Shown in pieces: positions 1 to 41,942 of a stretch of 41,942 nucleotides of DNA; the first letter of the stretch is position 1; each line of letters begins with the position of its first letter. The DNA is from Candidatus Gastranaerophilales bacterium (GTDB lineage Bacteria; Cyanobacteriota; Vampirovibrionia; Gastranaerophilales; Gastranaerophilaceae). The notes beneath the pieces were generated by a model that did no database searches, was not told where the DNA came from, and saw only the letters and a list, made by a program, of their open reading frames with translations. The position numbers were made by a program, and so were the translations under genes. The stretch covers positions 1-41,942 of the forward strand of contig CANQRH010000008.1 of the NCBI GenBank assembly GCA_947626225.1. The letters run 5' to 3'.

Positions 1-316
1 CACGGGCAAATTTTTCAATATATGTTTCATCAAGCATATCATCGGCATCAAAAGGAAGAATATACTCTCCTTTTGCCATGCTAATTAATTTATTTCTTGC
101 TGTACAAACTCCGATATTCTCTTTTTCGTTAATATAAATAATTTCGGGATGGTCTTTTATTATTTCTTGAATAATATCCGCACTTTTATCTTCAGATGCA
201 TCATTTAACACTAAAATCTCAATATCTTTATATGTTTGATTAAAAACGGAATCGAGTGCTTCTTTAACATACTTCTCTTTATTATAGACAGGTATGACAA
301 CTGATACTTTAACCAT
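1..316 (-). CDS. Family 2 glycosyltransferase, N-terminal part (cut by window edge)
   Basis: Reading leftward from the ATG at 316, 105 codons stay open to the window edge. The protein begins with the GT-A nucleotide-binding strand (VSVVIPVYN, residues 4-12), has the NDASED turn at 38-43 and the metal/nucleotide-binding DADD at 90-93. These are hallmarks of GT2 glycosyltransferases, which move a sugar from a nucleotide sugar to a lipid carrier or glycan on the cytosolic membrane face. It lies downstream of gmd and fcl on the same strand, so it probably acts in assembling a surface polysaccharide that may contain fucose. The acceptor cannot be told because the C-terminal part is missing. Family call is firm; specificity unknown. 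Confidence 0.9.
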   Translation of the reverse strand, partial: MVKVSVVIPVYNKEKYVKEALDSVFNQTYKDIEILVLNDASEDKSADIIQEIIKDHPEIIYINEKENIGVCTARNKLISMAKGEYILPFDADDMLDETYIEKFAR

Positions 317-385
317 AAAACTATTTTACCACAAAAATTTTTATATATGTTTTTTTTGAATTTTTTTAAATTATTGTTTCTTGGA

Positions 386-450
386 GGACTAAAGTCCACC
401 CCTACTACATATAATTTTCTGTTTTATCCGTAGGGTAACTTTAGTCTACC
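386..450. repeat. Imperfect inverted repeat between fcl and the glycosyltransferase
   Basis: GGACTAAAGTCCACCCCTAC (386-405) is nearly complementary to the segment at 430-450, separated by an AT-rich loop. There is no U-run, so it is more likely a REP-like extragenic palindrome than an intrinsic terminator, although it would also form a stem in the operon mRNA. Confidence 0.5.
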
Positions 451-472
451 ATTTATACATTTCTCTACAGCA

Positions 473-1414
473 CTATATATCAATTTTAGTGCAAAAATCT
501 TCATAAACTTTTTTTATCCCCTCCCTAAGAGATGTCTTTGCGTTAAACCCCAAAGAATTCATTTTTGAAATATCCATAACTTTTCTCATAGTGCCATCCG
601 GCTTTGTTTTATCAAAAACTATCTTACCTTTGTAACCGACTACTTCTTTTATTAAATCAGCGAGTTCTGATATTGAAATTTCTTCCCCTGTACCGATGTT
701 AATTATTTCCCCTATATCTTTTGCTGTTTTATTTTCCATAAGATATACAACTGCACGCGCTAAATCACCTGCGAACATAAATTCCCTTAAAGGTTTTCCG
801 CTTCCCCAAACCGTGACAGATTCAGCATTTGATACTTTTGCATCATGAAATCTTTTCAAAAGCATTGGAAGAACGTGGGCGTTTTGTTCATGATAATTAT
901 CATTAAAACCATACAAATTGCAAGGCATCACAGATATAAAATCGGTGCCATATTCTCTGTTATAAGCATCGCAGAGTTTTAATCCGCCAATTTTAGCCAA
1001 TGCATACATTTCATTTGTTTTTTCAAGTTTAGAAGAAAGTAAATATTCTTCTTTTAACGGTTGCGGAGCGCTTTTGGGATAAATACAACTGGAACCCAAA
1101 AATAACAGCTTTTTAACATTATATTTATAGGAATTTTCAATAACATTAAGCTGAATTTTCATATTTTCGGTAAAAAATTCAACAGGATATGTATTATTAG
1201 CATATATTCCCCCTACTTTAGCCGCAGCAAGAATAACGTAATCAGGTTTATTTATTGAAAAAAATTCTCTGACAGCAAAAGAATCAGATAAATCAAGTTC
1301 TTTATGACCTTTAAGAATTAAATTGTTATAACCTTTTTCTTTTAATTCTTTTGTTATCGCAGAACCGACAAGCCCCTTATATCCCGCAACAAATATTTTA
1401 TCTTGTTTTTTCAT
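473..1414 (-). CDS. fcl: GDP-L-fucose synthase
   Basis: 313 residues, usual length for the family. It is an extended short-chain dehydrogenase: the Rossmann motif GYKGLVG is at 11-17, the SSCIYP segment at 108-113, and the catalytic Tyr-x3-Lys is Y137/K141. The enzyme is an NADPH-dependent 3,5-epimerase/4-reductase that turns GDP-4-keto-6-deoxymannose into GDP-L-fucose in the cytosol. Its ATG overlaps the gmd stop by one base (TAATG), so the two steps of the pathway are translationally coupled. The order gmd-fcl-glycosyltransferase indicates a surface glycan operon. The start at 1414 gives the canonical N-terminus. Confidence 0.95.
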   Translation of the reverse strand: MKKQDKIFVAGYKGLVGSAITKELKEKGYNNLILKGHKELDLSDSFAVREFFSINKPDYVILAAAKVGGIYANNTYPVEFFTENMKIQLNVIENSYKYNVKKLLFLGSSCIYPKSAPQPLKEEYLLSSKLEKTNEMYALAKIGGLKLCDAYNREYGTDFISVMPCNLYGFNDNYHEQNAHVLPMLLKRFHDAKVSNAESVTVWGSGKPLREFMFAGDLARAVVYLMENKTAKDIGEIINIGTGEEISISELADLIKEVVGYKGKIVFDKTKPDGTMRKVMDISKMNSLGFNAKTSLREGIKKVYEDFCTKIDI

Positions 1415-2499
1415 TATATCTCCAAAGAATTATATACTTTATAACCGTTTTCTTTTAACATTCTTTTTTTTTCAGCCAATTCAAAGTCATTTTCAACCAT
1501 TTCATCAATTAACATATCAAGATTATACTTTGGTTTCCAATTAAGTTCGTTTCTTGCTTTAGAACTGTCTCCTAAAAGTAAATCAACTTCTGCGGGTCTA
1601 AAATAACGCGGGTCAACTTCAATAACAACCCTGCCAGTTTTTTTATCTATCCCTTTTTCATCAAGCCCTGAGCCTATAAATTCCAAATCCATATCCAGAC
1701 GTGCAAAAACTTTTTTACAAAAATCTCTTATTGAAGTTGTAACGCCCGTTGCTAAAACATAATTATCCGGTTTTTCGGCCTGTAATATTAAATACATTCC
1801 TTCAACATAATCTTTAGCATGTCCCCAATCTCGTTTTGCATTCAGGTTGCCTAAATATAACTTATCCTGTAGTCCCATTTTTATTTTTGAAGCTGCCATT
1901 GTTATTTTTCGTGTAACAAAAGTTTCACCTCGTCTTGGTGATTCGTGGTTGAATAATATTCCGTTTGAAGCAAATATATTAAAACTTTCACGGTAATTAA
2001 CACAAATCCAATATGCGTATAATTTTGCAGCAGCATAAGGAGAACGCGGATAAAAAGGTGTTGTTTCTTTTTGTATCGGTTCTTGTATAAGTCCATACAA
2101 CTCTGATGTTGAAGCCTGATAAAACTTTGTTTTATTTTCAAGCTTGTTAAGCCTTATTGCTTCAAGCAGTCTTAATGTGCCTAAAGCATCAATATCTGCA
2201 GTATATTCAGCACAATCCCAAGAAACTTTTACGTGTGATTGAGCTGCCAAATTGTAGATTTCATCGGGTTCAATATCGTGTATTAATTTTATCAGATTTG
2301 ATGAATCGGATAAATCTCCGTAATGAAGAATAAAATTTGAGCTGTCGTGCATATCTTGATAAATATGGTCAATTCTTTGAGTATTAAAAGAACTTGCACG
2401 TCTTTTTATACCATGCACTTCATAACCTTTTGAAATTAATAATTCGGAAAGATAGCTTCCGTCTTGTCCTGTTACTCCCGTTATTAAAGCTTTTTTCAT
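1414..2499 (-). CDS. gmd: GDP-mannose 4,6-dehydratase
   Basis: 361 residues, full length. The NADP-binding motif GVTGQDG is at 8-14, the catalytic STSE segment at 130-133, and the active-site pair is Y155/K159 in SPYAAAK. It dehydrates GDP-D-mannose to GDP-4-keto-6-deoxy-D-mannose, the branch point to GDP-fucose, GDP-rhamnose or GDP-perosamine. The adjoining fcl directs the product to fucose. The start at 2499 is preceded by an AGG-type ribosome binding site (AGGTTATAAATGAT). First recognised gene of the polysaccharide operon on this strand. Confidence 0.95.
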
Positions 2500-2599
2500 A
2501 TCATTTATAACCTATTCTTTATTTTTGCCTTTATTTAAGAATAGCACAAACATTTATATATAGGTATACTAATGCACAGTTATTTTTGGCAAATGAAAA

Positions 2600-2814
2600 T
2601 TACAATTTGCAATTAATAATCAAACGGGTAAACTGTTTTATGTTAAAATTCCTAAAAATTTTGTAAGTGCAAAACATCTTGAATCGGAAGCTATACCGCA
2701 AAGCTTTATAATCTGGCAGGCATTGAGACACCTTCTTTGCAGTTAACTTGTTTAGAAAATGATGAAACTTGTCTATTAAGCAAATATATAGAAGGTTTGG
2801 CACGTCCGGGATAA
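2600..2814 (+). pseudogene. Remnant of a kinase-like (HipA-like?) reading frame
   Basis: Plus-strand codons read as protein-like sequence (GKLFYVKIPKNFVSAKHLES, then after a frame change near 2703 LAGIETPSLQLTC and SKYIEGLARPG, stop at 2812-2814). The pattern of a Lys in 'YVK', an LAGI helix and a 'SKYIEG' strand resembles the N-lobe of HipA-like kinase-fold proteins, but this is pattern memory, not a search. There is no start and no ribosome binding site. Its tail runs antisense through the 3' end of the neighbouring iron-sulfur flavoprotein gene, so the two were joined by rearrangement near 2815-2820. Confidence 0.35.
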
Positions 2815-3305
2815 TCCGTATTGTTTACCGAACCTTCCGTCCAGACACCTTTTGCAATAATTTGCCCGACATCCTGCCAGCCTAAGTAATTTAAAAGCAC
2901 TTCGTAATGCTTCTTTATAGGTTCGGCATCATAAGAGGAAGTATCAGCATAAGTTAAAATAAGTGCTGATTTTTTAGGAGTGTGAATTTTTCCGTTAATT
3001 GAATAGAATCTATCTGTTACCGCTTTTAATTGAGCGGATATTCCGAAATAATACATTGGAGTAGCGAACACTACCATATCGGAATCAACTATATTTTCTC
3101 TTATAAAATTAAAATCGTCATTAAATACGCAATCGCCATCCATTCCGCATTTATTACAAGCAACACATGGATGAACATTTTTAAAAGCAGAATCAAATCG
3201 AACGACATTATGACCGTTTTCCGTTGCACCTTTTATAAAATTATCCGCTAAAATATTTGAATTTCCGTTTTTTCTCGGGCTTCCCGTTATTACTAATATT
3301 TTCAT
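2706..3305 (-). CDS. Iron-sulfur flavoprotein / NADPH-dependent FMN reductase family (copy A, altered C-terminus)
   Basis: 199 residues from the ATG at 3305, chosen because AAGGAGAAT lies just upstream and the protein then starts MKILVITGSPRKNGNSN, the FMN phosphate-binding loop of the family. A compact cysteine motif C47-x2-C50-x2-C53-x5-C59 matches the iron-sulfur flavoprotein signature, so it probably binds FMN and a [4Fe-4S] cluster and shuttles electrons in the cytosol. It is almost identical to the protein at 16847-17377 (11 differences over about 166 residues) until NNTDYP. There the natural 10-residue tail is replaced by 33 unrelated residues encoded antisense to a gene remnant. Last gene of the tetR operon, 22 bases after the flavodoxin. 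Folding of the changed tail is uncertain. Confidence 0.85.
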   Translation of the reverse strand: MKILVITGSPRKNGNSNILADNFIKGATENGHNVVRFDSAFKNVHPCVACNKCGMDGDCVFNDDFNFIRENIVDSDMVVFATPMYYFGISAQLKAVTDRFYSINGKIHTPKKSALILTYADTSSYDAEPIKKHYEVLLNYLGWQDVGQIIAKGVWTEGSVNNTDYPGRAKPSIYLLNRQVSSFSKQVNCKEGVSMPARL

Positions 3306-3327
3306 TTTTTTATTCTCCTTATTTTTT

Positions 3328-3903
3328 TTATAAAATGCTATCTGCCCATTTTTTGAGCTCATCTTTAGTCGGATGATTATTGAATAATTTACCTTCTTTA
3401 ATTTCAGTCGAATTTGAAACACTTTTCTTCAAGTGTTCAACTGCTCCGCCTAAACCGCTTCCGCCTGAGGTTGCAAAAAGAATGATTTTCTTATCTGAAA
3501 AATCATAATTTTCTAAAAATGTATTAACAATTGTCGGTGCCTTGCCCCACCAAATTGGGAAACCCAGAAATATTGTGTGATAATTTGAGGGTGAAAAATC
3601 ATCTTCCGACATTTCCGGACGAAAGTTTGGGGCATTCTTTTCAACTGAAGTTCGTGAGTTTTCATTTGTCCAATCCAGATCCTCTTTTGTATAAAGAACT
3701 TTTGGTTTTATTTCATAAATATCGGCATTTATTGCATTTGCTAAATGTTGAGCAACTTGTTTTGTGTTGCCCGTTACGCTAAAATACGCTACTAACACTT
3801 TTTTATTAGTGTCTTCCGTTGCTTGAGATTTACTGTTCAGAACAAAAAAAGTTCCTGATGCTAAAATAATTAATCCTAAAATTACCAATAAAACATTTTT
3901 CAT
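3328..3903 (-). CDS. Flavodoxin with N-terminal signal/anchor segment
   Basis: 191 residues. Residues 3-22 form a hydrophobic segment after a short basic start, followed by a linker ending SKSQATED. This is a signal peptide or uncleaved anchor, with no Tat twin arginine. The rest is a flavodoxin domain: KKVLVAYFSVTGNTKQVA carries the FMN phosphate loop (S/T-x-T-G-x-T), and the IFLGFPIWWGKAP loop stacks on the flavin. It is predicted to sit outside the inner membrane or be anchored in it, which is odd for a cytosolic electron carrier. It lies between the AKR and the iron-sulfur flavoprotein in the tetR operon. Partner unknown. Confidence 0.88.
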   Translation of the reverse strand: MKNVLLVILGLIILASGTFFVLNSKSQATEDTNKKVLVAYFSVTGNTKQVAQHLANAINADIYEIKPKVLYTKEDLDWTNENSRTSVEKNAPNFRPEMSEDDFSPSNYHTIFLGFPIWWGKAPTIVNTFLENYDFSDKKIILFATSGGSGLGGAVEHLKKSVSNSTEIKEGKLFNNHPTKDELKKWADSIL

Positions 3904-3941
3904 TTTTTCTCCTTATTTCATTTCTTTTTCCCAATAGCGAA

Positions 3942-4979
3942 TTATATTTGTTTTGCATTATTTATCCATACGTGATTTTTGTTTGAATCTTGCGGCTTAT
4001 TTTGAGCCATTACCCCCGCAAGTGCGTGAGGGATGTATAATTCTTCCAAATAATTTATTTCATCTTGTGATAATTCAAGTTCAACTGATTTAACCGCCCC
4101 TTCAATATGAGATAGTTTAGTTGCACCCACAACAGGCGAAGTTACTTTTGTTAATAACCACGCTAATGATACTTCCGTCATTGAAACTCCTCTTTTTAAA
4201 GCAATTTCTTCAACTCTTTCAATGATTTTATTATCAGCTTGCGCAGTTTTATCATACTTAAATTTTGCATAAGAATCTTCTTTAAGTCTTTTTGTTGTTT
4301 CTCCGATATGTCTTGATAATCTTCCGGAAGCTAAAGCTGAATATGGAGTGAGAGCAATATTTTCTTCATTGCAGTATGGAATCATTTCTCTTTCTTCTTC
4401 TCTGTGGATTAAATTATAATGCCCCTGAACGGATATAAATTCAGCAAATCCGTTGTTTCTTGCATAGTTATTTGCTTTAGCTAATTGCCACGCAAAGCAG
4501 TTTGAAATACCGATGTATCTGACCTTTCCTTGCTTTACAACATTATTTAGCCCCTCGATAATATCTTCTATCGGGGTATTATAATCCCACATGTGATAGA
4601 TGTATAAATCAACATAATCCGTTCCTAAATTTTGCAGGCTTTTATTTAAGTAGTTTTCAATATGTTTTTGCCCCGATATGTTGTTTTCAATTTCATCAGG
4701 GGTGCGAGGAGTAAATTTTGTCGCTATCACAAAATCTTCTCTTTTGGCAAAATCTTTTAAGGCTCTACCTACATATTGCTCGCTGGATCCTCCTTGATAA
4801 ACTATTGCGGTATCAAAAAAATTAATCCCTTTTTCTAACCCCGCTTTTATAATTTCTCTTGTAGTATTTTCATCAACTGTCCAAGAATGCTGACCGTTTG
4901 AGCTATCTCCAAAACCCATACAGCCCATACATATTCTTGAAACTTTTAAATCCGATTTTCCTAAATTAGTGTATTTCAT
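3942..4979 (-). CDS. Aldo/keto reductase, long type, cytosolic
   Basis: 345 residues, no signal peptide. The catalytic tetrad of the AKR superfamily is present: D56, Y61, K88 and H129. The length and the NLGKSDLKVSRICMG start match the YajO/Tas-like branch that reduces aldehydes and ketones with NADPH. It starts 9 bases after the tetR stop and is followed by flavodoxin and iron-sulfur flavoprotein genes, so it is in one four-gene operon and is presumably induced when TetR is released by a small electrophile. The substrate cannot be told from sequence. Confidence 0.92.
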   Translation of the reverse strand: MKYTNLGKSDLKVSRICMGCMGFGDSSNGQHSWTVDENTTREIIKAGLEKGINFFDTAIVYQGGSSEQYVGRALKDFAKREDFVIATKFTPRTPDEIENNISGQKHIENYLNKSLQNLGTDYVDLYIYHMWDYNTPIEDIIEGLNNVVKQGKVRYIGISNCFAWQLAKANNYARNNGFAEFISVQGHYNLIHREEEREMIPYCNEENIALTPYSALASGRLSRHIGETTKRLKEDSYAKFKYDKTAQADNKIIERVEEIALKRGVSMTEVSLAWLLTKVTSPVVGATKLSHIEGAVKSVELELSQDEINYLEELYIPHALAGVMAQNKPQDSNKNHVWINNAKQI

Positions 4980-4988
4980 TTTTACCTC

Positions 4989-5606
4989 TTATTTTAAAAG
5001 CAGTTTCACACAATTATAAGTTATTTCATAAATACTATGGTAAATAAATCCGACATCGGCAGTTTTCATTGCTTCTTTTTGTTTATCGGATACCGTTGTA
5101 TAAGGATAAATCCCATATATAAAAGGAAACAGGGAATAAATAAAATTTGTTCTGTCATTTTCTAGCATTTCAGGAAGGAATTTTTCAAGCAATCTGTTTA
5201 GGGTTTTCATAGAACTACCAAATGCAATTTTAAATTCAGTCAATATTTCAAGCCGGCTGTTTGCTTCCATATCAAAATGGTTCATCATAAGCTTTAACAT
5301 ATCTTCTCTTTTTTCTAAAGAAAGAGCGATATTTTTTGCAATATCATCTTTTGATAAAACAGAATTATTTTGAATAATATTTTCTAAATCATAAACCCAA
5401 GCCTCATATTGCCTTTTATTTAAAGTCAAAAAGATTTCTTCTTTTGTTTCAAAGTAGTTATAAATCGAAGTTCTTTTAAACGTAGTAAGCTCTGCAATAT
5501 TGTTTAAAGTAATATCTTTAAAATTTTTTACTTTGTACAGTTCTTCCGCTGCATTTAATATTTCATCCTGTCTTGATTTTATCAGTACGATTGATCCTTT
5601 TGGCAT
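4989..5606 (-). CDS. TetR-family transcriptional repressor
   Basis: 205 residues. The N-terminal helix-turn-helix is clear (about residues 14-60: ILNAAEELYK, then TLNNIAELTTFKRTSIYNYF), and the rest is an all-helical ligand-binding domain rich in Phe and Met. The ATG at 5606 has AAAGGA upstream. It heads the operon tetR-AKR-flavodoxin-iron-sulfur flavoprotein. Two matching palindromes bracket its promoter (see 5632-5679), so autorepression is likely. Ligand unknown; by gene context it may be an aldehyde, quinone or similar electrophile. Confidence 0.9.
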   Translation of the reverse strand: MPKGSIVLIKSRQDEILNAAEELYKVKNFKDITLNNIAELTTFKRTSIYNYFETKEEIFLTLNKRQYEAWVYDLENIIQNNSVLSKDDIAKNIALSLEKREDMLKLMMNHFDMEANSRLEILTEFKIAFGSSMKTLNRLLEKFLPEMLENDRTNFIYSLFPFIYGIYPYTTVSDKQKEAMKTADVGFIYHSIYEITYNCVKLLLK

Positions 5607-5631
5607 ATTTTAAATTCCTTTTGTCTGTATA

Positions 5632-5679
5632 TTGACACAATGTCAAAAGCAATATATCATTATAATGACATTAAGTCAA
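5632..5679 (-). promoter_or_regulatory. tetR operon promoter with two palindromic operators
   Basis: Read on the minus strand, TTGACT (5679-5674) and TATATT (5656-5651) form a sigma-70 type promoter with a 17-base spacer. The palindrome TTGACACAATGTCAA (5632-5646) lies over the expected start of transcription. A second copy, TTGACTTAATGTCAT on the minus strand (5679-5665), covers the -35 box. The centres are 33 bp apart, close to three helical turns. This is a textbook arrangement for autorepression by the adjacent TetR protein. Confidence 0.75.
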
Positions 5680-5770
5680 TATAAGGGGAAATTAAACCTA
5701 TTACTCAAATTTAAAAGACGGTTTAGAAAAAGCAATTATGTTGTTATCCAGTCTAATATCACTATAAGAA

Positions 5771-5995
5771 TTAAAATGAAAAATCAAATAACGAACTCAA
5801 TTCTACATCAAGAGCATTTGCCAGTACAATCATTGTCCTAATGGTGACATTAGCTTCGCCCCGTTCGATTTGTCCGATATAATTGAAATTCATATCAACC
5901 ATTTCAGCAAGTTTCATCTGCGAAAGTTTTTTTAACTTTCTGACGTAAGCCAATTTGGCACCAAAACGTTTTTCTATATTCTTATTTTTATCCAC
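5771..5995 (-). CDS. Small XRE-family DNA-binding protein
   Basis: 74 residues, a single Cro/CI-type helix-turn-helix (FGAKLAYVRKLKKLSQMKLAEMV followed by the recognition helix around FNYIGQIERGEA), with nothing added. The only start that keeps the first helix is GTG at 5995. There is no Shine-Dalgarno; instead TATAAT (6007-6002) ends six bases before the GTG, suggesting a leaderless mRNA. It is divergent from the gene at 6191 and may bind the palindrome at 6138-6166. Target unknown. Confidence 0.85.
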   Translation of the reverse strand: MDKNKNIEKRFGAKLAYVRKLKKLSQMKLAEMVDMNFNYIGQIERGEANVTIRTMIVLANALDVELSSLFDFSF

Positions 5996-6137
5996 TTAAA
6001 CATTATAGATTTGATAATAGTAAATTTCTAATTACTATAAACAATTATTTATAAGTCTATAGCCATTAAGAAATGTAAAAATTTTGACAGAAAACGGCAA
6101 TTTATTTTAAATAATATTGTTTAATAATATATAAATA

Positions 6138-6166
6138 ATACTTATTAACTATTATTTAATAAGTAT
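6138..6166. promoter_or_regulatory. Perfect 10-bp inverted repeat upstream of the 153-residue protein gene
   Basis: ATACTTATTA (6138-6147) and TAATAAGTAT (6157-6166) flank a 9-base AT loop, about 15 bases before the GGAG of the gene at 6191. It may be an operator (perhaps for the divergent XRE protein) or a stabilising 5' stem in the mRNA. The sequence alone does not decide. Confidence 0.45.
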
Positions 6167-6190
6167 GAGCAGTAATGAAAGGAGATTATT

Positions 6191-6652
6191 ATGGTCAATG
6201 AAGTAAGTGGTAACAGACCGCCGCAGATGGATCCGGATGCTTATGCCATACAGTACGCAAAGGAAAACGGTATTAGTTTAGAGGACGCAAAAGCTCAATT
6301 AAGAAGCAAGTTTGGCGATCCTAATCCGCCTTCTGTATTCATGGCAAACGGATTTCAGTTCAGCGGAACAGGCAAAGAAGCTGAAATTAACCCTTGGGGC
6401 GTACCAACTGATGACCCCGAAAAACTTGCCGCTTTTGTTAAAAATGGAGCAAAAAAAACAGGTATGGATGAAAAAGAGTTTGCTGCAATGTCAGGATTGC
6501 CGCCAAGAGAAGAAAAAGACGCGGAGGATGCTAAATTGGATGAACTTCAAAAATTAGGAATACCCAAGGAAGTTATTAAAAAAGGTGATGATGCAATCAG
6601 AAAATATGCACATGATCATAATATCAATCTTCCGCCTAAAGAAAAAAGATAG
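6191..6652 (+). CDS. Hypothetical acidic protein, 153 residues
   Basis: Not recognised. The ATG at 6191 follows a strong AAAGGAGATTATT, so expression is likely. The protein is soluble, without signal peptide, membrane helix or cysteine, rich in Lys, Asp, Glu and Pro. It reads as short helices broken by Pro/Gly turns (DPDAYAIQYAKENGISLEDA near the start, KLGIPKEVIKKGDDAIRKYA near the end). The first part could resemble a short calcium-free helix-hairpin module, but I see no known motif. It stands alone with its own terminator, whose stem includes the stop codon. Probably a lineage-specific protein. Confidence 0.75.
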   Translation: MVNEVSGNRPPQMDPDAYAIQYAKENGISLEDAKAQLRSKFGDPNPPSVFMANGFQFSGTGKEAEINPWGVPTDDPEKLAAFVKNGAKKTGMDEKEFAAMSGLPPREEKDAEDAKLDELQKLGIPKEVIKKGDDAIRKYAHDHNINLPPKEKR

Positions 6653-6675
6653 ACCGGTAAACCGGTCTTTTTTTA
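6651..6675 (+). terminator. Intrinsic terminator of the 153-residue protein gene
   Basis: AGACCGGT (6651-6658), loop AA, ACCGGTCT (6661-6668), then a T-run. The perfect 8-bp stem begins inside the TAG stop codon. Confidence 0.9.
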
Positions 6676-6774
6676 TATCAAAACTTATAAAAGGGCACAA
6701 AAATCGATGGAATTTCAGGTATATCAGAGATACAGTTTGTTATGGCAGAAACCTAAACCTGCTTATGCAAAACT

Positions 6775-6834
6775 GTAGGTTGAGCATTCCTGCCCGACAA
6801 AACAGTATTGTCGGAACAGAAACACCAAACCTAC
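6775..6834. repeat. Nested inverted repeat, GTAGGTT...AACCTAC family
   Basis: Outer arms GTAGGTT (6775-6781) and AACCTAC (6828-6834) enclose a perfect inner hairpin CCGACAA (6794-6800) / TTGTCGG (6808-6814). A similar two-level structure lies at 38632-38700 and a half copy near 38772, so this is a small dispersed extragenic repeat. The rest of 6676-6895 shows no gene. Confidence 0.6.
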
Positions 6835-6895
6835 ATAACTAAAAAATATAGTTAAAATTAATATAAATTTTTTCATTTTATGCACTTCAAAATTT

Positions 6896-7834
6896 TTAAT
6901 CCGGTAAAACAGTTTCTAAATAACGTTTTTTAGCTTCTTCATAAGGCGGGTTAAAAATTCTTTTTTCAGTATTTAATTTGTGAATTTTTTCCATTTCTTT
7001 ATCAGACAGGCTAAAGTCAAAAATATCAATATTTTCTTTTATATAATCAGGATTGCTTGCACCGGGAATTGTAATAAATCCTTTTTGAATATGCCATCTT
7101 AAAATAATTTGTGCAGGTGATTTTTTGTGAGATTTTGCAATTTTATTGATTGTTTTATCCTTTAAAATCAAGCCGTTACTTTGCCTGCCGCCAAGAGGAT
7201 ACCAGTTTTCCTGCTGCATATTCTGTTCTTTAATGCGTTTTTGCCAGTATTCTCTTTGAGCGTAAGGATGACATTCCATTTGCATAATTTGCGGTTTAAC
7301 TTCCACAGTCTTAAAAAATTCATCAAAAACTTTTTCGTCTTTATCAAAGTTTGAAATACCAAGAGCTTTGATTTTTCCATCTTTGTATGCTTTTTCTAAA
7401 TCTTTCCAAGCACCCATAACATCACCCACAGGCTGATGAACATAAACTAAATCAACGTAGTCTAAATCTAATCTTTTAAGCATTTTTTCAAACGCCTCTG
7501 CGGTTTTACCTTCGCCAAACTCGCTCGGCCACAATTTTGATGTAACCCAAATTTCTTCACGAGGAATTCCGCTATCTTTAATCGCTCGACCGATACTTCT
7601 TTCGTTTCCGTAAGCGTGTGCAGTATCAATATGACGATAGCCTGCTTTCAGTGCGGTGAGTGCTGCTGTATATGCTTCGCTTTCGCCCTCACCTTCAGCA
7701 AGCATAAATGTTCCGAGTCCTAATTGAGGAATTTTTGTTCCGTTGTTTAGTTCAATATTTGGAACTTCTGCGGCATTAACACATAAAGTTAGTGCCGTAC
7801 TTAAAACAATTGTCGCTAAAAATTTCTTTAACAT
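6896..7834 (-). CDS. Aldo/keto reductase with signal peptide
   Basis: 312 residues. Residues 1-21 are a typical Sec signal peptide (basic start, hydrophobic core, cleavage after VNA). The mature part is a short-type AKR with the complete tetrad D70, Y75, K100 and H133, plus the NADPH-binding C-terminal half (IPGASNPDYIKEN). An exported AKR is unexpected, because NADPH is not thought to be free outside the cytosol. Either the signal is a membrane anchor or a periplasmic cofactor source exists. Its ATG overlaps the stop of the upstream hydrolase gene by one base (TAATG). Last gene of the flavodoxin-hydrolase-AKR operon. Confidence 0.9.
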   Translation of the reverse strand: MLKKFLATIVLSTALTLCVNAAEVPNIELNNGTKIPQLGLGTFMLAEGEGESEAYTAALTALKAGYRHIDTAHAYGNERSIGRAIKDSGIPREEIWVTSKLWPSEFGEGKTAEAFEKMLKRLDLDYVDLVYVHQPVGDVMGAWKDLEKAYKDGKIKALGISNFDKDEKVFDEFFKTVEVKPQIMQMECHPYAQREYWQKRIKEQNMQQENWYPLGGRQSNGLILKDKTINKIAKSHKKSPAQIILRWHIQKGFITIPGASNPDYIKENIDIFDFSLSDKEMEKIHKLNTEKRIFNPPYEEAKKRYLETVLPD

Positions 7835-8865
7835 TATTTATTCCCTTTCAAGTTTTTTCCGTAAAATTCGCTTAATTTTTCTACTGCCTGATTTACATAT
7901 TCAGGTTTGTAATACATTTCAATATGGGTTGCGTTTGGAATAACCACATATTCTTTAGGTTCAAGTGCTTTGTCGTAGGCTTCTTTGCTGAAATAAGCAG
8001 ATTCAGCGTTTTCACCGACTATAAATAAAACAGGTCTTGGCGATACAAATTCGGGTCTGTCAAAGGCAGTAAACGCTGCTTGTTCAGCGTAATTTGAAAA
8101 GATATATTTATTCTCACTTCTCGGGTGTTTTGCTAAATCAGTTCTGTAGTATTCGTAGCCTTGACGATACATCGGAGGTGCATTTTCAGGAATTTCCTCT
8201 AATGAATTTGGAACATAGCCATTGTATTTAATTTCACCACCGTTAACTTCTTTTGTTCTTTGTTCTGCTGCATCTTTTAGTTTTTGGTGTTGCTGCTCGA
8301 TTGTCATAGAGTCGTTTAAACCCTGACGTCTTGCTCTGCCTAAATCAAATGCGGAAACTGTTGCAACTGCTTTAATTCTCATCTCTGTTTCGGCTGCATT
8401 AAAAGCATAACCGCCGCCTGCACAAATTCCCAAAACTCCGATGTTATCTTTATCAACAAAAGGAAGTGTTGTTAGATAATCAACGCTTGAGCGGACATCT
8501 TCAACTCTTGATGATGGTCTTTCTAAAAAATGAGGTTCGCCGCCACTTTCGCCTTGATATGCGGCATCATAAGCAAGAGTTACAAATCCTTGTTCTGATA
8601 GTCTTTTTGCATATAATCCCGCAACTTGTTCTTTTACTCCGCCTGCCGGATGAACGACAACAATTGCGGGATATTTTTTATTTACGTCAAAGTTTTCAGG
8701 TTTATATAATTCACCTGCAATTTTTATATTATTGAATGTTTGAGTGTAAAATATCTTTTCTTTTTGAGTCTTATCTTTCATTGTTTCACCTTTCGCAAAT
8801 GTTTGTACTTCAAATGCACCTATCAGCAACAGGGCTGATAGAGTAATAATTAAACCTTTTTGCAT
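7834..8865 (-). CDS. Alpha/beta hydrolase, dienelactone-hydrolase-like, with signal peptide and Cys nucleophile
   Basis: 343 residues. A Sec signal peptide covers 1-24 (cleavage after TFA). The nucleophile elbow reads GICAGGG, so C148 replaces the usual Ser, as in dienelactone hydrolase and related proteins. The oxyanion segment HPAGG is at 72-76, the likely acid near GENAES (285) and the catalytic His is H314. Such enzymes open lactones, esters or thioesters. An in-frame ATG at 8781 (residue 29), directly after the signal peptide, has its own AAAGGTG ribosome binding site, so a cytosolic form is possible. It starts 8 bases after the flavodoxin gene and is coupled to the AKR gene by TAATG. 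Confidence 0.88.
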   Translation of the reverse strand: MQKGLIITLSALLLIGAFEVQTFAKGETMKDKTQKEKIFYTQTFNNIKIAGELYKPENFDVNKKYPAIVVVHPAGGVKEQVAGLYAKRLSEQGFVTLAYDAAYQGESGGEPHFLERPSSRVEDVRSSVDYLTTLPFVDKDNIGVLGICAGGGYAFNAAETEMRIKAVATVSAFDLGRARRQGLNDSMTIEQQHQKLKDAAEQRTKEVNGGEIKYNGYVPNSLEEIPENAPPMYRQGYEYYRTDLAKHPRSENKYIFSNYAEQAAFTAFDRPEFVSPRPVLFIVGENAESAYFSKEAYDKALEPKEYVVIPNATHIEMYYKPEYVNQAVEKLSEFYGKNLKGNK

Positions 8866-8873
8866 TTAACCTC

Positions 8874-9440
8874 CTATTTAATTTGTTTTAACCAGTTATC
8901 AATTTCTTTATCTGTTTCAGAGTTTCCTTTTTCATAAACAACAAGAGGAGATAATACTTTTGAACCTTTTGCAAATTTAGCCATATCCTCTGCAATTGTA
9001 TATTTTCCGCCGCCGCCGTGGGTTATAAACGGAACAATTGTTTTACCTTCAAAATTGTTTTCGGATAAGAAGGTTTTAACGGCAGGAGCCGGTTCATACC
9101 ACCAAGCGGGGGTTCCGACAAAAATTATGTCGTAGCTTGAAACATCGCCATTGTCTTTAAGAGCCGGTTTTGTTCCTTCCTCGTGCTGTTTTTTTGCAAC
9201 TCCGTATGCCGTTTCGTTATAATCTTCAGGGTACGGAACAGCCGTTTCAATCCTGAACATATCGCCGCCGACAGAATTATGTATTTTTTCAGCGACTGAT
9301 TTTGTGTTACCGCCCCAAGAAAAATAAGCGATTAATATTTTTTTGTCCATAAGTCCTCCTTTTGAATTTTCAGCTTTTACTAACGTACAACCCGTGCAAA
9401 TTAATAACATTATTATAACAAACAGTAAAAATTTTTTCAT
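8874..9440 (-). CDS. Flavodoxin, secreted or lipoprotein form, with internal start
   Basis: 188 residues. The N-terminus (MKKFLLFVIIMLLICTGC) ends in a lipobox-like ICTGC, so C18 could be lipidated, although Cys at -3 is unusual. Flavodoxin motifs follow: ILIAYFSWGGNTKSVAEK with the FMN phosphate loop at 41-47, and the VGTPAWWYEPAP flavin loop. Residue M31 is directly preceded by AAAGGAGGACTT, a near-perfect Shine-Dalgarno at good spacing (internal ATG at 9350), so a cytosolic 158-residue flavodoxin can probably also be made. First gene of a three-gene operon with hydrolase and AKR; the upstream ribosome binding site is GAGGTAGAA. Confidence 0.88.
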   Translation of the reverse strand: MKKFLLFVIIMLLICTGCTLVKAENSKGGLMDKKILIAYFSWGGNTKSVAEKIHNSVGGDMFRIETAVPYPEDYNETAYGVAKKQHEEGTKPALKDNGDVSSYDIIFVGTPAWWYEPAPAVKTFLSENNFEGKTIVPFITHGGGGKYTIAEDMAKFAKGSKVLSPLVVYEKGNSETDKEIDNWLKQIK

Positions 9441-9493
9441 TTCTACCTCGCTAAATTAATAATCATTTCAACAGTTTGCGGGTCCTGATGTGA

Positions 9494-9549
9494 GAAAAAC
9501 AAACTCTTTTTTCTTGGACAAATTATTGCGATAGTGCAAAGTTAAATTT
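9494..9549 (+). pseudogene. Remnant of an aldo/keto reductase 3' end
   Basis: In one plus-strand frame this reads EKQTLFSWTNYCDSAKLNF and stop. That matches the C-terminus of the AKR at 21185-22001 (DKNKTLFSWTNYYN), and 22 consecutive bases (9506-9527) are identical to 21972-21993. Only the tail survives, with a stop codon just before it. The rest of the gene is gone. Confidence 0.6.
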
Positions 9550-9627
9550 TTAAAGACATCTAAAAAGTCGCACTCTTGAATTTATCAAGAATTCAACTTT
9601 TAAATTTCAACATGACTTCGGGTACTA

Positions 9628-10611
9628 TTAATTTTTACTTTTAATATTTTCAATATAATCGGTATATTTCATAGGGTCAATTTTGTTTTCTTCTAAAACG
9701 GAAATAAGAATTTTTACTCCGTCATAACTCATTGTTTTATCTTTTGTTAAAGCTCTTGTTTATCTTGCTTTTTCTAAATACTCAAGACTGCAACATCTTC
9801 TGTCGTTTTTAATTCTTGCAGGGGTTAAGATGTTTTCTTTTTCATAATTAAGAAGGGTTTTCACGTCTTAAAACCCATTTCGAGTGATTATTCCTTTTAA
9901 AAAGCTCTGCGTATCTTTTGAATGTAATGTTGCTTGGCAGATTTCTTCATTATATCCTTGCTTAATTAATATTTGTTTAGTGGGTCTTATTGCCGTATTA
10001 AAAGAGAATTTGTTTTGATGAAGTAAAAGAGTGAGAAGGATTTTCTTCATGTTTTTATCTAAAATTCCATTGTATTCTCCCTGTTTTGTAATTTTGTATT
10101 GAGGGATTAAACAATCAAAACTTTCATTCTTTTTATAGCTTTGAATGTATCTTCTTAAAGTCCCGATTGAGATACTTCCTAAAAACTCGTAGGCTTTTGG
10201 TAAAAATAATCCTGAATTGTATAAATCTAAAAATTCAAAGTCTGCTTGGTTGTGTGTCGGATATTTTTTCGATGCTCAAGTGCCGCTTTTTCAATATTTA
10301 TTCTATGATTAGCAGTCTGCCGAGCCTTATCCGTTACAATCGGAGGTTTGTAATTTAAAGGCAAGAGCCGTTGACTTCGTTTCGCATTCTCTCAGCTTTT
10401 GCTGTAATTCAGGCTCTAAACTTGAAAACAGTATTTCATAGCTTGTTCCGCCTTTAACTTTAATTTCTCTTGAAATATATTTGCTTTCAGGTTTATTTAT
10501 TTCTAACCTTATCGAACGGCTTGTTACACCCTTTGCTTGTGCCACATTATTAATATTTATATATAAGTCATTGTCTTGGATTATTGACGGTTCAAAATCT
10601 TTGTACTCCAT
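9628..10611 (-). pseudogene. Decayed Mu-like transposase (MuA N-terminal domains)
   Basis: The ATG at 10611 opens 94 codons with the Mu transposase DNA-binding fold: NNVAQAKGVTSRSIRLEI, then REIKVKGGTSYEILFSSLEP and ELQQKLRE. The frame then breaks near 10326 (DKARQTANHRINIEKAALEH continues in another frame) and returns near 10250 (FEFLDLYNSGLFLPKAYEFL, SIGTLRRYIQSYK), as expected for the second Mu helix-turn-helix domain. It continues with stops at 9868 and about 9760 and ends at 9628. No DDE catalytic core is visible, and at about 330 codons it is half the usual size. The element is dead but was probably the source of the 22-bp sites at 10863-11088. Confidence 0.7.
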
Positions 10612-11019
10612 TTCGTTTTTCCTTTCGTAAAAACTTCATTCCGTCAGATTTTTCACAAGGACGAGCTCGCTCACTTCGTTCGACTCCGCTCTTGTCAAAA
10701 TCCGCTTTTCATAGCACAAACACCATAAATCCAACTCGGAAGCATTGGAACACCACTTCCGAGTATTGTGTCTGTTTTGTATCAATTAAAATTTTCTGAA
10801 TCTCGTGTTAATTTTTCCGAAATTAGGTGTTAATTTTTTGCTAATTTTCAAATTGGACATTTCCGAAATACGCAAACTAAACGTACAATTCAAACACACA
10901 GCCGAAATACAGGTGGGAAAATAATTTTAAGTCAACTTTCCGTAATACGCAAACTAAACGTTTCACCAACAAAAGTCCAAAAAGACCGTTTTCCTGAACG
11001 GGTAGTTTGCGTATTTCCG
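10612..11019. repeat. Repeat-rich element end, first copy (R1), with multiple 22-bp sites
   Basis: No gene here. At 10805 and 10827 GTGTTAATTTTT recurs with a 22-base period. A 22-bp site with core CCGAAATACGCAAACTAA occurs at 10863-10884 and (CCGTAATA variant) 10940-10961, and inverted at 10998-11019; a related inverted site is at 11067-11088. Most of 10863-11055 is repeated, with changes, at about 22165-22414. Arrays of about 22-bp sites in both orientations next to a Mu-like transposase suggest transposase-binding sites at an element end; this is inference. 10658-10697 also holds a GC-rich imperfect palindrome. Confidence 0.6.
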
Positions 11020-11055
11020 ACAGCTGAAACTCAAACAGGAAGCCAACTTTCCGAA

Positions 11056-11096
11056 TGTAAAGAGACACTTAGTTTGATTATTTCGGCAAGTTAATT
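11056..11096 (+). repeat. Direct repeat R2, copy 1
   Basis: Begins TGTAAAGAGACAC, then AGTTTGATTATTTCGG and GCAAGTTAATT. The same orientation and order recur at 14768, 15107 and 16731. Similarity to the 16731 copy continues downstream through the operon terminator. It lies about 120 bases past the end of the minus-strand AKR gene. Confidence 0.75.
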
Positions 11097-11138
11097 CTAA
11101 AAATTTTAATATTTATTTTGCAAAATTTCAAATTAACA

Positions 11139-11168
11139 TAAAAACCAATAAATTAATTATCGGCTTTT
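11139..11168 (-). terminator. Terminator-like hairpin after AKR operon 3
   Basis: On the minus strand AAAAGCCGATAA pairs with TTATTGGTTTTT through two G-U pairs and a short loop, ending in Us. It is homologous to the cleaner hairpin at 16796-16821. Confidence 0.5.
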
Positions 11169-11218
11169 ATTAAGATTAAATTTATATTTTAGTTTTTTCT
11201 CTTTTATTAAAATTGCAG

Positions 11219-12070
11219 TTAATCGTGAATTTTATATGCTTTTAATAAAGTTTCGCCAATTGATAAATTATCGGGATTGTGCGAGCCAAATCCTTTATCA
11301 ATAGCACGAATTTTTGTCATATCATCTCCATCAAGCGAAAAATCAAATACTTCAAAGTTTTCTTTAATATGAGTAATTGATGTTGATTTCGGAATAGGAA
11401 TAATACCTTCTTCAAGGTGCCACCTTAGAATAACTTGGGAAACCGATTTATTATATTTTTTTGCAGTTGATTTTAAAACTTCGTTTTCAAAAAGTTCTCT
11501 GTTTCCATGTCCTAAAGGATACCAAGCCTGCATTTTAATATCATAAGGCGACATAAATTCTCTTAATTTTTTTTGTTGAAACAAGGGATTGCATTCCATT
11601 TGATTTATTACGGGTTTGATTTTCATTTCAGGAAGTAATTTTTCTAAAAATCCTATTGTATGGTTACTTATTCCGATTGATTTTATCTTCCCTTCCCCAA
11701 CTGCTTCTTCTAATGCCTTCCAAGCGCCTTTTGTATCAAAATAAGGTTGGTGGAGCAAATATAAGTCAATATAATCAACATTAAGGTTTTTTAATGATGT
11801 ATCTATTCCCTTTATGGCATTTTCATAGCCGTAATCTTGCAGCCATAGTTTTGAAGTAATATAAATTTCTTCTCTTTTAATTCCTGATTTTTGAATAGCA
11901 AAACCAACACCTTTTTCATTCATATAAGCTGCTGCGGTATCAATAAATCTGTACCCGACCGATAGTGCTTCTTCTACTGCTTTTTGACATGTTCCGTCAT
12001 CAGGAATAAGAAAAACTCCAAAACCGATTGAGGGAATTGTTGTTCCGTTATTTAATTTTACCGTTTGCAT
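11219..12070 (-). CDS. Aldo/keto reductase, short type, cytosolic
   Basis: 283 residues, no signal peptide. The tetrad D44, Y49, K74 and H107 is complete, and the IPIPKSTSITHIKEN segment near the C-terminus binds the NADPH phosphate. It resembles the 2,5-diketo-gluconate reductase/prostaglandin-synthase-like bacterial AKRs that reduce small aldehydes and ketones. The ATG at 12070 follows GAGGTAAAATTT. Third gene of the operon AKR(12735)-flavodoxin(12093)-AKR, 22 bases after the flavodoxin. The operon probably answers to the divergent LysR at 13857. Confidence 0.92.
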   Translation of the reverse strand: MQTVKLNNGTTIPSIGFGVFLIPDDGTCQKAVEEALSVGYRFIDTAAAYMNEKGVGFAIQKSGIKREEIYITSKLWLQDYGYENAIKGIDTSLKNLNVDYIDLYLLHQPYFDTKGAWKALEEAVGEGKIKSIGISNHTIGFLEKLLPEMKIKPVINQMECNPLFQQKKLREFMSPYDIKMQAWYPLGHGNRELFENEVLKSTAKKYNKSVSQVILRWHLEEGIIPIPKSTSITHIKENFEVFDFSLDGDDMTKIRAIDKGFGSHNPDNLSIGETLLKAYKIHD

Positions 12071-12092
12071 AAATTTTACCTCATTTTTTATT

Positions 12093-12674
12093 TTAGTAAC
12101 CTAAACTTTTTAACCACTCGGCAACTTTTTTATCAGCTTCGGCTCTATTTTTTTGTGCGGTATGACCGTATATTGCAAAGCCGTCTTTTACACCGCCCGA
12201 TCCTTCGTGAGTACAGAAATAATGTACATCTTTATTTGCCAAATCATAGCTTTCTAAAAATGTATATACAGGCATCGGCATATCGCCCCACCAGTTCGGA
12301 TAACCGATAAAAATGGTGTCGTATTGTTCAATGTTTTCTACTTTTTGTGCTAATTCAGGTCTTTTATTTGCTTGTTTTTCAGCTTTTGCGTATTCGGTTA
12401 ATTCCGTATAGCTTCTAGGGTAATTATCGTTTTTTACTTTGATTTCAAATAAATCGCCGTTTGTTTTGTTTGCTATAATTTTAGCAATAATTGCGGTATT
12501 ACCTTCCTCAATATTACCTACCGAATACTGCTCGCCTGTTCTTGAAAAATAAGCTACCAAAACTTTTTTATTATCTCCGACATCTGCCATTGTTTTACCT
12601 CCGTTATTTTTAAACATTAAAAATCCAACTGTGATTAAAATTAATGTAGCGATTATAATTATTTTAATGTTCAT
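12093..12674 (-). CDS. Flavodoxin with signal anchor and internal start
   Basis: 193 residues from the ATG at 12674, chosen because AAGGAGATAAACAG precedes it; the longer frame lacks such a site. Residues 1-21 are strongly hydrophobic (MNIKIIIIATLILITVGFLM), a signal or anchor. Then comes a flavodoxin domain (KKVLVAYFSRTGEQYSVG; YPNWWGDMPMP flavin loop). The FMN loop has Glu-Gln instead of Asn-Thr, as in flavodoxin_4 members. M29 at 12590 is preceded by GGAGGTAAAACA, a strong internal ribosome binding site, so a soluble cytosolic form is plausible. It sits between two AKR genes. Confidence 0.88.
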   Translation of the reverse strand: MNIKIIIIATLILITVGFLMFKNNGGKTMADVGDNKKVLVAYFSRTGEQYSVGNIEEGNTAIIAKIIANKTNGDLFEIKVKNDNYPRSYTELTEYAKAEKQANKRPELAQKVENIEQYDTIFIGYPNWWGDMPMPVYTFLESYDLANKDVHYFCTHEGSGGVKDGFAIYGHTAQKNRAEADKKVAEWLKSLGY

Positions 12675-12734
12675 CTGTTTATCTCCTTGATTTTTTGTTG
12701 AGTTGCTTTGATAAAACTTAACCTGCATATTATT

Positions 12735-13727
12735 TTAATACAATCCCGTTTTAATATGAGGAACATAAGGTGCTTCAAGTCTTTTTATAATTTCATCGTT
12801 TAATTTAATATCAAGAGCTTTAACAGCTTCTTCAACGTGCTTAACATCTGTACAGCCTACGATTGGCGAAGTTATATAAGGTTTTGATAACATCCAAGCT
12901 AACGATACTTGTGCCATAGAATAATCCAGTTCTTTTGAGATTTTTTCTAAATTATCAACAACAATCTTATCTTCTTTGTCGGTTTTTCCCCATACCATTG
13001 GCGATACTTCATCAATAGAATTTCTATCCGTTTTAGTTCCCCATGGATGAGCACATCTTCCGCCGGCGAGCGGACTCCAAGGAACAACTGCAATATGCCT
13101 ATCTTGGCATAGCGGCATCATTTCTCTTTCTTCTTCTCTATAAATTAAATTATATTGATTTTGCATAGATACAAATTTTGTCCAACCGTTTCTTTCGGCT
13201 ATTTGATTTAATCTTTCAAATTCCCAAGCAAACATAACGGAAGCTCCAATGTATCTTGCTTTTCCTAATTTAACGACATCATGGAGAGCTTCCATAATTT
13301 CTTCCATTGGTGTTTCGTGGTCTAATCTATGAATTTGATATAAATCAACATAATCAAGTCCTAATCTTTTAAGTGAATGGTCTATTTCTGCCATAATATT
13401 TTTTCTGCTTGAACCTGCACCGTTTGGTTTACCTTCACGCATAGCAAAATGTACTTTTGTAGCAACTACAATTTCATCTCTATCAAGTCCGTATTCTTTA
13501 ATTAAACGACCTGTTATTTCTTCTGATGTACCTAATTGATAAACATTAGCCGTATCAAAATAATTGATACCTAAATCAATCGCTTTTTTAAATATTGGTT
13601 TAGCATCTTCATAATCTTTTGCCCAAGGAAAAACCCCGTTTTGTATCCCGGGTTTTCCAAAACTCATACAGCCTAAACAAATTCTTGAAACATCAACACC
13701 TGTGTTACCTAATTTTACATATTGCAT
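12735..13727 (-). CDS. Aldo/keto reductase, long type, cytosolic
   Basis: 330 residues with tetrad D58, Y63, K91 and H133. It belongs to the same YajO/Tas-like branch as the protein at 3942-4979 (shared LG-x-VSRICLGCM start, REEEREMMPLC and PWSPLAGGR segments). NADPH-dependent reduction of aldehydes or ketones is expected. The start has AAGGAGAATTAATT. First gene of operon 3, followed after 60 bases by a flavodoxin. It is divergent from a LysR gene, and its promoter carries a LysR-type palindrome (13777-13789), so inducible control is likely. Confidence 0.92.
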   Translation of the reverse strand: MQYVKLGNTGVDVSRICLGCMSFGKPGIQNGVFPWAKDYEDAKPIFKKAIDLGINYFDTANVYQLGTSEEITGRLIKEYGLDRDEIVVATKVHFAMREGKPNGAGSSRKNIMAEIDHSLKRLGLDYVDLYQIHRLDHETPMEEIMEALHDVVKLGKARYIGASVMFAWEFERLNQIAERNGWTKFVSMQNQYNLIYREEEREMMPLCQDRHIAVVPWSPLAGGRCAHPWGTKTDRNSIDEVSPMVWGKTDKEDKIVVDNLEKISKELDYSMAQVSLAWMLSKPYITSPIVGCTDVKHVEEAVKALDIKLNDEIIKRLEAPYVPHIKTGLY

Positions 13728-13776
13728 AATTAATTCTCCTTTTTTATATTCTCATGATAAATAATTTTATTCTACT

Positions 13777-13828
13777 TTTCAAATTGAAATATTAGATTAT
13801 TGATTTAAAAATTCGATTAAGATAAAAT
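13777..13828. promoter_or_regulatory. Divergent promoters of AKR operon 3 and lysR, with T-N11-A palindrome
   Basis: TTTCAAATTGAAA (13777-13789) is a perfect palindrome with T-N11-A spacing typical of LysR sites. On the minus strand TTGAAA (13786-13781) and TATCAT lie 17 bases apart, so the site overlaps the -35 of the AKR operon. On the plus strand TTGATT (13800-13805) and TAAAAT (13823-13828), also 17 apart, would drive lysR. Confidence 0.6.
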
Positions 13829-13856
13829 TATGTTGCAGATAAAAACAGGTATAGAA

Positions 13857-14732
13857 ATGAACACAAAACAAATTGACTACATTTTAGAACTCGCTCAAAC
13901 ACAAAATTTCAACAGAGCCGCAGAAAATCTATTTATTTCTCAATCCACTCTGACATATCAAATAAAAGAAATAGAGGGTGAGCTTGGTTTTTTACTTTTT
14001 GAAAGGTCGGGAAAAGGTGCAACGCTCACACCTGCCGTAAGACAACTTTGTTCAACATTAAAAGAAGTTAAAGAACAACTGCAAAAAGGGATTGAACAGG
14101 CTCAAAACTTTAGCAAAAAATATTCGGATAATATTACAATAGGACTTCCTACACGATCTTGTATTTATTTTCTTCCGCAAGCCATAAAAGAGTTTAATAA
14201 ATTATACCCCGATATTTTAATTACACCTATCTTTAACGGTTTTTACAGACCTGAAGAATTTTTAAAAGGGAATCAAGATATATTTTTCACTTTTGATAAT
14301 GAAATGAAACATGTTCCTGAAACAAAACTAATTCACTTATATACAAGTAAAATTTATTTGATTACAAAAAAAGACGATGAACTATCTAAATTAAAAACTG
14401 CAAAAATATCTGATTTAAAAGGCAGAACTTTAATGGTAGGCGGTGGCTCGCCACCACAATTAAAAGCATTACAAAAAAGAATAATAAACAGTATCAATAT
14501 TGATTATTTTAACTCTGAAACCCACGAAACCACAATGACAAATATTTTAGCAGATAAAGGAATTTGTCTTACACCGGGGTTTTTTCAAGATTACACAAAC
14601 GAATTTGCTTGGATACCTTTTGAGTGCGAGGAAAAATTTGAATGTTATTTGTGTGTGAGGGCAAACGATAAAAGAGAGCAATTAAAAGATTTTATCAAGA
14701 TATTGAAGGATATTTATAAAGATTATAATTAA
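13857..14732 (+). CDS. LysR-family transcriptional regulator
   Basis: 291 residues from the ATG at 13857, where the family-typical start MNTKQIDYILELAQTQNFNR begins; the frame is open nine codons further but without support. The winged helix-turn-helix (residues 1-60) includes FNRAAENLFISQSTLTYQIK and LFERSGKGATLTPA. The effector domain follows from about 90. It is divergent from the AKR-flavodoxin-AKR operon, which it probably activates in response to a small molecule, binding the palindrome at 13777. The effector is unknown. Confidence 0.9.
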   Translation: MNTKQIDYILELAQTQNFNRAAENLFISQSTLTYQIKEIEGELGFLLFERSGKGATLTPAVRQLCSTLKEVKEQLQKGIEQAQNFSKKYSDNITIGLPTRSCIYFLPQAIKEFNKLYPDILITPIFNGFYRPEEFLKGNQDIFFTFDNEMKHVPETKLIHLYTSKIYLITKKDDELSKLKTAKISDLKGRTLMVGGGSPPQLKALQKRIINSINIDYFNSETHETTMTNILADKGICLTPGFFQDYTNEFAWIPFECEEKFECYLCVRANDKREQLKDFIKILKDIYKDYN

Positions 14733-14767
14733 ATTTTAATAGCAGGTTTTTAAAACCGACTTTTCTC

Positions 14768-14809
14768 GTAAAGAAACACATGGGCACGATTATTTCGGTA
14801 CTGTTAATT
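14768..14809 (+). repeat. Direct repeat R2, diverged copy
   Basis: GTAAAGAAACACATGG, then GATTATTTCGG and GTTAATTT, in the same order and orientation as the other R2 copies. It lies just past the 3' end of the truncated SMR gene and 35 bases past lysR. Confidence 0.6.
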
Positions 14810-14838
14810 TCAAATTTTATTCTCAAATTTAACAAAAT

Positions 14839-15106
14839 CTATTTTATAAGCCTCAAACCAACTGTGCTTATAATTATTAAAGCAATAAATAAAATTTTTA
14901 AAAACGAAACATTTTCGTGGAAAGTAAATATCCCGATTAATGTAATTAATACAATCCCGATTGCTCCCCAAACTGCATAAGCAATACTAATATCTATTGT
15001 TTTAAAGGCTAAAGATAAAAAATAAAAGCACAAAATATACCCAACTATCGTTCCAACAGAAGGCAATAAAACAGAAAAACCGTTTGATAGTTTTAATAAT
15101 GTTGTA
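14839..15106 (-). pseudogene. Truncated small multidrug resistance (SMR) pump
   Basis: The reading frame matches EmrE-type proteins from about residue 18 to the end: TTLLKLSNGF, LPSVGTIVGYILCFYFLSLA, the GX6 helix AYAVWGAIGIVLI and a last membrane helix. The first helix, including the essential Glu14, is missing. Its place is taken exactly by the TGTAAAGAGACAC end of repeat R2 at 15107. The remaining protein has three helices and cannot work as a proton-coupled drug pump. The open frame extends to 15141 inside R2, but that part is not SMR sequence. Confidence 0.75.
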
Positions 15107-15169
15107 TGTAAAGAGACACATGGTTTGATTATTTGAATCACTTAGTTTGATTATTTCGGCAAGATAATT
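15107..15169 (+). repeat. Direct repeat R2, copy interrupting the SMR gene
   Basis: Starts TGTAAAGAGACACATGG and contains TTTGATTATTT twice, then CGGCAAG and ATAATT. Its left edge coincides with the break in the SMR gene, which fixes TG as the outer end of the repeat. The following 15170-15353 holds only a GTTGGG/CCCAAC hairpin (about 15240-15256) and no gene. Confidence 0.7.
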
Positions 15170-15353
15170 GTTAAATAACAGTCTGATTGAGAATAAAGAA
15201 CAGAGATTTTGATAATTATTTTTGTAAAAAGCTTGATTTTGTTGGGTTTCACCCAACCTAGGCACTTTTGCCATTCTTGCTCAACAATGTTTACACGAAA
15301 CTGAGATTATGACTAGGTTAGAGAAGTGGTGTAAGAAATTTAAAATAAAATTC

Positions 15354-15402
15354 TAATATTCACTTTGATTTTTTTTGGTGCAAAGTTTTTCAAAGTGGAT
15401 AT
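15354..15402. repeat. 13-bp inverted repeat upstream of the FGE-like gene
   Basis: AATATTCACTTTG at the left and CAAAGTGGATATT at the right pair with one mismatch around a T-rich loop, about 85 bases before the gene at 15486. It could be an operator or the edge of a small element. Confidence 0.45.
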
Positions 15403-15485
15403 TAAAAGCCAAGAGTTTTCGATTAAATTGCTAAAATGAACATTTCTATGTTAAAATCGTTATATAAAACATACGAGGGTGATAA

Positions 15486-16550
15486 ATGAAAAAATATTTT
15501 GCAATTTTTAGTTTTATAGTTTTAGTAGTATATTTACTTTGCAACACAACGGTTTTTGCTGATAATTTTGCAGGATTTATCAAGATTCCTGCAAATGGTT
15601 CTATAAAAGAATTCTATATCGGACAATATCCTGTTACAAATTCTGAGTATAAATCTTTTATAGATAGTACGAGTTCAAAAGCCCCGAATTATTGGAAAGG
15701 CGGAACTTATCCAAACGGCAAATCAAATCACCCTGTAATTTTTGTTTCATATAATGACGCATTAGCATATTGCAAGTGGTTAGAGAAGAAATATCCTAAT
15801 TATTCATTCAGATTACCAACTGTTTCTGAATGGGAATATGCTGCAAGTGGTGGTAGGGGATATGCATTCCCTTGGGGAAACCAAATGAATGAAAATAATT
15901 TCAACTACAATAAACTTGTGGCTTCTGTTTACCTTAAACAAAATCCAACAGTTACATATAACAACCAAAAATCCACAAGTTACGGTCAGAGTATGCCGTT
16001 AAATAAAGTAATTTCAATAAACCCCAATGGCGGGATTAACGGTTGGATAGACCACAAGAAATACACAGGCTTTGTTTATACTGATTTGTTTAAAAAACTT
16101 ATGGATAATGGCGGATATACAACTCCAGTAAATCAATACCCATCTGGCAAAAGCCCTTTTGGAGTTTATGATATGTCAGGGAATGTATGGGAATGGACAA
16201 GTTCACAAATTACTGCAACTAACGGGGCAGAAAAAGGGCAAACGGTTTATGCGGTAAAAGGCGGTTCTTGGTATGCCAATGCAAATTCTTGTAAAATTAC
16301 AATGCAAGGTGAAGGCAGGCGACCAAATACAGGATATAATACTGTTGGTTTCAGAGTTGTTGCAGTTAATAAATCCAATAGCACTTCATACAATACCGAA
16401 AATAATAATACTAATATAACAAGAAAAGCACCGACAACAAATTCACAGGGTAAGCAATTTAATCCAAATGGTCAAAATCAAAAGAAGCGACCAGACAAAA
16501 AGCCTCCGCTAAAACCTGGCGGAAACAAAACACCTGCTAATTGGAACTAA
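15486..16550 (+). CDS. Secreted FGE-sulfatase-domain (SUMF1-like) protein
   Basis: 354 residues. Sec signal peptide 1-25 (cleavage VFA-D). Residues 30-292 form a formylglycine-generating-enzyme fold: YPVTNSEYKSFI, HPVIFVSYNDALAYCKWL, FRLPTVSEWEYAASGG, FGVYDMSGNVWEWT, GGSW (259-262) and NTVGFRVV. Of the two copper-binding cysteines of true FGE only one remains (C269); the other position is Ala. Sulfatase activation is therefore unlikely, and a binding or other oxygen-independent role fits better. The C-terminal 60 residues are an Asn/Lys/Pro-rich, disordered basic tail. The ribosome binding site is GAGGGTGATAA. It stands alone between R2 copies. Confidence 0.88.
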   Translation: MKKYFAIFSFIVLVVYLLCNTTVFADNFAGFIKIPANGSIKEFYIGQYPVTNSEYKSFIDSTSSKAPNYWKGGTYPNGKSNHPVIFVSYNDALAYCKWLEKKYPNYSFRLPTVSEWEYAASGGRGYAFPWGNQMNENNFNYNKLVASVYLKQNPTVTYNNQKSTSYGQSMPLNKVISINPNGGINGWIDHKKYTGFVYTDLFKKLMDNGGYTTPVNQYPSGKSPFGVYDMSGNVWEWTSSQITATNGAEKGQTVYAVKGGSWYANANSCKITMQGEGRRPNTGYNTVGFRVVAVNKSNSTSYNTENNNTNITRKAPTTNSQGKQFNPNGQNQKKRPDKKPPLKPGGNKTPANWN

Positions 16551-16573
16551 TAATTATAAGAATAAGTAAGTAG

Positions 16574-16591
16574 GGTGCGTTTATACGCACC
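16574..16591. repeat. Hairpin after the FGE-like gene
   Basis: GGTGCGT (16574-16580), loop TTAT, ACGCACC (16585-16591). The stem is perfect but there is no U-run, so it is an extragenic palindrome or weak terminator. Confidence 0.45.
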
Positions 16592-16654
16592 AAAATGTTA
16601 ATACTATTATTGGAAAGTATCCGACCGGTGAGAGTAAATAATGATGTACAATGA

Positions 16655-16714
16655 CACTTCAAATGCGAAAGAGTAACACTTCAAATGCGAAAGAGTAACA
16701 CTTCAAATGCGAAA
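16655..16714. repeat. Tandem repeat, 22-bp unit, 2.7 copies
   Basis: CACTTCAAATGCGAAA followed by GAGTAA repeats at 16655, 16677 and 16699 (last copy partial). The period equals that of the 10805/10827 repeats and the length of the 22-bp sites at 10863. It may be transposase-binding sites of a lost element. Confidence 0.7.
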
Positions 16715-16730
16715 TTTGGAAGAGTTTAAT

Positions 16731-16776
16731 TGTAAAAAGACACTTAACTTAGTTTGATTATTTCGGCAAGTTAATT
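16731..16776 (+). repeat. Direct repeat R2, copy at the end of operon 4
   Basis: TGTAAAAAGACACTT, a short insertion, AGTTTGATTATTTCGG and GCAAGTTAATT. It continues into a segment alike to that after 11096, including the terminator hairpin. Confidence 0.75.
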
Positions 16777-16795
16777 TTAAATTTTTTATAATAAT

Positions 16796-16821
16796 AAAAA
16801 GCTGATAAATTAATTATCAGC
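16796..16821 (-). terminator. Terminator of the decarboxylase-SDR-hydrolase-flavoprotein operon
   Basis: On the minus strand GCTGATAA pairs perfectly with TTATCAGC around TTAAT, followed by UUUUU (the A-run at 16796-16800). It is 25 bases after the stop of the gene at 16847. Confidence 0.8.
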
Positions 16822-16846
16822 CTTTATTTTAGAATTAAGATTTTAT

Positions 16847-17377
16847 TTATAAACTTTTCCCAAGTTCATAGGCATGTTTTGGATAATCCGTATTATTAAC
16901 TGAACCCTCTGTCCAAACGCCCGAGGCTATGATTTGCCCGACATCCTGCCAACCTAAGTAATTTAAAAGCACTTCATAGTGGTTTTTAATCGGTTCAGCT
17001 TCTTTTGCGGAAGTATCTGCATAAGTTAAAATAAGAGCTGATTTTTTAGGAGTGTGGATTTTGCCGTTAATTGAATAAAATCTGTCGATTACGGCTTTTA
17101 ATTGAGCGGATATACCAAAATAATACATAGGAGTAGCAAAAACTACCATATCGGAATCAACTATATTTTCTTTTATAAAATTAAAGTCGTCATTAAATAC
17201 GCAATCGCCATTCATACCGCATTTGTTGCAGGCAACGCAAGGATGAACATTTTTAAAAGCCGAATCAAAACGAACGACATTATGACCGTTTTCTTTTGCA
17301 CCTTTTATAAAATTGTCTGCTAAAGTATTTGAATTTCCGTTTTTTCTTGGGCTTGCTGTTATTACTAATATTTTCAT
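16847..17377 (-). CDS. Iron-sulfur flavoprotein / NADPH-dependent FMN reductase family (copy B)
   Basis: 176 residues from the ATG at 17377 (MKILVITASPRKNGNSN, with AGAGGAAAAAG upstream). It has the same FMN loop and compact Cys motif (C47, C50, C53, C59) as copy A, and the natural C-terminus KHAYELGKSL, so this copy shows the intact form. It is expected to be a cytosolic FMN and [4Fe-4S] electron carrier. Last gene of the operon small protein-decarboxylase/cupin-SDR-hydrolase-flavoprotein, 25 bases after the hydrolase. The near-identity to copy A 14 kb away points to recent duplication or gene conversion. Confidence 0.9.
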   Translation of the reverse strand: MKILVITASPRKNGNSNTLADNFIKGAKENGHNVVRFDSAFKNVHPCVACNKCGMNGDCVFNDDFNFIKENIVDSDMVVFATPMYYFGISAQLKAVIDRFYSINGKIHTPKKSALILTYADTSAKEAEPIKNHYEVLLNYLGWQDVGQIIASGVWTEGSVNNTDYPKHAYELGKSL

Positions 17378-17402
17378 TTTATTCTTTTTCCTCTCTGCTA
17401 AA

Positions 17403-18278
17403 TTAAGCAATATCTGCCATATAATGGTTTTGAATACAGTCGAGTATTGTTTTGGCATAAGTTTCGTGCATATTATAAAATATATGAGAAGCTCCTTCAA
17501 CTTCAATTACTTGGTTTTTATCTTTTTTATTTGTCCAAGCGTTTAATTGTTCCATAAATTTTTTGGGACTTTTACCTGTAACCGAATCTTTTGAACCGAT
17601 AATAAAACTACCTTTGGGTTTTATATTGTAAAGAGATTTAGTTTCACCAATTCCCGATAAAACAGGGCAATTTTTAAGATTATCAGCATTATAAAATCCT
17701 AAAACACTTTTTGCTGTCATCGGAGTAAAACCGCCAAACAAAAAAGGAAGAATTTCATTTTCTCTATTTTCGCTAATGAACTTTTTAGCAAGATTACAGC
17801 ATTCATTAATATTTGGCATAACGCTCCACCAGTGCATTATATCAATCGGGCAAGAAACTATAAAATATTTAACATAATCATCATTTGTTGTTCCAAGATA
17901 ATTAATTATTTTATTTGAGCCAAGAGAATGTCCTGCTAAAATTATATTTTTATATCCTAAGTCCAGCGCATATTTTATATACGCTTCAACATCCTGATAA
18001 ACCATATTAAAATCACCATTAAAAGTGCCTTTGTGACTCTGCTTTTTAATGGAGTGGTCGCTATAAGCAAAACAGGAAAACGAATCATGGGTATGAGCAA
18101 TTATTGTTGCAATTCCTTTTTTACTTAATAATTTTCCCGTTGAGTCTAAAAGATCGTTTTGAAAAACATTAGAGCAAATTCCTGTTACCATAATTAAAAC
18201 AGTATCTTTTTTATCGGCTTCATATATTGCGCCCCGAAGCTCTAAACCTCTTTTTGTTATAACTTTTATTATATCCAT
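17403..18278 (-). CDS. Alpha/beta hydrolase, cytosolic
   Basis: 291 residues, no signal peptide. The nucleophile elbow GHSLGS carries a Ser, a likely acid lies in GSKDSV, and the His is in EGASHIFY near the C-terminus. An oxyanion segment MVTGICSN follows strand 3. It probably hydrolyses an ester or thioester. Unlike the other hydrolase in this island (Cys nucleophile, exported), this one is a standard Ser hydrolase. It lies between the SDR and the flavoprotein genes in operon 4. Substrate unknown. Confidence 0.85.
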   Translation of the reverse strand: MDIIKVITKRGLELRGAIYEADKKDTVLIMVTGICSNVFQNDLLDSTGKLLSKKGIATIIAHTHDSFSCFAYSDHSIKKQSHKGTFNGDFNMVYQDVEAYIKYALDLGYKNIILAGHSLGSNKIINYLGTTNDDYVKYFIVSCPIDIMHWWSVMPNINECCNLAKKFISENRENEILPFLFGGFTPMTAKSVLGFYNADNLKNCPVLSGIGETKSLYNIKPKGSFIIGSKDSVTGKSPKKFMEQLNAWTNKKDKNQVIEVEGASHIFYNMHETYAKTILDCIQNHYMADIA

Positions 18279-18318
18279 AATTTAATCATTTCCCCCTTTA
18301 AAGTAATATTGTGGTTTT

Positions 18319-19074
18319 TTAATGTATCGTAAAACCGCCGTCAACTGATATACTTGCGCCATCAACAAAAGTTGAATAAGGAGAACAAAGCCACATTACA
18401 GCATGAGCAATTTCATAGGGCTCGCCCATTCTTCCTTTCGGGATATCTCTTAAAAGTTCTTTTTCAATTTCAGGATTTCTTTTAACTAAATCCTTTGCCA
18501 TAGGAGTTAGAATAACGCCCGGTAAAACCGCATTAATTCTTATTCCTTTTGAAGCATAATCAATCGCAGCAGTTCTTGTTAAACCGATAACTGCGTGTTT
18601 ACAAGCAATATAAGCAGCTTGCCCCGGGAATCCCGTAACTCCGCCTTGAGAAGAAGTATTAACAATCGCACCGCCATTTTGTTTTAACATTTGTTCAATT
18701 TCATATTTCATACAGTTCCAAACACCGCGAAAATCAACATCAATAGTTTTATTAAATTCTTCAAATGTAATTTCCGCCATTGGTCTTTGAGGTGTTTGCA
18801 CCCCTGCATTATTAAAAGCACAATCTAAACTTCCAAATTTTTCAACAATATCTTTAACCATTTTTTGAACTTGCTTTTCTTTACTTACATCGCAAATATA
18901 AGGAGTTGCGCTATAACCCGATTTTGTCAGTTCTTCAATTTGCTCTTTCATATCAACAATATCTGCCATAACAACATTAGCGCCGACTCGTGCAAATTCT
19001 TGAGCTGTTGCAAGCCCGATACCTTGAGCAGCGCCTGTTATTAATACAACTTTATTTTTAAAACAATCTTTCAT
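18319..19074 (-). CDS. Short-chain dehydrogenase/reductase
   Basis: 251 residues, classical SDR. TGAAQGIG binds the cofactor; an acidic Asp after MADI at the end of strand 2 suggests NAD rather than NADP. NNAG, a Ser in NTSSQGG, and Y-x3-K in AYIACK form the active site, and DGGFTIH is the usual C-terminus. The family includes glucose 1-dehydrogenase and 3-oxoacyl-ACP reductase relatives; the substrate cannot be assigned. It starts 15 bases after the decarboxylase-cupin gene in operon 4. Confidence 0.92.
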   Translation of the reverse strand: MKDCFKNKVVLITGAAQGIGLATAQEFARVGANVVMADIVDMKEQIEELTKSGYSATPYICDVSKEKQVQKMVKDIVEKFGSLDCAFNNAGVQTPQRPMAEITFEEFNKTIDVDFRGVWNCMKYEIEQMLKQNGGAIVNTSSQGGVTGFPGQAAYIACKHAVIGLTRTAAIDYASKGIRINAVLPGVILTPMAKDLVKRNPEIEKELLRDIPKGRMGEPYEIAHAVMWLCSPYSTFVDGASISVDGGFTIH

Positions 19075-19089
19075 TATTTTTCCCTTCCA

Positions 19090-19941
19090 CTATTTCAATT
19101 TGTTATATTCACTATCACCAACAGGCTCAAGCCAAACATTTTCAGTCTCAATACCATCAACTTCTACTGCTATATGAGAAAACCAGCTATCAGGCGCTGC
19201 ACCATGCCAGTGCTTAACATTTGCAGGAATATTTATAACGTCCCCGGGGTTCATCTCAACAGGCTCTTTGCCCCATTCTTGATAATATCCTCTTCCACCG
19301 ATTGCGATAAGCATTTGTCCGCCGCCTGATTTTGCCTTGTGGATATGCCAATTATTTCTGCATTTTGGTTCAAATGTCACGTTAAACATCTTAACTTGAC
19401 TTGTTGAAATGGGTGCAATATAGCTTTGACCGATGAAATATTGTTTATAAGCGTCATTTGGGTTTCCTATCGGAAACATTATGGTTTTTGCGTATTTATC
19501 TTTTTCACTTAAATTACTTATTGGGGAAGTTTCATCATTCCATACTTCTTTTGCTAAATTAAAAGCTGCCCATGCTTTGGGCCAGCCTGCGTAAAAAGCG
19601 GTATTGGTTATAATTGCGGCAGCTTCAGCCTTTGTTACTCCATGGTTTTTAGCGTTTTGAAGATGATATTTTAAAGACGTATCCGTTATTCCTTGTGAAA
19701 TTAGAGCTGTCATTGTGATAATACTTCTTGTTTTTGTGTCAATATCAGGGTTATTCCAGTTTTCGCCAAATAAAATATCATCATTAAAATGAGCAAATTC
19801 GGGTGCAAAATTTCCAAGCTGAACTCGTCCTGCTGTTTGGGTAATTTTTTCCATATTTTCATCCTCATATTTTTTAGCTAATGCAAAACTATTTTGAAAT
19901 ATAAACAACGTTAGAATTACTATTGATATTTTTTTAAACAA
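19090..19941 (-). CDS. Carboxymuconolactone decarboxylase-cupin fusion with signal peptide
   Basis: 283 residues. A signal peptide covers 1-22 (cleavage FALA-K). Residues 33-135 are a carboxymuconolactone decarboxylase/AhpD-like domain (RSIITMTALISQG, then HLQNAKNHGVTKAEAAAII). Residues 165-270 are a cupin with metal ligands in NNWHIHKAKSGGGQ and the later His of VKHWHGAA. This fusion is common beside AKR and flavodoxin genes in gut bacteria, but its reaction is not settled. M30 at 19854, just past the signal peptide, has GAGGATG upstream, so internal initiation of a cytosolic form is possible. Second gene of operon 4. Confidence 0.88.
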   Translation of the reverse strand: MFKKISIVILTLFIFQNSFALAKKYEDENMEKITQTAGRVQLGNFAPEFAHFNDDILFGENWNNPDIDTKTRSIITMTALISQGITDTSLKYHLQNAKNHGVTKAEAAAIITNTAFYAGWPKAWAAFNLAKEVWNDETSPISNLSEKDKYAKTIMFPIGNPNDAYKQYFIGQSYIAPISTSQVKMFNVTFEPKCRNNWHIHKAKSGGGQMLIAIGGRGYYQEWGKEPVEMNPGDVINIPANVKHWHGAAPDSWFSHIAVEVDGIETENVWLEPVGDSEYNKLK

Positions 19942-19954
19942 TTTTTAACACCTT

Positions 19955-20203
19955 TCAATTTTTAATAGAACTCGTTTTTTGTTTTAAATTGAAAATTAAA
20001 AAATCAAGACAATCGATTTTCTTTTGATTTTCGTATAATGACTCTAAAAGCTGCCTTCTGTGTTTTGCAATCAGATTTAATGCAGGTGCTTTTTCGCCTG
20101 AATTAATTAGCGAAATAATGTTACCGGCAATCTTTAGGTCGCAGCCTGCATCTTTTAAATTTTGCAAAATATCGTCATTATTCATATTCTTATTATTTAC
20201 CAT
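19955..20203 (-). CDS. Small conserved hypothetical protein at head of operon 4
   Basis: 82 residues from the ATG at 20203 (76 from 20185 is equally possible; neither has a clear ribosome binding site). It is helical and charged: DDILQNLKDAGCDLKIAGNI, then SGEKAPALNLIAKHRRQLLE and a KKIDCLDFLIF ending. I recall short proteins with the 'LLxxHRRxLL...IDCLDYL' pattern in Clostridia, often near LysR and redox genes. It looks like a stand-alone C-terminal coiled region of MerR-type regulators without a DNA-binding domain. It is divergent from lysR at 20282 and 13 bases before the decarboxylase gene, so it may tune that regulator. Confidence 0.75.
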   Translation of the reverse strand: MVNNKNMNNDDILQNLKDAGCDLKIAGNIISLINSGEKAPALNLIAKHRRQLLESLYENQKKIDCLDFLIFNLKQKTSSIKN

Positions 20204-20242
20204 ATTTTTAAAATAGCAAATACTTATATTGCATAATCTGTT

Positions 20243-20275
20243 ATGCTTGACAAGCATTTCAAAAATAAATATTAT
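20243..20275 (+). promoter_or_regulatory. lysR promoter with overlapping palindromic LysR site
   Basis: ATGCTTGACAAGCAT (20243-20257) is a perfect palindrome with T-N11-A spacing and contains the -35 TTGACA (20247-20252). After 17 bases comes TATTAT (20270-20275), six bases before the ATG. A second palindrome GCATAA/TTATGC lies at 20231-20246, toward the divergent operon. This implies autorepression and possible activation of operon 4. Confidence 0.7.
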
Positions 20276-20281
20276 AAGTTT

Positions 20282-21172
20282 ATGGAAATTCGAGTTTTAA
20301 AATATTTTTTAGCGGTTGCAAGAGTGGGGTCTATTACAGGTGCCGCTAATTATCTTCATTTAACTCAGCCAACATTATCAAGACAACTTAAGGATTTAGA
20401 GAGAGAACTCGGGCAGACTCTTTTTGTCAGAACAAATCATAATGTTACTTTAACGCCTGAAGGAATGATTTTAAGAAAACGTGCCGAAGAAATAGTTGAA
20501 ATGCTTGAAAAGACCGAAAACGAGTTTTCTTCGCTTAAACATGAGGTTGCAGGCGAAATTTATATCGGAAGCGGAGAAACGGAATCATTAAAAAGCGTTG
20601 CAAATTTAATGCGAGAAATTAGAAAAGATTATCAAAATATTATTTTTCACATGTATAGCGGAATCCACGAGGACATAGTTGAAAAGATTGATAACGGACT
20701 TCTTGATTTTGGAATAGTAATGAAACCTGTGGATTTAACAAAATATAATGCCATAAATCTGTCCGATAAAGATACTTGGGGAATTGTTATGAAAAAGGAT
20801 TCGGAGCTTGCAGATAAAGAATTTATAACATTTGAAGATATGGAAAAAATTCCTCTGATTTTATCCAGAAAAGCATTTAGAAAACCAACGCCCGACAATG
20901 AATTTTACAGGTGGTTTAATGAAAAAAAAGATAGTTTAAATATTGCAGGAACTCATACGCTTTTTTATAACGGGGCAATTATGGTTGAGGAGGGTTTAGG
21001 ATATATGTTCAGTTTAAATAATCTTGCTAATACCTCTAAAGATTCAAACCTTTGTTTTCGCCCTTTAAAAACAAAAATGGAAGCAAGCTGGTGCTTAATT
21101 TGGAAAAAATATCAGGTATTTTCGCCTGCCGCTAAGATGTTTTTAGAAAAATTGCAGGAAAATATTAAATAA
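20282..21172 (+). CDS. LysR-family transcriptional regulator
   Basis: 296 residues from the ATG at 20282 (MEIRVLKYFLAVARVGSITG), the standard family start; the frame extends upstream but runs into the promoter. The winged helix-turn-helix is clear (ITGAANYLHLTQPTLSRQLK, LFVRTNHNVTLTPEG). The effector domain starts at about 90. There is no Shine-Dalgarno, and the -10 box ends six bases before the ATG, so the mRNA is probably leaderless. It is divergent from operon 4 and followed after 12 bases by an AKR gene with a frameshift. Confidence 0.92.
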   Translation: MEIRVLKYFLAVARVGSITGAANYLHLTQPTLSRQLKDLERELGQTLFVRTNHNVTLTPEGMILRKRAEEIVEMLEKTENEFSSLKHEVAGEIYIGSGETESLKSVANLMREIRKDYQNIIFHMYSGIHEDIVEKIDNGLLDFGIVMKPVDLTKYNAINLSDKDTWGIVMKKDSELADKEFITFEDMEKIPLILSRKAFRKPTPDNEFYRWFNEKKDSLNIAGTHTLFYNGAIMVEEGLGYMFSLNNLANTSKDSNLCFRPLKTKMEASWCLIWKKYQVFSPAAKMFLEKLQENIK

Positions 21173-21184
21173 AGGTGTAACGCT

Positions 21185-22001
21185 ATGTATGAAATAAAAT
21201 TAAATTCAAATAATAAAATTCCTCTTGTTGGTTTTGGCACTTGGGAATTATCGGGAAGTGTCTGCGAAAGGTGCGTTTTAGATAGAGGCATTAGATGTTG
21301 GTTATAGATTAATCGACACAGCTAAGATGTATGGAAATGAACGAGAGGTCGGAGTTGCAGTTAATAAATCGGGTATTAAAAGAGAAGATATTTTTCTTGT
21401 GACAAAGCTAAATTCCTCAAATAACAGCTATGATAGAGCTAAAAAAGGTATAGAGCAATCATTAAATGAGCTTAGAGTTAATTATATTGATTTAATTTTA
21501 ATCCACGAACCTTATTCAAATTCTTATGAGATGTATAGAGCTATGATTGAAGCTCAAAAAGAAGGAAAAGTTAGAGCAATCGGGATTTCAAATTTTAGCG
21601 AAAGATTATATAGGGAATTTATTTCAAATTGCAAAATAATCCCTGCAATTAATCAGATTGAAGCTCATATTTTCTATCAAAAACAAAAATTTCAAAATCT
21701 GATGAAAAATTATGGTACTTCTTTAATGGCTTGGAGTCCATTAGGGGCAGGCTTAGGGGATATTTTTTCCAATCCGACAATTAAAAATATTGCTCAAAAA
21801 TATTCAAAAACTCCAAGTCAAATTGCTCTTAAATTTTTAGTTCAAAGAAATATTATTATAATTCCAAGAACCTGCCATAAAGATAGAATGATTGAAAATA
21901 TTAACCTGTTTGATTTTGAATTAACATCAGAGGAAATGGAAGCATTATCAAAATTAGATAAAAATAAAACGCTTTTTTCTTGGACAAATTATTACAATTA
22001 A
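21185..22001 (+). pseudogene. Aldo/keto reductase broken by a one-base frameshift
   Basis: From the ATG at 21185 (AAAGGTG upstream) the protein reads MYEIKLNSNNKIPLVGFGTW and then leaves frame near 21281-21290. Removing one A at about 21284 restores DEALDVGYRLIDTAKMYGNE and the rest of a normal 272-residue short-type AKR, including the catalytic Asp/Tyr, the TKLN Lys region, the LILIHEP His and the C-terminus. All else is intact, so either the break is very recent or it is a sequencing error. It is co-directional with lysR. A shortened product from the ATG at 21327 would lack the first strand and the catalytic Asp. Confidence 0.85.
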
Positions 22002-22097
22002 AGTTCAGCTTTTAATTATATTCTATTTTTATTTTTACTTCAGTCATGATTTTCCTTATTTATTATATAAAAATATATAATAAATTTAGGGAATTTT

Positions 22098-22414
22098 CAA
22101 AACGGTCTTTTCCGAAATAATCAGCTAACGCATACAGGCTCATTGATTTCGCTTTCGGCTCAATAATTCGCTTTGTAAAACTAAGCGTACACTTCAAACA
22201 CACAGCCGAAATGCAGACAGGGAAATAGTTTTAATTCAACTTTCCGTAATAATCATACTAACCGTTTATCCCAAAAAAGTCACAAAAGACCGTTTTGTAA
22301 ACGGATAGTTTTACAAAGCGAAGCACCGCAACGAAGTGAGGATGGCTGAGCCTGTATGCGTTAGCTGATTATTTCCGACAGCTCAAATCCAAACAGGAAG
22401 CCAACTTTCCGTAA
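22098..22414. repeat. Second copy of element R1 with three interlocked perfect inverted repeats
   Basis: A 29-bp inverted repeat (22114-22142 with 22347-22375, containing TAACGCATACAGGCTCA), a 17-bp one (22167-22183 with 22306-22322, TTCGCTTTGTAAAACTA) and a 14-bp one (22098-22111 with 22284-22297, CAAAACGGTCTTTT) are all perfect. The 14-bp pair crosses the other two. The middle part matches 10879-11055. No gene is seen between 22002 and 22512. Confidence 0.7.
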
Positions 22415-22512
22415 AAATCAAACTACTCAATTAACTACACTAACCGTACAAACCTAATTGGACATTAAAATACAATAATAATAAACCCGACTTTTCATTT
22501 ATCAATAAAAAA

Positions 22513-22584
22513 CTCCCCAGGTTGGACTCGAACCAACAGCCTACCGGTTAACAGCCGGTTGCTCCGCCATTGAGCTACTGAGGA
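22513..22584 (-). tRNA. tRNA-Asn (anticodon GTT)
   Basis: On the minus strand a cloverleaf folds: acceptor TCCTCAG (22584-22578) with CTGGGGA, anticodon stem-loop CGGCTGTTAACCG with GTT in the loop, and the T arm GTTGGTTCGAGTCCAAC. The discriminator is G and CCA is not encoded. Its 3' end faces the redox island, a common place for integrative elements to stop. Confidence 0.95.
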
Positions 22585-22727
22585 ATGTACTCGCTTATTA
22601 TAAAATGAAAAATTTTTGTTGTAAAGCCCTTTTTTATTTTTTTATAACAAATTATTATAAAATCCTTAAATTGTGGTATATTTTAGAATATATATTATAT
22701 AATATTGGTAAAGAAAGGAGTTTTATA

Positions 22728-23459
22728 ATGTCTAATCCTATACTTAACAACAATTCTTTTTCACCGGATGCAACGGTATTAGAAGGCGAACCCATGACAA
22801 TTCAAGGTACAATCAATAAAATTTTCATGCTGTTCGCTTGTCTTATCGCAGGTACAGCAATAAGCTTATATTATTTATTCAACAATCCTGATTTGGCCGG
22901 CGTATTAATGATTATAGGTCTGGTTGGAGGGTTTATTACCGTTATACCGACTTGTTTTAATATGAAACTTGCAAAATACACCGCAGCACCCTATGCCTTA
23001 ATGGAAGGACTCGTTCTCGGCGGAATATCTTCTCTGTTTGAAGCACAGTTTCACGGAATTGTAATTCAGGCAATTACGGCTACTTTTGCCGTACTTTTTG
23101 TGATGTTAATGCTTTACAAGGCCAAAGTAATTCAATATACACAAAAATTCGCTGCCGTATTGATGACTTCTGTTTTATCAGTCATGGCTATTTATTTAAT
23201 CCAATTTATAGCTTCGTTTTTCGGAAGAAGTATTCCGGGAGCGTTTGAATCAGGTGCATTCGGGCTTATGTTCAGCCTTGTGGTTGTTGCGATTGCTTCA
23301 ATGTCATTAATTCAAGACTTTTTCTTTATAGAAAATGCTTCTCAAAGAATGCTCAGCAAGGATTATGAATGGTTCGGCGCAATGGGGCTTATGATTACCA
23401 TGGTTTGGTTATATCTGGAAATTCTAAGACTCTTTGCGAAATTAAATTCAAGAAGATAA
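22728..23459 (+). CDS. Bax inhibitor-1/YccA-like membrane protein
   Basis: 243 residues from the ATG at 22728, which follows AAAGAAAGGAG; the longer frame from 22605 runs through the tRNA-proximal spacer and is not credible. About seven membrane helices fill residues 30-238, with a short soluble N-terminus. The order and sequence (TIQGTINKIFMLFACLIAGT, APYALMEGLVLGGIS, DYEWFGAMGLMITMVWLYLE) fit the bacterial BI-1/YccA group, putative pH-sensitive ion leak channels of the inner membrane. Single-gene unit with its own terminator. Confidence 0.9.
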   Translation: MSNPILNNNSFSPDATVLEGEPMTIQGTINKIFMLFACLIAGTAISLYYLFNNPDLAGVLMIIGLVGGFITVIPTCFNMKLAKYTAAPYALMEGLVLGGISSLFEAQFHGIVIQAITATFAVLFVMLMLYKAKVIQYTQKFAAVLMTSVLSVMAIYLIQFIASFFGRSIPGAFESGAFGLMFSLVVVAIASMSLIQDFFFIENASQRMLSKDYEWFGAMGLMITMVWLYLEILRLFAKLNSRR

Positions 23460-23490
23460 AATCGGTGCGCAAAGATTTCATAAGATAAAA

Positions 23491-23514
23491 AAAGCCCCTC
23501 TCGGGGCTTTTTTT
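23491..23514. terminator. Bidirectional intrinsic terminator
   Basis: AAAGCCCC (23491-23498), TCTC, GGGGCTTT (23503-23510), with A-run on the left and T-run on the right. It serves the BI-1-like gene on the plus strand and the udg gene on the minus strand. Confidence 0.92.
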
Positions 23515-23515
23515 G

Positions 23516-24157
23516 TTAAGCTGTCACAAGTTCTTTTGCAAAGATATTTACGCTGTGATTAACGTCATAAAGAACTTCTCTTTTAATATTTGCCAAATCT
23601 TCCTGCATCAATCTTCTTGGAGAACCGTCCTCCATGGAATGATTTCTGAGCAGATATGACGGGTGGAAGATGGTCATTGCTTTGTATTCTTTTCCGTCAA
23701 CGGAAATATTCATCCACTGACCTCTTACTTTTGAAATTGTTTGTTTTTTGTCAAGTTCAACAAACGATTTCAAAGCCGTTGCACCGCAAAGAATTATTGC
23801 ACGCGGATTGATAATATCAATTTGTGCATCAAGAAACTTTCTGCAAGCCGATTTTTCTTCATCAGACGGAACTCTGTTCTGAGGCGGTCTGCATTTTACC
23901 GTATTAATAACGTATAAATCTTCATCTCTTGAAATTCCCGCATTGGCAAGAAATTCATTTAAGAGCTGTCCCGCACGTCCTACAAACGGTCTGCCGAGTT
24001 CATCTTCGGTTTCTCCGGGAGCTTCACCTATTAAAACTATTTTTGCAGTTGACGGATTTCCGTCCGCAAATACAACATTGTTTCTGGTTTTGGCAAGTGC
24101 ACAAGCTTTGCATTTCTCACATTTTTCTCTGACTATCTCCAGACAATTTTTTTTCAT
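23516..24157 (-). CDS. udg: Uracil-DNA glycosylase, family 4 type
   Basis: 213 residues. It removes uracil from DNA in base excision repair. Motifs: GEAPGETED (44-52), GRPFVGRAG, NTVKCRPPQNR, and HPSYLLR with H165. Cluster ligands for [4Fe-4S] are C13/C16 (with C5 and C19 nearby), C89 and C105, with the family's 16-residue spacing between the last two. Its ATG overlaps the stop of the symporter gene by four bases (ATGA), so it is translated from the symporter message. The pairing of the two genes has no obvious functional logic. Confidence 0.93.
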   Translation of the reverse strand: MKKNCLEIVREKCEKCKACALAKTRNNVVFADGNPSTAKIVLIGEAPGETEDELGRPFVGRAGQLLNEFLANAGISRDEDLYVINTVKCRPPQNRVPSDEEKSACRKFLDAQIDIINPRAIILCGATALKSFVELDKKQTISKVRGQWMNISVDGKEYKAMTIFHPSYLLRNHSMEDGSPRRLMQEDLANIKREVLYDVNHSVNIFAKELVTA

Positions 24158-25620
24158 ACTTTCTCCTCTTTAAATAATCCTACATTGTATTTTTTACAAT
24201 ATCTTTTTAGTTCTTTCATTATCACATCGGATAACATGAACACTGCTATTAAGTTTGGCACAGCCAAGAATAAAGTAAATGCATCAGATAGATTAATTAT
24301 ACTTTTAAAGTTCATGGCCGAACCTATAACAATGAATATACAATATATAACCTGAAAAGTGCGTGTTGTCAATTTTGTATCGCCGAATAAATAATTCCAT
24401 GCTTTAATACCGTAATAAGAACCGCACAACATGGTGGAAAGTACAAAACAGCTTGCCATAAACGTAAGAAGAATCGGGAAAAACGAACAAACCGAGCCGA
24501 AAGCTTTAGATGTAAGTTCAATACCCGCAAGTCCTGTTGAATTCAGGTATTCACCCGATACAACAATAACAAAAGCCGTTGCCGAACCGACAATTACCGT
24601 ATCAACAAAAGGCTGTAACATTGCGATAAATGCTTGTGCAACCGGTTTACTTGTTTTAACCGCAGAAAACGCAATAGGTGCGGTACCGAGTCCCGCTTCA
24701 TTAGCAAACATTGCACGGCGGAAGCCCCATAAAAGACAGGCAAATACTCCGCCCGTTAAAGCTCTCGGTTCAAACGCTTCTTTTATAATTAAGGCTGCCG
24801 TGTGCGGAACATGTCCGATATTATATAAACAGACGGCAAATGCTGTCAGAACATACAATGTACACATTACAGGAGTAACTTTCGAGGTAAATTTACCTAT
24901 TGCTTTAATTCCGCCGATAATTGTAAAATAAGTGATTAAAGCAACTATAAGTCCCAAAAGCCAGCTTTGTTCGGCAAAAAAGCTGTTCTGCCCGCCCGTA
25001 ACTTCGGTAATTTGTGTTGTCATCGCATTTATCTGAAATAAATTCCATCCGCCAATCATAGCAAAAATACAGCATACCGCATAGATTTTTGACAAATGCG
25101 GAGCAAATTTTCCGATATATTTGTTATTTTTGAGTGCGCCTTCAATATAGTACATCGGCCCGCCCGCAATTGTGCCGTCCGGATTAATTTTACGAAATTT
25201 TATCCCGAGAAGAACTTCCGCAAACTTCAATGCCATTGAAAGAAAGCCTGCCAAAATCATCCAAAAAATGACTCCGGGGCCGCCGATTGAAACCGCAGCA
25301 GCGGAACCCGCAACATTTCCGATGCCTGCCGAAGCGGAAATAGTGGCGGTCAATGCTTGAAAAGACGATACTTCACCGCGTTTTTTCTTTTTTATAATAT
25401 CTTTGTGTTTATAATTTTTGGTAATAAGTTCAAGGGAATGTTTAAATCCCCAGATGCCGATAAATCTTGTTCTGATTGTAAAATACAAAGCGGCACTAAT
25501 CAACAGCGCAACAAGCAGTTCAATTTTGACACCGTTTATCGTAACTGATGAAAATATAATCCCTGAAATTTTATCCGCAATCGGTGAAAGCAGGGTATCT
25601 ATGGCTGTGTCTAAATTCAT
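24154..25620 (-). CDS. Alanine/glycine:cation symporter family protein
   Basis: 488 residues with about eleven membrane helices. AGCS (DAACS) family features are clear: SSFQALTATISASAGIGNVAG in the first third, GGPMYYIEGAL, and the conserved FRRAMFANEAGLGTAPIA signature. It imports alanine or glycine with sodium across the inner membrane. With serine dehydratase nearby (27.4-28.9 kb), amino-acid catabolism is a plausible theme. It starts 59 bases from divergent rex. No glycine riboswitch fits in that short gap. Confidence 0.92.
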   Translation of the reverse strand: MNLDTAIDTLLSPIADKISGIIFSSVTINGVKIELLVALLISAALYFTIRTRFIGIWGFKHSLELITKNYKHKDIIKKKKRGEVSSFQALTATISASAGIGNVAGSAAAVSIGGPGVIFWMILAGFLSMALKFAEVLLGIKFRKINPDGTIAGGPMYYIEGALKNNKYIGKFAPHLSKIYAVCCIFAMIGGWNLFQINAMTTQITEVTGGQNSFFAEQSWLLGLIVALITYFTIIGGIKAIGKFTSKVTPVMCTLYVLTAFAVCLYNIGHVPHTAALIIKEAFEPRALTGGVFACLLWGFRRAMFANEAGLGTAPIAFSAVKTSKPVAQAFIAMLQPFVDTVIVGSATAFVIVVSGEYLNSTGLAGIELTSKAFGSVCSFFPILLTFMASCFVLSTMLCGSYYGIKAWNYLFGDTKLTTRTFQVIYCIFIVIGSAMNFKSIINLSDAFTLFLAVPNLIAVFMLSDVIMKELKRYCKKYNVGLFKEEKV

Positions 25621-25666
25621 TGCCGAATAATTATAACATAAAAATGTAAGTTGTATATTTTTTTAT

Positions 25667-25681
25667 TATAATAAGATTATG
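25667..25681 (+). promoter_or_regulatory. rex -10 box set for a leaderless start
   Basis: TATAAT (25667-25672), AAGATT, then ATG. Six bases between the -10 box and ATG place the first transcribed base at or next to the A of ATG; there is no Shine-Dalgarno. A good -35 is not visible. Confidence 0.55.
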
Positions 25682-26287
25682 AACATATCCGACAAGGTAA
25701 TAAATCGTTTAACCCTATATCATTGCATACTCACCGATTTTATCGAGAAAAATATAGAATACATTTCAAGCAAGCAAATTGCGGGACTTCTGCACATGGA
25801 TGATTCACAGGTCAGAAAAGATTTAAACCTTTTGAACAACTCGGGCAAATCCCGTATCGGATATATAGTAAAAGAGCTAAAAATTTCAATAGAAAAGACT
25901 CTCGGTTTCAAAAAAACTAAAAAAGCACTTATTGTCGGTGCCGGAAATCTTGGAACGGCAATTGCAAATTACGGAAATTTTACCGACTATGGTCTGCAAA
26001 TTCTTGCAATATTTGATAATGACAAAGAAAAAATCGGCAAAGTTATAAACGGGATTAAAATACAAAATATAGAAACCCTTAAACAAAGCGTTAAAAAAGG
26101 TGAAGCCGATATAGCAATACTTACCGTTCCGGCTAAATTTGCTCAATCAACGGCTGATTATTTGATTGAATCGGGTATAAAATATATTTGGAATTTTGCA
26201 CCGAAAGTTCTTTCAGTTCCCGATGACGTTCAGGTATGGAATGAAAATTTAATGGGAAACTTCCTGCAATTCACCTGCAATATCTGA
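25679..26287 (+). CDS. rex: Redox-sensing repressor Rex
   Basis: 202 residues. The winged helix (about 15-60: YISSKQIAGLLHMDDSQVRK) precedes a Rossmann domain with GAGNLG (87-92) and the acidic FDND. The typical WNFAPKVLSVPDDVQVWNEN segment and the swapped C-terminal helix follow. Rex senses the NADH/NAD ratio and represses fermentation genes. No clear Rex site (TTGTGA-N6-TCACAA type) was found by eye in this window, so its targets are elsewhere. The 3' end overlaps coaX by 39 bases in opposite directions. Confidence 0.95.
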   Translation: MNISDKVINRLTLYHCILTDFIEKNIEYISSKQIAGLLHMDDSQVRKDLNLLNNSGKSRIGYIVKELKISIEKTLGFKKTKKALIVGAGNLGTAIANYGNFTDYGLQILAIFDNDKEKIGKVINGIKIQNIETLKQSVKKGEADIAILTVPAKFAQSTADYLIESGIKYIWNFAPKVLSVPDDVQVWNENLMGNFLQFTCNI

Positions 26288-27037
26288 TTTGTTGATTTGA
26301 TAAAGATATCTTAAACCTTCTAATGTTAATGTGGGATTGATAAAATCAAAAGGTCGTTTCATATAATTGGCAATTAATCCGGAATATCCGCCGGTTGCGA
26401 CAATCACTGCTTTTTCACCAAGTTCGGCTTCACACTGTTCAGCAAGTCCGTCAATCATTGATGCGGTTCCTCTGATTACGCCGGATAAGATTGCATCGTT
26501 AGTATTGTGTCCAATAGCTTTTGGCGAAATAGCCACATCAATTCGCGGAAGCTTTGATGTAAACTTATTCAGCGCTTTCATCTGCGACATTAATCCCAGT
26601 GATATAACTCCGCCGATAAATTCGCCTTTTGCATTAACCACGTCAAAAGTTGTTGCGGTACCGAAATCTATAACGATAACGGGCTTTTTATACAGCACCG
26701 ATGCGCCTGCGGCATTTGCAATTCTGTCCGCTCCCGCTTCTTCGGGATTATCCAGACCGATTTTTATTCCCGTATTTATCTTTGAGGATAAAACAACGGA
26801 ATCAATTTTGAACGCATTATCAACAGCTTTTTTAAATTTGTCCGTCAATTCTTCCACAACGGAAGATATAATACAGCCGTCAATACAAAACTCTTTGCAT
26901 AAAGATTTTAAAAGGACTTCGTATTCTTCCGAAGACAAATCTTTATCCGATGCAAGCCTGAATTCTTCAACTATGGCTTCATCTTCAAATAAGCCTAATG
27001 TAATACTGGTATTTCCTATATCTGCCGTTAACAACAT
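26249..27037 (-). CDS. coaX: Type III pantothenate kinase
   Basis: 262 residues. It phosphorylates pantothenate, the first step of coenzyme A synthesis. ASKHA-fold motifs: DIGNTSITLG (6-15), GADR (102-105) and DFGTATTFD (124-132); GGYSGL lies near the end. The start is certain from the N-terminal motif, yet there is no normally placed ribosome binding site. Instead a 13-bp hairpin ends one base before the ATG and shows GGAG in its loop (see 27039-27068). The 3' end overlaps rex. Confidence 0.95.
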   Translation of the reverse strand: MLLTADIGNTSITLGLFEDEAIVEEFRLASDKDLSSEEYEVLLKSLCKEFCIDGCIISSVVEELTDKFKKAVDNAFKIDSVVLSSKINTGIKIGLDNPEEAGADRIANAAGASVLYKKPVIVIDFGTATTFDVVNAKGEFIGGVISLGLMSQMKALNKFTSKLPRIDVAISPKAIGHNTNDAILSGVIRGTASMIDGLAEQCEAELGEKAVIVATGGYSGLIANYMKRPFDFINPTLTLEGLRYLYQINKSDIAGELQEVSH

Positions 27038-27038
27038 A

Positions 27039-27068
27039 ATAGACTGATTTTCTCCAAAATCAGTCTAT
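27039..27068 (-). promoter_or_regulatory. Hairpin with GGAG loop directly before coaX
   Basis: On the minus strand ATAGACTGATTTT and AAAATCAGTCTAT form a perfect 13-bp stem with the tetraloop GGAG. One base later comes the coaX ATG. GGAG is the only Shine-Dalgarno-like run nearby but lies 14 bases from the ATG. No U-run follows, so it is not a standard terminator of the preceding gene. It may control translation of coaX or separate it from the small gene upstream. Confidence 0.7.
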
Positions 27069-27092
27069 ATTAAACAAAATCTTTTTGCAAAA

Positions 27093-27302
27093 TTAACCCA
27101 AAAATGCACCCTGAGTTTGTCCGCCTTCTTTACCGACAGTAAATGCACTGTTAAAATTATCGGGTAAATTATTTATAATTGTACCGAACCCGTTCATTGC
27201 AGCTCCGATTTGATCCCAAGGATTCTTCTTTTTGGCAGAACTTGCATACTGCGGTTTAGTAGCTGTTTTATCATCATATCCGATAGGTTCAATTCGTCCC
27301 AT
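27093..27302 (-). CDS. Hypothetical protein, 69 residues
   Basis: Not recognised. A good ribosome binding site (AAGGAGTATATT) precedes the ATG at 27302. The protein is soluble, Gly/Asn-rich, with a short lysine patch (SAKKKNPWDQIG) and a Phe-rich middle (NGFGTIINNLPDNFNSAF). It has no cysteine, signal or membrane helix. It may be a small lineage-specific protein. It lies upstream of coaX on the same strand, separated by the hairpin. Confidence 0.65.
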   Translation of the reverse strand: MGRIEPIGYDDKTATKPQYASSAKKKNPWDQIGAAMNGFGTIINNLPDNFNSAFTVGKEGGQTQGAFLG

Positions 27303-27412
27303 AATATACTCCTTGTGTTTGCATACTTATCTCTTATATATATATAAAGGATATAATTTCCATGAAATTGCTCAATTTCGCGGAAAAGTTTACAAAATTT
27401 AACACAATAAAG

Positions 27413-28282
27413 CTATTTTAAAATATTTTTTTCCAAAGCCATGGCTGTTTTAGTTTTGGCAAGACCGCCTTGGGAGCTTTCTTTCAGAAGCGGGGACATA
27501 AGTTTGCCCGTTTGTTCCATGGCATCAACCACTTCATCAGCGGGAATTTTGGAAATAATACCTGCCATAGCAAGTTCCGATGCGGTTAATGCATGGAGCG
27601 CCATAAACGGATTACGTTTGATACAGGGAATTTCAACCAACCCGCAAACCGGATCACAGGTTAAACCCAATACATTTTTAAGAGCAAGTGCGGCTGAATT
27701 AATTATTTGTTTAACGTCTCCGCCTCTCATTTGAGTTAACGCCGCGGCAGCCATAGCCGAAGCTGCTCCGCATTCCGCCTGACAACCTCCGACAGCACCT
27801 GATAAGGGCATTTTATTTGAAATAATTCTTCCGGTTTCACCCGCAGTTATTAAAGCATTTATCTGTCCGTCTTCTTTTATCCCGTAATCTTCTGCATAAG
27901 CAATCAAAACAGACGGAACTATTCCGCACGAACCGGCAGTGGGACAGGCAACTATTCTTCCCATACGCAGATTCTGCTCACTTGTTGCAAGCGCATATAT
28001 CATTATTTTTTGTGCGGTTTTTCCTAAAATTGATTCAGCTTTAGATGTTTGAAGCTTATAACATTCATCGCCGCTGATACCGCTAAAAGACGGTTCTGTT
28101 GAAACAAGTCCTGATTTTATGGCTTCTTTCATTGCATCAAGGCTTTTCTTTGCCTGTAAGCGCACGGTGTATTCCGAATTTTCACCGTTTAAAGCTTCAT
28201 TATCCAATGCCGTTTCGTATATGCTTTTTTTATTTTCCTTGCAGGCATAATATAACTGCCTGAATGTAGTAATTTTTTCCAT
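27413..28282 (-). CDS. sdaAA: L-serine dehydratase, alpha subunit (Fe-S type)
   Basis: 289 residues. Converts L-serine to pyruvate and ammonia with an oxygen-labile [4Fe-4S] cluster. Conserved cysteines are in ACPTAGSCG (C113, C119), GGCQAECG (C167, C171) and GLTCDPVCGLVEIPC (C209, C213, C220). The split alpha/beta form is typical of anaerobes. Its ATG overlaps the beta-subunit stop by one base (TAATG), giving coupled, equal translation. Confidence 0.95.
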   Translation of the reverse strand: MEKITTFRQLYYACKENKKSIYETALDNEALNGENSEYTVRLQAKKSLDAMKEAIKSGLVSTEPSFSGISGDECYKLQTSKAESILGKTAQKIMIYALATSEQNLRMGRIVACPTAGSCGIVPSVLIAYAEDYGIKEDGQINALITAGETGRIISNKMPLSGAVGGCQAECGAASAMAAAALTQMRGGDVKQIINSAALALKNVLGLTCDPVCGLVEIPCIKRNPFMALHALTASELAMAGIISKIPADEVVDAMEQTGKLMSPLLKESSQGGLAKTKTAMALEKNILK

Positions 28283-28950
28283 TAAATTTCCAATTTTTTT
28301 ATGTATCTGACAATATATAAATGTTCCAAGCTGTTTAAAGCTTCAAGACAGCTTTTTGAGACTTCTCCGTCAAGGCAAATACACATTGAAGCTTCTTTAC
28401 CTTTTCCGCTCCTGTCACAGTTCATAGAAGCGATATTTACTTTGTCAAGCTGAATCATGCCCGTAACTTTGGAAATAACTCCGGGTTCATCATGATAAAC
28501 AAGTATCAGACTATTGTATTTCCCGTCAAGATTTACCGAGAAATTATTGATTTTATCAATTATAATTTCGCCTGCACCTATGGAGTTTCCTGAAACCGTC
28601 ATGTTCAAATCCCCTTCAAAGTGGAAATCAACGGCATTCGGATGCCTGTTAAAATCTTCCAGAAAATTAAATTCATATTTAATTTTTTTAGCTTCGGGAG
28701 TATCAAATACATTTTTTATTCGTTCATCATCAACCGCAAAGCCCAAAACACCGGCAAGCAAACCTTTATCCGTTCCGTGCCCTTTTCCGGTAAGTGCATA
28801 AGAATTATAAAGTTTGAAAATAACTTTCTCAGGCTTTGCATTATAAACATTACCCGCCAAAAGTCCTAATCTTACCGCACCCGCAGTGTGAGAGCTTGAA
28901 GGACCTGCCATTATAGGGGAAATTATATCCGTTATCGAGGATTGACGCAT
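28282..28950 (-). CDS. sdaAB: L-serine dehydratase, beta subunit
   Basis: 222 residues from the ATG at 28950, chosen over 28971 because GAGGTG lies ten bases upstream and the family starts close to SSITDIISPIMAGPSSSHTAG. That N-terminal segment is the SDH beta domain. The C-terminal part (LVYHDEPGVISKVTGMI, VNIASMNCDRSGKGKEA) is an ACT domain, which probably binds serine as allosteric ligand. It forms the heterodimer with the downstream alpha subunit. Confidence 0.94.
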   Translation of the reverse strand: MRQSSITDIISPIMAGPSSSHTAGAVRLGLLAGNVYNAKPEKVIFKLYNSYALTGKGHGTDKGLLAGVLGFAVDDERIKNVFDTPEAKKIKYEFNFLEDFNRHPNAVDFHFEGDLNMTVSGNSIGAGEIIIDKINNFSVNLDGKYNSLILVYHDEPGVISKVTGMIQLDKVNIASMNCDRSGKGKEASMCICLDGEVSKSCLEALNSLEHLYIVRYIKKLEI

Positions 28951-29060
28951 AATTGAATTATAACACCTCATTAACTAATGTAAATAATTTGTAAATAAAT
29001 AGCAAAAATGCAAAAGCTTTTGTTTTTATATATATGTGTAGAAAGTGAAGGTGATTTTTA

Positions 29061-29198
29061 ATGTTTAGCCCGGAATTTATGAGATATTTAATTAATTATC
29101 AGAAATCAGATTTTACCCCCGAAGAATCAAAAAAAGAAATCAGATTTAAGAATAACAAAGGCGGGAAACTTGCCGAAGTTTTTGTAATTAATAAATAA
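29061..29198 (+). CDS. Very short protein, 45 residues
   Basis: ATG at 29061 with AAGGTGATTTTTA upstream; stop at 29198. The peptide is charged and probably folds (MFSPEFMRYLINYQKSDF, then KKEIRFKNNKGGKLAEVFVI). It has no signal or membrane segment. It is not recognised. The good ribosome binding site and non-random composition support expression, but the size makes this uncertain. It is divergent from sdaAB and followed by the 63-bp repeats. Confidence 0.55.
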   Translation: MFSPEFMRYLINYQKSDFTPEESKKEIRFKNNKGGKLAEVFVINK

Positions 29199-29220
29199 AA
29201 ATTATCTGCCCGGCGGGAGC

Positions 29221-29476
29221 TACAACAGTAAATTTGATATTAGAAGTCCCACAAATATCTGCAAATGGGGAGGGGTGCCTTCGGCAAAACAGTAAACAGA
29301 TATTATAAGTTCCACTAATATCTGCAAATGGGGAGGGGTGCCTTCGGCAAAACAGTAAACAGATATTATAAGTTCCACTAATATCTGCAAATGGGGAAAG
29401 TGGCTTCGCAAAAACAGTATACATGATATTATAAATCCCACTAATATCTACACAGTGGGGGAGTGGCTTCGCCACC
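29221..29476. repeat. Structured tandem repeat, 63-bp unit, about four copies
   Basis: The mark TCTGCAAATG (TCTACACAGTG in the last) starts at 29258, 29321, 29384 and 29447, exactly 63 bases apart. Each unit has a hairpin CAGATATTA / TAATATCTG (10-base loop), a G-rich stretch TGGGGAGGGG and a small TGCC-TTC-GGCA hairpin (GTGGC-TTC-GCCAC in the last). The first two full units are identical and the outer ones diverged. The array ends at a terminator. Confidence 0.9.
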
Positions 29477-29504
29477 AAAAAAAAACTCCGTCATATGACG
29501 GAGT
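29477..29504 (-). terminator. Strong terminator facing left, without an obvious gene
   Basis: ACTCCGTCAT / ATGACGGAGT form a 20-bp palindrome (29485-29504). On the minus strand it is followed by nine Us (29485-29477). No annotated minus-strand gene lies to its right before surE, which is on the other strand. Confidence 0.8.
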
Positions 29505-29610
29505 CGGAATTCTTTTTAAGTAATTCCTCGTAATAGTGTGAAGTGTAGTGTGCAATAAAACGTTTGAGTTATCCTCGTTTTACGCTTCCTCGTGTTCATG
29601 TATATAAAAA
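29505..29610 (-). ncRNA. Candidate small RNA or micro-ORF ending at the orphan terminator
   Basis: The minus-strand terminator implies a transcript from within 29505-29736. An ATG near 29601 gives a 27-codon basic frame (MNTRKRKTRITQTFYCTLHF...) ending shortly before the hairpin, but without a ribosome binding site. AT-rich TATA boxes lie upstream. This is inference from the terminator alone. 29610-29736 holds AT-rich DNA and the surE promoter region. Confidence 0.3.
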
Positions 29611-29736
29611 ATTTTTTGTATATAAAATTGCTATATTTTACACATAAATTTTATTTTTTGTTACATAAGTTAACATAAAATACTCAAAAGCTGATATTTC
29701 AAAGTAAATAAGTTATATTATAAGGAGAGGTGAAAT

Positions 29737-30528
29737 ATGAAAATATTAATATCAAATGATGACGGTATAGCTGCAAACGGGATAAGATGCTTATCGGAAG
29801 CACTTTCGCAGGAACATGACGTATATGTCATAGCTCCCGACAGGGAAAGAAGTGCCGCAGGGCATTCATTGACTTTACATACACCTATCAGAGTAGAGGA
29901 AGTGGAAGCTTATTACAATGTAAAACGTGCTTGGGTTACGACCGGTACGCCGGGGGATTGTGTAAAAATAGGTATAAACGCGATTTTATCAGCGGACGAA
30001 CAGCCTGATCTGGTGATATCCGGTATCAATCACGGGCCTAATCTGGGTGCAGACATTTTATATTCGGGAACGGTAAGTTGTGCAATGGAAGGTGCAATGC
30101 TGGGGGTTCCGAGTCTTGCGATGTCGCTTGCAAGTATGAAGTATGAACATGAAGATTTCAGGTTTGCGGCAAAGTTTGTAACCGCGTTACTTCCTAAGTT
30201 ATCAAAATTTAATTTTCCGAAGAAAAGTATATTAAACATAAATGTTCCCGCGCTTGATGAGGATGACATATCGGGAATTGCGATAACTGAGCTTGGCAGA
30301 AAGATGTTTACCGACAGTTATGAAAAGCGCATTGATCCGCGCGGAAAAGTTTATTACTGGATGGCGGGAGAACTGATAACCGAGCCGGTAGATGCAAATA
30401 CGGATATTGCAGCTGTCAGAAACAATAAAATTTCAATAACTCCGGTAACTTACGAGATGACGAACGAAAATACCATGTCAGACTTGGAAAAAGTTATCTG
30501 TAATGAAAACTTGTGCAATTGGTTTTAA
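29737..30528 (+). CDS. surE: 5'-nucleotidase SurE
   Basis: 263 residues. The metal-dependent phosphatase removes phosphate from nucleoside 5'- and 3'-monophosphates in stationary-phase or stress survival. Metal ligands are D8/D9 (SNDDG), S39 (PDRERSAAG) and the Asn of SGINHGPN. The ATG at 29737 has AAGGAGAGGTGAA. It is a single gene with a weak CCCC/GGGG hairpin and TTTT after it. Confidence 0.95.
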   Translation: MKILISNDDGIAANGIRCLSEALSQEHDVYVIAPDRERSAAGHSLTLHTPIRVEEVEAYYNVKRAWVTTGTPGDCVKIGINAILSADEQPDLVISGINHGPNLGADILYSGTVSCAMEGAMLGVPSLAMSLASMKYEHEDFRFAAKFVTALLPKLSKFNFPKKSILNINVPALDEDDISGIAITELGRKMFTDSYEKRIDPRGKVYYWMAGELITEPVDANTDIAAVRNNKISITPVTYEMTNENTMSDLEKVICNENLCNWF

Positions 30529-30534
30529 GAATGT

Positions 30535-30550
30535 CCCCATAAGGGGTTTT
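30535..30550 (+). terminator. Weak intrinsic terminator after surE
   Basis: CCCC (30535-30538), ATAA, GGGG (30543-30546), TTTT. The stem is short but GC only. Confidence 0.55.
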
Positions 30551-30677
30551 AGACATGTATAAACTTGTGTTCACAAACCTTACAAAGTAATTTATGCGTA
30601 ACGTTTGTTAACAAAATTCACCTGTTTCACTATTCAAAAAATTTAATGTATCATGTTAAATGATTACGAGGGATATA

Positions 30678-33266
30678 ATGAAAAAATTTTTTATTGCTTT
30701 TTTAACCGTAGTATTTGCAGGCTGTGTATATGCTGCAGACTTTAATGTCTATAAACTTGATAACGGACAGACGGTCGTTATTAAAGAAGTCAAAACAAAT
30801 CCGATTGCAACAATTGACACCTGGATAAAAACCGGATCAATAAACGAAACCGATGAAAATAACGGGGTTTCTCATTTTTTGGAACACCTTTTCTTTAAAG
30901 GTTCAACAAATCATCCGACCGGAGAATTTGACAAAATACTGGAAACCAAAGGAGCGGTCACTAACGCTGCCACAAGCAAAGATTTTACGCATTATTACAT
31001 AACGGTTCCGTCAAAAGATTTGGATTTGGCAATCGAATTGCACGCCGATATGCTCCTTAATCCTTTAATCCCGAGCAAAGAACTTGAAAGGGAACGAAAA
31101 GTAGTTATCGAAGAAATTATGAAGGATGCAAATTCACCGAATACTCTTTGCTATGACAATCTTATAAATATGTTATACAAAACTCACCCCTATAAAAGAA
31201 AAGTTATAGGTACTGCAGATATAATAAGCAATATTCACAGAGACGAAATTCTTGACTACTATAAAAAATATTACAATCCTTCAAACATGATTACCGTAAT
31301 CGCCGGTGATGTCGACAGCCAAAATGTTCTTCAAAAAGTCAGACAAAACTTTAACCACGAATATAAAAAACCGATAAAAAATATTTACCCTCAAGAAAAA
31401 ATACTTACCTCTCAGGTAAGGAAAGTTGATTACTTTGACTCGGCTTCGGGATATATGCTGATTGGCTTCAGAGGAGTGAAATTAAGCGCTAACGATTCTT
31501 TTGCTCTGGATGTTTTATCAACTGTTTTAGGCGGCGGACGCTCATCGGTATTTTACGAAAAAATTAAAGAAGAAAAACAACTCGCAACATCAATAAGTGC
31601 TTCCAATTCAGGTTACAGGGACGACGGAATATTTTATGTTTCCGCAAGTTTTATCCCCGACAATTGTAAAAAACTTGAGCAGGCAATATTTGACGAGATT
31701 GAAAATATTATGAAAAACGGCATAAGCGAAGAACAGCTTAAAATTGCCAAAAATATAATCGAACGAAATACCTGCTACGACAGAGAATCGATTTCAAATA
31801 TCGCCGGAGAAATCGGATATATCTTTGTTACAACCGATGATACAAAATTGTATGACGATTATATAAACGGGATTAAAAATGTTACCGTTCAGGATGTAAA
31901 ACGCGCCGCAAACAAATACCTCGGAGTAAATAAAAGTGCCGTTTCAATCGTTCTTCCCGAAAAATGCAAAGAAGTAAAAGTTTCCGATACAACTTCAGAT
32001 GTTAAACCGGCAAAATTTGTCAGTCAAAATAAAAATACAAAGAAATACTTATTGTCTAACGGTGCGGTAATACTTTTAACACCAAACAGCGCAAATGATA
32101 TTATCGCAATAAGTATCTTTTCAAACGGCGGTCAGCTGACCGAAAAAATATACGGAACGGCAGACTTAACCGCATCCGCTATGACAAAAGGAACTAAAAA
32201 ATATTCATCTTCCGAATATGCAAAAGTATTGGATGATAACGGAATTAAAATCGTTCCGTCCGTAAAATCAGACAGCTTTGTCTTGACCATACTTACAACA
32301 AAAAATGATTATGCAAAAACACTTGAACTTATTAATGAAACAGTAAATAATGCAACTCTTAACGACTATGAAATTGAAAAGCTTAAAACCGAAAAACTTA
32401 ACAACATCCGCCGAAGCCGTGATATTCCGTTGAATATTGCAACCGATAACTTTAAAACATTGATTTTTGAAAACAGTCCGTATACCGTTTCAAACAAAGT
32501 TCTTGAAAAAACTTTGCCCTCAATAACATCCGCGGATGTAAGAGAATATTATAACAACGCATTTTACGCGCCGAATGTCGTAATTTCCGTCAACGGAAAC
32601 GTTAATGAAGAAGAAACTTTAAAGGAATTTACCCGGATATTTAACGGTAAATCGGGCAAAAAAACGGATTTTACCCAATACAGTATACCTTCCGTCACAA
32701 ATACAAAAAAAGCCGAATACGATATTAAAGATTTAAAAACGGATTGGATAATTTTGGGATGGCAGACAAACGGTTTAAATAACCTTAAAGACTATGCGAC
32801 TTTGCAGGTAATTGATTCACTGTTGGGTGCGGGAATGAGTTCCAGACTGTTCAAAAATCTGCGAGACCGTGACGGACTGGCTTACCAGCTCGGTTCTCAA
32901 TACTCGCCAAATGTCTTGAAAGGCGCGTTTATCGTCTACATCGGAACAAATCCCGAAAATCTTGACCGCGCAATAAAAGGTTTGAAAGAAGAAGTTTTCA
33001 GACTGAAAAAAGAATATGTCGGCTCTAAAGAACTTCAGGAAGCAAAAGACAAACTTCTGGGAAACTATATTATCAGTCAGGAAACAAATTTGGATAAAGC
33101 TTCCGCAATCGGATGGTTTGAAGCCTCCGGACGCGGTTATGAATTTGACTCTCAATACGCCGAACTTATAAACAGCGTAACCGAATCAGATATTATTGAA
33201 ACGGCAAATAAATATTTTAATGATTATTACGTTCTGTCAATTGTGAAAAATCAGATAATAAAATAA
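30678..33266 (+). CDS. M16-family zinc peptidase, two-domain, exported
   Basis: 862 residues from the ATG at 30678, which has GAGGGATATA upstream and begins a signal peptide (MKKFFIAFLTVVFAGCVYAA). FAGC could be a lipobox (C16) or cleavage may follow VYA. The first half is an active M16 domain with the inverted zinc motif HFLEH (66-70) and the distal Glu in ERKVVIEEI. The second half (from about 430) is the usual inactive partner that closes the chamber. It degrades or trims peptides, probably in the periplasm. Full length for fused pitrilysin/PqqL-type proteins. It overlaps the small gene at 33251 on the other strand by 16 bases. Confidence 0.93.
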   Translation: MKKFFIAFLTVVFAGCVYAADFNVYKLDNGQTVVIKEVKTNPIATIDTWIKTGSINETDENNGVSHFLEHLFFKGSTNHPTGEFDKILETKGAVTNAATSKDFTHYYITVPSKDLDLAIELHADMLLNPLIPSKELERERKVVIEEIMKDANSPNTLCYDNLINMLYKTHPYKRKVIGTADIISNIHRDEILDYYKKYYNPSNMITVIAGDVDSQNVLQKVRQNFNHEYKKPIKNIYPQEKILTSQVRKVDYFDSASGYMLIGFRGVKLSANDSFALDVLSTVLGGGRSSVFYEKIKEEKQLATSISASNSGYRDDGIFYVSASFIPDNCKKLEQAIFDEIENIMKNGISEEQLKIAKNIIERNTCYDRESISNIAGEIGYIFVTTDDTKLYDDYINGIKNVTVQDVKRAANKYLGVNKSAVSIVLPEKCKEVKVSDTTSDVKPAKFVSQNKNTKKYLLSNGAVILLTPNSANDIIAISIFSNGGQLTEKIYGTADLTASAMTKGTKKYSSSEYAKVLDDNGIKIVPSVKSDSFVLTILTTKNDYAKTLELINETVNNATLNDYEIEKLKTEKLNNIRRSRDIPLNIATDNFKTLIFENSPYTVSNKVLEKTLPSITSADVREYYNNAFYAPNVVISVNGNVNEEETLKEFTRIFNGKSGKKTDFTQYSIPSVTNTKKAEYDIKDLKTDWIILGWQTNGLNNLKDYATLQVIDSLLGAGMSSRLFKNLRDRDGLAYQLGSQYSPNVLKGAFIVYIGTNPENLDRAIKGLKEEVFRLKKEYVGSKELQEAKDKLLGNYIISQETNLDKASAIGWFEASGRGYEFDSQYAELINSVTESDIIETANKYFNDYYVLSIVKNQIIK

Positions 33267-33385
33267 AGCAAAGCAAACATTACACAAAGTGACAAAGAAC
33301 TTAAAACGAACCATGTATGCATTACGGGGTGCTGATATTCCCAGATTTCCTTAATTGTGGTTGCAGCATTTTCAATTGTTTGCAT
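33251..33385 (-). CDS. Small single-pass membrane protein, 44 residues
   Basis: ATG at 33385 preceded by GGAGAGTAAAAAG. Residues 1-20 are amphipathic and soluble (MQTIENAATTIKEIWEYQHP). Residues 24-44 form one membrane helix (WFVLSSLSLCVMFALLYFII), and the protein ends right after it. I do not recognise it. The clear ribosome binding site and clean helix make expression likely. It is convergent with the M16 gene and overlaps its last 16 bases. Such tiny membrane proteins often regulate a larger partner, but none is indicated. Confidence 0.7.
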   Translation of the reverse strand: MQTIENAATTIKEIWEYQHPVMHTWFVLSSLSLCVMFALLYFII

Positions 33386-33453
33386 CTTTTTACTCTCCAA
33401 ATAACTATATTTATATCTTATACGTTAATCATTTTTCGACATCACCTAATCGG

Positions 33454-33482
33454 TTGATTATTTATAGCCTTTAGATTAATAT
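33454..33482 (+). promoter_or_regulatory. Promoter of the U32-yqeG pair, leaderless type
   Basis: TTGATT (33454-33459), 17 bases, TAATAT (33477-33482), six bases, ATG at 33489. No Shine-Dalgarno is present, so the start of transcription should coincide with the start codon. Confidence 0.55.
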
Positions 33483-33488
33483 AAAATT

Positions 33489-34733
33489 ATGTGTAATTTG
33501 GAATTGCTGCTGCCGGCAGGAAGCCTCGAAAAGCTTGAATATGCAGTCAGATACGGTGCTGATGCCGTATATCTCGGCGTTGTTGATTTCAGTTTAAGAG
33601 CAATGAGAAAAGGTGATTTGATTACTTTTGATAACCTGTCTCAAGCAGTAAATCTTGCTCATTCTCTCGGCGCAAAAGCATACATTACCATAAATATTTT
33701 CGCATTTAATAATGATATAAAACTTCTTGAAGCATCTGTTGACAGATTTAAAGATGCTAAACCCGATGCATTTATTATAAGTGATTACGGGATTTTTAAC
33801 CTCGTAAGAAAATATATTCCGGAAATTCCTGTTCACATAAGCACTCAAACCAATACGCTAAATTACGAAAGCGTTAAATTCTGGCGGGATTTGGGCGCTT
33901 CAAGAGTAATTCTTGCAAGAGAACTTCCGATATCGGATATATCCGAAATACGAAAAAATGTTCCCGATATTGAACTTGAATGCTTTGTTCACGGAGCACA
34001 ATGCGTATCATTCTCCGGCAGATGCCTGTTAAGCGATTATTTTTCCAAAGGAGAAAGAAAAGCAAATCACGGAAATTGTTCTCAACCCTGCAGATGGAGC
34101 TACAAACTCGTTGAAGAAACAAGACCGGGTGAATATCTTGAAATAAATCAAGACGGCAGAGGTGCTCATATTCTCAGCCCCAAAGATTTATGCCTTGTCA
34201 AATATCTTCCGCAATTAATTGATGCTGGTATTGATTCTTTTAAAGTCGAAGGAAGAACAAAAAGTCTTTACTATGTTTCGGCTGTTGCAAAAACCTACAG
34301 GCAGGCAATTGATGAAATTCTGCAAAACCCGAATGCCGATTTACAAAAATATTTCACGGAACTTCAAAAAGTCGGAAACAGAGGTTATACAACAGGATTT
34401 GCACTTGGGGATAACAATGGAGAAAGTTACAGTTATAATATTTCTAAAGGACTCGCCGGTGCCGATTTTCTGTGCGAGTTTAAAGGGGCAGATTCACCTG
34501 ATGAATATAACCTCGTAAAAATTAAAAACAAAGTTCTTCTCAATGATGAAGTTGAAATTATTACGCCGGATGAACAGTTCAGAGCTGTTATAGAAAATAT
34601 TAAAAACTCTGACGGGGAAGATTTACCTCTTGGAAATACAAATGATGAGGTTTATATAAAATTCTCAAAACAGCCCAAAAATCCTAAATATGCGCTTGCA
34701 CGAACAATAGGAGTAAAATTATATGCTTCTTAA
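33489..34733 (+). CDS. U32-family peptidase-like protein (probable tRNA hydroxylation enzyme type)
   Basis: 414 residues. The N-terminal TIM-barrel-like part (LLLPAGSLEKLEYAVRYGAD AVYLG) and the family signature at 164-182 (ECFVHGAQC, SGRCLLS) are complete. Cysteines C172, C179, C197 and C201 (NCSQPCRW) would bind an Fe-S cluster. Members such as TrhP/YegQ take part in 5-hydroxyuridine formation in tRNA rather than in proteolysis; this assignment is by family similarity. The last 11 bases overlap yqeG, so the two are co-translated. Confidence 0.88.
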   Translation: MCNLELLLPAGSLEKLEYAVRYGADAVYLGVVDFSLRAMRKGDLITFDNLSQAVNLAHSLGAKAYITINIFAFNNDIKLLEASVDRFKDAKPDAFIISDYGIFNLVRKYIPEIPVHISTQTNTLNYESVKFWRDLGASRVILARELPISDISEIRKNVPDIELECFVHGAQCVSFSGRCLLSDYFSKGERKANHGNCSQPCRWSYKLVEETRPGEYLEINQDGRGAHILSPKDLCLVKYLPQLIDAGIDSFKVEGRTKSLYYVSAVAKTYRQAIDEILQNPNADLQKYFTELQKVGNRGYTTGFALGDNNGESYSYNISKGLAGADFLCEFKGADSPDEYNLVKIKNKVLLNDEVEIITPDEQFRAVIENIKNSDGEDLPLGNTNDEVYIKFSKQPKNPKYALARTIGVKLYAS

Positions 34734-35208
34734 ACCCGATTATGAATACAAAAGTATTTACGATATAGAACTTGATAAGATAAAACAAAACGGAATAAAA
34801 GCTCTGCTCTTTGATCTTGACAGCACCATCATGGCATCAAAAACAGGATTTTATACCGAACAAACTATTGAATGGATTGACAAAGTAAAAAAAGATTTTT
34901 TTGTCGGCGTTATTTCAAACAACAATAACCCCGTTTATATGCAGCAAGTTTTGTCCTGCTCAAATTTTCCGATAGTTTTTGATGCACATAAACCTGATAT
35001 AAAAGTAGCTCAAAAATTTATGGAAACTTACGGTTTAAAACCCGAAACAACGTGCTTTGTCGGTGACAGACCGCTAACCGATATTGCCTGCGGAAAACAT
35101 TTGGGTTGCAAAACTATTTTGGTGGATTCAATTACCGCTGACAGCGAAAGTGCAATTGTAAGATTTGCCCGCTGGCTCGAAAGATGCAGTATTGCACCTA
35201 AAAATTAA
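34723..35208 (+). CDS. yqeG: YqeG-family HAD phosphatase (IIIA)
   Basis: 161 residues, no cap domain. Motif I FDLDSTIM (D31, D33), motif II ISNN, motif III Lys in the HKPDIK region and motif IV GDRPLTDI. Relatives include yeast Gep4 (phosphatidylglycerophosphate phosphatase) and bacterial YqeG; the physiological substrate here is not certain. The ATG at 34723 is inside the 3' end of the U32 gene. The stop overlaps the convergent XRE gene by four bases. Confidence 0.9.
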   Translation: MLLKPDYEYKSIYDIELDKIKQNGIKALLFDLDSTIMASKTGFYTEQTIEWIDKVKKDFFVGVISNNNNPVYMQQVLSCSNFPIVFDAHKPDIKVAQKFMETYGLKPETTCFVGDRPLTDIACGKHLGCKTILVDSITADSESAIVRFARWLERCSIAPKN

Positions 35209-35528
35209 AGGTTAATTATATTGGCAACTATATTATAAATTATACCCAGTTGTTTATCCGTAGCTTTGTCAAGCAAACTTATAACAGCTGCTTTTCTATC
35301 AGCATCCGAATTAAGTTCTGTTTCAATAAATAATTGATAAGGCTCAACTTCCAATGCATTACACAAAGCCGGTAATTTTGTAAAACTTAAAATATTTTTT
35401 CCGCGTTCAATGTAACTTAGAGTATGAGAAGAAATTCCGATTTTTTCAAACAGAGTTTCTTGGCTATATTTCAACAGATTCCTATACAGCTTAACTCTTT
35501 TACCAAATTGTTTTTTAAAATCATTCAT
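35205..35528 (-). CDS. XRE-family DNA-binding protein
   Basis: 107 residues. Residues 7-62 are a Cro/CI helix-turn-helix (FGKRVKLYRNLLKYSQETLF, then SSHTLSYIERGKNILSFTKL). A short helical C-terminus (SLLDKATDKQLGIIYNIVAN) may dimerise. It is divergent from the acyltransferase gene at 35642, whose -35 region contains a TATATA-GG-TATATA dyad that may be its site. No ribosome binding site is evident. Target otherwise unknown. Confidence 0.87.
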   Translation of the reverse strand: MNDFKKQFGKRVKLYRNLLKYSQETLFEKIGISSHTLSYIERGKNILSFTKLPALCNALEVEPYQLFIETELNSDADRKAAVISLLDKATDKQLGIIYNIVANIINL

Positions 35529-35583
35529 TAAATGAACTTAATAAATTCAGGTCAAAATATCTATGACATATATAGGTATATAT

Positions 35584-35612
35584 TTGACTTAATATTATAC
35601 AGATGTTAGAAT
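35584..35612 (+). promoter_or_regulatory. Promoter of the hexapeptide acyltransferase gene
   Basis: TTGACT (35584-35589), 17 bases, TAGAAT (35607-35612). It would start transcription near 35619, downstream of the first in-frame ATG (35603), which argues for the start at 35642. An AT dyad just upstream may bind the divergent XRE protein. Confidence 0.6.
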
Positions 35613-35641
35613 TTTCGGGAAAGGCTAAGATTCAAAACATA

Positions 35642-36505
35642 ATGAAACAATTGTTTTCAAAATTATTCAGATTCCGAGATAATTACAACTTGATTGTTAA
35701 ATCTCCCATGTTTCTCAGATTAATGAAAAGGAATAAATTTCTCGGACATTTACCTAAAATGAAACACTCTCAAATTATCTTTAAAGGTAAAAATAATCTG
35801 TTATATTGCGAAAAAGGAGTAAAATTAAGAAATTCATATATAGAATTTGCCGGCAATAATTCCATTATTTACCTTAGCAAATCAAAAAATCCATATAAAA
35901 TAAATATTTCTGTTAATAATTATAATTCGGTATATATCGGTAAGAATAATTATTTTAATTCCGGCACACCGTTTACAATTATCTGTTCCGAAAATAAAAA
36001 TGTATTTATCGGAAATAATAATCTTTTTTCTTTAAATATTTGCCTCAGAAATGCAGATGCACACTTAATATATGATTGCACAACAAAAAAAAGATTAAAT
36101 TATTCAAAAAGCATCTACATAGGTGATCATATATGGATTTGTCAAAATACTTCCGTTTTCAAAGGTACAAAAATCCATTCGGGAAGTATAGTCGGAGCAA
36201 ACAGTATTGTAAATAAAGAATTATTTTCCAACTCAATTTATGCCGGTTCTAAAATAGAACTGATTAAAAAGAATACATTTTGGACAGATGATTGTGTCCA
36301 TAAATGGACGGATACAGATACAGTTGAAAATACTGTTAATGAAGATGATTTATATATTTATAACAATGATGACAATTATTTATCTTTTGATGATATTGAA
36401 ATGTTTTTAAGTAAAAATAAATCAACTCTTATCAGACTTGAGTATCTAAAATCTATCTCGGGAAATTACTCAAAAAACAGATTTTCTTTAGTAAAAAATC
36501 CGTAA
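35642..36505 (+). CDS. Left-handed beta-helix (hexapeptide) acyltransferase-like protein
   Basis: 287 residues from the ATG at 35642, chosen because the promoter at 35584-35612 lies after the upstream ATG. The centre consists of short strands in a beta-helix (SYIEFAGNNSIIYL, VYIGKNNYF, VFIGNNNLF). Then comes the sugar O-acetyltransferase-like end IYIGDHIWICQNTSVFKGTK IHSGSIVGANS. It probably acetylates a sugar of a surface glycan, but a catalytic His is not clear to me. The C-terminal 60 residues are acidic and unassigned. Very Asn- and Lys-rich composition reflects AT bias. Confidence 0.8.
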   Translation: MKQLFSKLFRFRDNYNLIVKSPMFLRLMKRNKFLGHLPKMKHSQIIFKGKNNLLYCEKGVKLRNSYIEFAGNNSIIYLSKSKNPYKINISVNNYNSVYIGKNNYFNSGTPFTIICSENKNVFIGNNNLFSLNICLRNADAHLIYDCTTKKRLNYSKSIYIGDHIWICQNTSVFKGTKIHSGSIVGANSIVNKELFSNSIYAGSKIELIKKNTFWTDDCVHKWTDTDTVENTVNEDDLYIYNNDDNYLSFDDIEMFLSKNKSTLIRLEYLKSISGNYSKNRFSLVKNP

Positions 36506-36519
36506 TTTAATATTAAATT

Positions 36520-36894
36520 TTACTTCGTATCAAGTCTTACGGAATTTACATCAACCGTTACGGAATTCCAGTCACGGTCAACTTCTCCTTCAAGAATTAC
36601 TCTGTCGGAAGCTCCGACATTACATCCGTTCCAATCCTTATCATCAATTTCAATCTGAACCGTGCCGGATTCATCCTTAAACATATATTTTTCATTGCCT
36701 ATTTTTGATATTATATAACCCTTTAATGTTATATATTGATTATCACGTAAATTTTTTACATCTTTAGCTAAAGTAAATCTGCTCTGAACAGTTCCCGTAT
36801 AACCGCCGGAAACCTGATTTTGACCGACATAACCCGCAAATGCGGCTAACGATAAATTTGATACAATAACCAACGCAAAAAATAATTTTTTCAT
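36520..36894 (-). CDS. YgiW/YdeI-type periplasmic OB-fold protein
   Basis: 124 residues: signal peptide 1-20 (cleavage AFA-G), then a BOF (bacterial OB-fold) domain. Family features are TVQSRFTLAKDVKNLRDNQY ITLKGYI, YMFKDESGTVQIEID and VILEGEVDRDWN...VDVNSVR. Relatives respond to stress or cationic compounds and are thought to bind small cations or ligands. The ribosome binding site is AAAAAGGAGTTG. Convergent with the acyltransferase gene. Confidence 0.88.
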   Translation of the reverse strand: MKKLFFALVIVSNLSLAAFAGYVGQNQVSGGYTGTVQSRFTLAKDVKNLRDNQYITLKGYIISKIGNEKYMFKDESGTVQIEIDDKDWNGCNVGASDRVILEGEVDRDWNSVTVDVNSVRLDTK

Positions 36895-36931
36895 AAAAAC
36901 AACTCCTTTTTGTCATATTAGAATATAACTT

Positions 36932-37882
36932 TTAAAATTTGTCAATAAGCAATGAAAGCAATTTTGGCAGAACCTCAAGGGTATATCCGGTTAAGATACT
37001 TACCGTAAGTATTATATAAACAATCTTTAACGTATCCTTGATTGAATTATGTTTTAACAGTACTAAAATACCCAGTCCCGCATTGGATAACAAACCCGAC
37101 ATTACGGCTCCGAAACTTAATGCTCCTTTTATAAGCATCATGGTTAAAGCAATTGATATTGCGCAGTTTGGTATTAAACCCGCAAAAGCCGTCATAACGG
37201 GAGCAAAAATTTTAACTTTCTCAGCTGAAATCAGAAAACCCGCCTGACCTAATATGATATTTAACACCGCAGTTATAAGTAATATAAAGACAAAAATATT
37301 TAATGTATGCACTACGGGGTGAAAAATCAAATCCCTCTTTCTTTTGGTTTGAAGTCCATGGCTGCAGCAGCCTTCATGTTCTTTTGCGGAACTTTCTTTG
37401 AACACATATTTTTCATTTTTCAAAACGAAATCGACAAGATACCCGAAAAATATACCGATAAAAAGTTTAATTCCGACTACAGGCCCGACATAATGAATAT
37501 AATCCGGATTAGCTAACAATATGGGCAATGCTTCATCGGAAGTTGCAAGATATATCGCAATCAGAGTTCCTTTAGTTATATATCGTTTTACATAAAGCAA
37601 ACTTGCAATAACAGAAAATCCGCACTGAGGAATTACACCGGAAAGACTGCCAATCAACGGCGCCGTCTTTTCTGACTTTCTCATAAACGAATTTATTCTG
37701 TCCGAATAAAAATACTCAATAAATTCAATCAGTACGAATACAACAAACAAAAACGGCAAAATGTGAATACTGTCAATTAAAGCATCGGAAAACCAATCCG
37801 GAAACCCAAAGCTTTCAACTAATTCATCAAATCCGGCAAACAAATCAAATGAACAAATCTTTTCAAACAAGTTCTCAAGCAT
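36932..37882 (-). CDS. ArsP_2-type putative heavy-metal permease
   Basis: 316 residues from the ATG at 37882 (a TTG at 37900 is possible; no ribosome binding site decides). About ten membrane helices in two repeats, each with a matching motif: SLSGVIPQCGFSV near the first third and AFAGLIPNCAISI in the second. A Cys/His stretch (HEGCCSHG) lies in the central cytosolic loop. This resembles the 10-TM exporters annotated as arsenic or manganese transporters. The metal is not known. Single gene. Confidence 0.82.
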   Translation of the reverse strand: MLENLFEKICSFDLFAGFDELVESFGFPDWFSDALIDSIHILPFLFVVFVLIEFIEYFYSDRINSFMRKSEKTAPLIGSLSGVIPQCGFSVIASLLYVKRYITKGTLIAIYLATSDEALPILLANPDYIHYVGPVVGIKLFIGIFFGYLVDFVLKNEKYVFKESSAKEHEGCCSHGLQTKRKRDLIFHPVVHTLNIFVFILLITAVLNIILGQAGFLISAEKVKIFAPVMTAFAGLIPNCAISIALTMMLIKGALSFGAVMSGLLSNAGLGILVLLKHNSIKDTLKIVYIILTVSILTGYTLEVLPKLLSLLIDKF

Positions 37883-37982
37883 AATTTGATAATAATACAA
37901 AAAAATTGTTAAAGTTAATTGTTTAGATTAACTTTCCCGTTCGTGAAAGCGATTAAGGTTCTCTGTTTGTAAAATTGAAAAT

Positions 37983-38240
37983 ATGAATACAAATAAGAAA
38001 ATAATATTAAAAGCTCTTGCAATGCAAGTCAAAAAATTAAGAGGTAATAAAAGCCAGTTTATTCATGCCAGCGAAAACGATATTTCAACCTCAATTTTAA
38101 GCACGGTAGAACGCGCGATGAAAGATCCGCAATTAACTACGGTCTTTAAACTGGCAGAATCTTTTAACATTAAAGCAAGTGATTTGATAAAACAAATTGA
38201 AGAATTATTACCAAAAGATTTTCAATTGATAGATAAATAA
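37983..38240 (+). CDS. XRE-like small DNA-binding protein
   Basis: 85 residues. The helix-turn-helix is less classical but visible (ILKALAMQVKKLRGNKSQFI, then STSILSTVERAMKDPQLTTV FKLAESFNI). The C-terminus ends in an acidic helix. TAAAAT ends seven bases before the ATG and there is no Shine-Dalgarno, so the mRNA may be leaderless like those of other regulators here. Divergent from the permease gene, which it could control. Confidence 0.8.
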   Translation: MNTNKKIILKALAMQVKKLRGNKSQFIHASENDISTSILSTVERAMKDPQLTTVFKLAESFNIKASDLIKQIEELLPKDFQLIDK

Positions 38241-38310
38241 ACAGAATATAAAAATATATTAAGGGCTCAGACAAAAATTGCACCTGAGCTCATACAGGTC
38301 TGTAAAAAAA

Positions 38311-38334
38311 GAAGGTATAAATACCTTCCCTTTT
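38311..38334. terminator. Bidirectional terminator hairpin after the XRE gene
   Basis: GAAGGTAT (38311-38318), AA, ATACCTTC (38321-38328). The plus strand has CCTTTT after it; the minus strand has seven Us, so it is stronger leftward. Confidence 0.75.
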
Positions 38335-38459
38335 CAAGGCATGAAGCGATAATGTTCGAACTTTTTACATTGTATTAAAACTTTTGTAAATACTATGCAA
38401 CAAATCAAAAATCTTTTAATTTTAGAACAACTTAAATTATTAAAAAACGAATTTCTTGT

Positions 38460-38800
38460 TGCGTAATAAAATTGTCATGTTGAACTTGCGGATTTCCGTA
38501 CGGACGAAGGCGAAGCATAGTCCGGATAGCGAGAACATTAAGCGGACTTGAACTGAAGGTTCAACCGCGAAACTGTTCGAGCGTGGAGGAAATCCAAGAC
38601 AGTTTCAGCATCTTGCCAATTTTCAGATAATCATGTAGGTTAGGGAATCTGTAGGTCGGTTTTACCAAACCGACAAATATTAGAATACTCAACTTACATG
38701 TTTGTCCATTGTTTTATTATAACATATGAAAGATATCAGACCCTGAAACGAGTTCAGGGTGACATAAATTTGTAGGTTAGGCAGCCATACGATTCCGAGC
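38460..38800. repeat. Mosaic of extragenic palindromic repeats
   Basis: TGTCATGTTGAACTTG (from 38473) and TTTCAGCATCTTG (about 38603) look like the two halves of a common 'TGTCAT..TGAAC / TTTCAGCATCT' repeat, split by about 120 bases with their own pairs (GGATTTCC/GGAAATCC, AAACTGT/ACAGTTT). At 38632-38700 CATGTAGGTT/AACTTACATG encloses GTCGGTTT/AAACCGAC. At 38740-38760 ACCCTGAA/TTCAGGGT is an intact short hairpin. A half GTAGGTTAGGC unit is at 38772. No gene is seen in 38241-39093. Confidence 0.7.
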
Positions 38801-38833
38801 ATGCCAAAAATTTTTTAATTTTCCCCCCGATTT

Positions 38834-38860
38834 TTTACCGCTCAATGCGGTAAATTTTTT
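38834..38860 (+). terminator. Intrinsic terminator without an upstream gene
   Basis: TTTACCGC (38834-38841), TCAAT, GCGGTAAA (38847-38854), then six Ts. It faces right, but no plus-strand gene lies between 38334 and here. It may end an unknown RNA or insulate the adhesin promoter. Confidence 0.75.
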
Positions 38861-38962
38861 CATGTTATACATTTTATCTGTTATGTAAAATATGCCTAAA
38901 AGCCTTTATATAAATGGTTTAAGGAATCGGAATTATTTTTTATTTTTATTTTAAATATTTGC

Positions 38963-38991
38963 TTGACAAATCATATTGGTTGATATATTCT
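38963..38991 (+). promoter_or_regulatory. Adhesin promoter
   Basis: TTGACA (38963-38968), 17 bases, TATTCT (38986-38991), giving a leader of about 95 bases before the adhesin ATG with AAAAGGAGAATT. Confidence 0.7.
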
Positions 38992-39093
38992 TAGCTCAGA
39001 ATATTGCTATACAAATCAGATAAAATGTAAAACTAAATTATTCAAGAAAAAGCTGGTTATAACTAAATATTAGGAATTAAGAAAAGGAGAATT

Positions 39094-41942
39094 ATGAAAA
39101 AGAAGAAATTATTGTTAGCAGCTTTGCTGTTGACGACCGCTCTTTCGGTACAAGCCGTTATGGCTGATAATGGCAATCATATTAATGAAACTAAAAGCGG
39201 TCAATTTGCTCAAAATGGTGGTAGCGGTAATATTGGTATTGGCGGTGTATTCCATACAGGAACGAGTCAATCTGATGATATAACTGTCGAGAACAGCCAT
39301 TATGACAATAACGGTGCATATTATGACGGTGGTGCAATAGGTAACTACGGTAAAGGTAAAATGACAATTAAAGACAGCACTTTTACCGGAAATAAAGCTC
39401 AATATACAGACAATAATGGTACTACCCCAACCACCGGTGATAACAATCAAATCGGCGGTGGTGCTTTGTCATTGGGTTCTTCTTCCAAAACTGATATTCA
39501 AGGTTCAACATTTAAGAATAACAAATCAGGTACGGACGGCGGTGCCATTTCAACAAGACATAAAAAAGACACTTCAAGCAACGAAAATGCACAGTTGAGT
39601 GTTTCCGGTTCGACTTTTGACGGCAACGAAGCAAAAGGTAACGGCGGTGCGATATTTAATGCATTCATGCATGATACTAACGGCGGAAACAGTGCTAATT
39701 TTGAAGGCAATATTTTTAAAGGCAACAAAGCCGGCGAAAGCGGCGGTGCTTTCTATAACGAAGGCGGTGCAAAAGCTACGGTTAGCGGTACTTTCTCGGG
39801 CAATTCAGCTATGAGAGGCGGTGCCGTATTTAACGCAGCAGATGCTGAAATAACGGTCGGCGGAACTTTTGAAGGCAACTCGGCTCAATATTCAGGCAGT
39901 GCCGTACACAATAACGGAAATTTAACCGTATCAGACGGTTCAATCTTCCGTAATAACACAACTTTATGGACTGATAGAACAGGTGATAAATATCCTAAAG
40001 AAGCCTGCGAAATGGGTACGATATATTCAGAAGGCACAAGTCAAAACTCAGCTAAAGTTACAATCGGTAACAACGTAACCTTTGAAAATAACGAGGCAGG
40101 CGGCGGTGCAGGCTTATATTTATACGGTAACAATGATGCTAAAATAGGCGATAACGTTACATTTAGCGGCAATAAATCTTATAAAGATAAGAACGGTGCT
40201 GGCGGCTCAGGCGGTGCAATTTCTATCGTTACCGGTGGTAAAAATAACGGAAAAGCTGAATTAACCATTGGTGATAACGCAACATTTGACGGTAACGAAG
40301 GTGAATGGGGCGGTGCAATCGCTTTGGGCAGAGAATCAGGTGCAGAAGAAAATTCAAGTTTAACCTTAGGTAAGAACGCAACATTCAGAAACAATAAAGC
40401 AAAAAATGAAAATTACGGTTATGGCGGTGCTATATATAATGACGGCGAAACCACTATCGGTGAAGGTGCAACTTTTGTCAGCAACAGTGCCGCAAAATTC
40501 GGCGGTGCTATTTATAGCAGCAAGAATAGCGGTGAACTCGACCTTACTAACAGTGATTTTATAAACAACTCTGCACAAAGAGGCGGTGCATTATACGCAG
40601 GAGCAGAGACAACAACTCAGATTGAAGGCGGTACGTTCAGCGGTAACTCCGTAACAGGCTCAACTGATGATGAAGGTAACCCTACATACGGTCAGGGCGG
40701 TGCGATATTTACCGACAGAGATAGTAGCGGATTGCATGTTACAGGTACAACTTTTGACGGCAACAGTGCTGAAAACGAAGGCGGAGCTATCTGGGCAGGT
40801 AATTCAACAAGTATTGATGGAGCTGTATTTAAAAACAATAAAACAACAGGAACAGCATTCGGCAATGGTGAAGGTGGCAAACCCGATTATATGAAAGATG
40901 CAGAAGGAGGCGGTGCGATATTCGTAGGAAGCAATTCTGAGGTTACTATTGGAGCATCACAATTTGTCGGCAACTCATCTGCTACGGTAGGTGGTGCTAT
41001 AGCAACACGTTCTAATGCAGATGGTGAAAATTCGCGGTTAGAAGTTGAAGGCAGCACCTTCAGCGGAAACACAGCTGCTAAAAACGGTGGTGCTATTGCA
41101 TCTTATGTTGAAACAACTGTCACAGATACAAGCTTTACAGGTAACAGCGCGGGCGAAAAAGGTGGTGCTATCTGGGCTAACGGTGATGTATCAGTAACCG
41201 CAAAAGACAGCGATGTAGTATTTGCAGGTAACACCGCAGCCGATGGTGCAGATATCTTTATGGATAAACTTGAAGTCGAAGGCGGCAGCACAAAGGAAAC
41301 ACCGGGCACATTGACTTTTGACGCTCAAACTGACAGAAACATTACTATTGCAGATGGTATCTCAGGTGCTGAAGAATATACAGTAGATAAAAAAGGTGCC
41401 GGTACTTTAACCTTCAACGGTGAAATCAAAAACGCTAAAATGACTGTTGAAACAGGTACACTTCACTTAGCAGAAGGTAATTCGCTTAATAATTCAACAA
41501 TTACAATGAATAATGGTACAACCCTTGATACTACAGACGGTGCAATCACATCATATGGTGACAGCATTAAAACCCAAGAAAATGCAGAGAACTTAAACCT
41601 GAAAGCAGATATCAGCTCTGCAACAGGCAACTCGGATTCATTTACAGGTATTCAAAAAGGTACGGTTACACTTCAAGACTTTAACCCGCTTGCTGATACT
41701 CTCGTAAGCTATGGTTCAATTACAAAAGATGAATTGAAAAATTCATTAGGCTTAGGCGATGGAGCAACTTTAGAATTTGGTGATGCAGCAAAACAAGATC
41801 ACATATTCTTATCACCGTTAAGATATTTAAACGCAAAAGCTGACGAAAACGGTATCATGTTCGCACCGACAGGTAACAGCTACAAAGACTTCAACCCATC
41901 GGTTATGGCAAGCCCGATAGCTGCACAACTCGGCGGATATTT
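39094..41942 (+). CDS. Large Pmp-like beta-helix adhesin / autotransporter passenger (cut by window edge)
   Basis: 949 codons are open from the ATG at 39094 to the window end. A signal peptide covers 1-26 (KKKKLLLAALLLTTALSVQA, cleavage VMA-D). From about residue 30 to 740 the protein repeats every 30-50 residues the pair GGA[IVLF] and F-x-GN, the mark of Chlamydia-type polymorphic membrane proteins, which fold as a right-handed beta-helix. I count about 17 GGA motifs. Residues 750-930 form a less repetitive stretch (TLTFNGEIKNAKMTVETGTL). At the edge NPSVMASPIAAQLGGY looks like the linker to a translocator beta-barrel, which would lie outside. It is expected on the cell surface, exported by a type V-like route. 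Strong promoter and ribosome binding site. Confidence 0.9.
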   Translation, partial: MKKKKLLLAALLLTTALSVQAVMADNGNHINETKSGQFAQNGGSGNIGIGGVFHTGTSQSDDITVENSHYDNNGAYYDGGAIGNYGKGKMTIKDSTFTGNKAQYTDNNGTTPTTGDNNQIGGGALSLGSSSKTDIQGSTFKNNKSGTDGGAISTRHKKDTSSNENAQLSVSGSTFDGNEAKGNGGAIFNAFMHDTNGGNSANFEGNIFKGNKAGESGGAFYNEGGAKATVSGTFSGNSAMRGGAVFNAADAEITVGGTFEGNSAQYSGSAVHNNGNLTVSDGSIFRNNTTLWTDRTGDKYPKEACEMGTIYSEGTSQNSAKVTIGNNVTFENNEAGGGAGLYLYGNNDAKIGDNVTFSGNKSYKDKNGAGGSGGAISIVTGGKNNGKAELTIGDNATFDGNEGEWGGAIALGRESGAEENSSLTLGKNATFRNNKAKNENYGYGGAIYNDGETTIGEGATFVSNSAAKFGGAIYSSKNSGELDLTNSDFINNSAQRGGALYAGAETTTQIEGGTFSGNSVTGSTDDEGNPTYGQGGAIFTDRDSSGLHVTGTTFDGNSAENEGGAIWAGNSTSIDGAVFKNNKTTGTAFGNGEGGKPDYMKDAEGGGAIFVGSNSEVTIGASQFVGNSSATVGGAIATRSNADGENSRLEVEGSTFSGNTAAKNGGAIASYVETTVTDTSFTGNSAGEKGGAIWANGDVSVTAKDSDVVFAGNTAADGADIFMDKLEVEGGSTKETPGTLTFDAQTDRNITIADGISGAEEYTVDKKGAGTLTFNGEIKNAKMTVETGTLHLAEGNSLNNSTITMNNGTTLDTTDGAITSYGDSIKTQENAENLNLKADISSATGNSDSFTGIQKGTVTLQDFNPLADTLVSYGSITKDELKNSLGLGDGATLEFGDAAKQDHIFLSPLRYLNAKADENGIMFAPTGNSYKDFNPSVMASPIAAQLGGY

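Follow-up and report, generated by a model that had tools for sequence, protein, structure and literature searches.

A conserved RNA hairpin at the coaX start codon of Gastranaerophilales overlaps a predicted promoter and may insulate the gene from upstream transcription

The transposase leaders of IS10 and IS50 block the translation of impinging transcripts. In bacteriophage T4, the long early RNAs of gene e, which encodes lysozyme, fold over the ribosome-binding site and lysozyme synthesis is lowered by about 100-fold, whereas the late promoters, which lie within the 5′ strand of the same stem, yield RNA without that strand; the part of the source on which we draw groups soc, 49 and I-TevI with gene e (PMC3014915). 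The same source describes T4 genes 25 and 38 as having split ribosome-binding sites, in which a stem between the Shine-Dalgarno (SD) sequence and the AUG helps translation (PMC3014915). Here, we analyse a hairpin at the start of coaX in a 41,942-nt stretch of DNA from a Candidatus Gastranaerophilales bacterium (the window); our search of the open-licence PMC literature found no paper on this element. In the window, coaX occupies positions 26249..27037 on the minus strand and encodes a protein of 262 aa, whose original identification was confirmed by matches to Pfam Pan_kinase (E 1.9e-60) and, above the cut-off, to the NCBIfam model for type III pantothenate kinase. This enzyme is a vitamin B5 (pantothenate) kinase and its gene is a housekeeping gene for coenzyme A.

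The hairpin at the coaX start codon

The RNA hairpin (27039..27068, minus strand) comprises a 5′ arm at 27056..27068, a GGAG loop at 27052..27055, which is the sole SD-like sequence in the leader of the window copy, and a 3′ arm at 27039..27051, which bears the SD in most relatives. A single T (27038) separates the 3′ arm from the coaX ATG (27037–27035). Inspection of the minus-strand sequence bore out the original description of a perfect 13-bp stem, in which all 13 pairs are Watson-Crick, with the ATG following after one base and a spacing of 14 nt from GGAG to the ATG. The sense strand of a 111-nt region folds at −24.1 kcal/mol (z −2.95), with 2 of 200 shuffled sequences folding equally well, and the antisense strand of this region folds better than all 200 of its shuffles. 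Membership of a repeat family was rejected, as the hairpin pattern, with up to three mismatches allowed, occurs once in the genome, at coaX only.

Among the 33 genomes of the window's genus, its own included, coaX was detected in 31 (G005 and G013 gave no match), and a start-codon hairpin is present at all 31 loci; the contig carrying one of these, L011, begins 32 nt upstream. Two genomes represent other genera of the family: the hairpin is present in G033 (locus L032) and absent from G034. The distant coaX of G034 (L033) has a −10-like TAAAAT 6 nt before the ATG, possibly indicative of a leaderless mRNA, and its start codon is enclosed by a different stem. Named genome contigs, when scanned, gave 42 coaX loci, 38 of them from the lineage, most of these bearing titles of Candidatus Gastranaerophilales or Melainabacteria MAGs; all 38 have the hairpin, and 16 of them repeat leaders already counted above. 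The hairpin is conserved in 54 of 54 distinct coaX leaders from Gastranaerophilales MAGs (46 distinct over the last 41 nt), with fold energies, calculated for the last 36 nt plus 6, of −13.1 to −22.3 kcal/mol and a single exception, L092, at −9.1 kcal/mol. Order-level outgroup loci in which the start was found have no such hairpin just before it and mostly carry an ordinary SD. Loci L094–L097, which are of Alphaproteobacteria type, were left out. The alignment (A1) comprises 45 leaders and omits L011; L092 is included but was misaligned by MAFFT, its stem cells being gaps, and the promoter counts given below exclude it and use 44 leaders. In L092 the ATG directly follows the hairpin and there is no clear SD or TAnnnT.

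The original prediction proposed that conservation of the stem and compensatory changes be sought in relatives, and both were found. In A1, 95.9% of the cells of a 14-pair stem are paired, compared with 45–52% when the partner is slid by 1–3 columns. Both sides have changed in 10 of the 14 pairs, giving 79 double-changed cells versus 22.7 ± 5.2 in shuffled alignments, none of which reached 79 in 500 trials, and RNAalifold independently recovers 12 of the 14 pairs. The pair formed by columns 34 and 55 has undergone nine changes per side on the coaX codon tree, implying that double changes recur. The stem contains 47 G-U cells and a single A-C cell, or 12 versus 0 outside the four loop-proximal pairs, in which the 3′ G is fixed by the SD. 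This excess favours one strand, as would not be expected of a DNA palindrome, and implies that selection acts on the sense-strand RNA; the comparative evidence makes it close to certain that the RNA hairpin is a selected element. The SD (GAGG/AGGA) falls within the 3′ arm in 42 of the 45 aligned leaders. Of all the leaders compared, only those of the window species and its relative L003 have the GGAG loop, and the loop varies elsewhere. The tetraloop, originally taken as the key feature, is thus not conserved, and the SD usually lies in the 3′ arm.

An overlapping predicted promoter

In the 5′ arm, three letters, spaced as TAnnnT, are invariant across all 44 leaders. They define a predicted −10 element at the base of this arm, with the sequence TAGACT in the window (27062..27067, minus strand) and TACACT, TAAACT, TAAAAT, TAAGAT or TAGAAT among relatives. 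The first T is retained in 16 rows where its partner cannot pair, and pairing is therefore not the reason for its conservation. A TTG is located 16–18 nt upstream of the −10 in 39 of the 44 leaders, compared with a mean of 3.7 and a maximum of 12 when the 40 upstream bases were shuffled in 1000 trials; two of the remaining five leaders have TTTACA at 17 nt and it is absent from the other three. In the window the predicted −35 element is TTGCAA (27085..27090, minus strand), placed 17 nt before the −10. Upstream of the genome's ORFs, the distance from TTG to TAnAAT peaks at 17 nt (34 occurrences, versus 17 at 16 nt and 4–16 at other distances), for which the reverse-complement control gives 16. 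A simple consensus promoter scan did not list the coaX site because each hexamer has only four of the six consensus letters, as is the case for TAGACT against TATAAT. The case for a sigma-70-type coaX promoter that overlaps the hairpin, with its −10 in the 5′ arm, is strong, although the promoter is a predicted one. Sequence near-identical to the coaX −35 region, TTTTGCAAAA..TTTTTGTTTAATATA, is present upstream of a gene that we take from its sequence to be alaS (L053, about 1500), where it is without the coaX hairpin.

From the position of the −10, the 5′ end of the mRNA is predicted to be G 27055 (minus strand), in the loop. The original prediction held that a transcription start inside the stem would speak against a role for the hairpin; the conserved promoter predicts such a start, and a role is retained but in changed form. 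The predicted promoter-made leader would be about 18 nt long in the window, and 15–25 nt across the 44 leaders, and would be without the 5′ arm, so that only RNA begun further upstream would be able to form the hairpin. In the 44 leaders, the computed cost of opening the SD has a median of 10.5 kcal/mol for a read-through RNA of 140 nt and of 1.0 kcal/mol for the predicted mRNA, which supports the earlier suggestion that folding alters ribosome access. Where the loop itself is the SD, in the window species and L003, opening costs only 1.9 kcal/mol, and any block would have to be due to the stem that fills the space between SD and AUG. This space is long, with a median of 10 nt among the leaders and 13 nt for GGAGA in the window. 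Both points count against the model set out below.

Possible insulation and alternative readings

Upstream of coaX in the window is a codirectional small ORF of 69 aa with a good SD (27093..27302, minus strand), whose stop is separated by 55 nt from the coaX ATG and by 2 nt from the −35. It is fast-evolving, has a single copy in the genome and gave no Pfam or NCBIfam match. A codirectional small ORF directly precedes coaX at all 45 hairpin-bearing loci with upstream sequence, ending 35–100 nt from the ATG (53–66 nt in 43 of them), and its stop consequently usually adjoins the −35. Amongst 18 outgroup coaX loci tested, 17 of which had an identifiable start, the upstream ORF (at least 100 aa) is divergent in 11 and codirectional in 5, and one sequence ended too early; this contrast sets one clade against others and hence is not independent evidence. 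The hairpin of the window begins 24 nt past the stop codon of the small ORF, a separation that makes coupling to this stop codon unlikely. The Rho RNA-binding domain (PF07497) was detected in none of 39 genomes of the order (G000 and 38 relatives), with 9 of 14 controls positive, so the lineage seems to be without Rho. Given a small ORF upstream and a Rho domain that was not found, read-through from the small ORF into coaX is plausible. At its other end, coaX overlaps tail-to-tail by 39 bases (26249–26287) with a gene for a Rex-like regulator (25679–26287, plus strand), and several relatives likewise have Rex-like C-terminal sequence at the end of coaX.

We infer, from a coaX promoter and 5′ end that are themselves predicted, that this promoter and an SD-masking RNA hairpin occupy the same DNA and that the embedded hairpin probably insulates coaX from upstream transcription. 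Transcripts made from the promoter would start in the loop without the 5′ arm, leaving the SD free, and would be translated, whereas read-through RNA, for example from the small ORF, would carry both arms and fold, hiding the start codon, and would be poorly translated. The output of CoaX would then follow its own promoter, upstream transcription being shut out at the level of translation. If this is right, the −10 is under two codes, as DNA read by the sigma factor and as RNA that pairs with the 3′ arm, and the start site of a transcript determines if it is translated, at an ordinary gene for coenzyme A throughout most of a bacterial family. The arrangement would represent a compact natural design that insulates a gene from its neighbour where Rho is not found and, for an uncultured gut lineage, would provide a testable link from an uncharacterised small protein to CoA synthesis. 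A more tentative and rather doubtful extension is that transcription of the small ORF across the coaX promoter gives untranslatable coaX RNA and lowers CoaX synthesis. Such gating, if true, would give bacteria an equivalent of the undecoded long transcript, and in a lineage where Rho is not detected and read-through is not removed by other means.

As an alternative to insulation, coaX transcription might begin further upstream, as it would if the small ORF were cotranscribed, and the hairpin would then belong to a regulated leader and be opened by a protein, a metabolite, RNA or temperature. This would account for an SD, or its spacer, that is hidden in a conserved RNA stem adjoining the AUG, and RNA with both arms must exist, as otherwise the pairing would not be selected. 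However, no loop or binding sequence is conserved: the loop and stem vary in sequence except for the −10 and SD letters, so the translational switch originally envisaged finds no support in the form of a ligand or protein switch. The hairpins, which with one exception fold at −13 to −22 kcal/mol, are strong for a simple thermometer. When the window was scanned with Rfam models at the gathering threshold, a tRNA was the sole match and none fell at the hairpin, ruling out a known RNA family or riboswitch. A regulated leader would also leave the conserved −10 within the 5′ arm unexplained, and we consider it unlikely.

The hairpin could also be a terminator, or a 3′-end stabiliser, of the small-ORF mRNA that overlaps the coaX start by chance, which we regard as improbable too. 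No other strong stem separates the small ORF from coaX, TTTT precedes the ATG in some relatives, and a simple scan rates the window copy as terminator-like (13 pairs, of which three are G-C, with the tail TATGTTGTTA), at odds with the initial opinion that this is not a terminator. That opinion nevertheless agrees with the short T runs, the longest in the 8 nt past the stem being two or fewer in 34 of the 44 leaders and four or fewer in 43, and with a stem G+C content averaging 31%, versus 54% in the nine hairpins with T5 or more detected downstream of 671 long frames in the window genome; the perfect-helix finder used for these comparisons took a partial stem in three leaders whose stem has a mismatch or bulge. 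These features are not those of a classic intrinsic terminator, with its G+C-rich stem and T run, and make this reading a weak one, which moreover leaves unexplained why the SD is inside the stem and why the stem keeps its place directly beside the start codon. A terminator for the small ORF could act alongside insulation, a point that lends the reading slight weight.

It is very improbable that folding aids translation, either by presenting the SD in the loop or by shortening the distance from SD to AUG in the manner of T4 genes 25 and 38. The loop is indeed the SD in the window species, where the unfolded spacing is 14 nt, and the part of PMC3014915 on which we draw offers a precedent for the spacing, but the SD is paired in the 3′ arm in 42 of the 45 aligned leaders, it lies inside the stem-loop rather than having the stem between it and the AUG, and the loop is not conserved, which rules out SD presentation by GGAG. 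Finally, although a perfect inverted repeat spans the −10 and the predicted start, a DNA operator, at which a repressor dimer binds the palindrome over the promoter, is hardly credible, since the pairs co-vary while the sequence is not kept as conserved symmetric DNA, and the 47 G-U versus 1 A-C cells break DNA symmetry but preserve pairing of the sense RNA.

Similar elements were sought with a hairpin scan of all candidate starts of 762 ORFs of at least 80 aa, over 838,304 of the 1,591,473 bases of the genome. Seven candidate starts have an SD-containing hairpin ending 0–7 nt upstream, three of which also have a TAnnnT that lies within the 5′ arm or immediately precedes it; coaX is by far the strongest of these three and is the only clear case within this part (about 53%) of the genome. 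In two genes, which we take on the basis of sequence motifs to be rpiB (L104 8553) and asd (L107 2952), a short hairpin that masks the SD comes directly after a −10 and is weaker than that of coaX. Examined by eye in relatives, the rpiB hairpin is confined to the window genome amongst 28 loci with a start found (of 30), and the asd hairpin is present in 3 of 27 such loci (of 30). Neither hairpin is conserved in the genus, and the search yielded no general class of promoters with SD-masking hairpins in this genome. A perfect 8-bp hairpin also masks GGAGG one base before the ATG at L195 7572 (G000:C7 27573), in a gene belonging to an accessory tandem array of three similar genes. Separately, a 28-base palindromic repeat is present in the window at 29188–29478, with CAGATATTATAAGTTCCACTAATATCTG at 29297 and 29360; the related-looking CCCCACTGTGT occurs elsewhere in the genome (L100, about 16569), and the palindrome is perhaps a dispersed repeat.

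Comparison with known systems

The coaX stem-loop resembles an intrinsic terminator in its location, 24 nt past the stop codon of the small ORF, and differs in that the stem is A+U-rich and is not followed by a proper T run in most relatives. The likeness to the IS10 and IS50 leaders lies in the predicted logic, in which read-through RNA hides the ribosome-binding site and promoter-made RNA does not, but these leaders belong to mobile elements, which insert into foreign transcription units, whereas coaX is a fixed chromosomal locus. With T4 genes 25 and 38, as presented in the portion of the source used here, coaX shares a hairpin that adjoins the start codon and a distant SD; it differs in that its SD sits inside the stem-loop.

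The closest counterpart is T4 gene e, for which the same portion of the source describes a long RNA that folds a stem over the SD and AUG and is conserved among relatives. At coaX, a covarying stem likewise covers the SD and/or the AUG, with the qualification that the SD of the window copy is unpaired in the loop, and a predicted promoter resides in the 5′ strand of the stem, with the −10 in 44 of 44 leaders and the TTG of the −35 in 39. Gene e is distinguished, in that portion, by mapped transcripts, an effect of about 100-fold, the timing of its late promoters and its function in lysis, whereas coaX encodes a housekeeping kinase, has a predicted promoter of vegetative type and carries the element across most of a bacterial family. 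At coaX, moreover, the −10 hexamer is itself within the helix. Judged by its predicted anatomy, the coaX element would work like that of gene e, and nothing suggests common descent. What appears to be new is the overlap of promoter and hairpin at coaX, a gene e-like arrangement at a cellular housekeeping gene.
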